Assembly: GCF_005239225.2 (NCBI RefSeq)
Contig: NC_133294.1
Location: 4,650,001 to 4,714,000 of the forward strand
Origin: Populus alba
Lineage: Eukaryota > Streptophyta > Magnoliopsida > Malpighiales > Salicaceae
Length of the DNA stretch: 64,000 nucleotides
Direction of reading: 5' to 3'
Of this stretch, positions 1 through 64,000 are shown in pieces. The position numbers were made by a program, and so were the translations under genes. The stretch's first letter is position 1. Each line of letters begins with the position of its first letter. Below the pieces are notes generated by a model that saw only the letters and a list, made by a program, of their open reading frames with translations, was not told the origin of the DNA and made no database searches.

Positions 1-99
1 TTCCATAATATGTTTTTATATATTTTTATATGTTAATATCATATCAAAAGTAATTTTAAAAAAATAAAAAAAATATTATTTTAATATATTTTTAAATAA

Positions 100-740
100 A
101 AAATACTTTAAAAATCTTAAACATGCCATAATAGCGCCGGCATTGATCATTAATGGGGTCACACTTATTGCACGGAAGATTCTCCTGTGTAGCAGGAAAC
201 TGTGGCTCTGAGGCAAAATAGAATGTCCAAACGCATTTGGCTGGTGTCCTGTGATGGCAGCAGAGTTCCTGCAGCTTGGCAATTCTGGTGACCCTTATTC
301 TTTTTATGTTAGTTTTGTTGATGGTTACAACCTGCGCGCCTTTGCTTGTTGTGCCTCCTAATCAGAATTGCGCATGCATGGTGGATTTGAAGGACTCACA
401 GATGTGGTACACCTGTCAAAGACGCTGTACTGACAAAGATGGTTGATACACTTGATACTTGCAAGATTTCTTCTTCTTCTCAGATTTTCAAGAACTCGTC
501 CACGCACTTACTCCTATCTTCTTAATGATATGACCAGTGCCTCGGTTGTCCATCATCGAATTGCCGAATTCTCTTCTGTGCAGGTAGATTTACTGCAGGT
601 TTTCAATCTTGTACGCAGTGCTTTGTTGTTGATCATTTTAATTAATAGGCGTAGCTTAATTTGTTCTGTGAGGAGTTAAGAAACCTGCAGATATGGAAGT
701 TGGTATACTGCTAAAACACACAATCTAGAGTTCATGAAGA
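100..740 (+). pseudogene. Relic of thaumatin-domain receptor kinase (exon 2 and start of next intron)
   Basis: This is a decayed copy of the thaumatin-domain exon found in the two receptor-kinase genes further along. From about 150 it still reads like the WGHTYC-TED stretch, followed by the GDCGS-like Cys region, a cttgttgtgcctcct segment matching gene B, and a 3' end near 582 that looks like the exon-intron junction of genes A and B (tgtgcag then gtagat). Bases 660-740 resemble the start of gene A's third intron (ttaagaaa...gcagat...ggaagttggt). Several stops and frame changes make it non-coding, and no kinase exon follows before the beta-glucosidase copy. I read it as a truncated tandem duplicate of the TLP-RLK family. 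Short ORFs at 76-282 (minus) and 443-679 (plus) are not supported as genes. Confidence 0.72.
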
Positions 741-1673
741 GGGATTATATTCATAGAACACATCCACAACAAGAAAATATTTATTTTTTTTACTTCATAA
801 TTGCATGATCATTTTTTTTGCCATTGTTGGACAATTTCTCAATTACAAATCCATAAGAAAATTTAAGGATCAAAGCTACAAGAGTTTACCTACTTAAGAT
901 GTGGTAGGGGTTCTCTCTTCATTAATGGTAGAGCATATAATAAACTATTTCCTGCAATCTCATCCATCAACTTATTTGGTAATGGTGTCTTAGTCAGAAA
1001 CACATCGGAGAAGATCCACCAACTTAGACGTCGTGGATGGGAAATGGAGTTAATTGGATTAGTGGATCATAATCTTTTGGATGCAACAAGCACTCATTTC
1101 CCTGTCAGTGCTCCTCTAATCAGAAGTCTTCATGTATTTTACTCATATCAAGAAGTGTTTTTCTCTTCTTTTTTTATTCAATGATTTTGATATATTATTA
1201 TAATCATTTGAACCTCTCTGGAAACGTTCTATTTAATAGAAATACACCTGATTATAAAATGATGAGAATATTCATGAACAGCAGATGATTATGAGATAAA
1301 TTGTTTTTGGGATGTTGAATTTACTGTGTATTGTGTGTTTTTCAAGTAGTTATACTTTTTTTTTAAAAAAAATTAATATTAATAGAAAATAAAAATGAAA
1401 GAAAACATAAAATTAAATTTTGATTAAAGAATTTGAAACCAATAAAGAAAACTAGCTCCATAGAAAATTAAGATTTAGTATGGTATATTACAACTATAAA
1501 ACCGAAAAAATATTCTATCTTTAAGAACACTCATCATTCTTTAATTTACTCTACTGTATTAGTAAAGTAATGCATTTCTTCAAGAACAGAACTACTTGAA
1601 GACTAGTGTTAGGCCCATTTACGAGGAGCCAAGACCGCATGCATTGCACACCAATGCTATCTCTTCAAGCCTC
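741..1673. other. Upstream region of GH1 copy 1 with a duplicated promoter module
   Basis: No gene is visible. Bases about 945-1255 form a module that recurs upstream of the second beta-glucosidase, at about 22580-22800, with shared landmarks ctgcaatctcat, gaagatccacc, ggatcataatct and gcactcatttccctgt. A shorter copy lies at about 26305-26360. The module therefore duplicated together with the gene. The rest is AT-rich. Confidence 0.6.
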
Positions 1674-1681
1674 TATATAAA
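1674..1681 (+). promoter_or_regulatory. TATA box of GH1 copy 1
   Basis: The sequence TATATAAA lies 69 bases upstream of the ATG at 1743. The equivalent position of GH1 copy 2 has the same octamer, 81 bases before its ATG, followed by the same aagg-like context. Confidence 0.6.
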
Positions 1682-1742
1682 AGGAGGCTTAGTATGAGGA
1701 TTGAAACCGCATATAAACAAATTGCAACCTCTTAATTGCTAG

Positions 1743-6929
<5,187 letters not shown>

Positions 6930-7471
6930 TGAGCTGCTCCAACGGTATATTTCAAGCGATTAAGGCTAGCTTGATTGATGAAAAGGAGTTTGGCCAATAT
7001 AATATAATTTATATCCAGTGAACTGGGATATATTAATATTTCCTAAGTGTATTGTGTACTATACTGTATGTTTCAATAAATTAAAACTTGGGTATGTTAC
7101 CAAGTTAAATTTCAAAGTAAAAAAATATAGCCGTTTGGTAATTGAAAATAAATTGGTGAGTGAGGAGAAGGACAAAAATAAGCCAAAAATAGGTGAATAT
7201 AAACACTCGGAAATGCACCATTGGATAAACTTTCTATATTATAATCCATATGGATTCACCAATGTTTCACTTCCACCCTTAAATTTCAAAATTCTGTTAA
7301 TTTTACTTATGCAGTTTAGAAGAGTTTTTAATCCTTTGCTATTGTACAATGAGAGTTTCAAGCTTGAAGCCTTTAAAAAATATTTTTAAATTTTTTAGTG
7401 TTAATTAAAACAAAAATTTGTATAAAAATTAGTTGAAATTATAGTTTAAGTTAGGAATTCTTAATAATTGT
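6930..7471. other. 3' flank of GH1 copy 1
   Basis: No gene is visible. The flank matches the 3' flank of copy 2 (caataaattaaaacttgg and the following accaagtt at about 7074-7110 versus 31660-31700). This marks the downstream edge of the duplicated block and includes a plausible AATAAA poly(A) signal. The ORF at 7018-7389 is AT-rich and unsupported. Confidence 0.55.
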
Positions 7472-8547
7472 TGTTGTAACCTATTTTGGGTCCCCACAAA
7501 AAAAAATATCAAAAAAATATATCAGTGAAAAGAGGATGTCAGAGCGCTCAGAAAATGGCCAAAAAGTAGTTGAGGAGGTTCAAAATAATAATAATAATAA
7601 AGATTGGAATTTGATAGTATATCATTGACTAGTGAGAGCCCTATTGATAAAAAAAAGTTTATATGAGGAAGAAAAGTACAAAAATTAGATGTTGATGTAC
7701 TCAATTAAATTTTATTGAAAGTTTAATTGAATTTATAGAGGATTGATTGAAAGAAAAAAAAATGTTTTTTCAGTCAATTTGGGTTTTAATGGGAAGAAAT
7801 TAAAGTTTCGGGGTCAAATTATAATATTTAAGAGTTGATTTAGTTAATTCAGGGGCTTAATTACATAAATATTTGAAGTTTGATGGCAAATTAGGGACTT
7901 GATTGAAGAAATCTAAAATTAAGGACCAAACTGAAAATCATGCAAATTGAAGGAATGACTTGAAATCTAACACACTTTGGTGCCAATTTTCATTTAAATT
8001 AAATGGCGCATTTTGGACAAAACAATGTCGTTTCATGCGTTTTACAAAAAAAAAAAAAAAAAAACACAAAACAAACGACACTGTTTCTCCTTCTCCTTCC
8101 CTTGGACATGCAACAGAGGAAGAGAAGTTTTTTTTGTTTTTCTTCCCCTTGTTTCTTCCTCTCCCTCCCACGTGCTCTGTTAGAGCCAAAACCATATGCC
8201 ACCCACCTCATGATGAGAAAGCAGAGAAGCCGTGCCCTGCAAGCGATGCTTCTATTGGCCACCTCTCTCGGCGCTGTGACAGAGCAAGAGAACCGTGCAC
8301 CCATGCGCAGCGATGGGACGAGGCAGGGTCGATCCCGCTCCCCCTGCCCCTATAAATACTGTCCCGAAAGGTGAAGAAGAAGGGGAGGAAAAATAAAAGG
8401 GAGACCAAGAGAGGAGAGACAAGTATTTTTTTTGAGAGAGAAAGGGGTCGGGAGATGGGAATCGAAAGAGAGAGACATGAGAGTGAAATAGCCGAAAGAA
8501 GGAGAAAGAAAGAAAAAAAACAGAGAAGGGAAATATAACGAGAGGAC
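7472..8547 (+). mobile_element. Solo LTR fragment, left part (Gypsy-like), split by a nested solo LTR
   Basis: It begins TGTTGTAACC, like every LTR of this type in the window, followed by the A-rich tract and the conserved ttgaggaggttc stretch shared with 8553 and 45312. A TATA box (TATAAATA at 8351) precedes a purine-rich leader. The sequence is interrupted exactly where the solo LTR at 8553-10736 inserted, and it resumes at 10737. ORFs in both strands over 7938-8600 come from homopolymer and purine tracts and are not genes. Confidence 0.72.
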
Positions 8548-8552
8548 AGAAC
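8548..8552 (+). repeat. Target-site duplication AGAAC (left)
   Basis: AGAAC directly precedes the LTR start at 8553 and is repeated directly after the LTR end, at 10737-10741. Confidence 0.85.
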
Positions 8553-10736
8553 TGTTGTTACCCATTTTTGAGTTCCCATACAAAAAATAAAAAAAAACAC
8601 AAAAAAATATTCGAAAGGAATAAAAAAAAATAATAAATTTTTTTTAAAAAAAATAACAGGAGTGAGAAAAGAATGCTGGAACGCCCATAAAAATGACTAG
8701 GAATTGGTTGAGGAGGTTCAGAAATACAAGAATTGAAATTTGATAGTATATTTTTGACTGATGATAGCTCTAGGACAAGGAAAATTCTATTTGAGAAATA
8801 AAAGTTCAAAATAAGATGTTTATGGGACTCAATTAAATTTTATCCAAAGTTTAATTGAATTTATAGAGGGTTTGATTGCAAGAAAAATTGATCTTTTTAA
8901 GTCAATTTAGGCTTTTTATTGGAAGAAATTAAAGTTCTGGGGTCCAGTTATAATTTTGAGGAGTTGATTTTGGTCAAATCAGGGGTTTAATTGCATAATT
9001 ATTTGAAGTTTGATGCTAATTAAAGACTTAATTGAAACTATCCGAAACCAAGAATCAAACCAGAAAAGATGATAAAATCAAGGGATCCAATTACAATTCA
9101 TCCAGGGGCTTTGATTACAAAAATTGTCAAAACAACCAAGGACGGAATCGAAAATATCCATTTGAAATGTCGAAACAGCGTTGTTTTCCTTAAAGAGCCA
9201 CTATTCATTGTCTCCTACGAATAAAGCCGTTTTCAGCAGAAAAACAAGGATGTGTTTTGCATCAAATTGCTCCAATTATGGGGCTCGTTTTATGGCTGCT
9301 ATCCCGCTATATGCAGATTACAAGCCGGCCGTTACCAGCACAAGGCTGTTTCTGGCCTATAAAAGCAGGAGAAGAAGATAGAAAGAAAGGGAGAAGGAGA
9401 CAAAGGGAGAGTATAGTGAAGAGAGGAGAGAAAACCGAGAGAGGGAAAGGCAGAGAGGAGAGGCTAAAAAAAAAACAAAAAAACCAAGGGATACAACTGT
9501 TAGAGAACGGAAGAAAGGAGGAGAGTTTGAAAATACCAGAGAGAGCAATAGGGAGAGAAGAAGAAGCAAATTGAATAGAAACAGAGGACACAGTGAAGAT
9601 ATAGCACAGCGCCACCATCGTCTTCTTCCCCTCAAAACCAGGTATGTTTGCTGCCTTTTCTCATTTCCTGTAATGTGATGCTTGTTAATATGTAGAAACG
9701 CAAAGAAAAATCACGCTGAAGCCAACGTCTTGTGTCAACATGTATCATGCTCTGTTTTTTTTTTGTTTCTCGTCATATACTTACACTGGGAAGAGGATGA
9801 AACAGTGCGAAGGTAATTTAATTACCTTCACACTGTTCATGCACGCGTGATACGCGTGCATGTGCTAAAAGGAGAGGCTGGTCACTGGCATGGGCCAGTT
9901 ACCAGGCTGGGCTGGCTTGGCCCAGCCTAGCTTTTCAGGCTGGCTAGGTCCAGCCCAGCCTGCGAAATATTTTTTTATTTTATGATTTTTCTGCAATTAT
10001 TATTTTTTTATATATATATATGCTATATTTTAATTGATAGCGGTTTTGTATTTTTATACTGTAAAGATATAAATTTGGTATTAAAATACCCGATTTTCAT
10101 CAAGAAAAAAAAAATATATGTTTGTTTTCTTGCATACGGCCTAGTCTTTCAAAAAATATATATATAAAAAAATCATATCATATTTGTATACAAGAAAATT
10201 TCAAAAATTTATATTAGCATGCATTTTGGCTTTAATAACCAGTTTATTAAAGTCGCGAGAACTAGGCTAATATTTCAAAAATTTCAAAAAAATTATTTTG
10301 TTCTCTTTTAATATCTAGGGTTATGAATTTATACGTAAGACGTATTCCGGATATTAAATTCTTTTGTTGACGTTAGAATTATCCGATAAGATAAGGATCT
10401 CCTTACCGAGATGGACTTTTCTTAAACCATAGATGGACCAACAACAAGAAAACACGAAAGACCTTAGATTTTATCAGACAATAAAACAATGCAGCTTGCT
10501 TTAGGTAGGGCGTATTTGGGGTGCTAATACCTTCTCTTTACGCAACCAGTCCCTGTACCCGATCTCTGAGACCAGTTAGGGTTCCTAGTGACCAAAGTAC
10601 TAGGTGGCGACTCTCATTCCATTTTTTCCACTAATAAAAGACAAGAATTCCTTGTCTCCCCACATTTGCCATGTTTTTAGATAATACCAGATTTTGAGGG
10701 TGGATGTTTTCGCCGTTACGCCGCACACGTGCGACA
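8553..10736 (+). mobile_element. Solo LTR (Gypsy-like), nested, TSD AGAAC
   Basis: This 2184-base unit starts TGTTGTTACC and ends GTGCGACA, with identical 5-bp repeats AGAAC outside both ends. It carries a TATA box (TATAAAAG at 9358), a purine-rich transcribed leader, and the conserved 3' third found in the other LTRs: tttacgcaaccagt, then a TGGCGACTC motif at 10605-10613. No internal region or second LTR is present, so it is a solo LTR left by recombination between the two LTRs of a full element. It sits inside an older LTR of the same superfamily. The ORFs at 9181-9635 overlap the leader on both strands and are not supported. Confidence 0.88.
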
Positions 10737-11090
10737 AGAACTAAGAGGGAAGAATAAGAAAAGAAAAAAGAGAACGAGAAAAGAGAGATGAGTGAATGAG
10801 AACTGAAACGGGAAGAGGAAGATTTGCTTGAGTGATAGTTTAAAAAGAGTGAGAACAAACAAGGGGAAGAAAAAAACAAAGACCGTTGGCTCTGCACAGA
10901 GGAGAAGAAGAAAAGACAACCACGCCACCGCCTAGAATCATTGTCATTTCTCCTCCTAGCCGCTGCCCGGCCACCTTCCACCACCGCTGACGACCACAAC
11001 CGTGCTTCCCTGCTCCAGGTAACTTTCTTGCCCCCCTTGTAGTTTTTTATTTGTCCATCTTCATTTGCATGCAGAACATGAGAAATTCAA
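10737..11090 (+). mobile_element. Solo LTR fragment, right part (continues 7472-8547)
   Basis: It begins with the right copy of the AGAAC duplication and continues the purine-rich leader that stops at 8547. A CCACCGCTGACGACC-like pyrimidine/GC stretch follows, then ccaggtaac and a tgcatgcagaac stretch comparable with the same point in the LTRs at 13179 and 45312. After about 11090 the similarity stops, so this older LTR lacks its normal 3' end. The minus-strand ORFs here are low-complexity. Confidence 0.6.
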
Positions 11091-11232
11091 AGATGAAGGT
11101 GATGGGATAAGTGCAGTTGATGGTGTCACATTGGATATCCCTACTATTTTCCCACCATACCAGGGCAACTATATTGTCCCTTAGAGTTGGTGCTACTATA
11201 AGTGCAGTTGATGGTGTCACATTGGATATACT
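11091..11232. repeat. Two copies of a ~32-bp direct repeat next to a solo LTR
   Basis: The stretch ataagtgcagttgatggtgt with the following cacattggatat occurs at about 11107-11139 and again at about 11196-11229. The second copy abuts the LTR start at 11233. The origin is unknown; it could be a fragment of host or element sequence. Confidence 0.7.
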
Positions 11233-12966
11233 TGTTGTTATCTAATTTTTGATTCATGTTTAGATAATTTTTTAGAAAAAATAAAAAATAGAGAAAAATA
11301 TCGAAAATCCAAAAAATATATTTTTTAATATATTTGCATCATTTTTAGAATTTTTAACATCGTCTCAAAAGAATTTAAATTTTAAAGATCATGGGAACGC
11401 ATTTGACTTTTAACGCGTTATTTTTAAAATCACCGATTTTTCCTCACTCGAGACGATATTGATAAAAAAAATCCAAAAAGTAAGAAAAAATCAAAATTTA
11501 CAAAAAAAAATAGTTGAGAGACCAATTTTGAGGTCCAAGCAACATTTTGCCTATAAATAGTAGCCTTTAACACACACAAAAGGGGGAGGGGCAATTTTGA
11601 AACATTAGAAAAAAAAAAAAAACCCTAACCCTAAACCCATCTTTTTTCAAGGAGCAGTGCCCTCTCCCTTTCCTCTCATCTTCTCCAAACAGCCGCCCCC
11701 TCCCCGGCTTGATTTTTTTTTCCCCAAACCAGTCGGACCCTTAGCCACGACCTGATCTTCCCCGCTCACGGCCTCTCATTTCCTAAGACAACCTTCGCCC
11801 CTCCTTTCCTCTGATTTTCAACTCTCAGCAGACCACCCCTCCATCTTCTTTCCCCATCTGCTTTCTCCCTCTCACAGACAACACCCATTGTTTCCCCCAT
11901 CTCCCAAGACCAACACATCTCTTCTTCGTCCCCACACATCTTCCTTTCCCAGTCATCAACCACTGGCCACCACACACTCCTTTCATCCTTACCCGGCAGA
12001 ACCAACGAAAGAACTTCCAGCCATTGCTTCCCCCAATCTCCTCTCTTCACCGAACTGGGCCCTCATCTCTCACAGTTGCCAAATAAAAAAAAGAAACGAG
12101 AACAGATCTGTAAAATTCAATTAAAACCAATTGTTGTTTGCGTTGCCTTTTCTTCTGTTTTAGGTGACAATAAATCTCCACCGGTGAAAAAGATTTGAAG
12201 GAGAGAGAAGGCTGAACCTTAAGGCAACCATATCTCTATTTTTTAGAAGCGGTGGTTGTCACTGCTGGTGTAGAAAGGGAGAGGAGGAGAAAACGTATCA
12301 AATCCACTGATCTGTTGGGATTTGCCCGTGGTGGCGCGTGAACCCACGCGTTGCAGTGGCGGTGGCGCGTAGGGCAGATGCGCCGCCACTTTTTCTACTG
12401 TTCCTGAGGCTTTGCAACATTGTTCCATGGCTTAGGAGGCTTCATAGAACCCTTCCCTGCAATTTCTGGAGTTTTAGGGGTTGTTTTATAATTTTTAAAG
12501 TGTTTAATGTAATTTTTGTTTAGTTTTTGAATTTTTTTATAATTTGTAGTGTTTAAGAAAAAAAAAAAAAAACATAGTAAAGTGTATGTGTGTGTTTGTA
12601 TTTGTTTTAAGGATTTTTTTTATATAATAAAATTGCAAAGAATAAAGAATTTAATATTTTGATTTGATCACGGTTAAGAATTATGAACTTACACGTAAGT
12701 CGTATTTTTAATATCCAATAAAAAAAAAATTTAAAACTTATTTAACACATCAAAGCTACGAAGCAACTTACCTCAGATAGGGTGCATTAAGGGTGTTAAT
12801 ATCTTTTCTAACCACAACCAGTCTCTTACCCGTGAATCTCTAACAAGACCAATACATCCGAGTTTTCTAGTTGCCCTTACTTAAATATGGCGACTCCAAC
12901 AAACCAATCCAATCAAAGCAAACTAAACGAAAAAATCACCAGCAATCACCGCTCAGGTGACGTGCA
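11233..12966 (+). mobile_element. Diverged solo LTR (Gypsy-like) with telobox leader
   Basis: The unit starts TGTTGTTATC and ends in GTGCA, with flanks ATACT and ATAAT (4 of 5 matching). It has a TATA box (TATAAATA at 11552), then a telomere-like aaccctaaccctaaaccc stretch at 11621-11638, a CT-rich leader, and a 3' part recognisably like the other LTRs: gggtgttaatatctttt, accagtc and TGGCGACTC at 12888. It is shorter and more diverged than the other LTRs, so it is older or a different subfamily. The ORFs at 11766-12124 are pyrimidine-tract artefacts. Confidence 0.65.
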
Positions 12967-13178
12967 ATAATACCTAACATCACAACCTTGATTATTTGTT
13001 CTAAATACAGTACTGGATCAAAATTATAATCTAGCTGCTACCGTTGGGCTTGTTTACCATAAATCGTCATAATCCTAAAGTTACATACACCGTCTGCTTC
13101 CTTTCTTTCTTTACTAATACAAAAGCCCTATTCTCATTCAACCAAAAACCCAATACAAAGTTGATCCAGCTCACTTGT
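12967..13178. other. Short spacer between two LTR insertions
   Basis: No gene is visible. Bases 13174-13178 are CTTGT, the left target-site duplication of the next element. Confidence 0.6.
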
Positions 13179-14807
13179 TGTTGTAACCCATTTTTTGATC
13201 CCCATATAAAAAATAATAAAAATAAAAAAAATTCAAAAAAAATAAATTTATAAAAAAAAAAAACGCAAAAACGGTGCCGTTTGGAAACGGCACCCTCGTC
13301 TTCTTCCTGCGCACGCAGAGAACAGGGAGAAGAATTTTTCTTCTCCACTTTTTCGCCGAACTTCTTTCCCGGATTTGGCGCAATAAGACGCCTACCATTC
13401 GACGCCCACTTGCCTCCTTTTTATCCATTGAACAGATAGTGCAGGGGCGGCCAACAGTGGCCGCCCCACCATTCGCCCCCCCTGTTTTCCTATAAATATA
13501 GGGGAGGGCTGCTGAAAAAAGAAAAAGAAAAAAAAAAGAGAAGACCAAGAGAGGGGGAAGAGAAGAGAAGGGAGAGCAAAGAGAGGGAGAAGAGGGAGAA
13601 GAGAGGAGAGAAGGCAGAGAAGAGAAAGGAAGAAGCAGAGAAGAAAACAGAGGAGAGAGAGAAGGAAAACGCAGAGCCAACCGCCGGCCACCCCACTGTC
13701 AGCGCCGCTTCCTGTCGCCACCAGCAGCTCCGCCATCAACGACAGCCACCACAGGTCAGCCCTCAAACCCCTTATCTCGTTTTTACTGTTCATCTTCTTG
13801 CATGCAAGAACGTGCACTGTGCACGTTCTGCAGCCATGAATTAATTACCCGGTTACTGTGCATGGGCACAGTAACTGGCTAATTAATTCACTGGTTTACT
13901 GTGTGCACAGTAACCCGGTTACTATGTGCACAGTAACCAGCCCATTTGGGCCTGGGCTGGGACGTCAGCCAGCCCATGTAAATGGGCCAGGTTTGGCCCA
14001 ACCCATGCAATTGGGCCTGATCCGGCCCATTGTAAAAAAATAGAAAAAAAAATATTATTGTTTTTAAAAAAATATTTATGATGTTCCCACTGTTGATTTA
14101 TGTTATTTTTATTAATATCGGGTAGTATTTTTTTATGTCGTAAAAATACAAATCTGGTATTAAACTACCCGGTTTTTTTTCATCAAAAACTTCCAAAAAT
14201 ACAAAAAAAATTAAAAAAAAAGGAGAAAAAAATGTTTTTGTGCATACGGCCAAGTGTCTCAAAGCTAAAAAATCATATTGTATTTTTCATACACCAAAAA
14301 AAACAATGTTTTAGCATGCATTTTGGCTTTAATAACCAGTTTATTAAAGTCAAGAGAATATTGGCCAAAATTTCAAAAACAACAAAAAACTTTATTTTGT
14401 TTGTCTCTTAGTATTCGAGGTATGACATTATATGTAATGCATATTCTGGATATTAATTCTTTTTTTCCGGACAATCGAACCTGGGGTATGACATTACATG
14501 TAATGTGTATTCCGAACAATTACAAACCACAACAAGACTTTAGATTTTATCAGACAAAACAATGCAGCTTACTTAGGTAGGGCGTAGTTGGGGTGCTAAT
14601 ACCTTCCCTTTACGCAACCAGTCTCCGTACCCGATCTCTAAAGACCAGTTAAGGTTCCTAGTAACCAGAATACTAGGTGGCGACTCCCAGTCCATATTTT
14701 CACATATAGAGACAAGAATTCCTTGTCTCTCCTTATTTTTCAGGAATACATATTCCGATTATTCCTTGAGGGTGGACGATCGCCGCGCCGCCGCACACGT
14801 GCGAACA
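13179..14807 (+). repeat. 5' LTR
   Basis: It starts TGTTGTAACC and ends GTGCGAACA. It contains a 10-bp-stem inverted repeat GGTGCCGTTT/AAACGGCACC at 13273-13294, a TATA box (TATAAATA at 13491), a purine-rich leader, and the conserved U5-like block ending with a TGGCGACTC motif at 14678. The overlapping ORFs on both strands (13044-14580) are in LTR sequence and are not genes. Confidence 0.87.
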
Positions 14808-14811
14808 GGAA

Positions 14812-14831
14812 TGGCGACTCCACTGGGGATC
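14812..14831 (+). other. Primer binding site, tRNA-Arg type
   Basis: TGGCGACTCCACTGGGGATC begins four bases after the 5' LTR. It starts with TGG, complementary to a tRNA CCA tail, and resembles the tRNA-Arg primer site reported for Ogre-type Gypsy elements. The match to a specific tRNA was not computed. Confidence 0.7.
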
Positions 14832-15442
14832 TTGTGGACTAAGCTTTTGTTTTTTGTCTGATTTTATTGTGTTTTTTTTGTTGTGGTTTGCGTGTTTATT
14901 TTTAAATATGCATTTCCTTTATTTTATTTTCTCACGCGCTTTAATTTTGTACATATTTGTTCATGCATTGTATAGAACTGCCTCATGTATCACATGCTTT
15001 ATATTTGTCAAGCACACACAAGCTTCTAAGTTAAGTGGGGAATTAACGATCTGCCTTATGACTATTGGTCGGGTTCAGATGCGTGAAACACCCAACTCAT
15101 ATCTGAGTGCCTGCTTGGTAATGGTGGGGCATACGTGTCTTAACTGTTCTTTTGCAACGCCCCCATACTGCCTTTACGAAGGACGTCACTGGGCAGATAT
15201 TGAGACCCTTTTGAGACCAGGTAGAAAACCTATGCATGAATAGACGCTGTCTTTAGTTTGTATGCGTTATCTTTCTTTACAGAATATGTCATACAAAAAA
15301 AAAAAAAACAAAAAAAACCATGTCACCCTTGAAGGGCAAGTGCATCATATAAATTACATGTTCATACATTTAACATGCATACATGACAGATTGAAATATA
15401 GGTCCCCAAAAAGTCTACAACACCCGACTTCGAGCAAGAAAC
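14832..15442. other. Untranslated leader of the Gypsy-like element
   Basis: This stretch lies between the primer site and gag. A 129-codon ORF (14854-15243) lies here but has no recognisable domain and a composition unlike gag, so I treat it as leader. Confidence 0.5.
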
Positions 15443-16810
15443 ATGGAAGATGAAGAGCGTGCTCAACGTGAGGCCTATTTGCACGAAGAGTTGGAGTCTC
15501 TGAAAATAAATGTGGCTCACCTCACTAGCTTACTCAAGCAAACACTAAGAAATACCTCTGATGAAGGTCCTTCTAATCGACCGATCACCTTTGATCCGGC
15601 TCCTACTACAGTTCAGCCTGAGGAAAGAATGAGTGAACATGGTCAAGAACCTCAGTCAACGACACCTGCACCATCCCCAACAGTCGTGAAGGCATCTGCT
15701 AATGAGTCCCACGAGGCTAAGTCATCTGATAGCATCGAGCAAGCTAAGATAGAGGCGCTGGAAGCCAGACTTAAAGCCATTGAAGGGATAGACTTATATG
15801 ACCCGGTCCGGGCAGCAGAGATGTGTTTGGTCCCAAATGTGGTTATCCCAAAGAAATTTCGTGTTCCTGAATTCATCAAATACAGTGGAACACAATGCCC
15901 CATGACCCATCTCAGGTCCTACTGCAATAAAATGGCTGAGGTAGTACATGATGAAAAACTACTAATGCACTTTTTCCAAGACAGTTTAAGTGGGGCAACT
16001 TTGAGTTGGTACATGAGATTGGATAACACAAAAATTCACAACTGGAAAAATCTTGTGGATGCTTTCGTCAAGCAATACAAATACAACATGGACATTGCAC
16101 CCGACAGAACCAGTTTGTCCAATATAGAGAAAAAGGATAAAGAAAGCATAAGGGAATATGCTCAAAGATGGCGAGAATTAGCTGCTCAAGTACATCCCCC
16201 ACTTCTGGACAAAGAGATGGTCTTTTTATTTGCCAACACACTTAAAGCACCATATTACGAACATATGATGGGTAGTTCAGCCCAACAATTCACTGATGCT
16301 GTGATAGTGTGTGAACGTATAGAGCAAGGTGTCAAGAGTGGTAGAATTGCTGCACCAACCGAGAAAAAAGGCGTCGAAAGAAAAGAGGTTCACCATGTTG
16401 AAGATGGCTACAAGGGTAAAACAAATACATCCCAAAATCACCATACTCCATCCCAAATTGCCAACATAAAAAAACCTGAACCCCAAAACTTTCAAGCCAA
16501 AAGCCAAATTGGAAATTTCCAAAGGTTTCAAGAACAACTACCTCCACTACCGTTACCCCTGAATGAGATGTATCAAAAGCTATTGAGCATCGGGCAAATA
16601 GCTCCAGAACCTCTGACACCTCTGCAGCCACCTTATCCTAATTGGTACAAGCCAAAACTCAATTGTGAATACCATGCCGGTATTACTGGGCATAGCATCT
16701 ATACCTGCAACGCCTTCAAGAGAAAGCTTCTGCAATTAATCAAGGCTGGGTGGATAGAGTTGGAAGACACCCCCAATATGAATACAAACCCGTTGCCTAA
16801 TCATGCTTGA
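15443..16810 (+). CDS. Retrotransposon gag protein (455 aa)
   Basis: This is a structural capsid-type protein that would package element RNA in cytoplasmic particles. The N terminus (residues 1-35) and residues 96-113 are charged and heptad-like, so coiled coil is likely. Residues about 140-300 hold the plant retrotransposon gag domain, with LSGATLSWY, the IHNWKNLVDAFVKQY segment and QRWRELAAQV as landmarks. A Pro-rich stretch follows, then a Cys/His cluster at about 408-422 (CEYHAGITGHSIYTC) of the type seen in Ogre/Tat gag proteins. The frame is fully open and starts at the first ATG after the leader. It stops with TGA just where an autonomous element would continue into protease. The element keeps an intact gag while pol is absent, which suggests selection or recent descent from a coding parent. 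Confidence 0.88.
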   Translation: MEDEERAQREAYLHEELESLKINVAHLTSLLKQTLRNTSDEGPSNRPITFDPAPTTVQPEERMSEHGQEPQSTTPAPSPTVVKASANESHEAKSSDSIEQAKIEALEARLKAIEGIDLYDPVRAAEMCLVPNVVIPKKFRVPEFIKYSGTQCPMTHLRSYCNKMAEVVHDEKLLMHFFQDSLSGATLSWYMRLDNTKIHNWKNLVDAFVKQYKYNMDIAPDRTSLSNIEKKDKESIREYAQRWRELAAQVHPPLLDKEMVFLFANTLKAPYYEHMMGSSAQQFTDAVIVCERIEQGVKSGRIAAPTEKKGVERKEVHHVEDGYKGKTNTSQNHHTPSQIANIKKPEPQNFQAKSQIGNFQRFQEQLPPLPLPLNEMYQKLLSIGQIAPEPLTPLQPPYPNWYKPKLNCEYHAGITGHSIYTCNAFKRKLLQLIKAGWIELEDTPNMNTNPLPNHA

Positions 16811-18729
16811 AGCATATTAGGATGGAATATTTGGGGAATTGGAAAGCATCAATGGTCCAGCATGATAGCTCAACTTTTGACCGTGGTGTTGTTCCGCATT
16901 GTCTTTGAGTCCTCTACGCAGAGCTTTTGAGAGGAGGTTTTAGCCTATGAACATATTCACCAAAGCCTGCCTTGTTATTGCCTTTTGTTAATGCTTTTGA
17001 ACAAGACTTTCTCTGTTAATGAGCTTCTCTTGTGAAATAAGATCATGTGTTTTCTTGTGTTCACATCACACTCTTCTTTGTTGTTATTACATGTAAATAA
17101 CATTTTGAGCGCAACTTTGCTCACAACTCTACAACATGAAGAATCCTTTGGTATTCCTTTCTTCCAAACCCATACATAATCTCATATGTTTTCAAGGATA
17201 TTTTTTGGGACCTCCAAAGTGAGTACAAAAAAACAAAAATCGTGTTGATATTTGTCCAAAACAAATGCATTTTGAAAATTCAAGTGATTCCTTACATAGG
17301 TACATATACACCTAGAAAAACTTGAAAGAAAAAAAGACAACAAAGACAAAACAACACTATGAGGTGACTCAAAAGCTGAGTTTTATTTGACTGAATAAAT
17401 CATTTGGCATACACACATGAAAGCAAGACCTATCGATCCTCACTGCAGTGCATTTGAGATGAAGAAAGACCATCTTTGATAAACCTTTCACAAGGCTAAA
17501 ATATATCCTTTGCAGTCCCATTTTGAGCCTAGTAATGTTTTTTGGAAATAACCTTGACTAGGATCACACCCCACACTGGGGGGCAAAATAAAAGAGTTTG
17601 TTGTTTTCCAGACAAAGCAGTGAAGATGGGTGCTGAAATTGATCATGTAATGTTTCTTCTTTCATTATCATCTAAATGAAGCAGTGATTGGTTAAGAAAA
17701 GAAAAGAAGAAGATCTAAAGGATCTAAAAGATTTGAGCTTCTCATACAAACAACTGATATGATCGTGCTCAACCAAACAAAAATGGAGAAAACAAAGAGA
17801 AAAGCCCAAACCCGACACTGGGGGGCATGAAGACTATTTTGAAAAAAAAACAAATTCAAAAGACAAAAGGTCAGGAAACAAGCACAAGTGATCCCTAGTC
17901 GTGAAATCCCTTAAACACCTTTTGAGCCTGCAACATATCCTTTTCTTCGTAACTAATAGCCAAAGCCTACATTACATACTTGATAAAGCCCTTTTTGATC
18001 AAAGGCAAGCAATCTAGATTGGTAGGTAGTGATTTCATGTGCGGGTCAAATCATTATTCATGCAAATAAAATAAATGCTTTGAATCAATTTGGTTCTCAA
18101 TAACCCTCAAATTGAAATTTAAACCTTTTGTGACCAACCAGATGTCACTTCATCTTTAAACCAAAAGCAAAAAGCTTTCATCACTTCAAGAAACCTGTCC
18201 ATAGGAATCACTTGAATTTTTGAGAACAAGTTTATTTTGAACCAATATCAAAATCATTTTTGTGATTGGAATAACTTGGAAGTTTCAAAAATTTTGCATG
18301 AAAACATTTCATTGTACAAAAAACCCTCAAACTTACTTTCACATATCCTCACCCCACACTAAACCCAAGTTGAACACTTGGGGGGCATGATCAAGTTGGG
18401 GGGCAATTAAACACACATGGTAGGACTGACTCCATAATTCCTATTCTAAGGAAAATGTCGGGCAAAATTGGTAACTCTTGAGATAGAGGGTGAAGGACAA
18501 AGATGTATGATGACATCAAACCCTTCCCAGAGGTCAAGATCACAATGTGTAACCCGAGTAAGCAAACGTGGAAAAGCCATCGAAGTTTACTACCAACATT
18601 ACAACTTTTGAGAGAAAAAAGACACCATGAAGAAATGGGGGCCTATGTTTCTCAGGTAAGAATACATGCATATCAATCATAATGCATTTTCTTACAACAT
18701 TCACAGATCTGTGTTTCAACATCAACTTT
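16811..18729. other. Non-coding internal region of the element with PPT-like motifs
   Basis: No ORF with a pol domain is visible. TGGGGGGCA-like polypurine motifs recur near 17577, 17819, 18379 and 18397, resembling the true polypurine tract at about 20643. The region looks like the 3' untranslated part of a larger parental element after loss of pol. Confidence 0.6.
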
Positions 18730-19420
18730 TGGGTAGTGCGTTTTATAACCCTACCTCCTTTTGAGTGCGCCTTTGAGCCCTCACCTCCTTTGGAGTGCGC
18801 CTTTGAGCCCTCACTTCCATTTTGAGTGCGCCTTTAAGCCCTCATCCTTTCGGTAGTGCGTTTTCTAACCTTACCTCCCTTTGAGTGCGCCTTTGAGCCC
18901 TCACCGCCTTTTGAGTGCGCCTTTGAGCCCTCACCTCCATTTTGAGTGCGCCTTTGAGCCCTCATCCTTTGGTAGTGCGTTTTCTAACCCTACCTCCGTT
19001 TGAGTGTGCCTTTGAGCCCTCACCTCCGTTTGAGTGCGCCTTTGAGCCCTCACCTCCATTTTGAGTGCGCCTTTGAGCCCTCATCCCTTTGGTAGTGCGT
19101 TTTCTAACCCTACCTCCGTTTGAGTGCGCCTTTGAGCCCTCGCCTTCATTTTGAGCGCGCCTTTGAGCCCTCATCCCTTTGGTAGTGCGTTTTCTAACCC
19201 TACCTCCGTTTGAGTGCGCCATTGAGCCCTCACCTCCGTTTGAGTGGGCCTTTGAGCCCTCACCTCCATTTTGAGTGCGCCTTTGAGCCCTCATCCCTTG
19301 GGTAGTGCGTTTTCTAACCCTACCTCCCTTTGAGTGCGCCTTTGAGCCCTCAACTCCTTTGGTAGTGCGTTTTTCTAACCCTACCTCTTTTCGAGTGTGC
19401 CTTTAAGCCCTCGCCATCCA
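18730..19420 (+). repeat. 30-bp satellite array with 120-bp higher-order units
   Basis: The basic unit is about 30 bases, with consensus core TTGAGTGCGCCTTTGAGCCC. A variant, ggtagtgcgttttctaaccc, recurs at 18732, 18852, 18971, 19091, 19181, 19301 and 19361. The spacing is therefore about 120, then 90, 120 and 60, all multiples of 30. Because 30 is divisible by three, frames stay open by chance; the minus-strand ORF at 18962-19294 is a decapeptide repeat from this array and is not a gene. Confidence 0.88.
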
Positions 19421-19623
19421 ATTCTTCATATTTTTTTCCATCTGGGTAGGTCACCCATTACAATGAGACCACTCTTTACTTTTATGTTTAGGCAGGTCGC
19501 CCATGAAAATAGACCAATGTCAGCGTAAGTGTGTGGGCTGGTCGCCCCTGAAAATAGACCACCTTAAGTATGTGTTGGGCAGCTCGCCCGTGAAAATATA
19601 CCATCTTTCTTCAAAAACAAAGG

Positions 19624-20535
19624 GTTTGAACCACACAGGATTTTGGTTCTGGTTAGAGGGGATTGCCGAAAGCAATCTCAGTCTATCCCAACCACACACA
19701 GGATTTTGGTTCTGGTTAGAGGGGATTGCCGAAAGGAATCTCAGTCTATCCCAACCACACAGGATTTTGGTTCTGGTTAGAGGGGATTGCCGAAAGCAAT
19801 CTCAGTCTATCCCAACCACACACAGGATTTTGGTTCTGGTTAGAGGGGATTGCCGAAAGGAATCTCAGTCTATCCCAACCACACAAAGGATTTTGGTTCT
19901 GGTTAGAGGGGATTGCCGAAAGCAATCTCAGTCTATCCCAACCACACACAGGATTTTGGTTCTGGTTAGAGAGGATTGCCAAAAGGAATCTCAGTCTATC
20001 CCAACCACAACAAGATTTTTGGTTCTGGTTAGAGGGGATTGCCGAAAGCAATCTCAGTCTATCCCAACCACAACAAGATTTTGGTTCTGGTTAGAGGGGA
20101 TTGCCGAAAGCAATCTCAGTCTATCCCAACCACACAAAGGATTTTGGTTCTGGTTAGAGGGGATTGCCGAAAGGAATCTCAGTCTATCCCAACCACACAC
20201 AGGATTTTGGTTCTAGTTAGAGGGGATTGCCGAAAGGAATCTCAGTCTATCCCAACCACATAGAGGATTTTGGTTCTGGTTAGAGGGGATTGCTGAAAGG
20301 AATCTCAGTCTATCCCAACCACACAGGATTTTGGTTTTGGTTAGAGGGGATTGCCGAAAGGAATCTCAGTCTATCCCAACCACACAGGATTTTGATTATG
20401 GTTAGAGGGGATTGGCGAAAGGAATCTCAGTCTATCCTAACCACACACACATAGTATTGAAGTTTCGGGTTAAAGGGGATTGGCGAAAGGAATCTCAATT
20501 TAGCCCAACCACACACAGGACTTTGGGTCCGGTTG
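19624..20535 (+). repeat. 61-64-bp tandem array (about 14 units)
   Basis: Each unit contains ggattttggttctggttaga, then ggggattgccgaaag, then aatctcagtctatcccaacc. Spacing between units is 61-64 bases. In the first seven units the base after aaag alternates C, G, C, G, C, G, C, so the array grew partly as dimers of about 125 bases. The C form makes a perfect GATTGC/GCAATC inverted repeat around CGAAA. Units become more diverged toward 20400-20535. The long ORFs in several frames are by-products of the repeat. Confidence 0.88.
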
Positions 20536-20640
20536 AAGTTTTAGGTCAATCAAATTTTGAGACGACCAGTTTCGAAAGACCAATGTTATTTTTATCTTTA
20601 CAACACTTACTTTGCACAAAGTTTTGCTCCGTAAGCATTG

Positions 20641-20657
20641 TAAAGAGGGGGGCAACT
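20641..20657 (+). other. Polypurine tract before the 3' LTR
   Basis: The purine run aaagaggggggc lies just upstream of the 3' LTR start, the expected priming position for plus-strand DNA. Confidence 0.65.
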
Positions 20658-22267
20658 CTTGTAACCCATTTTTTGGTCCCCACATAAAAAATAATAAAAA
20701 TAAAAAAAATTCAAAAAAAATAAATTATAAAAAAAAAACGCAAAACGGTGCCGTTTGGAAACGGCACCATCGTCTTCTTCCCTGCGCACGCAGAGAATAG
20801 GGGAGAAGAATTTTTCTTCTCCACTTTTCGCCGAACTTCTTTCCCGGATTTGGCGCAATAAGACGCCTACCATTCGACGCCCACTTGCCTCCTTTTTATC
20901 CATTGAACAGATAGTGCAGGGGCGGCCAACAGTGGCCGCCCCACCATTCGCCCCCCCCTGTTTTCCTATAAATACAGGGGAGGGCTGCTGAAAAAAAAAA
21001 AGAAAAAAAAAAGAGAAGACCAAGAGAGGGGGAAGAGAAGAGAAGGGAGAGCAAAGAGAGGGAGAAGAGGGAGAAGAGAGGAGAGAAGGCAGAGAAGAGA
21101 AAGGAAGAAGCAGAGAAGAAAACAGAGGAGAGAGAGAAGGAAAACGCAGAGCCACCGCCGGCCACCCCACTGTCAGCGCCGCTTCCTGTCGCCACCAGCA
21201 GCTCCGCCATCAACGACAGCCACCACAGGTCAGCCCTCAACCCCTTATCTCGTTTTACTGTTCATCTTCTTACATGCAGAACGTGCACTATGCACGTTCT
21301 GCAAGCCATGAATTAATTACCCGGTTACTGTGCATGGGCACAGTCACTGGCTAATTAATTCACTGGTTACTGTGTGCACAGTAACCCGGTTACTATGTGC
21401 ACAGTAACCAGCCCATTTGGGCCTGGGCTGGGACGTCAGCCAGCCCATGTAAATGGGTCAGGTTTGGCCCAACCCATGCAATTGGGCCTGATCTGGCCCA
21501 TTGTAAAAAAATAGAAAAAAATATTATTGTTTTTAAAAAAATATTTATGATGTTCCCACTGTTGATTTATGTTATTTTTATTAATATCGGGTAGTATTTT
21601 TATGTCGTAAAAATACAAATCTGGTATTAAACTACCCGGTTTTTCATCAAAAACTTCCAAAAATACAAAAAAATTAAAAAAAAGGAGAAAAAATGTTTTT
21701 GTGCATACGGCCAAGTGTCTCAAAGCTAAAAAATCATATTGTATTTTTCATACACCAAAAAAACAATGTTTTAGCATGCATTTTGGCTTTAATAACCAGT
21801 TTATTAAAGTCAAGAGAATATTGGCCAAAATTTCAAAAACAACAAAAAACTTTATTTTGTTTGTCTCTTAGTATTCGAGGTATGACATTATATGTAATGC
21901 ATATTCTGGATATTAATTCTTTTTTTCCGGACAATCGAACCTGGGGTATGACATTACATGTAATGCGTATTCCGAACAATTACAAACCACAACAAGACTT
22001 TAGATTTTATCAGACAAAACAATGCAGCTTACCTTAGGTAGGGCGTAGTTGGGGTGCTAATACCTTCCCTTTACGCAACCAGTCTCCGTACCCGATCTCT
22101 AAAGACCAGTTAAGGTTCCTAGTAACCAGAATACTAGGTGGCGACTCCCAGTCCATATTTTCACATATAGAGACAAGAATTCCTTGTCTCTCCTTATTTT
22201 TCAGGAATACATATTCCGATTATTCCTTGAGGGTGGACGATCGCCGCGCCGCCGCACACGTGCGACA
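20658..22267 (+). repeat. 3' LTR
   Basis: It starts TCTTGTAACC (one mismatch to the 5' LTR start) and ends GTGCGACA. The TATA box is TATAAATA at 20967, the GGTGCCGTTT inverted repeat is at 20747-20768, and TGGCGACTC is at 22139. It is almost collinear with 13179-14807. CTTGT follows at 22268-22272 as target-site duplication. Confidence 0.87.
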
Positions 22268-22272
22268 CTTGT

Positions 22273-22739
22273 AAATAATTTTAAAAGAAAAGAAAAGAAA
22301 AGAAGAGGAGAAAAGAAAAGAGAATAAATTTGAAAATCAATAAAATAAAAGATCAAAACCATATCAATTAATGTTATGCGTTTCTTGAATTTTGTGGTTT
22401 TATGATATGGGTTATATTTGGTGTTATGAAATTAGGTTATTTATATGAGTTTGTTTGTTTGTATATGAGGGTAATTTAGCTATTTTATCAATTTAAAAAA
22501 TTTAATTGACCGAAAATGTAAAGTGTAACTTCTAAAAGAATAATAAAAAAAAAAGTATATTACAAGGAGATTTTTTTTTTCCTGCAATCTCATTCTTCAA
22601 CTTATCTGGTAATTGGAGTCTTAGTCAGAAATACATAGAAGAAGATCCATCAGCATGGTCGTGGGTGGGAGATGGAGATAATTGGAGTAGTGGATCATGA
22701 TCTTGTGGATGCTCCAAGCACTCATTTCCCTGTTAGTGC
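22273..22739. other. Spacer and duplicated GH1 promoter module
   Basis: A short AAAAG-type microsatellite lies at about 22283-22310. From about 22580 the sequence matches the module upstream of GH1 copy 1 (about 945-1140). No gene is visible. Confidence 0.6.
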
Positions 22740-23070
22740 CCTACTGAATAGAAGTGTTCATGTGTTTAATAAAATATGAACCTCTATGGAAATGTTCTAG
22801 AATTTCTTTTACTGTAATAGAAAAAAAGTCTTCGTGTGTTTCATGTGTTTAATAATTACACTATAATTATTCCTTTTATATATAAAAAAGATATAATTAT
22901 ACTAAATTTCTTGATATCAAAAAGTTCGGATGCCCATACATTAATCGATATGATAATATGTCATTGAATATAATAATTATATTATTATAACTTCTTTATT
23001 TTTTATAAGAAAGATAATAATTTTATTAGATTTTTTTATACTTAAATCCATAATGTACTGATCCATATTA

Positions 23071-24365
23071 TATGGATCGATATGATCAAATGGTTGACAG
23101 TTTGGCACATAATGCCCATAATTGCCAATAATGCCTATAATGTGCTTAGGTATCTTCCATTAACTGATTTGTATCCAATAATTAATTAATTAGAGAAATG
23201 CCCACTTGTTGCATTGTATATTATACTTCTTAAAAATTGCAATAAAAGCTAAATGTGAAAGCGATTTAAAGGAAAAATACGACAAATAAATGTAAAATAA
23301 TAAAAAAAAACAAACTAAAAAATGACAATTGAATTAATGCATAAAATCTGTAATTAAAAAAAGACATATTATCATATCTTACATCACCAAAACTAGTTAA
23401 AAGCTTAATAATTATTTTCAAATGTAAAAAAATTTCTAAATAAAAAAAAATAAAAATATATAATAAATATTATAACTTAACGGATATTAATAAAAAAGCA
23501 ATGACATTAGTGGACAATTTCACAATTAATATCTAACCTACGCATCAACTCGAGCAAGGTCTAAGTTGAAAAAGGTTGGTTGAATCATTCATTCATTATT
23601 TAGAAGATGAATGTTTAATTTGATAAGTAGTAAGTATTTAAAATAAAAAGAGATTGATATTAAAAATACAATAAGTGATGTTGCCAATAAAATATCAATC
23701 TAAAAGATAGATTTCTTAGATTCACAATAGTGTTATTGATTCAGAAGTCATATCCGAAGCTTGTTTAATAACTTTATAATTAACATCATCACAACTTTGA
23801 AATATTAAATTAATTTGTTAATAGGGAAATATAAAAAGATCAATACAATCAATCACAAAAAATCATATGAATTTACATGATTCTATTAAAATTAATTCCT
23901 ATCAAAGAATCCTCACAATCTAAAAGTTTAAATTATTACATGAGGTACAAAATATGATTTATATTATTCTTTAACTTATCCCTTTGAGTAAAAAGCCCTT
24001 TAAACTTGAAATTTACATAGATTCGTACTACCTTATATTTAATTTTTATCAAATAAATAAGGATAATAAGATTTAAACTCGTGATTTCTTGGTTATTAAA
24101 GCTTTTATGCTATACTAGAAAACTATCTCAACTTAAAAATTTAAACTGTAAAGTAAAATTTTAAAATATAATTTATATTATTTTTTATTAATTATAATCT
24201 GTTTAAAAGTGAGGTTGAAGAAATACTTTATTATATTCTCTACCCACAAATAAAGAGAGAACTCCTATTGATTCTCATGTAGTTTTCATTCTCAAATTAT
24301 CTTATGGGCTTTTAATTGAGAAATTGTGCGGCAATTACATTGTTTTATTTATGTAATTATTATTA

Positions 24366-24407
<42 letters not shown>

Positions 24408-24798
24408 CAGTCAAGTTATAATGTTTATTTATAATGTAGTAGTTTTTCTTTTGTATTTTGAAAAACAATTATTAAGCTTTTAATGAGTTTTGGGGATCTC
24501 TGGTATGATGATGTCATTTTTTTAATTATACATTTATATGCATTGATTCAATTGTCATTTTTTATCTTTTTTTATTATACATTTAGTTGTCATATATATA
24601 TTTTTATTTAATTCACATTCACAAATTAAATTTTTATTTCAATTTTTAAGAAGTATAATATACAAAGCAGCAAGTGGGTATTTCGTTAATTAATTAGTTA
24701 AATATTAATGGGAAACAATTCAGTTAATGGATGATACCTTAGTGCATTATGGGCATAATGAGGCAAACTGTCAACCATTTGATCATATGGATCCATAC
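23071..24798. mobile_element. Non-autonomous TIR element with ~165-bp terminal inverted repeats
   Basis: The left end (tatgatcaaatggttgacag onward) and the reverse complement of the right end match for about 165 bases, through ttaactga, cccactt and tatattatacttctta. The interior is AT-rich, contains a TTA microsatellite at about 24355-24408 and has no coding ORF. Long TIRs suggest a Mutator-like derivative, but I could not identify a clear 9-bp target duplication because the repeats extend outward. It may instead be the centre of the larger inverted repeat. Confidence 0.6.
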
Positions 24799-24989
24799 TT
24801 TTTTTTAATAAAATATTATAGATTTATTAAATTAATTGTTAATTATAGCCATTAATAACATGATTTAATAGAGAATAAAGTACATAAAATTTAAGAAGAG
24901 TCATAAAACTTTTTAATAGAACTAAATCAACATCAATCTAATCAAGCAAAACGACCCTAAAAAAAACATAACCAAGCTACTAAGTTATC

Positions 24990-25400
24990 TTCTCTAAAAA
25001 CTCATTGCTTAACCAAATAATCAGCAACATGATTCTTCTCTTTATGAATATGATCAAAAACACACATAATAAATCCTATTGAATTTTGTTTGCAGGCAAC
25101 AAAGCGGCATAACATTAATTTTTTCCCTTTAATTTAAGTAATGGCAATATTATAAGAATTTGACTCAACAACTCATTGATTTGTATAAGTATAACAACAA
25201 TCAATACTAAGAGGTATAGTTTTTTTTTTTAATTGTCAAGATCTCAGCATCGCTAATTTCCATTTTATCTATGAAATAAAGAAAAAAAAATCGATGAAAT
25301 CTCCCTTCTTTATGATATCTGATAACACCACCAACAATTCCTGAAGATTGGTTTGCCATTTGAAGATGTTTCAATGTTTCACTTCATCGTACCTACAGCT
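24990..25400 (-). pseudogene. Degenerate RNase H fragment of a non-LTR retroelement
   Basis: Reverse-complement translation gives IVGGVIRYHKEG, then MEISDAEIL, then DHIHKEKNHVADYLVKQ. This is the order of motifs in plant RNase H-like domains of LINE-type elements (GGVIRD, E-A-E, H-x-x-R-x-x-N-x-x-A-D). It contains stops and frame breaks. It lies between the right TIR and the outer inverted-repeat arm. Confidence 0.45.
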
Positions 25401-25910
25401 AGAGGTATTCATAAAGAATCATTTCTCATATATATCCTGGTAGTCCATATAAAAATATATTTTAATGAACAAATTATACTAAAAATTCTCATCATATTAC
25501 CTATGGCACCTTACATTACGGGCATCTGAAAAGTCGACTATCAAAAGATATAATATAATTATTATTTTTTTATAGAGAGACTTATATTTATTGACTTATT
25601 ATCATATTGATATATGTCTGGGTATCCGAGGTGTTAGCTATCAAGAAATATAGTATAATTATATCTTTTCAATTAAAAAAGTAATAGTGTAATTGTTATA
25701 TTTATTGGTTGTCCTCGTTTGGATCATTGATTTTAGTTTAGTAAATACAAACAACAGGCATCTGGTACTGTAACATTTTTTTTTTTTACAGAGCAATCTG
25801 ATGGAACATATAGTGGATAAATAGGATCAGCTATATATATTTGTGTTTCTATTAAATAAAACATTTCGATAGAGGTTCATATTTTATTAAATACATGAAG
25901 ACTAATCGAG

Positions 25911-26442
25911 TGAATTGTGTTTCCTCCTAATATCTTTCTTTGTGGTTGCCAAGTGGCTTTGGTAGAGATTTTTATGTAAGTTAAAATGAAAAGGTAGTTT
26001 TGATAAAGCACTTAGTTGGTAATGACTGAAGTACATGGGAGAAAATACTCATATATAGTCATGGAGTTAACTGGAATTTTAGTAGATGGCAAGTAAGATA
26101 ATATATAGCTCTGGTGTCAAAAGTCAAACTGGATAGAAACGAAATTCCTGATTCGAAATCTATTATTTAAATTTCTCAACTCATAAACAAATATGTGATT
26201 TATCAAGAATTTGTAGTTAATAAATTCTCCTTCATGTTTTAGTTTGTAAAAGTCCTGCGGATCGATTCCTGAAATATATCCAGAAAATAAATAAATAATA
26301 TTCTGGTTTAGTAGATTATAATCTTTCGGATGCTAAAAGCACTCATTTCCCTGTCAGGTTTTGCTTTACCAAAAAAATTTCATTTTAACTTGGATAAAAA
26401 TCCCTACCATAGCCGCTTACATTACACACACATGTTTGCCTC
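25911..26442. other. Upstream region of GH1 copy 2
   Basis: AT-rich with no gene visible. It includes a third, short copy of the upstream module at about 26305-26360 (gattataatcttt and gcactcatttccctgtcag). Confidence 0.55.
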
Positions 26443-26450
26443 TATATAAA
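26443..26450 (+). promoter_or_regulatory. TATA box of GH1 copy 2
   Basis: TATATAAA lies 81 bases before the ATG at 26524, in the same context as in copy 1. Confidence 0.6.
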
Positions 26451-26523
26451 GGAAGGTTTAGCATGACAATTGAATCCACAAATCCCTCAACCCATAAACA
26501 CATTGCTACCTAATAATTGCTAG

Positions 26524-31508
<4,985 letters not shown>

Positions 31509-33369
31509 GCTGATCCAAACGGTTCATTTCAAGCGATTAAGACTAGCTTGATGGATGGGAAAGAGTTAATTTGGCCGATATATATGGGACTATATATAAA
31601 TCAACGGTCCAGAGAACTGGGTTGTATTAGTATTTCCTAGGTGTGCTGCACTGTATGTTTCAATAAATTAAAACTTGGCAATGTAACCAAGTTCAATTTC
31701 AATGTTAAAAATCTATTCATGTTTTATATGCCCCTCTGATTTTCAAATAATATTATTTGCTAAGCCACTGTAAATTTAGGGGCGATGATCTTGAGTTTGA
31801 TATATAATGATGTTGAATTCAGTGTTACAGTGTTTACAAATAATGAAGGTGTTGAAATAAAGAGTGTTGGTTACGGATATTGCATGAAGAAGAAGAAGAA
31901 GAAGGAAATGATGACGATGATGTACAAATAATCCTCATAATGAAAGCTTTTTTCAAACTTTAATTATAGAACTTGGACCTAATTTTGATTCTTATAGTCC
32001 TCATATATTTCTCTTTTTCTCTCTGATTCTAGCTGTAGTTGTAAGATTATATATATATTTTAATCTTTTTATCTCTTTTTGCTGCCTCTCTTGCTGTACT
32101 TCCAATGCAAGTGTAATAATTAAAATTGTCTTGTCTTTAATCCTTTTTAGTCCATGTTTTTCATGATGTGTTGAATTTTGTCCCTAACAAATAAAGTCTT
32201 GCAATTTTGCCCAATTTCTCACAATAAATTAAGAATAATTTCAGTGGATAAACTATTAGCTTATTCTTTTTAGCTTGATTAGTTTATAATATCTCATCTT
32301 ATCTACATACTAAGAAATAAAAAAAAAATGCTGCTTCTATTTTGATTAATTTGGAGCTACCAAACTGAAGCAATACGAAAGTACGTACGCGAAACCAGAT
32401 CATAGCAAGATGCTGTCTGATGATCACGCCTATACATCTTTTAACAAAGAAAGATCCTTCACTAAATTATGATGATATGGATAACATGCACGAGCTTGGC
32501 AAGAACAAGTCATTATATAAGATACAGTACAGAATAAAGTAAAATAATAATCATTTGTAAGCAAGGAAGAAATCAACTCAAGTTTATAAACATTTCACTT
32601 CGCTAGCGATGCGGTGAGTATCAAGTGAGATCTGCCCACAAGAGGCCAGTTCAGTGCCATATTGGATCATTGGAGGATGTTGTTGAGAGCACAAATATAT
32701 CCCCAAGTCTGTAAATGGAGAAGAGATGGGTTTTCGGGCTTTTGGAAATTGGGCCTAATGATACTTAATTGTTCATAAAACCTTGTCAATGGGATTAGGT
32801 TAATAAGATTAATAGAAGCAGGTTGACTTTAAAGCTTGACTACGACCTTGACACGAAAAAGTTGACTTGAAGCAGAGCATCTACTCTTAGCTTAGAGAGA
32901 AGGGAAAGTGAAACCTGATGTGAATGATGCCTGCTTTAGTTTTCATCTCGTGGGTTATTTTTCTATGTTGAGAATCATATAATTTTTGTGACTATTTAAA
33001 TTTTATATATCTATTTTTTTTTTAATATTTTTTTACCTTGTATTATTTTATCAATTTTTTGACCACCTGGAGTCCAAAAACACTCCGTCCATCACATATC
33101 ACAAAGGACGTTTGTTGGGAAGAGGTCAAACCGAGGTCATTCCGCGTAAAATAAGAGGCTCACGGGCAGGATGGTTCCCTCCACGTGGTAAAGTGTCCTT
33201 TCATCTTTGACGCTTTGCGCCTGATTTTAATATCAAACAAATTCTATATTTTTTTTTTTAATTTATATTTATTTCTCTCACAAAAAGGTGAAGTTTATAG
33301 AAAAGTTTAGGATCCAATAATTTATAGTCAGCGAAAAAATTTAATTAATTCCTTTAGACTTGTGTGGGT
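31509..33369. other. Intergenic region after GH1 copy 2
   Basis: The 3' flank carries a caataaattaaaa poly(A)-like signal near 31660 and a GAA/GAT microsatellite at about 31888-31922. A GC-richer patch at about 32620-32720 is open on the minus strand for about 40 codons, but I recognise no domain. Otherwise AT-rich with no gene. Confidence 0.5.
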
Positions 33370-34550
33370 AATGTAATATGCTTCTTGTGGAAAACTTTGG
33401 CATGGCTTATCTGAACTTGCTTCTTGTGGAAAACTTTGGCATGGCTTATCTGAACTTTCAACATAATTGACAACGTCGGGCCCTCCCTGCTTAAAAGAGA
33501 TGTTCTTTTATCGTCATGGACTTGGACGCTTCTGAAGGAATCTTGAACAGCTTGTCTAGGTTGAATACGTGAGTCGTGTGTTGTTGCTACACTGTAGCAA
33601 AACAGGCTGCTGTTCCATGCTTGACCTGCAAAATCTGAGCCCTCTTCAATATGAACAAGGACCTTGACAAGGTCAGTCCACCCCCGTGTTCCTTGAATAT
33701 TTCTCTTCTTAATTACTTCTTATTGAGCTCGCAACTCCACAATCTGTTGAATCTAATCTGTTTCTTCATTTATTCAAATCATGAGATCAAGACAAGAAGG
33801 ATTTGGATTCTAGAAAGAATCCCTTTCAAAAATAGTCCACAGGTCGGGCTTTTATAGCTAGGTTTATAAAATTTGCTAAAACAAATTGATTATTCAAAAA
33901 ATTCAAAATGCTGTCTAAAACTATTCAATTTACAAAATTTAAGTAAGGAAAGAAATAAAAATCACAGCGAAATTAAGTCCTGAAAATTTTATAAAAATCG
34001 AAAAAAAACCCTCATATATAAAACTTGGAAAACGTAGGCCAAAACAATGAAATTTGGGATCCAAAACAATCATCAAGGAGCATAGCTCCCTATCCAAAAC
34101 GTGCACCTCTGAATTGGGGTGATTTGTTTTACCCGAATCTCGAATAAAAAATGATAGCCACTATTATGGAAAGAGGAGGCAAAATCATATCAAATTGGAT
34201 TTGGACTATTGTTTTCTTTTATCTTTGCGTTGGTCTGCACTGTCAAGATAGTCTCGCGCTATCAACTTCGTATCTGAAAGCTAAGCTTCTCCTGAATCTC
34301 CATCGCCACTTTTCTACATCATGAGCATACCAATTTTTTTGAGTTTGATAATATTTTCTCATTTTATTCTAGTTTCAAGGGTAGTGGAGCTGTTTGAAAT
34401 TACAAGCCAATAAAAAATGAGCTTTAGAACATGTATATGCAACTGTTTTTCCCTTTTCTTTTCTTTTCTTTTCTTTTTTTAGAATGAAATATGCATGCAA
34501 ATCTGTATTATTCTCACAATTGAAATACGATTTTGCGAGGAAGGACATGA
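33370..34550 (+). pseudogene. TLP-RLK relic reduced to promoter, exon-1 region and 3' flank
   Basis: Bases about 33460-33790 match the upstream and exon-1 region of gene A (about 38790-39110) through landmarks caacgtcgggccctcc, cttctgaaggaatctt, tgttccatgcttga and aatctaatctgtttcttc. The ATG is changed to TTG in context and the splice site after ttcatatcag is lost. From about 34385 the sequence matches the 3' flank of gene A (gttgtttgaaattgcaaacc at about 43807). The thaumatin and kinase exons that should lie between are absent. A 38-bp unit (gcttcttgtggaaaactttg onward) is tandemly duplicated at about 33380-33456. The short ORF at 33651-33857 is not a gene. Confidence 0.68.
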
Positions 34551-36448
34551 TATCTCATAAGATTTAACGGAAGACATGGAAAATGGTAGTTTATGACTTT
34601 ATGTAATGGTGTGGTCCATTTGTGGAGAAACCATCTCGCTGGGTGTTTTTATCTTTAGTTGCTTTATTTAATTCGCATCTTTGTTTAAAGCTTTGGGGTT
34701 ATCCGTTCTTGATTCCAAACTTTTCAAGGGTCACTTTCTTTGTATTTTAACTTTTTAAGCGGATACTTTGGATCCAAAATGTCATTTTCTGTATACGAGT
34801 GTCAGGAGGGTACCAGAAATTTACGTGTGTGCATTGAAACGGAGGAGAAAATGTCATAACAAGAAGATTGACAATTTTAAAAAACAAAAAAAAATAGGCT
34901 GAAAAGGTTTCAGACATGTAAAGAAATTAAGTTGAAATTTTGGATATAATATTTAATTTCAGCCTAATTATATTCCATTGTATCCAAGATTAAAAAGATA
35001 ATACAAATTCAAGGTTAAATTAAATAATTATTGAAAGAATTTGTAAATTTATCTTATATAAAAAATGTTTTATTTTGACCCGACTATAAGATGTCCTAAT
35101 TAAATGTGACAAAAAAAAATATTGAGTTTAACATGAATTATATAACAGTTTTTGAATAATTAAAAATTTTGAAAAAACTTTTTTAAATTTATCAAAGAAT
35201 CAATGACCATGATGTTAAGAGCAAACATGATTTGATTGATTAGACAATATTCATGCTATAATATATAAATCAAAATATTATTAATAAGTGAATAATAATT
35301 ACACCGAGAAACTAGTAAGTGAAATATTAAGTTAAATCACTTATGACTTTTTCCAATATTAAGATAGGTTACTAAACATTGTACTTAATCTTCAAATATA
35401 AATTAATAAATTATTGAATTGATAATAAATTAATTTATTTAATTCTATTTTATTTAGGATTATGAATTATATTTGAGAAACTTTATTAAAAAAACTTAAT
35501 GGGTCACAAATATAGATCCATTGGTTATAAATTAAAAATGATATGATTAAGTAAGTATAACTTGATTGTAAATAAATTTTAGAAATTGAGTATTATATTA
35601 TAATTTATACAAGGAATTACAATTCTAGACCTAGAAAAATCAATTAAGGACTTGATTTAATAAATTTATAAAATTGTCCTTAAATAATATATGTGATACT
35701 TTTCAAGAGCAAATTGATAATTTGTTATTTTTAGGGTTAATTTTTAGATTTTTCTATAAATAGAATATTTTTTTATATATCATGGACATACTCTGAGACC
35801 CGACCCACGGGTGGGTGGCCACTCCCATGAGCCAAACCACGAGGGTGAGCCCGTCTACTCGAGGTCCATGGTCAATCAAATAGTTACAAGTAGGTTGAGA
35901 AATGCAAGTAATAGGATTCAAGCTAGTGATATTCTCTTCCACTAACTGAATCATAACCACTTGACTATTGTTAGTTAAGCTACTAGCTCACTTGCCTTAT
36001 AAATATGTGATGCCTTTAATTTTATATAAAAAAAAAACTATATAAGTTATAGAACATTTGAACAACATAAGAAAAGACTAGCACTCAAAAGTATAACAAT
36101 CTCTCTCTACTAAAAGGGTTTAGGAGATTTCTCACTAGTGGTTCGTATAGATTACTATTAGAGGTTGAATAATTAGATAATTTGTGTTTTGCAATATTCC
36201 AACCTTGAAACAATTAAAGCTAAAAAGAATAGTTGATCTTCAGGTAATTTCGTATAAACATAAATAACTCTAAATCTATTTAACAGGATTCTTAGAACTT
36301 CCAGAAAAATATTAAATTTATCATTTTCACTGCATATGTATGTTTTGAGAAAATCAATAATAATACCTCCTACCTATTTGGAATTTTCAATCTCTAATGT
36401 TTGGCTACGTAACATTTTCTTTAAACTTATGTTGGTAATATTAACATA
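34551..36448. other. Intergenic region, possibly with a decayed LTR fragment
   Basis: AT-rich. The stretch 35770-36400 has a different texture: acccgacccacgggtggg, then gtggttcgtatagattacta, then a T-rich end. It could be an old LTR, but I found no partner, primer site or target duplication. No gene is supported. Confidence 0.4.
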
Positions 36449-36453
36449 GTTTT

Positions 36454-36658
36454 TGTTAAGAAAGGATCAATAATATCTCAATGTTATGTAATGGTTTAGG
36501 AAACAAATATGTAGACTTGTTTTGTCAACTATACATATTCCTATTGTAATTCATATTCCTAATATGGTGTAGCATAATTATAGGAAAACGCTTGTATATA
36601 AGCGACATAGTATTATTTAATAAAGTACTGGCAAATCTTTTCCTTCTCTGTTTTCACA
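36454..36658 (+). repeat. 5' LTR of deleted Copia element
   Basis: It starts TGTTAAGAAAGG and ends GTTTTCACA. It aligns throughout with 38462-38667 but with many substitutions, so the insertion is older than the Copia element at 52.6 kb. Confidence 0.83.
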
Positions 36659-36735
36659 TGGTATCAGAACTGGTAACCTAGCTCTCTACCATTTTTTTTC
36701 TTGTCCTAATTTTTTCCTGCCAATTGTCTAATATT

Positions 36736-37680
36736 ATGGAGCACGAACAATCTTCTAAGGAAGGCAAGAACAATGCTTTTGATCCTTTTTTTTCTCTCTA
36801 CCATTCTAATCATCCAGGATTGGTGCTTGTCTCCAAGCTTCTCAATGGCGATAATTATTCTACCTGGTGCAGATCTATGACCATCTCCTTGAATGCTAAA
36901 AATAGGTTGGGATTTATAGATGGTACAATACAGATACCGTTTGTCAAGAGCCAACAAGACAATTATGCTTCATGAAAGAGATGCAATGCCATGATTCTAT
37001 CATGGACTCTCAATTCAATTACACCAGAACTTGTAGACAGTGCTTATATTTTCAACTACAACCCTAGAAGTTTAGGAAGACCTTCGAGATTGTTTTTATC
37101 AAAGCACCCCTCGTATCTTTAAGATTGAGAGGGATATTGCTTGTACTTCTCAAGCAGGATTGTGGGATGAATTGGGTTTCTATAACAGCACTGTTTACTC
37201 CTATAGGGTAGATCACAAGAGACAATAGCTTTTGCAATTCCTCATGGGACTAAGTGACTTTTACAAAGCAATTAGAGGAGAGGACATATCCTATTGCTAA
37301 ATCCTCTATCTAATGTTTGCCAGGCATATTCCTCTATTATTCAAGAAGAGAAGCAACACAGCTTAAATGATACACATGAGACAGAAAAAACTACAGCCAT
37401 AGCAGTTCAACGAGATGAACTTACAGCTCTAGCAGTTCAATCAAGACAAGGTGCTTCCTCTTGCTCCAACTCTTTTAAACGTAAGCCACTGCATTGCTTA
37501 TACTATGATAATGATCATCATGTACGAGATACATGTTGGAAACTGCATGGCTATCCACCAAGCCATCCAAAACATAAAGCCAACCGTTTCAACCGTCAAG
37601 GCAGTCGTCCTCCTTATAACAAGTCTGCCCATCCTTCAGCCAATTATGTCAAGGAAGGTCCCACAATGCAAGAGATGTAG
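36736..37680 (+). pseudogene. Copia gag remnant
   Basis: The gag N terminus reads in frame from 36736 (MEHEQSS) through NGDNYSTWCRSM. At about 36974 a TGA stands where related gag proteins have Trp before KRCNAMI. Further pieces (WDELGFYN in another frame, then CLYYDNDHHVRDTCWKLHGYPP) mark the distal gag and its degenerate zinc knuckle. It cannot make a full protein. Confidence 0.7.
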
Positions 37681-38114
37681 TCGGTCATGAATGGATTCTC
37701 TGATTTACAGTTTCAATAGATATTGTCCATTATGAATAAAAACGGGACAGATCAATCCTCTCAACCTTAGGCCAATGCTACTGTTACTTCTCCAGGTTTG
37801 TTGCAAGCACCATTCAGACTACCTCGATTGATTCTTGACAGTGGTACAATTAATCACATCACTTCTTCTTTGAATTTGCTTGTCAATAGTCGTTAGAATT
37901 CTATTTTACCACAGGTTATTACGCCAAGTGGAGAACATGCTCCAATTACATCTACCGAGACTTTGCCTTTGATTTCTGTTATTTCTCTAAAAAATATGCT
38001 TGGTGTGCCATCCTTTAAGTTGGATTTGATGTTTATAAGTCGAGTTACAAGAGGTCTCAATTGTTTAGTAACTTTTTTTTTTTTTTCCTATTGGTGTATT
38101 TTACAGGACTTGGT

Positions 38115-38454
38115 GATAAAGACGACGATTGGTTTGGGTACATGCTGCGAGTTATCTTGGTTACGTTCATTATTAAAAGATTTATAGATATTGCATCCGA
38201 AACTAGCATTGCTACATTGTGACAACAAAGCAGCTTTACATATAACGGCTAATCCAGTTTTCCATGAGAGAACTAGACATATAAAAATGAATTGTCATTT
38301 TATTCGGGATAAAATACAAGATGGATCAATCATAACCCAATTTGTTACTTTAGCAGATCAACTTGCGGATACATTCACTAAGCCATTAGGAAAGGAGATT
38401 TTCTCTATCATGATTCACAAGTTAGGAGTTCTCGACATTCACTCTTCAACTTGA
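38115..38454 (+). pseudogene. Copia RNase H remnant
   Basis: CELSWLRSLL, then a stop, then [25 protein letters not shown] and [11 protein letters not shown] give the conserved C terminus of Copia polyproteins. It is joined directly to pre-integrase sequence by a large internal deletion. Confidence 0.75.
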
Positions 38455-38461
38455 GGGGAAA

Positions 38462-38667
38462 TGTTAAAAAAGGATCAATAATATCCTAATGTTTATGTAA
38501 TGGTTTAGGAAACAAATATGTTGACCTGTTCAATAAACTATACCTATTCCTATTGCAATTCACATTCCTAATATGGCGTAGCATAATTATAAGAAAACAC
38601 TTTTATATAAGCGGCAGAGTATTATTCAATAAAGTACTGGCAAATCTTTTCCTTATCTGTTTTCACA
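38462..38667 (+). repeat. 3' LTR of deleted Copia element
   Basis: It follows a ttgaggggaaa polypurine tract, ends GTTTTCACA, and is followed by the GTTTT duplication. Confidence 0.83.
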
Positions 38668-39071
38668 GTTTTTCAATGTAAACACAATCTGTACAGTCTT
38701 GTGTCGGTAATGTAAACATAATGCATCGCGTGGAAAACATTCTCATATCTTAAAAGTCGGGTAAAGCAGTTAAAATGCTTATTTGAACTTTAAACACAAT
38801 TAACAACGTCGGGCCCTCCATGCTTGAAGAAGATGCTCTTTGCTCGTAATGGATTGGACACTTCTGAAGGAATCTTTCCACAGCTTTTCTAGATTAAATA
38901 CACGAGTTGTGTACTGCTGGTGCAGTGTTACAAAACATAATTGTATTCCATGCTTGAGCTTCAAAATCTGAATCGATCTCTTTAACACAACCTAAGTCCT
39001 TGACAAAGCCCCCCCGTGTTCAATAAATATTTCTCTTCTTACTTCTCACTAAGCTTGGAGCTCCACAATCT

Positions 39072-42000
39072 ATGGATCTAATCTGTTTCTTCATTGCTCA
39101 TTTATTCATATCAGGTAACTGGTAGATATTGAATAATGCTTCTATATGTTTTCTGTTCTAATTCTAGAATCTAAATTAAACCATATTATATATCCGCAAG
39201 CAGGTGTTGTTTCAACAACTTTTTCAGTAACAAACAAGTGCAACTACACGATATGGCCAGGGTTTCTGGCAAATGAAGATGATCCTCCTGCATCTATCTC
39301 TAGCTTCTCCCTTCAAAAGGGACAGTCAAAAACCATATCACCACCAGTTTCCTGGGGTTATCCTTTTTGGGGCCATACATATTGCACTGAAGAATCCACA
39401 GGAAATTTCTCCTGCATCACAGGTGATTGTGGTTCTGGCAAACTAGAATGTTCAGGAAACGGCACGGCTACTTCTGCCATATTGCCAGAGTTCAAGCTTG
39501 TTGGTTCTGGTGAGCTTTATTTTATTTCCTTTTTAATGTTAATCTTGTTGTGCCTTTAGCCAGCCTTTCCTGGTTCTGGTGTAGGATGCGTGGCGGATTC
39601 GAACGTAGCATATTTTTCAGAGCTCAAGGTTAATAGTTCCGGCGGGGAGATCGATGCTTGCAAGTGTGTGTGCAAAGCATTTGGATCACCACACTATTGT
39701 GCATCAGTCAATTACCAAATTATTTTCTGCGCAGGTAAATTTACCATTTCTCAATCTTGTAGCATTTTTTTCGAGTTTGGTGCTCTATTTTAAATCATTT
39801 TGATATCTAGGGATAGTTTGATTAGATGAAATCATGAAGAGTTAAGAAAGATTGCAGAAAATGGAAGTTGGTTCTATCCTAAAAAAGAAAAGAAAAGAAA
39901 AAAAGGATGCTTCATATGGTGACTTTGGAAAGAATTTGAAAAATAATACCGTTGAACCAAGGGCAAAGCCAGGAATTTTTTCTGATCTAGGCTATTTATA
40001 TATATATATATAAAGATTAATTATTAACTTATAAATATAAATTTTTAAAGTTAACATTAAAATTTTAATTCAAATATATTATCCAAAATATTAAAAAATA
40101 AATTTAAAAATACATAAAATTGAAGTAAAAAATAAAAAGAAACTCACTATTGAAATTACATCCTTTGATGTTTTATAAAATATAATTCATCTACAATCGA
40201 ATCTGAATCGTTATTATAACAACCCCTTAACTGGGATAAAATAACAATCTCATGTCAACTGGAAAACAAAGTAATTAAAATTTTTCCATCTCTCAATTCT
40301 TCCTTCCTTCACTTTATTCTTCTTTAGATTAGTGTTTTATAAGTTAGACTTTGTAAGTTTACAAGGTTATGCTCTCATTTTTCTATTTCTTTTTTTCTTG
40401 GATTTTTTTATGTTTTTTTCCTTACTTTTTTAATCTTGCCTTTTTTAAAAAAATCTTTTTCTATTCTGCTTCTGCCCAGTTAGCAACATATAAAAGGAAG
40501 GAAGAATTGATTTTTTTTATTTTTTAATGATAAATAATCATTTTACCCTTAATGAGTTTGTTTTGCTTTTATTTGACATTTTTTTTTGTTAACATTACCA
40601 AGCTTCGTTCATCCTAAAATTTTAACCAGATTTCAATCGATATATTTTAAGATTTCTTGTAAAATTTCAGCTCAATCTGATAGTCAAATTGAAAATTATA
40701 TCCAATAACATAAAACCAGTAAAATTGTGATTTTTCATCAAATTTCTAAATTTCTTCAAAAATTCTGAAATTTTAACCCAAGCTAAAGTATTATATTACA
40801 AGGCTCTATGCAAATTTTCAGAATTTTTTGATAATTCAATTAAAAATTATGAATTTGTTTTATATAAAACTAGTCAAAATATATTAATAAAATCCTTACC
40901 TGGATTAGAGCCCACCCTAGCCCTCAGCTTGTGTCCGCCCTTGCGTGGAACTCTAGCATACACACTAATTTTTCTTATTCTATATATTTTAATTTTCTTT
41001 TGTTGTTTGATTTACACCCTCTTTTTGGCTTTTGATTTTAAGTGGTGCCTAGCTCTATCAAGTGTTTTGATTAAGAAATCCTCAATGATTATTCACTATT
41101 AAAACTTCATGATTACAATTAATATAATTCTTTAAATCTCGCAAATGACATTCCAATTTAAAGTTTATAAAACCCAAATCATACGTGGAGTGGAGTTTCA
41201 ATCAGGAAGCTTTATATTTTTTTAATAATATTACTTTTAATTCAATAATTAATAATATTGAACTTACTATAAAAAAATTTATTTGGAAGGCGTTATTTCA
41301 ATCAAGTGCATACCAAATAATAGTAAAAAAATGAATGTTATGTATTATATTTTTAATGCCTATTAAATCTAACTAAACATCATTGTTTTTTATTGATAAA
41401 AATGTAAATTATGAAATTTGTAAATGAGAGATCACTTATAAAAATTTAAACTATTATTACTAATTACAAAAATTATAAGAAATTTATACCACACTTGAAA
41501 TCCATAATATTTATTAATGCAGTAAGAAGTCAAGTTATTTTTTATTTTTTATAAGCAAATAAATATATTTTAAGAATTAGATGAGCAAACCAGATGAAAT
41601 GCAAGTCATGAATTATATATATATATAATTTATTTTTATTTTTATATAGTCTCTGGTGTACTAACCAATATATATGCCCAAATAAATATATTTTTAAGAA
41701 TTAGATGAGAAAACCAAATGAAATGCAAGTCATTAATTATATTTTAATAAAATAAAATAAATATAATTTATTTTATTTTTATATAGTCTCTGGTGCATTA
41801 ACCAATATACATGCCAAAGTTGAGGGGAGCATATTTGTTTTGATAAAGCCATAAAGATAAAGCCTAATGAAGGTAAAAATAACCAACCCAAGAGGTCGGA
41901 CAAAACAGAGAAGATAAAGAAAATGGTTACAGGTGAAATAATCAAAATAACATAAAATAAAGATCACTAAACTGCAAATTCAAGCAACCAATCTCTAATC

Positions 42001-43661
42001 CCTTCCATTGTCGACTCCTGATCTTCCAACAAAAATGTCTTCTGCAAAGAAACGTATATATGACAAACGCAGTCCTGTTGAAGTATGGTTTCGTCCTTTC
42101 ATCATTGTCTTTTTGATTGATTCATCCATTTGCAGCAAAAACTACTACTCCAAGAAGACGTTTGTCATCGGAGTCCACCAAAACCTCAACAACAGTTTCA
42201 GTAAATGCTACTGCAAATGGCCCTGATTCGACGTCCGAGTCCAGCGCAACCAGCCCCACATCTTCAGTGAAAGCTTCTGCAAAAGGCTCCAATTCATCGA
42301 GCAGTGCAACAGTAATTACAACTAACGAAACGGTGAAAACGTTAAGCCCCATGACAGTCCCTCCAAGCCCTTCGCCAGATGAAAAAACACCAAGCCCTAT
42401 GCCTTTCCCTCCAAGCCCTTCGCCAGAAGAGAAAACACCAAGCCCTATGCCACTCCCTCCAACCCCTTTGCCAGATGAGAAAACCCCAAGCCGTTTGCCA
42501 AAAACAAGGCCTACTTCAAGAAGACGCTTGGCACCGATTATAGCAGGAGTAATAGGTGGTGCTCTTCTCATCATTTTCCTCATAGTGACTCTTATTTTGA
42601 GGGCGAGGTGGTGGGAGGAATATGAGAAAAATGAGGATTTGGAAGCTGATCATGATATAAGGCAAGTTCCAGGAACGCCTGTGAGGTTTTCATACGAAGA
42701 TCTTCGTGTTGCAACTCATGATTTCAGTGATACACTTGGAAAAGGAGGTTCCGGATCTGTGTTCAAAGGAGTACTGCCAGATGGGACTCATGTCGCTGTG
42801 AAGAAGTTGGACAAATTAGGCCAAGATATGAGTTCATTTCTATTAGAAGTTGAGGCAATTGGAAGCATCAACCATTTTAATTTGGTAAGATTGATAGGAT
42901 TTTGTGCAGAGAAATCATCTGGGCTTTTGGTTTTCGAGTATATGAACAAAGGATCCCTGGATAAATGGATTTTCAAGAATGACCAAGGATCTTGCCTCGA
43001 TTGGCAGACCCGAAATAAGGTTGCACTTGGCATAGCAAAAGGGCTGGCTTATCTTCATGAAGACTGCCAGAAGAAAATAATACATTTCGATATAAAACCG
43101 CTGAACATTCTCTTGGATGCAAATTTCAATGCCAAGATTTGTGATTTTGGGTTGTCTGAACTAGTTGATAGAGATACGAGCCAAGTTCAAACCCGAACCA
43201 GAGGAACCTGTGGATATATTGCTCCAGAATGTTGGAAAACACCACCAGGTCGCATCACAGTAAAAGTTGACGTATACAGTTTCGGAATTGTTCTCCTGGA
43301 AATAGTTTGTGCACGCAGAAATTTTGATCACACACAACCAGAATCTGAAAATCATTTGCTTAGGATGTTACAGAAGAAAGCTGAACAGGATAGGCTCATA
43401 GACATTGTGGAGAATTTGGATGATCAGTCCATGCAGGGTGATAGAGAGGAAATAATCAGGATGATAAAGATTGCTGCTTGGTGTTTGCAAGATGACCCAG
43501 AAAGAAGGCCTTTCATGTCAGCAGTTGTGAAGGTGTTGGAGGGTGTAATGGAGGTAGAATCAAACCTCGTTTATAAGTTTCATCATGCATTGATAAGTCC
43601 TGCTGTTAATCGCCATGCATCTCCACAGCCACAACCATCTGTTCTTTCTTGTCCCAGATGA
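39072..43661 (+). CDS. TLP-RLK gene A: thaumatin-domain receptor-like kinase with reduced ectodomain
   Basis: The model joins 39072-39114, 39204-39509, 39585-39734 and 42136-43661, all GT-AG and all phase 1, giving 674 residues. Order: short signal peptide (1-15), partial thaumatin domain to about 166 (FWGHTYC, GDCGSGKLEC), Pro-rich stalk with three SPMP-PPSPSPDEKT-type repeats, membrane helix about 299-321, and a Ser/Thr kinase. The kinase has P-loop GKGGSGSV about 368, VAVKK Lys about 389, HFDIKPLN with Asp about 485, and DFG about 503. HFD makes it non-RD. It is predicted at the plasma membrane as an immune-type receptor; the ligand is unknown. Compared with gene B, the thaumatin domain has lost its middle and several Cys, and 39510-39584 is best read as an intron made from former coding sequence. 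If that intron is not spliced, a stop after about 131 residues leaves a pseudogene. The Copia element inserted about 400 bases upstream may affect expression. Confidence 0.75.
39510..39584 (+). other. Candidate new intron inside the thaumatin domain of gene A
   Basis: GTGAGC at the 5' end and ggtgtag at the 3' end enclose 75 T-rich bases. Splicing them joins LVGSG to CVADSNV in frame. Unspliced, the frame reaches a TAG at about 39557. The same stretch in gene B (about 60030-60135) is coding and still recognisably similar (gttaatcttgttgtgcct versus gttaatcttcttggtggc). Confidence 0.6.
39958..40943. mobile_element. hAT-like non-autonomous element in intron 3 of gene A
   Basis: The left end CAAGGGCAAAGCCAGG and the reverse complement of the right end, CAAGGGCGGACACAAG, form terminal inverted repeats of the hAT style. 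Eight-base flanks CGTTGAAC (39950-39957) and CGTGGAAC (40944-40951) match at 7 of 8 positions, as expected for hAT target duplications. The 986-base interior is AT-rich and non-coding. Confidence 0.65.
41557..41815 (+). repeat. ~123-bp tandem duplication in intron 3 of gene A
   Basis: The unit begins aaataaatatattttaagaa and ends with tatagtctctggtgyattaa and accaatatayatgcc. It occurs twice, head to tail, starting at about 41557 and 41680. Confidence 0.75.
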
Positions 43662-45306
43662 TGTAGTGGTGAATCTCTCTTTTGACAGAAATAAAATTCA
43701 TCAAGCCTGTCAACATTTGTATTGTTTTTCCATGTTATCCCAAACTAAGCACAGCTGTTTTTTGAGTGTTCATGCTTATTTCTCATAATTAATAAAGATT
43801 GTAGAGTTGTTTGAAATTGCAAACCAATCATGAATGAGCTGACAGCTATCATAAGAGAGAACTTAAGAACCTGTCTGTGCAACTGTATTCTTTTTTTTTT
43901 TTGGAGAATGAGATATATATGGAGCTGCATTCTCAAAGTTGAAATAGAAGTAGATAATAAACAAGGTATGTACAAAAGTGCAAGATTTAGGCACATAGCT
44001 TCTACCCAAAAACATATTGATAGGCCTTTGAGGGGAAACGATGTCATTAGTGTGATTTTCGGTTGATTTCCTTTGTTCGACTCTCCTCTTATTCTAAAGC
44101 TATCAATTCCTGAAGCGGATGCCACATGTACAAATTTTTTTTCTAGATAAGCTAGTCAAGTAAAGAAATTCTCGTAAGCTTTCAAGTCTTTTTCATCTAT
44201 TTTAAAGTCTAAATCTAAATATCTTATAAAAAATTCTTCAATAATATTTTTAAAAACAAATTAAAAATACTATTTAAAATATCAAATTATCAAATCTCGC
44301 TATATAATTCATGTTATTTTAAAACACAAATCTTGACTTGATTTCACAAATAAATCAGGTTACTACATATCAAATCTAAATGATGAATTAAAAAATTATT
44401 TATTTTTTTTAAGAATATTTTAAATAAAAATTGTATTCAATCATATATTTTAATAAAATAAATATTTATATATGTATACTTGTTTAATTTCAGGTATTTA
44501 AAATTATGTCTATAAATATAATACGCACCAACACTTCTGTGTTTGTCACTATTACCTTTCTAGTCCACATCTAAATCCTTGAAGGGATTTATTAGTCTAT
44601 GGAGTGAATTGTGTAGACCAAATGAAATTGTGTGTTTTAGATATTGAAGAATTATCTGTATTACTTGCCAATTCGTTGGTTCGTGCTTGAATTTATTGAC
44701 ATAGTGAAAATTCTATGCAATATCTAGATGTATAAATCCAACATAATATAGGGCTCTAATAGTGCTTTTATAGAATAAAGGATCATTGAATTTAGATCTT
44801 TTAAATTTGGATAAGTGACTGGTGGTAGACATCAGGTACAGGGGGCTACGCGACTTGGATGCTCTTGAAGCAAGAAAATCAACTCAAACCAACCATGGGA
44901 TCCAGTACCCCTATGGCTTGGTTCTGTAGTTTAGCCCTTTAGGGCACTGTCCCTCCATCTATCCAAATCCAGCCATTCTGAAAGAAAAACAGAGAAAAAT
45001 GAACTTTAACCAATTACCAAGTCTTTGAATTCTAAGATGAGCCACCATGCTAATCACCCAAAATGGAGCCTTCACAACATGCTACATGTGCATGTCTCAT
45101 GAACCAAGCCACCCTCTGATGCAATACAGCAAATTACGCAAGAAATAGTTGTATAAAAAAAAAAGTGCATTCCCAAGTATTTTCAAAAATCTGATAATTG
45201 GACAACTTAGTACCCATGTTTTGCATCAAGAACTAATTCAAAACTACTTTAAACCAGTATCAATGAAGTAAAGAGAACAAAACTGAAAAAACCTGAATCC
45301 AGTATT
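43662..45306. other. Intergenic region after gene A
   Basis: The first 350 bases match the flank kept in the 33.4 kb relic. Around 44820-45000 is a GC-richer stretch (gtacagggggctacgcgact) with no recognised domain. Otherwise AT-rich with no gene. ORFs at 43745-44125 and 43830-44066 are unsupported. Confidence 0.5.
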
Positions 45307-45311
45307 TTATA

Positions 45312-47346
45312 TGTTGTAACCCATTTTTAGGTCCCCACACAAAAATAAAAATAAAAAAAATATAATAATAACAAAAGATAATAATAATAAAAAATAAAAT
45401 AAAATAAATAAAATAATAATAATAAATAAATAAATAAATATATAGCCGGAAGAAATTAGAAAAATAATAGGAGGCGAGAGCGCTTAGAAAATAGTCAGAA
45501 CAATTGGTTAAGGAGGTTAAAAATATAAAGATTGAAATTTTGACAGTATATTCTTGAATGATGAGAGCCCTGTTAGAAAAGAAAATTTGAATTTTGAGGA
45601 GAAAAGTCCAAATTTGGATGTTTATGAACTTAATTGGATTTTATTGATGGTTTAATTGAATTTATAGAGGGTTTGATTGCAAGAAAAATTGATTTTTAAG
45701 TCAATTTGGGCTTTAATTGGAAGAGATTAAAGTTCTTGGGTCAAATTATAATTTTTAGGAATTGATTAGGTCAAATCAGGGGCTTAATTGCTTAAATATT
45801 GAAGTTTAATGGCCAATTAGGGACTTAATTGAGAAAATCCAAAACCAAGGACCAAATTGGAAAAGACGCATAAATAGAGGGTCTGTAATTGATTGATTCA
45901 GGGGCCTAATTGAAGAAATTGAAAGTTTATTGATCAATTGAGGGCTCAATTGCATAAATCAGAGGCCAAGGACTGAAGTGAAAAATGCGGCCAACTATAG
46001 GGGTGGAGACTAAAATTGGCAGGGATGGAATTGAATTAATTCTTAAAATCGAAATTAGATTTGAGGACTTAATAGAACAAAGGATAAATTAAGGACTGAT
46101 TTGGAAACAAATATTTTGGCGCCACATTTAAATGAAACGGCGTTTTGTCCAAAACAACGCCGTTTCATGTAAAAAGAAGAAGAAGAAGAAGAAGGACAGA
46201 ACATTGTCATTTTGAACGACATTGTTTCCCTTTCTTCTTCCCCTGGACGTGCAGCAAGGGAAGAAGAAAAGCTTTTGTTCTTCCTCTTTAACTCTTCCTG
46301 CCTCTCTCTCTCCACGCGTGCTCTGCCAAGACCCAAAGCCCCACGCTCTTTGATGATGAGAAACCAGGGGAGCCGCGCCTTGCCAGTCGCACCCACTAGC
46401 CAACCGACCGGCGCTGCCCCGCTCCCCATACAGCCATAATGAGGCCCCGCTCCCTTTGCCCCTATAAATGGAGACTGGATGCCAGCACACGAGGGGGAGG
46501 AAAAAGAAGATAGGGAACTAACCGAAGGGAGTAGGGGGAAGGAACCGAATAGAGGGACGAACCGAAGAAAAAAAAGAAAACGCAGCAAAGCAGGCCGCTC
46601 AGCAAGCCACCGCCTCCTCCGCACCAGGTAAGCTCTTCTTCCCCCCTGCATTTACTTTTCATTTCTGCGTTTCCTCCTGCATGCAAAACATTGGTTCTGC
46701 ATGCAAGAGGATGGGAGGGGGGAAATAATCCCCCCCCATGGTTGAATATTGGATGCTGGGCCAGGCTGGTGCTAGCCGAGTGCTGTTGGGTTCTTTTTTT
46801 CTAGGCTAGGCGATTCTGGCCCAAACTCCATGTCTAGGCCAGGTCCGGACCAAAATCAAAGAGGCAGAGTGAACAAATGGGCCAAGATCGGCCCAACCCC
46901 TTTTGGGTCGAGTCCAGCCCAACCCTTTTGGGGTTGAGCCCGGCCCAGCCCACCTAATATTATTTATTATTTATTATACTATTTTTATAGTATTTATATA
47001 TATAGATATATATATCCAAAAAAAAAAAAATTAAATTCTGAATAATCCTTAAAAAATATTGTTGATTTTCCTGCATATTTTTATCAAAATGACTTAATAT
47101 TGGTTTGTATTTTTATACCGTAAAGATACAAATCCAGTATTAAAATACCCGATTTTCATCAAAAACATCAAAAAAAAAAATTAAAAATAAAAAATGTTTT
47201 GCTTTCAAAAATTCTGAAAAATCCTTAAAAAATATTGTTGATTTTCCTGCATATTTTTATCAAAATAACTTAATATTGGTTTGTTTTTTTATACCGTAAA
47301 GATACAAATTCAATATTAAAATACCCGCTTTTTCGTCTAGACATCA

Positions 47347-47380
<34 letters not shown>

Positions 47381-48015
47381 TTATTTTAATGCATACGGCC
47401 TAGTCTCTCCCAAATAAAGAAAAATCATCGCATCATATTTTCATACAACAAAAGAAATTTCAAAAAAATATATGCATTAGTATGCATTTTGGTTTTAACA
47501 ACAAGTTTGTTAGAACTACGAGAACTAAGCCAATATTTCAAAAATTTTATATAAATTTTTTTTTTTTTTTTAGTATTTGGAATTACAAATTTATATGTAA
47601 AACGTATTCCTGATATTAAAAATATAGTTTTTATATAGACGTTAAAATGGTTATGATTTTACCCGATAAGATTAGGACCTCCTTATTGAGAAGGACTTTT
47701 CTTAAACCATAAATAGACCAACAATTAAACATACAATAACACCTTAGGTTTTATCAGACAATCAAACAATACATCTTACCTTAGATAAGGTGTATTTGAG
47801 ATGCTAATACCTTCCCTTTACGCAACCAGTCCCCGTACCCGATCTTTGAGACCAGTTAGGGTTCCTAGTGACCAAAATACTAGGTGGCGACTCTCATTCC
47901 ATCAAGAAACGACAAGAATTTCTTGTCTCCCTATATTTGCTACATAGATAGATAGAATATTACATTTTAGACTTGAAGTGGAATATTTTCGCCGCGACGC
48001 CGTATACGTGCGCCA
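45312..48015 (+). mobile_element. Solo LTR (Gypsy-like), TSD TTATA
   Basis: The 2704-base unit starts TGTTGTAACC and ends GTGCGCCA, with TTATA on both sides (45307-45311 and 48016-48020). It contains a 13-bp-stem inverted repeat ATGAAACGGCGTT/AACGCCGTTTCAT at 46132-46168, a TATA box (TATAAATG at 46463), a purine-rich leader and a tandem pair of an ~120-bp block (gttgattttcctgcatattt at about 47060 and 47234). A GT microsatellite lies at about 47357-47379, and TGGCGACTC at 47885. No internal element sequence remains. ORFs on both strands between 46055 and 46686 are in LTR sequence and are not genes. Confidence 0.88.
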
Positions 48016-48020
48016 TTATA

Positions 48021-48191
48021 TATGAAAACAGCAGTTTAACTGGAAGTAAGAATGAAAGTACATTTGCAATCCCCTATTTCTTTGTAAGCGCAACAAATTC
48101 TTGATTTGAACAACAGAAATTAAAGAACAGAATTTTGGCCCATGTGGTTTTCTTCTTTCTACACTGAATGCTCACTCAGCCGCACCAAAAC
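48021..48191. other. 3' flank of the PPR gene
   Basis: This short AT-rich stretch probably holds the PPR 3' UTR, so the solo LTR lies only about 180 bases beyond its stop codon. Confidence 0.5.
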
Positions 48192-50225
48192 TCAGCTGGT
48201 TGCACTTTCTTCTTGAAGAAGTGGGCTAACAATGTTTTCATATGTTAGTTTATCAGGAACAACTCCCTTAAGCACCATGTAGTCATGCAATTCAATTACC
48301 TCTTCAGCACTGCAATTCTTGTCGATGTTGGTAAAAAGAGTTCTATATGTTATACTATCGGGAAGCACACCCCATAGGACCATCATCGTCATCAGTTCCT
48401 TTGCTTCTTGAACACAACCAAACTTACACAAAAACTTGATCAACGTGTTGTAAGTGGCACTGCTTGCAAAAATTCCAGCATTTTGCATTAATGTTGGTAA
48501 CTTAAATGCCTTGTCAAACTTCCCACAGTTGATATATCCATTTATCAGGGTGTTATAAGTTATGGTGTCAACAAAACCCATCCTCTGTAATACATCTACC
48601 AAAGATCTAGCAACATCCACCAATCCATCCTTGCATAAACCATTTATAATAGAATTGTATATTAACAAGTTGGGTTTTTCCTCACCCTTCACCATTGTGT
48701 CATAGACCTGAACTGCACTTTCAATGTTCCCTTCCTTGCAGTGCCCATCGATCAAAGTACCAAATGTAACAACATCAGGAACCAAGCCACGTAAATACAT
48801 CCTGGCCAACAGTTGCCTGGCTGCAGCAAATTTGTTGCTTTTGCATAAGAAATTGATAAGAATATTGTGTGAAAATGCATCTTCAATGAGGTTATTTTCT
48901 AGAGATTGGTTAAGGAATTTAAGAGCCTCGGTTATATATCCATTTCTGCAAAGACCCCTTGTGAGGATTGAACAAGTGAATTTATCTAGGGGTATCTGCT
49001 TATCTGACATGTCAGTAAATACCAAAGACGCTCCATCCACGTCTCCTTCCATGTAAAGCCAATGCATAATTGAATTATACACCACAGAATTCGGCAGCAA
49101 TCCCCTTTCCACCATTTCATCACATAACCTAAGTGCCTCCTCCAAACACCCTGCTCGTGAATACCCTTCAATCATGGTTGCATAGGTCCTCACATTAGGC
49201 TCAATATCTATTTTCATCATTTCATTCCTAAGTTCTTCTGCCACAGTTATCCCCCCTGTTTTGCAAAACCCATCGATGAGACTGTTATAAGTTACAGAAT
49301 TGGGCTTACTAGATCCTCCAGACATTATTTCCATCTTCCTAACTAGCTTCAAGGCAAGGTCCATGTCACCCATCTTGCAAGCTCCATCGACCATCATGTT
49401 AAAAGTAACAACATTAGGCCAAATACCACTCTTCAGAATTCGATAGAACACAGACAGTGCTTCTTGTAATTTACAATCTTTACAAAGAGCATGCACAACC
49501 AAGTTGAAAGTATTTACATTCTCCATATACCCATAAGAAACCATTTCCCTATACACCATCCAAAACCTATGGATCTCATTCACCCTAATGAGATGGCTCA
49601 AAAAGTTATTCCAGGCATGAATTGTAACCCAGCAACCCTCTATTTGCAACTTCTTGATCACTTCATAAGCACCCACAGTAGCCCCTATTTGAGTACAAGC
49701 ACGAACCAATGCATCAAAAACAGCAGGACTTGATTCACAGATTCCATAACAATTATTCAATGCTTCTAGGACCTCCAGAGGAGATAAGCCATTTACAGTC
49801 ATCAAATTCCCCATAAGAGACAAGGCATCGTCATATCTCCTCGAATTAACCAGAACATGAATTACACAGCATGAAATCTCCAGCGAGTGCAAAACACTCT
49901 TCTCTCCAACCCAATGTAAAACTCCAAAAACTAACTGAGGCGTGTTCTGAAACTCACAAACAACACGACTCACTAATGCATTTGTTAGACTCGCCAAATT
50001 TTTCTCCAAGAAATTCCATCTCCTTTGTTTGAGATTAACACAAATAGCTCTAAAAACAACATCCTCAGAAATCGGGTTTAAAATGCTCTTACCCAAATGA
50101 AAACTACGTTCCAAGAAACACCATCTTTTAATTAGAAAAGAGCTTAATAACATAGAAAGCAGGCCACTCAATCCATGAAAACAATCGAGTAACTGCAACA
50201 CAAAACCAAAACATAGAAAACCCAT
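48192..50225 (-). CDS. P-class pentatricopeptide repeat protein (677 aa)
   Basis: This is a single uninterrupted exon. Residues about 166-670 contain about 14 consecutive 35-residue PPR motifs of the P class, for example NVVTFNMMVDGACKMGDMDL and DVVTFGTLIDGHCKEGNIES. Most end in G-x-x-P/D, and there are no E, DYW or SMR tails. P-class PPR proteins bind specific organellar RNAs through residues 5 and 35 of each repeat and stabilise or help splice or translate them; nearly all act in mitochondria or plastids. The hydrophobic, basic N terminus (1-50) could be a targeting peptide. The first in-frame ATG was chosen; the next Met is at residue 25. The gene is intact, lies opposite to the receptor-kinase genes, and is unlikely to be functionally linked to them. 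Which Arabidopsis gene is its orthologue was not determined. Confidence 0.93.
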   Translation of the reverse strand: MGFLCFGFVLQLLDCFHGLSGLLSMLLSSFLIKRWCFLERSFHLGKSILNPISEDVVFRAICVNLKQRRWNFLEKNLASLTNALVSRVVCEFQNTPQLVFGVLHWVGEKSVLHSLEISCCVIHVLVNSRRYDDALSLMGNLMTVNGLSPLEVLEALNNCYGICESSPAVFDALVRACTQIGATVGAYEVIKKLQIEGCWVTIHAWNNFLSHLIRVNEIHRFWMVYREMVSYGYMENVNTFNLVVHALCKDCKLQEALSVFYRILKSGIWPNVVTFNMMVDGACKMGDMDLALKLVRKMEIMSGGSSKPNSVTYNSLIDGFCKTGGITVAEELRNEMMKIDIEPNVRTYATMIEGYSRAGCLEEALRLCDEMVERGLLPNSVVYNSIMHWLYMEGDVDGASLVFTDMSDKQIPLDKFTCSILTRGLCRNGYITEALKFLNQSLENNLIEDAFSHNILINFLCKSNKFAAARQLLARMYLRGLVPDVVTFGTLIDGHCKEGNIESAVQVYDTMVKGEEKPNLLIYNSIINGLCKDGLVDVARSLVDVLQRMGFVDTITYNTLINGYINCGKFDKAFKLPTLMQNAGIFASSATYNTLIKFLCKFGCVQEAKELMTMMVLWGVLPDSITYRTLFTNIDKNCSAEEVIELHDYMVLKGVVPDKLTYENIVSPLLQEESATS

Positions 50226-50381
50226 ATCAGCTAATCATAAAAAGACTCAGTCTTTATCTACTTTAGATTCATTGTTATTAACAAACTTTAATAAAACAGA
50301 AGCTCGGAAAACATACTAAAATGATATCAAATTAAATCAACAAATGAACAAATATCTAAATACAACACAGCATTTAACAAG

Positions 50382-50418
<37 letters not shown>

Positions 50419-52162
50419 GAGGAGATAGATACATTTTTCCCGATAAAGTTTGCTCCTTTATCTACTATAACTTATAATTCTCTACTATTTTAAAAGATGA
50501 GCCCTGAATAGTAAAACCACAAGCTTTGTAAGCAGAAAGAAACATGGCTTTTGCACAAACAGAAAAAGACCAAGAACAACAGTAAAATAAAGCATTTGAA
50601 GTGCAAGAGAGTTGAGATGAAAATCACACCTTTTGAGTTTTGAAGCTTCCTTCGTGCAAAAAGGAAGAAGCAGAGGAGTTGCTCTGTTTAGTTTTCTTGC
50701 TGTCTTTCAGGCAGCTAAAATGTTTGTAACTTTGGGCCTTCGGGGTGAAAGTGAAATCAAGTCTAGGCTTATAGAGTTGCCATTGTGGTTTGCTTGCTTA
50801 ATTCATGGGCCTCTTACCATGGCCGTACACTCCCCCTTCTTCTTTTTTCCAGCTATATTTCCCCCAAAAAAACAAATTGGTTTTGCAATTAGGTTTCCCA
50901 ATTATGTACTCCTTTAGATGAGTAGATCATAAAATAGAGTTCACCTCATTCAAGGGTGGGAAACTTGGAGGAGCTATTCGGGCCACGGTTTTTGGGATTT
51001 TTGTTCTTCAATATTAATCATTTACCTCTCTTTTTCAATAAAATTTTTGTTGCCAATTAACATTTATCTCAAAATAGTTTTTCACATAATATCTCTAAGT
51101 TTAAAACGTCATTAAACATCCTTCACAAACCTCCAAATATCTTAAAATTAGATTATTTTTTAAAAATTATTCTTAACCTAGATAGTGTATTATTAACATG
51201 CATTTTGTTTTAACTATAATTTATGGTTTGACTTTCAAGAAAAAATGATGAATGGTTTCAAGAAAAGAGTATGTGTCTATATATAATATAATAACATAAT
51301 TAAAAAAAACTATATTGTAAATTTAAATTTTTATACACTATTTTTATGTCATCATAAAGAATTATAAAACAAACACATCTACTTGTATGTGTGTATTATA
51401 TTAATAGTGAAAGAGACGTAACATAAAGTTTAGATGATAATATAATTGAACTCTTTTTTTTTTTTTTTTTGCCTTCGAGTTTTACCATAACCCAATCCTC
51501 TGTATAAGAAAAGAGTATAAATAAGGTCATCCCTATCTTTGACATATGCACTAGTAACTATTCATAACACATAATAAAACTGAAGAGTGGATTCTCTTTC
51601 TATTTATAATGGGTCGAACCTTCTGAACAGTATTTGAATTAAATAATTCTTCAGGCATACAATCTAGGGCGAAGATATAAAAATTTGAGGTTGGAAGGGT
51701 TCAAAAAAACATGTTGAGATATAAAAAATTTATATTTATATTATAGTTATCAAACTTATATAGTTTGATAAGTTAAGCAACTTAAAATTTAATTCAGGTC
51801 ACGTTTTATATTAATTTAGTTTATTTATTAAAAATTAATATTGTTTTGATATACTTTTTAATAGAAACATAAAATAACATCATTTTAAATAATATTTTTA
51901 AAAAAATTCAAAACCTAAGTCAAAGTCATTTAAAACTTTAAGACCCAAGTGAATAACCTGGACAATCCACGACTCTAATCTTGAGCTAGGTTTATAATAA
52001 AAATTATAAAATGATTATTGATTTTGGGTTAAAATATAACTATTTTAAAAACTAAAATACGCCATTTTATACAAGAATGAAAAAAATAGTAAATCTTCTA
52101 TTAGAAACAAGTATCAAAATTTCTATGATATAAGTTGGCATAAAGATACCTTATACCATGGA
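50226..52162. other. Upstream of the PPR gene; CT microsatellite; otherwise empty
   Basis: A (CT)n run at about 50384-50417 lies 160-190 bases upstream of the PPR start; read on the gene's strand it is a GA repeat, common in plant 5' UTRs. The ORF at 50633-50917 (plus) has no recognised domain and probably overlaps the PPR promoter or 5' UTR. From 50950 to 52160 the DNA is AT-rich with no gene visible. Confidence 0.55.
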
Positions 52163-52480
52163 TTACCTGTCTCTTAAAACCGTCCCTCCCAGCTGACCTG
52201 CAACTTCTGCTAGAGCTGCCCTCCATTTCTGCACCTTACCCATATCATCCTTGAAGTTAATTCCATGGTCATCAAAAGCAGTGGCATAACTCCCTGTTTG
52301 TCGGGCAACATGATCTGGATCCACATCATAGAAAGCAGGCAGAACAATGTGTCCGGCAGCTCTCCTACGTTTCATGATCAACACAACTTAATTCATCTAG
52401 GCAACATTCCGACGAAGCAAAGTCATTTGAGAACACAATCACTGACATTTTCGACATTTGTATTGTTGTCTCTGTCCCTA
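52163..52480 (-). pseudogene. TIR-domain relic (TIR-NLR type)
   Basis: Read on the minus strand, MSVIVFSNDFASSECCLDEL is followed, one base out of frame, by HIVLPAFYDVDPDHVARQTG, FKDDMGKVQKWRAALAEVA and a stop. These are the conserved alpha-D and BB-region motifs of plant TIR domains (VFS-x-x-[FY]ASS-x-x-CL-x-EL and LP-x-FYDVDPS-x-VR). There is no NB-ARC or LRR sequence nearby, and the frameshift near 52385 breaks the domain. It is the remnant of a TIR-NLR resistance gene or a TIR-only gene. The Copia element at 52637 inserted about 160 bases from its 5' side. Confidence 0.8.
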
Positions 52481-52636
52481 TGCTTTAAATGTCTTCTACT
52501 CTTAGAATGTTATTCTCATCTGATCTGAAGAACATGTAAAGTTCTCACATTGTCATTTCACTATGGAGGTAAAAAAACGAACCCGTTGTGGAATATGTCA
52601 CACCACTAAAACTCAAGAGCACCTCGTAATTATAGG

Positions 52637-52880
52637 TATTAGATTGAAGATCAACATTATCCAGCTGAAGATCAAGTCTTCTGAAGATCGACATTATCAA
52701 GCTGAAGATCAAGTCTTCCATATTTGAATTTCCTTGTATTCAGCAACAGCACTTATCTTTGTTCTTGTAACTTATCCTTCCCTGTATTTAGGCTTTGATC
52801 GTTTCTTGTAAATCTATATATGTATAGCTTAATTGATTAATAAGAATGACAGAACATTGTGTAAAATATTTCTTCCATCA
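52637..52880 (+). repeat. 5' LTR of Copia element
   Basis: It starts TATTAGATTGAAG and ends TTCCATCA. It contains a near-duplicate of agctgaagatcaagtcttc, about 40 bases apart. Confidence 0.9.
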
Positions 52881-52892
52881 TGGTATCAGAGC
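52881..52892 (+). other. Primer binding site, initiator-Met tRNA
   Basis: TGGTATCAGAGC directly follows the LTR, the standard plant Copia primer site. Confidence 0.85.
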
Positions 52893-52966
52893 TGCTTAAG
52901 TCTATTCTTCATTAGCTCTTCTTTCTTCTGTTACAAACTATCGATTCTTTGATTCAACACAAAAAC

Positions 52967-53960
52967 ATGACAACACAAATCGACTCAGCAACTACCTTCT
53001 CTTCTTCCAGCCTTCCTCACCAAGAAGTTTCTCTTTATAACAATAAATACCACTGCACAAACAACCTCTCAAACTCACATCCACAAACTACCTTTCCTGG
53101 AAACTTCAGTTTGAAAACCTTATTCATTGGATATGATCTTATTGGATACATCGATGGATCCACTCCCTGCCCTCCCAATCCTGTTATTGTAGACAATGTC
53201 ACAATAACAAATCCTCTCATAAGTTTTGGATTCGTCAGGATAAGCTTCTGCTTAATGCCTTGATAGGATCTCTTTCTCCCACGATCATTCCTTTCATTGC
53301 TTGTGCAAATACTGCTCAAGAAGCTTGGAAATATCTTGGCCAACACGTATGCTAACCTTCACGTGGTCGTATCAAGCAAATTAAAAACCAGCTCAAACAT
53401 CCATCCAAAGGATCTCAATCTATTACTGAATTTCTTCACTCTGTCAAAGCCACTGCTGTATGAACTGGCTATATTAGCACCACCATGGATCCCGAAGACC
53501 TCACTGATACAATCTTGGATGGTCTTGATGATGACTATAAAGAGCTTGTTGTGCAGTTCAAGCACGTGATACTTCTATTTCATTTGATGAACTGCATGAA
53601 AAGCTTCTTTCTTTTGAAGCCATGTCATCCTCCCATGCAACCCCCTTCCCATTACTGCCAATCTTACACAAAAGAGTTCTCCTACATGGCGTAATACTCG
53701 TTCATCCTTCAACTTTCGCCCTCCTTCTCCATCATCTGCTAATTCTCATTTCTGGCGTTCTTCTCCTCCCAGTACTTTCAGGCCTACATTCAATCGTCCT
53801 AATATATCGACCTGCTCGTCCTCCTCAGCGCCCATATCAAGGCTTCTGCCAAATATGTGGCATTCAGGGTCATACAGCCAAACGCTGCCCATCATTTCAG
53901 CTAGTTCCAACAAATGCCACAAATACTGAATCTTCAGCCTCCCAACACTCTTCTTCTTCT
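52967..53960 (+). pseudogene. Copia gag, degraded
   Basis: The ATG at 52967 opens a gag-like N terminus (NNKYHCTNNL and DLIGYIDGS). It breaks within about 100 codons, and pieces continue in other frames (MDPEDLTDTILDGLDDDYKE from 53485). A zinc knuckle, CQICGIQGHTAKRC, is intact in the frame starting at about 53622. At least three frame changes separate these parts. Confidence 0.78.
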
Positions 53961-55285
53961 TGGCAGCCACGAGTTAACTTTGTTGCCAACACACTCAATC
54001 AACCCTCTCCTACATGGTTACTTGACAGTGGTGCCTCTCATCATGTAACAGCAGATTTAGAAAATTTATCCCTGCACTCTCCTTACAGTGGATCAGATGA
54101 TGTGATGATAGGCGATGGAACCAATCTTCCAATTACACACACCGGTTCTACACATCTATCCTCTCCTACATCATCTTTTACATTGTCTAATGTTCTATGT
54201 GTACCAACTATGCAAAGAAACTTGATTTTTGTTTATCAGTTTTGTGTCACTAATAATGTTTCTGTCGAATTCTTACCTTCTCTGTTCTTTGTGAAGGATC
54301 TTCAAACGGGGGCAATTCTCTTTCAAGGCAGTGTTAAGGATGGAGTGTATGAATGGCCGACTTCAAAACCACAATCTCCCCCACTTCTCGCCTTCTCTAC
54401 TACCAAAACCACATCTGCAATCTGGCATAGTCGCTTAGGACATCCAGCATTTCCTATTTTAAAACATGTTCTCACTCATTCTCATTTAGCATCATCTGCA
54501 TCTATCACTTCTGATTTCTCCTGTAATGCCTGCCTTTGCAATAAAAGTCATAAGTTGCCATTCTCTACTTTCCACTCTTGTCTCTACACATCCATTGCAA
54601 ATTGTTTTCTCCGATGTTTGGACTTCTCCAATTGTGTCTTCTGCAGGTTTTAAATACTATGTCATATTTGTTGATCATTTCACCAAATATGTCTGTTTTA
54701 TCCCCTTAAACGAAAATCTGATGTTCATGATGTTTTTTACACGATATAAAGCCATTGTTGAGAATTATTTCAAGCACAGTATAGTCACTCTCTACACTGA
54801 TAATGGGGGGAGTTTCTTAGCCTTCGAAATTTTCTCTCTACAGCAGGGATCACTCATATGACCACACCACCTCATACCCCAGAATTGAATGGCTATTCTG
54901 AACGCAGGCACCGTCACATTGTTGAGACTGGACTCACGCTACTCTCACATGCATCCCTTCCATTAACATTCTGGAATCATGCATTTAGTGCTGCTGTGTA
55001 TCTTATTAATAGGATGCCTACCACATCTCTCAATCTCTCTAGTCCATTTGAATTAATTTTCAACACAGCACCCAACTATTCCAAGTTAAAAAGTTTCGGT
55101 TGCTTATGCTATCCTTGGATTCGTCCATATTCGTCCCACAAATTAGAACCTAAATCCAAACCCTGTGTTTTTCTTGGATACTCATTATCACAGCATGCAT
55201 ATCTTTGTTTTGAACCATCTACTTCAAAAACTTTTATTTCTCGTCATGTCCAGTTTGTTGAATCTGTTTTTCCTTATACATGACA
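53961..55285 (+). pseudogene. Copia protease and integrase region, frame-broken
   Basis: WLLDSGASHHVT marks the aspartic protease. WHSRLGHPA and CNACLCNKSHKLPF mark the integrase zinc domain. VIFVDHFTKYVCF, YTDNGGSF and ELNGYSERRHRHIVE mark the catalytic core. Frame changes fall near 54640 and 54850, and the TDNGGEF-type motif reads GGSF. Confidence 0.82.
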
Positions 55286-57156
55286 GCACACTTCCACGCC
55301 CCAATTCAACCACTGCAGTGTCATGGTTACCCCCAGTTATTAAAGTCTCAGTTCCTCTTCCATCTCAGCTGTCTTCTTACACTCCAGTCATCACTGCTCC
55401 AGAATTGCCTCCTGCTGCTGCTACTTCAATCCCACCCATATCTGCTGCATCTCCAATACCACCCTCCTCTGTTACACACCCAGCCTCCCCACCACCTCCC
55501 TGTCACTCCATGACTACCCGTGCCAAAAATAATATCCTCAAACCAATTCAGAAACTAAACCTTCATACACAAGTCATTTCATCACCTACTTCAGAACCCA
55601 CCACTGTTGCCCAGGCACTTAAAAATTCCAACTGGAGAACTGCTATGTCAGAAGAATACAATGCTCTTGTTCGCAATGGAACATGGGAACTTGTTTCTCC
55701 ATCTCTTGCTACAAACCTTGTAGGCTGCAAATGGATTTTTCGCATCAAACGCCATCCTGATGGCTCAATTGACAGATTCAAGGCCCGGCTTGTAGCCAAG
55801 GGCTTTCATCAACGACCAGGTGTGGATTATCTAGAGACATTCAGTCCAGTAATTAAGCCAACCACTATTCGTCTTGTGCTCAGTGTTGCCGTTGCCAATG
55901 GTTGGTCTCTTCGACAATTAGACATTAACAATGCATTTCTCCAAGGTACCTTGACAGAAACAGTCTACATGCTCAGCCGCCAGGCTTCATTGACTCCGAT
56001 CATCCCACTCATGTGTGTAAACTTCATAAGGCTATCTACGGACTCAAACAAGCTCCAAGGGTTGGTATCCAAGAGTTACGTAAATTTCTCATGGAATCTG
56101 TTTTCAGAAATTCACCACTCTGATACTTCTCTCTTCATTCTGCAAAACTGGCACAAAGTTGTTATATCTTTTAGTATATGTAGATGATATTATCCTAACG
56201 GGTAATAATTCAGATCTTGTGTCACAGTTTGTTGATTGTTTAGCACACAGGTTCTCCCTCAAAGATCTTGGCAACCTTTCCTACTTCCTTGGTGTAGAAG
56301 TCATTCCTCAAAGTCAAGGCATTCTTCTGTCTCAACGTCGCTATATCAAGGAGCTACTTGCTAAAACACATATGGACATGTCTAAAACCTGTTCTTACTC
56401 CACTGCCCACAGACTCCTCTTCACTTACATTTATCAGCAGGAACAATTCTATCAGATCCCACAGAGTACAGAACAGTTGTAGGCAGTCTTCAATACTTGT
56501 CTCTCACACGTCCAGATATTTCTTTTGCTGTCAAACCGAATGTCTCAGTTCATGCACGCCCCAACTGATGAGCACTGGAATTGTGTTAAACGAATTTTGC
56601 GTTATCTAAGTGGCTCATCCCATGAAGGACTTCTTCTTAAACGAAATTCTCCACTCGCCCTGCATGCCTTCTCAGACTCTCTTCAAGCCTTCTCGGATGC
56701 TGACTGGGCAGGTAACAAAGATGACTACACTTCCACTAGTGCCACCTTGTCTATCTTGGCAACAATCTCATTTCTTGGAGCTCCAAGAAACAACAAACTG
56801 TAGCCAGATCCTCTACTGAAGCAGAATACAGATCAGTTGCTGCTACTGCAGCTGAATTGTGCTGGATTCGTTCACTGCTCTCAGAACTTTGCATTACCTT
56901 GCTTCACACTCCTGTCATCTACTGTGATAATATAGGAGCCACACAACTAAGCTCCAATCCGGTATTTCATTCAAGGATGAAGCATGTAGCCATTGACTAT
57001 CACTTCATACGTGATCAAGTGCAAACTGGTGCTCTACGTGTGGCTCACGTCTCCTCAGCAGATCAGCTTGCTGATCTGCTCACAAAACCTCTTCCTCGTT
57101 CTCGCTTTCAAGATTTACGGAGCAAGATTGGCCTCTCTAGTCGTGGCCTATCTTGA
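55286..57156 (+). pseudogene. Copia reverse transcriptase and RNase H, frame-broken
   Basis: [42 protein letters not shown] and, in another frame, [14 protein letters not shown] give the reverse transcriptase with its catalytic YVDD. VYCDNIGATQL-type sequence and ADQLADLLTKPLPR close the polyprotein. Frameshifts lie near 55975, 56170 and 56400-56520. The last piece (56857-57156) is open to the terminal stop. Confidence 0.85.
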
Positions 57157-57163
57157 GGGGGCA

Positions 57164-57407
57164 TATTAGATTGAAGATCAACATTATCCAGCTGAAGATC
57201 AAGTCTTCTGAAGATCGACATTATCAAGCTGAAGATCAAGTCTTCCATATTTGAATTTCCTTGTATTCAGCAACAGCACTTATCTTTGTTCTTGTAACTT
57301 ATCCTTCCCTGTATTTAGGCTTTGATCGGTTCTTGTAAATCTATATATGTATAGCTTAATTGATTAATAAGAATGACAGAACATTGTGTAAAATATTTCT
57401 TCCATCA
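57164..57407 (+). repeat. 3' LTR of Copia element
   Basis: Same length as the 5' LTR with one observed base difference. ATAGG follows. Confidence 0.9.
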
Positions 57408-57412
57408 ATAGG

Positions 57413-59584
57413 GAGATGATGGAGCAGCACCCATATGGACTCAAGAAAACTTTTCAAAGATATGGATGAATATGAGGATTAAAATATGAAAAAAGCAAAA
57501 TTGAGAACCGAAGGAGAAAGAAAATGAGATTGATCAGGGGTGAACAGAAGTATTTTGGGGTTATCAAAAGGATGCATAGAAGTTGGGTTAGAGAAGTATT
57601 TGATTGTGTGTTTATAGATGAAAAATTGTTCCAAAAATATCAGTTAAATCACTGAAGAATATGTGTGCAAAAGCTCTCATTACGTTAATTTCTGTTTACA
57701 ATTTCTGTTGTACCGTGACACAAATGGCAGCCTTAACGGTGGTAGTTGGCAGCAGCATAAATGATGGCAGTTGGCATGGTAGAGAGGGCATTTGGAGGTC
57801 ATCTTGGTGGGCGATGGATGTTTACAATACATATGCTGAATTGCTAAGTGGGAAGCTAGCTTTCCAAACATATTCGACGCTGCATAGTAGAGCAAACAAA
57901 ATTCAGCTTTTTTTTATATATATATTTTGCGGCTGATCAAATTCTAACAATTTCTTTTTATTTATTTATTTATTTTGGCTTTATGATCATATTATCAAGT
58001 TAGTTTACGCATTCAACAAGATTCATATTCTCAATATAGATATGAAAAAGGTTAAGAAAATTAACAAATTCTAGCTTTTGGCTATCAAATTCTAATATTG
58101 ACTTCTTCTTTTTGGTGCGGAATTCCATCATTGAATTAAACATTTAATTACCATGGAAGGCAGGCAGTGCTCCCTGGTCTTGAAAGGAAGGATTGAATTT
58201 TAGGAAGTAAATTGCATGTTGTGTTTGGAGTTAATTTGGTGAAAGACAAGGAAAGCTAATCCCGGTTGATTTTTGCGTGTTTTTTTAATAATTTTGTTGT
58301 GATTTTGTTAAAAAAAAAATTTTTAAAAATAAAATAAATATTTTGATATATTTACAAGTAAAAATAACTTTTAAAAAATATTTTATACCTCAATACTAAA
58401 CATACAAAAATAATTTACTTAAAACAATTTAAAGCAATAGTGATAAGGATGGGTGCGTGTTATCACATGTTTTGACATAACTCTACCTTGTGACGAGTTG
58501 CGAGCACTTGTTGAAAATACAGTTTCGTGGCATCAAGACTCTAGACACTGGCCATGGTGATGAAGAAATAGATAAGACCTCACCTAGTCTGCAAGCATTG
58601 TGATGAGAGAAAGCAATTTATTCTATGTTTCTTTTTTAATAATAATTTATGATTCATTAATTTGTAAGTAATGAATATTCCATGGGTTTTCAATATCAAA
58701 AGCTAGTATTTATCCTCAAAGTTTTAGCTTGTGACGAGCTGCGAGTACTTGTTGAAAATATACTTTCGTGACACCAAAACTCTAAACACTGGCCATAGTG
58801 ATGAAGAAATAGCTAGGACCTCACCTAATCTACAACCATCGCTCTTCGCAAACCCTTACAGGTACATTTTAATTCACTGGTTGTGACCTGTGAGGTGTGA
58901 GTGAACACATATGCCTCTCTTTCAGACTTTCAGTGCTTTCATTCTGTATTTATATATATGCAATATCGATCTAAGTTTATCTTATAATAGCATGTAGACG
59001 TCCTCCCCCTCCTTTAATCCATCTTAGAGTCTCTTTGGAAGTGTCGTAGGCTATATATAATTAAAATTGTGTAACGTCTGACTATAATTTTTAAAATATT
59101 TTGTTAATTAATATACACCATGTTTGGTCAGTTAACTACGACACGAATCAACCTTTCATGTCGTATAAAATTGTTTGAATCAATATTAGAACTGGTTAAA
59201 ATAGAAACCCTATCGGGATCCAACTTCAAATCATAAGTTTTCTGAGTTGATATACCATGGAAGATCAGGTTTAATAGCTTGGTTTTGCTGGTCAATTCCC
59301 GCCCTTCGTACTTTTGTGGATGTAGTATATCCTGTCAAAGATGTGGGGTAACATATGCCTTATTTCCACGAAAGTGTGGAGGAAATTAGTTTGATGCCTT
59401 GTTTGATCTTTCAACTCAAAATGTCGAATCACAAATTCGGTTCCCTGAACGAAATAGACTTTCGCTTTACTTCATAATTGACCTTCAATCACGCCCCTAG
59501 ACAAATGAATGAAAGAGAAAGAAACTTTCCTAATTGTAATCCGAAATACTTCTTCCTCCTCTCAACTAAAATTATCCTGCTTCA
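57413..59584. other. Intergenic region with a ~125-bp direct repeat
   Basis: No gene is supported; the ORF at 57661-57936 has no recognised domain. A block starting cttgtgacgagytgcgag and running through actctaracactggcc to acctcacct occurs at about 58482-58605 and again at about 58728-58850. The last 150 bases before 59585 probably contain the gene B promoter and 5' UTR. Confidence 0.55.
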
Positions 59585-61907
59585 ATGTCTCGGATAATAT
59601 TACTTAAGCATTTATCTTCTTTCTTGGTTGCTCATTTGTTCATATCAGGTATGGTCAAGATTCTGTGACAGTCGTTCTTTTTTTTATCTCAAATTAACTA
59701 ATCAAGTTGTTGTTAACTTGCTATGCTATGTTCTTACTAAGCAGGAGTTGTTTCAACAACATTTACAATAACGAACAGTTGTAACTACAAAGTGTGGCCA
59801 GGAGTTTACTCATCGCGTACCCCAGCTTTCTCCACAACTGGTTTTTCCCTTGACAAGAATGAGTCAAGGATCATAAAAGCACCAGCTTCTTGGACTGGTT
59901 CGTTCTGGGGCCGCACGTATTGCACCGAAGACTCCTCAGGAAATTTCTCCTGCATTACTGGCGACTGTGGCTCCGGCAAACTAGAATGTTCAGGCAACCG
60001 TGGTGCTTCTCCTGTAACGGAGTTAGAGATTACGCTTGGCGGTTTCAATGGCCTTGACTTTTTTGATGTTAATCTTCTTGGTGGCTTCAACCTGCCTTTG
60101 CTTGTTGTGCCTATTGGTCAGAACTGTTCAAGCATAGGATGCATTGACGATTTTAACGAATCATGTCCTGCAGAGCTTGAGGTTACCAATGGTACAGAAG
60201 AGAAGAGTGTGGGATGCAGGAGCGCTTGCGACGCTCTTAAGTTGCCCATATATTGTTGTAATGGCAGAATGTCAAGTTTTAAATGCAAGCCTTCATTGTA
60301 TTCTCGATTTTTCAAGAATTCATGTCCACAGGGTTTCACTTATTATTTTGAAGATAATGGTAACATTACCTACACCTGTCCATCCACCGATTACCAAATT
60401 ACATTCTGCCCAGGTAAATCTGTCTTTTTTTCATTTTTGTATATTTATGAACATTTTAATGTTTAAGGGTAGTTTTGTTCATCTGAAAGTCAGGGAAAGT
60501 CCGCATATTTTCATTCTATTACTGTCCATTCTTATAAATTCATCCACCGCAGTGCATATATAATCCATCATCTTCTTGGTTTCCATAATGAATATACTTC
60601 TTAAATCATTTTTTTTAGCAGAGAAGTCAATAAATACCACTTCATATGGATCCAGTTCAATAAATACTACTTCATATAGGCCCAATTCAAGAAACACAAC
60701 AGTTACAGCAAACAACTCTCGGCCATCATCAGGGGAGATAACACCAAGTTCTATGCCTGAAATAAGGCCAAATGCTACTTCAAGAAGACATTGGAAGCCA
60801 ATTATAGCAGGAGTTGTAGGTGGCGTTCTTGCTATCATTTCTTTTGTAGTTATTATTGTTTGGAGGGTCAGGTGGAGCAAGTCCGAAGATACTGAGGAGG
60901 ATGTAGAAGATGATCATATACAGCAAGTTCCAGGAATGCCTGTGAGGTTTTCGTATAAAGATCTTTGTGATGCGACCGATGATTTCAAGGAAACACTTGG
61001 AAGAGGAGGCTTTGGTTCTGTGTTCAAAGGAGTACTCGCAGATGGAACAGGAATTGCGGTGAAGCGTCTGGATAATTTAGGCCAAGGAAAGAGGGAGTTT
61101 TTAGCGGAAGTTGAGACAATTGGAAGCGTGCACCATTTTAACTTGGTGAGGTTGATAGGATTTTGTGCAGAAAAATCATGCAGGCTTCTAGTATACGAGT
61201 ATATGAGAAATGGATCATTGGATAATTGGATTTTTAAGAAAAGCCAAAGATCTTCCCTTGATTGGAAGACACGAAAGAAGATTATACTTGACATTGCGAA
61301 AGGGCTGGCTTATCTTCATGAAGAATGCCGACAGACCATAATCCACCTTGATATAAAACCGCAGAACATACTCTTAGATCCAAAGTTCAACGCCAAAATC
61401 TCTGACTTCGGATTATCTAAGCTGATTGATAGGGAGATGAGCAAAGTCCAACTTTCAATGAGAGGAACCCCTGGATATCTTGCTCCAGAATGGCACAAAG
61501 CATTAGGTCACGTTACAATAAAAGTTGACGTGTACAGCTTCGGAATTGTTCTACTGGAAGTAGTTTGTGCACGCAGAAACGTTGATCACTCGCAACCAGA
61601 ATCTGCCTTCCATTTGCTTAGAATGTTGCAGAATAAAGCTGAATACATTTTGGGATATTTAGATGAATATATGCAGAGTGATAAAGAGGAAATAATCAGG
61701 ATGCTAAAAGTTGCTGCTTGGTGTTTGCAAGATGACCCAGAAAGAAGGCCTCTCATGTCAACAGTTGAAAAGGTGTTGGAGGGTGTAATGGAGGTGGGTT
61801 CAAACCTGGTGTATAAGTTTTCACATGCACTGGCACCACCTCCTGCTGTTGGTGCCCATATTTCTTCAGCACCGCCCCCTGCTTCTGTTCTTTCTAATCC
61901 TAGATGA
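59585..61907 (+). CDS. TLP-RLK gene B: thaumatin-domain receptor-like kinase (673 aa)
   Basis: Exons 59585-59648, 59745-60413 and 60619-61907 join in frame. Residues 1-22 are a signal peptide. Residues 23-243 are a thaumatin-like (PR-5) domain with all 16 Cys, plus WGRTYC, GDCGSGKLEC and a CIDDFNESCP segment. A Ser/Thr-rich stalk with a repeated SINTTSY, a membrane helix (about 305-326) and a Ser/Thr kinase follow. The kinase has GRGGFGSV about 372, AVKR Lys about 393, HLDIKPQN with Asp about 489, DFG about 507 and APE about 533. HLD makes it non-RD. The architecture is that of PR5K receptors, but the kinase resembles S-domain SD2 kinases (HHFNLVRLIGFCAE) more than LRK10L. It probably perceives an apoplastic ligand and signals from the plasma membrane; ligand and partners are unknown. 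In the acidic cleft LGGFNLP replaces the common VDGFNLP, losing one Asp. The gene looks fully functional. Confidence 0.9.
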
Positions 61908-62974
61908 TGTTGTAAAGTTCCTTCCTTTTTGCTAGGAGAAAAAATGGAGCAAGCTTGTCATCACTTAAACTGCTTTAATCTCTTCAACGTGACTTTAAGC
62001 AAATCATAGTTGTTCTTGTTAGTGTGTAATTTTTTAAGTAACATTGATAAATTAAGACTTAAGGAACAGTTTGAAGTTGTAAACCAACTATCGATAAGCT
62101 GAGGTGATATTGCAGTTATTCTTTGTTCTGCCAGAATTAGAGTTGTCCTTCGAGCTGCAAGATCCAATGATGCAAACAGGCAACATAACAGGTTAATCTT
62201 CGATAAGGACTCCAACATGTCTTGCCTCTATTTGAAAGGCTTTTCAATTTCAACAAATTATGGAATTTATCTATCCGAAAAATGTATTCTCTGCGATAAC
62301 TGTTCTGATCATTGAACTTCGATTTTGCTTTCAAGAGGATTCTTGAGGGCCAAACTCCTTTTTAGGCAGAATGTGTATCACCAGAAAGCAGATGACTTAA
62401 TACTTTGAATTGAATCGCAGAAACATCATTTTCGGGACAAATATATTAACAGGACAATCATTCTTAATTGCAACCACGCGACTTCAGTATACTGTAAATA
62501 CATGGAAGGCTAAGGCGAAAGTTGGATTACCACAAATGATCAGGAGTTCAGAGAACACCTTACAACTACATTTGACAGAATAGACTCATTGACTAATCAC
62601 CACCTGTTGAATCCTACTCAACTACATGATAAAAAATGATACGAGGTTTAATGTAGCTTAAGAGGTCAAATCAGAAAATAGAAAAACTTGCAACAGCCTT
62701 ATTGTAGGTTCACTGTCTAGAAAATCAGATGGATATAAGACTATAGCAACATTGGTTGAAAAGAGTTTCTGCATGTCACTTGGCTGTCTCAGTCTTGAAC
62801 CATTTCTATACAGGCTGAATCAGACCTGTTAAATTTGTATCACTTTGCGATTGGCCGACAAGAATTTCAATATAAAGGAAGTCGCAGGACAAGATGATTG
62901 ATCATGAAAACTACTGTGAAAGAAGGTTTTGGATGCGAACTAATTTCATTGAAAAAGGTCTGTGTAGCTGTTTT
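61908..62974. other. 3' flank of gene B and intergenic DNA
   Basis: Bases 62050-62110 (gtttgaagttgtaaaccaac) resemble the 3' flank of gene A and of the 33.4 kb relic, so the duplicated unit includes this flank. No gene is visible; ORFs here are short and unsupported. Confidence 0.55.
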
Positions 62975-63404
62975 TGTTAGGTATTGCCATTTAGTGGCAA
63001 TACCCCACCACCAAGTTGGTGGTGGCTCCACTAATGCCACAATTAGTGGCATGATTTAAGCCACCATTTGTCCCCTACATGTGCTGGAGAAGGCTGCTAA
63101 GAAATGCCTATAAAGGAGACTTATATTTGAGAGCAAGAGTGTGAGAGAAAAACATGAGTGTGTGCAAGAGAGAAGAGAAAGGGGGCAACAACCCTGCAGC
63201 TGCAAGGCAGCAAGAGAGATGGGAGTTGAGTGATGAGATCCTTCTCTATGTATTTATTGTATCCTTTCTCTATCTATAATAAAATGGACTCTTTCCCGTG
63301 GATGTAGGCGGTTTTGCCGAACCACGTAAATAGTGTGTCTCAGTGTGCTTCCCCTCCCATGAGCAGAGAACAGTACATCACCGGTCCCCGGATTCCGCCC
63401 AACA
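62975..63404 (+). repeat. Copia-like LTR with three hairpins in its U3
   Basis: The 430-base unit starts TGTTAG and ends CCCAACA, directly followed by attggtataag, which resembles a primer site. It has a TATA box (TATAAAGG at 63109) and AATAAAA near 63278. Its first 75 bases hold three adjacent inverted repeats at about 62980-63004, 63005-63025 and 63028-63049. The partner LTR would lie beyond the window. Confidence 0.62.
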
Positions 63405-64000
63405 ATTGGTATAAGTATGATGGATAGATATGGCCTAAGAAGTTCTGTCTAGGAGATTGGGTTTTAAGCGGGACCAGTGTGACCCCTCCAATCTTTCATG
63501 GGAACTTGCTTAGTGGAAGGATTATCCATACGGTACTATTTTCATATATATAGCAGTTTGTAATGAAACGGTTGAAGACTAGCAGGATGACGGCACAAGG
63601 GGAACAGTTGGGTTCCGTATGTTCAAGGATCTGATGGAGTGGTGATTTCTCAAAAGAAGTTAGATTCGGTGACTGTCATTTCTCGAGGGGAGAATTGATG
63701 AAAACCCTGATAATGGAAAAAAAATACAGCAAGGGGATAAAGATTGGCACCCCATTTTGACTTGGACAGGTGTTGTGACAGGATGAACTGTTGTCAAACA
63801 TATGCAAGGAATAGGGAGAAATCTAGAGAACAGAAATTGCACGAGGGCACACGGAGATTGTGCAGGAGTACCCGAGGGATCCAATGAGGTACTGTAATGA
63901 GACAACAAGTGCAAGGAGAAGAAGTGTTCCCAGATGAAGCTCAGAGCAGAGACTGTGTACAACATGAAGTTTCTTATGCTCTTGATGAAGACAACAAGCG
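63405..64000 (+). mobile_element. Internal start of a Copia-like element, cut by the window edge
   Basis: This sequence follows the LTR at 62975-63404 and a degenerate TGGTATAAG primer-like site. No gag motif is recognisable in the 600 bases available. The minus-strand ORF at 63660-63965 has no known domain. It may be a non-coding or very small element. Confidence 0.4.

Follow-up and report, generated by a model that had tools for sequence, protein, structure and literature searches.

The window analysed here, a stretch of 64,000 nucleotides of Populus alba DNA (NC_133294.1, positions 4,650,001 to 4,714,000), carries two adjacent sister receptor kinase genes on the plus strand, referred to below as gene A and gene B. 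Gene A encodes a PR5-like (thaumatin) receptor kinase on contig C11. Its first exon (39072..39114) encodes the signal peptide MDLICFFIAHLFIS and matches the start of the annotated protein P0001 exactly, and exon 2 (39204..39509) encodes the N-terminal half of the thaumatin domain, with positions 1-87 of the 209 in the Pfam Thaumatin profile aligned to P0001 residues 25-114. A 75-nt segment with an in-frame TAG at 39557-39559, the putative exon-derived intron 2 (39510..39584), separates this from exon 3 (39585..39734), a remnant of the C-terminal thaumatin part that lacks 41 residues in frame by comparison with gene B. Intron 3 (39735..42135) is 2401 nt long, and exon 4 (42136..43661) encodes a stalk, a transmembrane helix recognised by eye, and the kinase. 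Gene B occupies 59585..61907 (protein P0026), and its counterpart of the 75-nt segment lies at 60048-60137. The corresponding intron of gene B is only about 0.2 kb, against 2.4 kb here. A 48-base tandem repeat of 3.3 copies lies in the region of gene A that encodes the stalk (42344-42500), and the stalk of P0003, the P. x canadensis relative, differs in length.

Elsewhere in the window there are two minisatellite-like arrays at 18732-20534 (periods 90-210 and 63/314 nt), which themselves produce long repetitive open frames. Open frames like a copia-type retroelement polyprotein, in pieces, were recognised by eye at 53541-57156, with more copia-type fragments ahead of gene A, around 37276-38460. 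On the minus strand at 48192-50234 is a 680-residue open frame that by eye resembles a PPR-repeat protein.

The initial annotation proposed that the 75-nt segment of gene A once coded for part of the thaumatin domain and became an intron. The GTGAGC and TAG borders it named are indeed present at 39510-39584, as CTG/GTGAGC on the 5' side and GGTGTAG/GATGC on the 3' side (slashes mark junctions here and below), and the T-richness it described is evident in a T content of 49%, against 26-29% in gene A exons 2-4. TTAAT words occur at distances of 42 and 48 nt from the 3' end of the segment, which is a usual spacing for a branch point. The four-exon model of 675 codons is accurate as well: its 2025 nt give 674 amino acids and one stop, and the spliced product agrees letter for letter with P0001, the NCBI entry "PR5-like receptor kinase [Populus alba]". 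Two statements of the initial annotation need correction. Removal of the segment does not restore phase; since 75 divides by three, excision takes out the TAG and leaves the phase as it was. The phase evidence that does carry information is found within the segment, in the gaps relative to gene B described below. The claim that there is no other lesion is right for stops and for the net frame; it overlooks the 41 residues mentioned above, which are gone from the thaumatin domain near the end of exon 3.

An open spliced frame is by itself weak evidence for an intron at this position, because 50 GT-AG pairs (60-300 nt, in exons 2-3), 39510-39584 included, would drop the TAG and leave the frame open. 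The donor at 39510 matches the U1 consensus at 7 of 9 positions, and one other spanning donor, at 39423, matches at 8 of 9. What singles out the pair 39510/39584 is that the identical junction occurs in other annotated proteins and in a Logan contig. A whole-genome DNA search with 39060-39760 recovered the query locus at 100% and matched a further 12 places (69-75% identity over 180 to 524 bases, or 85-90% over 59 to 64 bases), with no second close copy among them. Short similarities to the signal peptide and start of exon 2 were seen upstream of the window on C11 (L046:542-619 and L047:592-666) and were dismissed as fragments.

Comparison with orthologues in related species, suggested at the outset as a check, showed that annotated proteins from three genera of the Salicaceae have this junction. 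It is exact in four of the six closest gene A relatives, namely P0001, P0003 (P. x canadensis), P0004 (Dovyalis caffra) and P0005 (Salix suchowensis), and lies elsewhere in P0006 (Salix dunnii, with an extra TV) and P0002 (P. alba x berolinensis, LTFPGSGV), two models that also lack most of the kinase. In a scan of 50 proteins the segment was absent from the gene A group (P0001-P0006 and P0038), from P0018, and from the first domain of P0009; five proteins gave no pattern length but by eye code for the stretch (P0039 in part), and P0047 and P0048 start too late. P0018 is a gene-B-like protein of Salix suchowensis that lacks the segment at another junction, EFTLD/GCIGD, and P0009 is a fused Dovyalis model outside the gene A clade whose first domain again has a different junction. 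The gap in these two could come from annotation or from a deletion, or the stretch could have been excluded a second time, independently, so that some models may drop it for reasons beyond a shared intron.

In the first tree, which left out P0018, P0009 and a Lotus row, a clade with 99/96 support unites the gene A orthologues, Dovyalis outermost, and all 12 rows outside that clade code for the segment. Dovyalis belongs to the Salicaceae tribe Flacourtieae and Populus to the tribe Saliceae. Given the position of Dovyalis in the clade and its tribal placement, the excluded state probably predates the split of Populus, Salix and Dovyalis, a dating that outside Populus draws on annotated proteins only; in the protein models of the Salix and Dovyalis orthologues the segment could be deleted rather than spliced. 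Another Dovyalis protein, P0030, codes for the segment and shares the CAS..YQIIFC end with gene A. Its position was not resolved in the first tree, and a tree of 81 columns placed it in an open group (91/91) that also contains gene A and two of the chromosome C4 genes described below, C4b and C4c. We do not claim P0030 as the sister of gene A, although a clade of P0030 and the gene A orthologues was not rejected (p-AU 0.47).

The sister genes indicate what the segment used to be. Gene B codes through the stretch, as had been asserted (GLDFFDVNLLGGFNLPLLVVPIGQNCSSI), and so do three receptor kinases on another chromosome, C4 (C4a, L010/L039; C4b, L017/L040; C4c, L019/L041), so that all four sister kinases have 90 nt at this place, coding without a break. 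Local alignments of the 75-nt segment with the coding DNA of each of the four score 46-48, while dinucleotide shuffles (1000 per gene) scored 30-35 at best and never reached the real score. For the other TLP genes L011, L013 and L015, shuffles equalled the score in 90, 7 and 754 of 1000 cases. Thirteen loci were given for scoring, six of which (L016, L018, L020, L024, L025 and L029) did not match the search pattern and were not scored. The segment therefore resembles the receptor kinase family in particular, and its continuing alignment to the coding DNA of four sister kinases shows that it descends from an exon. At the start of the thaumatin exon in C4c (C4:1257500-1265500) there is a TAA immediately before TTFTIWPG, so the N-terminus of that gene may be damaged.

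The segment has decayed in the way an intron does. Relative to gene B it has gaps of +8, -1 and -22, all frame-breaking, and the remaining 2025 nt of gene A stay open. As a rough figure, three gaps falling at random would all lie within one named 90-nt stretch with p of about 8e-5. Exon 3, outside the segment, differs from gene B by one 3-base gap and by gaps of 1 and 122 bases, whose sum of 123 accounts for the 41 missing residues.

Contigs from other sources add a second length of the segment and support at the transcript level. In P0047 and P0048 (JGI contigs of 1115 and 1132 nt) both borders are kept and the segment is 98 nt long, as counted from translation codons with the segment read in the frame of exon 3. 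Since 98 leaves a remainder of two on division by three, an unspliced message of this type would shift the frame between exons 2 and 3, and the flanks are still conserved. The donor there would read GTGGGC, by eye weaker than the GTGAGC of the window. P0038, a Logan contig of 1172 nt with four member sequences, lacks both intron 1 and the segment and contains the start of intron 3; its junctions are MDLICFFIAHLFISG/VVSTTF for exons 1-2 and EFKLVGS/GCVADSN for exons 2-3, and its last 86 residues are common to P0047. With this combination P0038 is probably transcript-derived, and best interpreted as a partly spliced or early-terminated message. In support, two other Logan entries, P0011 and P0016, are receptor kinases of full length in which every exon is joined to the next (longest contigs 2169 and 2453 nt). 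P0042, another Logan entry, begins MTGVVSTTF, which speaks against a uniform transcript picture of the Logan set; P0042 may be genomic. The JGI entries P0041, P0043 and P0044 open with MLLLAG, a sequence situated within intron 1 of the C4 genes just before exon 2, as expected of genomic DNA, and P0047 and P0048, from the same source, are for that reason probably genomic. A protein search with P0047 gave three matches, all found previously, and no additional species. As P0038, P0047 and P0048 all extend into the counterpart of intron 3, a secreted thaumatin-only product made by early termination is conceivable.

These contigs bear on the possibility that the segment is alternatively spliced, in the manner of an exitron or of regulated intron retention, so that a substantial fraction of messages would keep it and splicing would switch gene A between the receptor and a secreted fragment with a hydrophobic tail. 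With the segment retained, translation stays open for 132 residues and ends at the TAG (39557-39559) with GELYFISFLMLILLCL, and the start of intron 3 in P0038 means that partly spliced or early-terminated messages may exist. Exitrons are a known class in plants, according to PMC4484396; the same paper describes them as free of premature stops, whereas a TAG interrupts the segment here and its length in two other contigs shifts the frame, and the contigs that keep it, P0047 and P0048, are probably genomic. We consider regulated use of the segment distinctly unlikely.

Selection on the kinase exon, put forward with the intron proposal as a further check, came out in favour of a preserved gene. 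Three-point distance estimates for four trios gave the gene A branch an omega of 0.41-0.51 in the kinase, with dN at least equal to dS in 20, 1, 19 and 1 of 1000 bootstraps and a bootstrap upper bound reaching 0.97 in two of the four trios. For the retained thaumatin codons omega was 0.34-0.53 (dN at least equal to dS in 1, 28, 1 and 4 of 1000), with an upper bound of 1.03 in one of the four. The corresponding kinase values were 0.22 on both the gene B and the C4a branches, and the thaumatin part gave 0.60 on the gene B branch (69/1000 bootstraps) and 0.45 on that of C4a (26/1000). These estimates indicate that gene A is constrained, its kinase less tightly than those of its sisters.

Such constraint is difficult to reconcile with gene A being a pseudogene in which 39510 is not a splice site and the stop goes unspliced. 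The in-frame TAG and the internal frameshifts are what such a gene would show, and Petre et al. (2011, PMC3048497) list six probable poplar pseudogenes among stop-interrupted thaumatin-like models. Against this, the rest of gene A is open through 675 codons with omega below 1, full-length relatives with the identical junction exist in Populus, Salix and Dovyalis, and P0038 lacks the segment, all of which makes a pseudogene very improbable. An origin as inserted DNA carrying its own splice sites, from a transposable element or a tandem duplication, is scarcely credible: the 11-base direct repeat TGGTTCTGGTG lies close to both borders (39502-39512 and 39571-39581), and tandem duplication is a known origin of new introns (PMC4974935), but the body of the segment aligns with the coding DNA of four sisters, replacing their 90 nt rather than adding to them, and P0047 and P0048 read LLRSSDQNC in place of the 3' copy, which is apparently absent there, so that the repeat looks local and later.

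The reading that best accounts for these observations, with a probability of roughly 0.88, is that gene A still works as a PR5-like receptor kinase, and that 39510-39584, formerly 30 thaumatin codons, is now a spliceosomal intron. Conversion of coding sequence into an intron is well supported by the residual coding homology, the frame-breaking gaps inside the segment, the 98-nt version, P0038, and the shared junction in three genera, and the exon-derived intron is very probably spliced.

A plausible course of events would begin with splice sites drawn from the coding sequence itself. The acceptor context AG/GATG would already have been there, and the donor GT would have been present in, or have arisen from, coding sequence. 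At the homologous places an acceptor-like AG/GATG is found in five of the seven scored genes (gene B, C4b, C4c, L011 and L013, but not C4a or L015), and a donor GT in one of the seven (C4a, GTGGCC); the acceptor was therefore probably latent and the donor latent at best in some ancestors. Because the ancestral 90 nt are a multiple of three, skipping the segment would keep the frame, and splicing could have removed it, without disturbing the frame, ahead of the first stop or frameshift. Frameshifts, the stop and changes in length would then have built up in the segment, and messages left unspliced, which would contain a stop followed by another intron, would make poor mRNAs. Rescue of a damaged receptor, as the initial annotation had it, would thus be one of two routes, and harmless skipping before any lesion could be the other. 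The order of events, near-complete splicing and the decay of unspliced mRNA are what we infer from the present-day sequences.

If the intron reading is correct, gene A offers a clean example of one route to new introns. Well-polarised exon-to-intron cases in constrained genes allow stepwise tests of the intronisation model, and here the neighbouring gene B still carries the coding form, as do three genes on another chromosome, two lengths of the decayed form are known, and related genes occur in Salix and Dovyalis too. Stop-bearing poplar TLP-kinase models may also be wrongly dismissed as pseudogenes. A more speculative and rather unlikely extension is that in-frame deletion and intronisation together produced a Salicaceae receptor with a minimal "half-thaumatin", selected as a distinct small-TLP-kinase, in which intron retention would serve as a switch to a short secreted fragment.

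The predicted product can be compared with several known systems. P0001 scores above the Pfam cut-offs for both PF00314 (75.7 bits; cut-off 27.4) and PF00069 (166.5 bits; cut-off 31.7), and so falls among the TLP-kinases, although its Thaumatin match runs only up to the exon 2-3 junction. A sequence search of solved structures with P0001 returned kinase chains only among the best 60 of 2517 matches, and predicted structures of P0001 and P0026 were set aside as too poor (mean pLDDT 39.1 and 35.8; 33-row alignments). Like the TLP-kinases, or PR5K proteins (Petre et al., 2011, PMC3048497; AtPR5K2, PMC6822995), gene A combines a signal peptide, a thaumatin-related ectodomain, a transmembrane helix and a kinase; it differs in that its ectodomain has been reduced, through the intronised segment and the in-frame loss of 41 residues, to 151 residues with 11 Cys, compared with 222 residues and 16 Cys in gene B. 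This brings it near the size of small TLPs, which have about 150 residues and 10 conserved Cys, and near the small-TLP-kinase of Sorghum in joining an ectodomain of such length to a kinase (both from PMC3048497). Gene A, however, has 11 Cys, which places it outside the small TLPs, and it arose in a dicot TLP-kinase lineage.

Gene A resembles exitrons (Marquez et al., 2015, PMC4484396) in that the intron is enclosed on both sides by what was once a single coding exon, but exitrons, as that paper defines them, contain no premature stop and keep their coding capacity; the gene A segment has a TAG in frame, has lost that capacity, and falls outside the definition. A closer likeness is to intronisation as modelled by Catania and Lynch (2008, PMC2586383) and followed up in Paramecium (PMC9612004). 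The model predicts short segments of 3n length, located toward the 5' end, that bear stops and contain latent splice sites, and the gene A segment is short, 5', ancestrally 3n and stop-bearing, with coding flanks and with splice sites that may derive from coding sequence. It differs in being a single-gene case in a tree receptor family, and in having a non-3n length of 98 nt in two other contigs. Among the titles and abstract openings listed by searches of open-licence PMC papers, none dealt with an intronised thaumatin receptor kinase. Gene A is very probably a new instance of a known process, one already implicit in the NCBI gene model.
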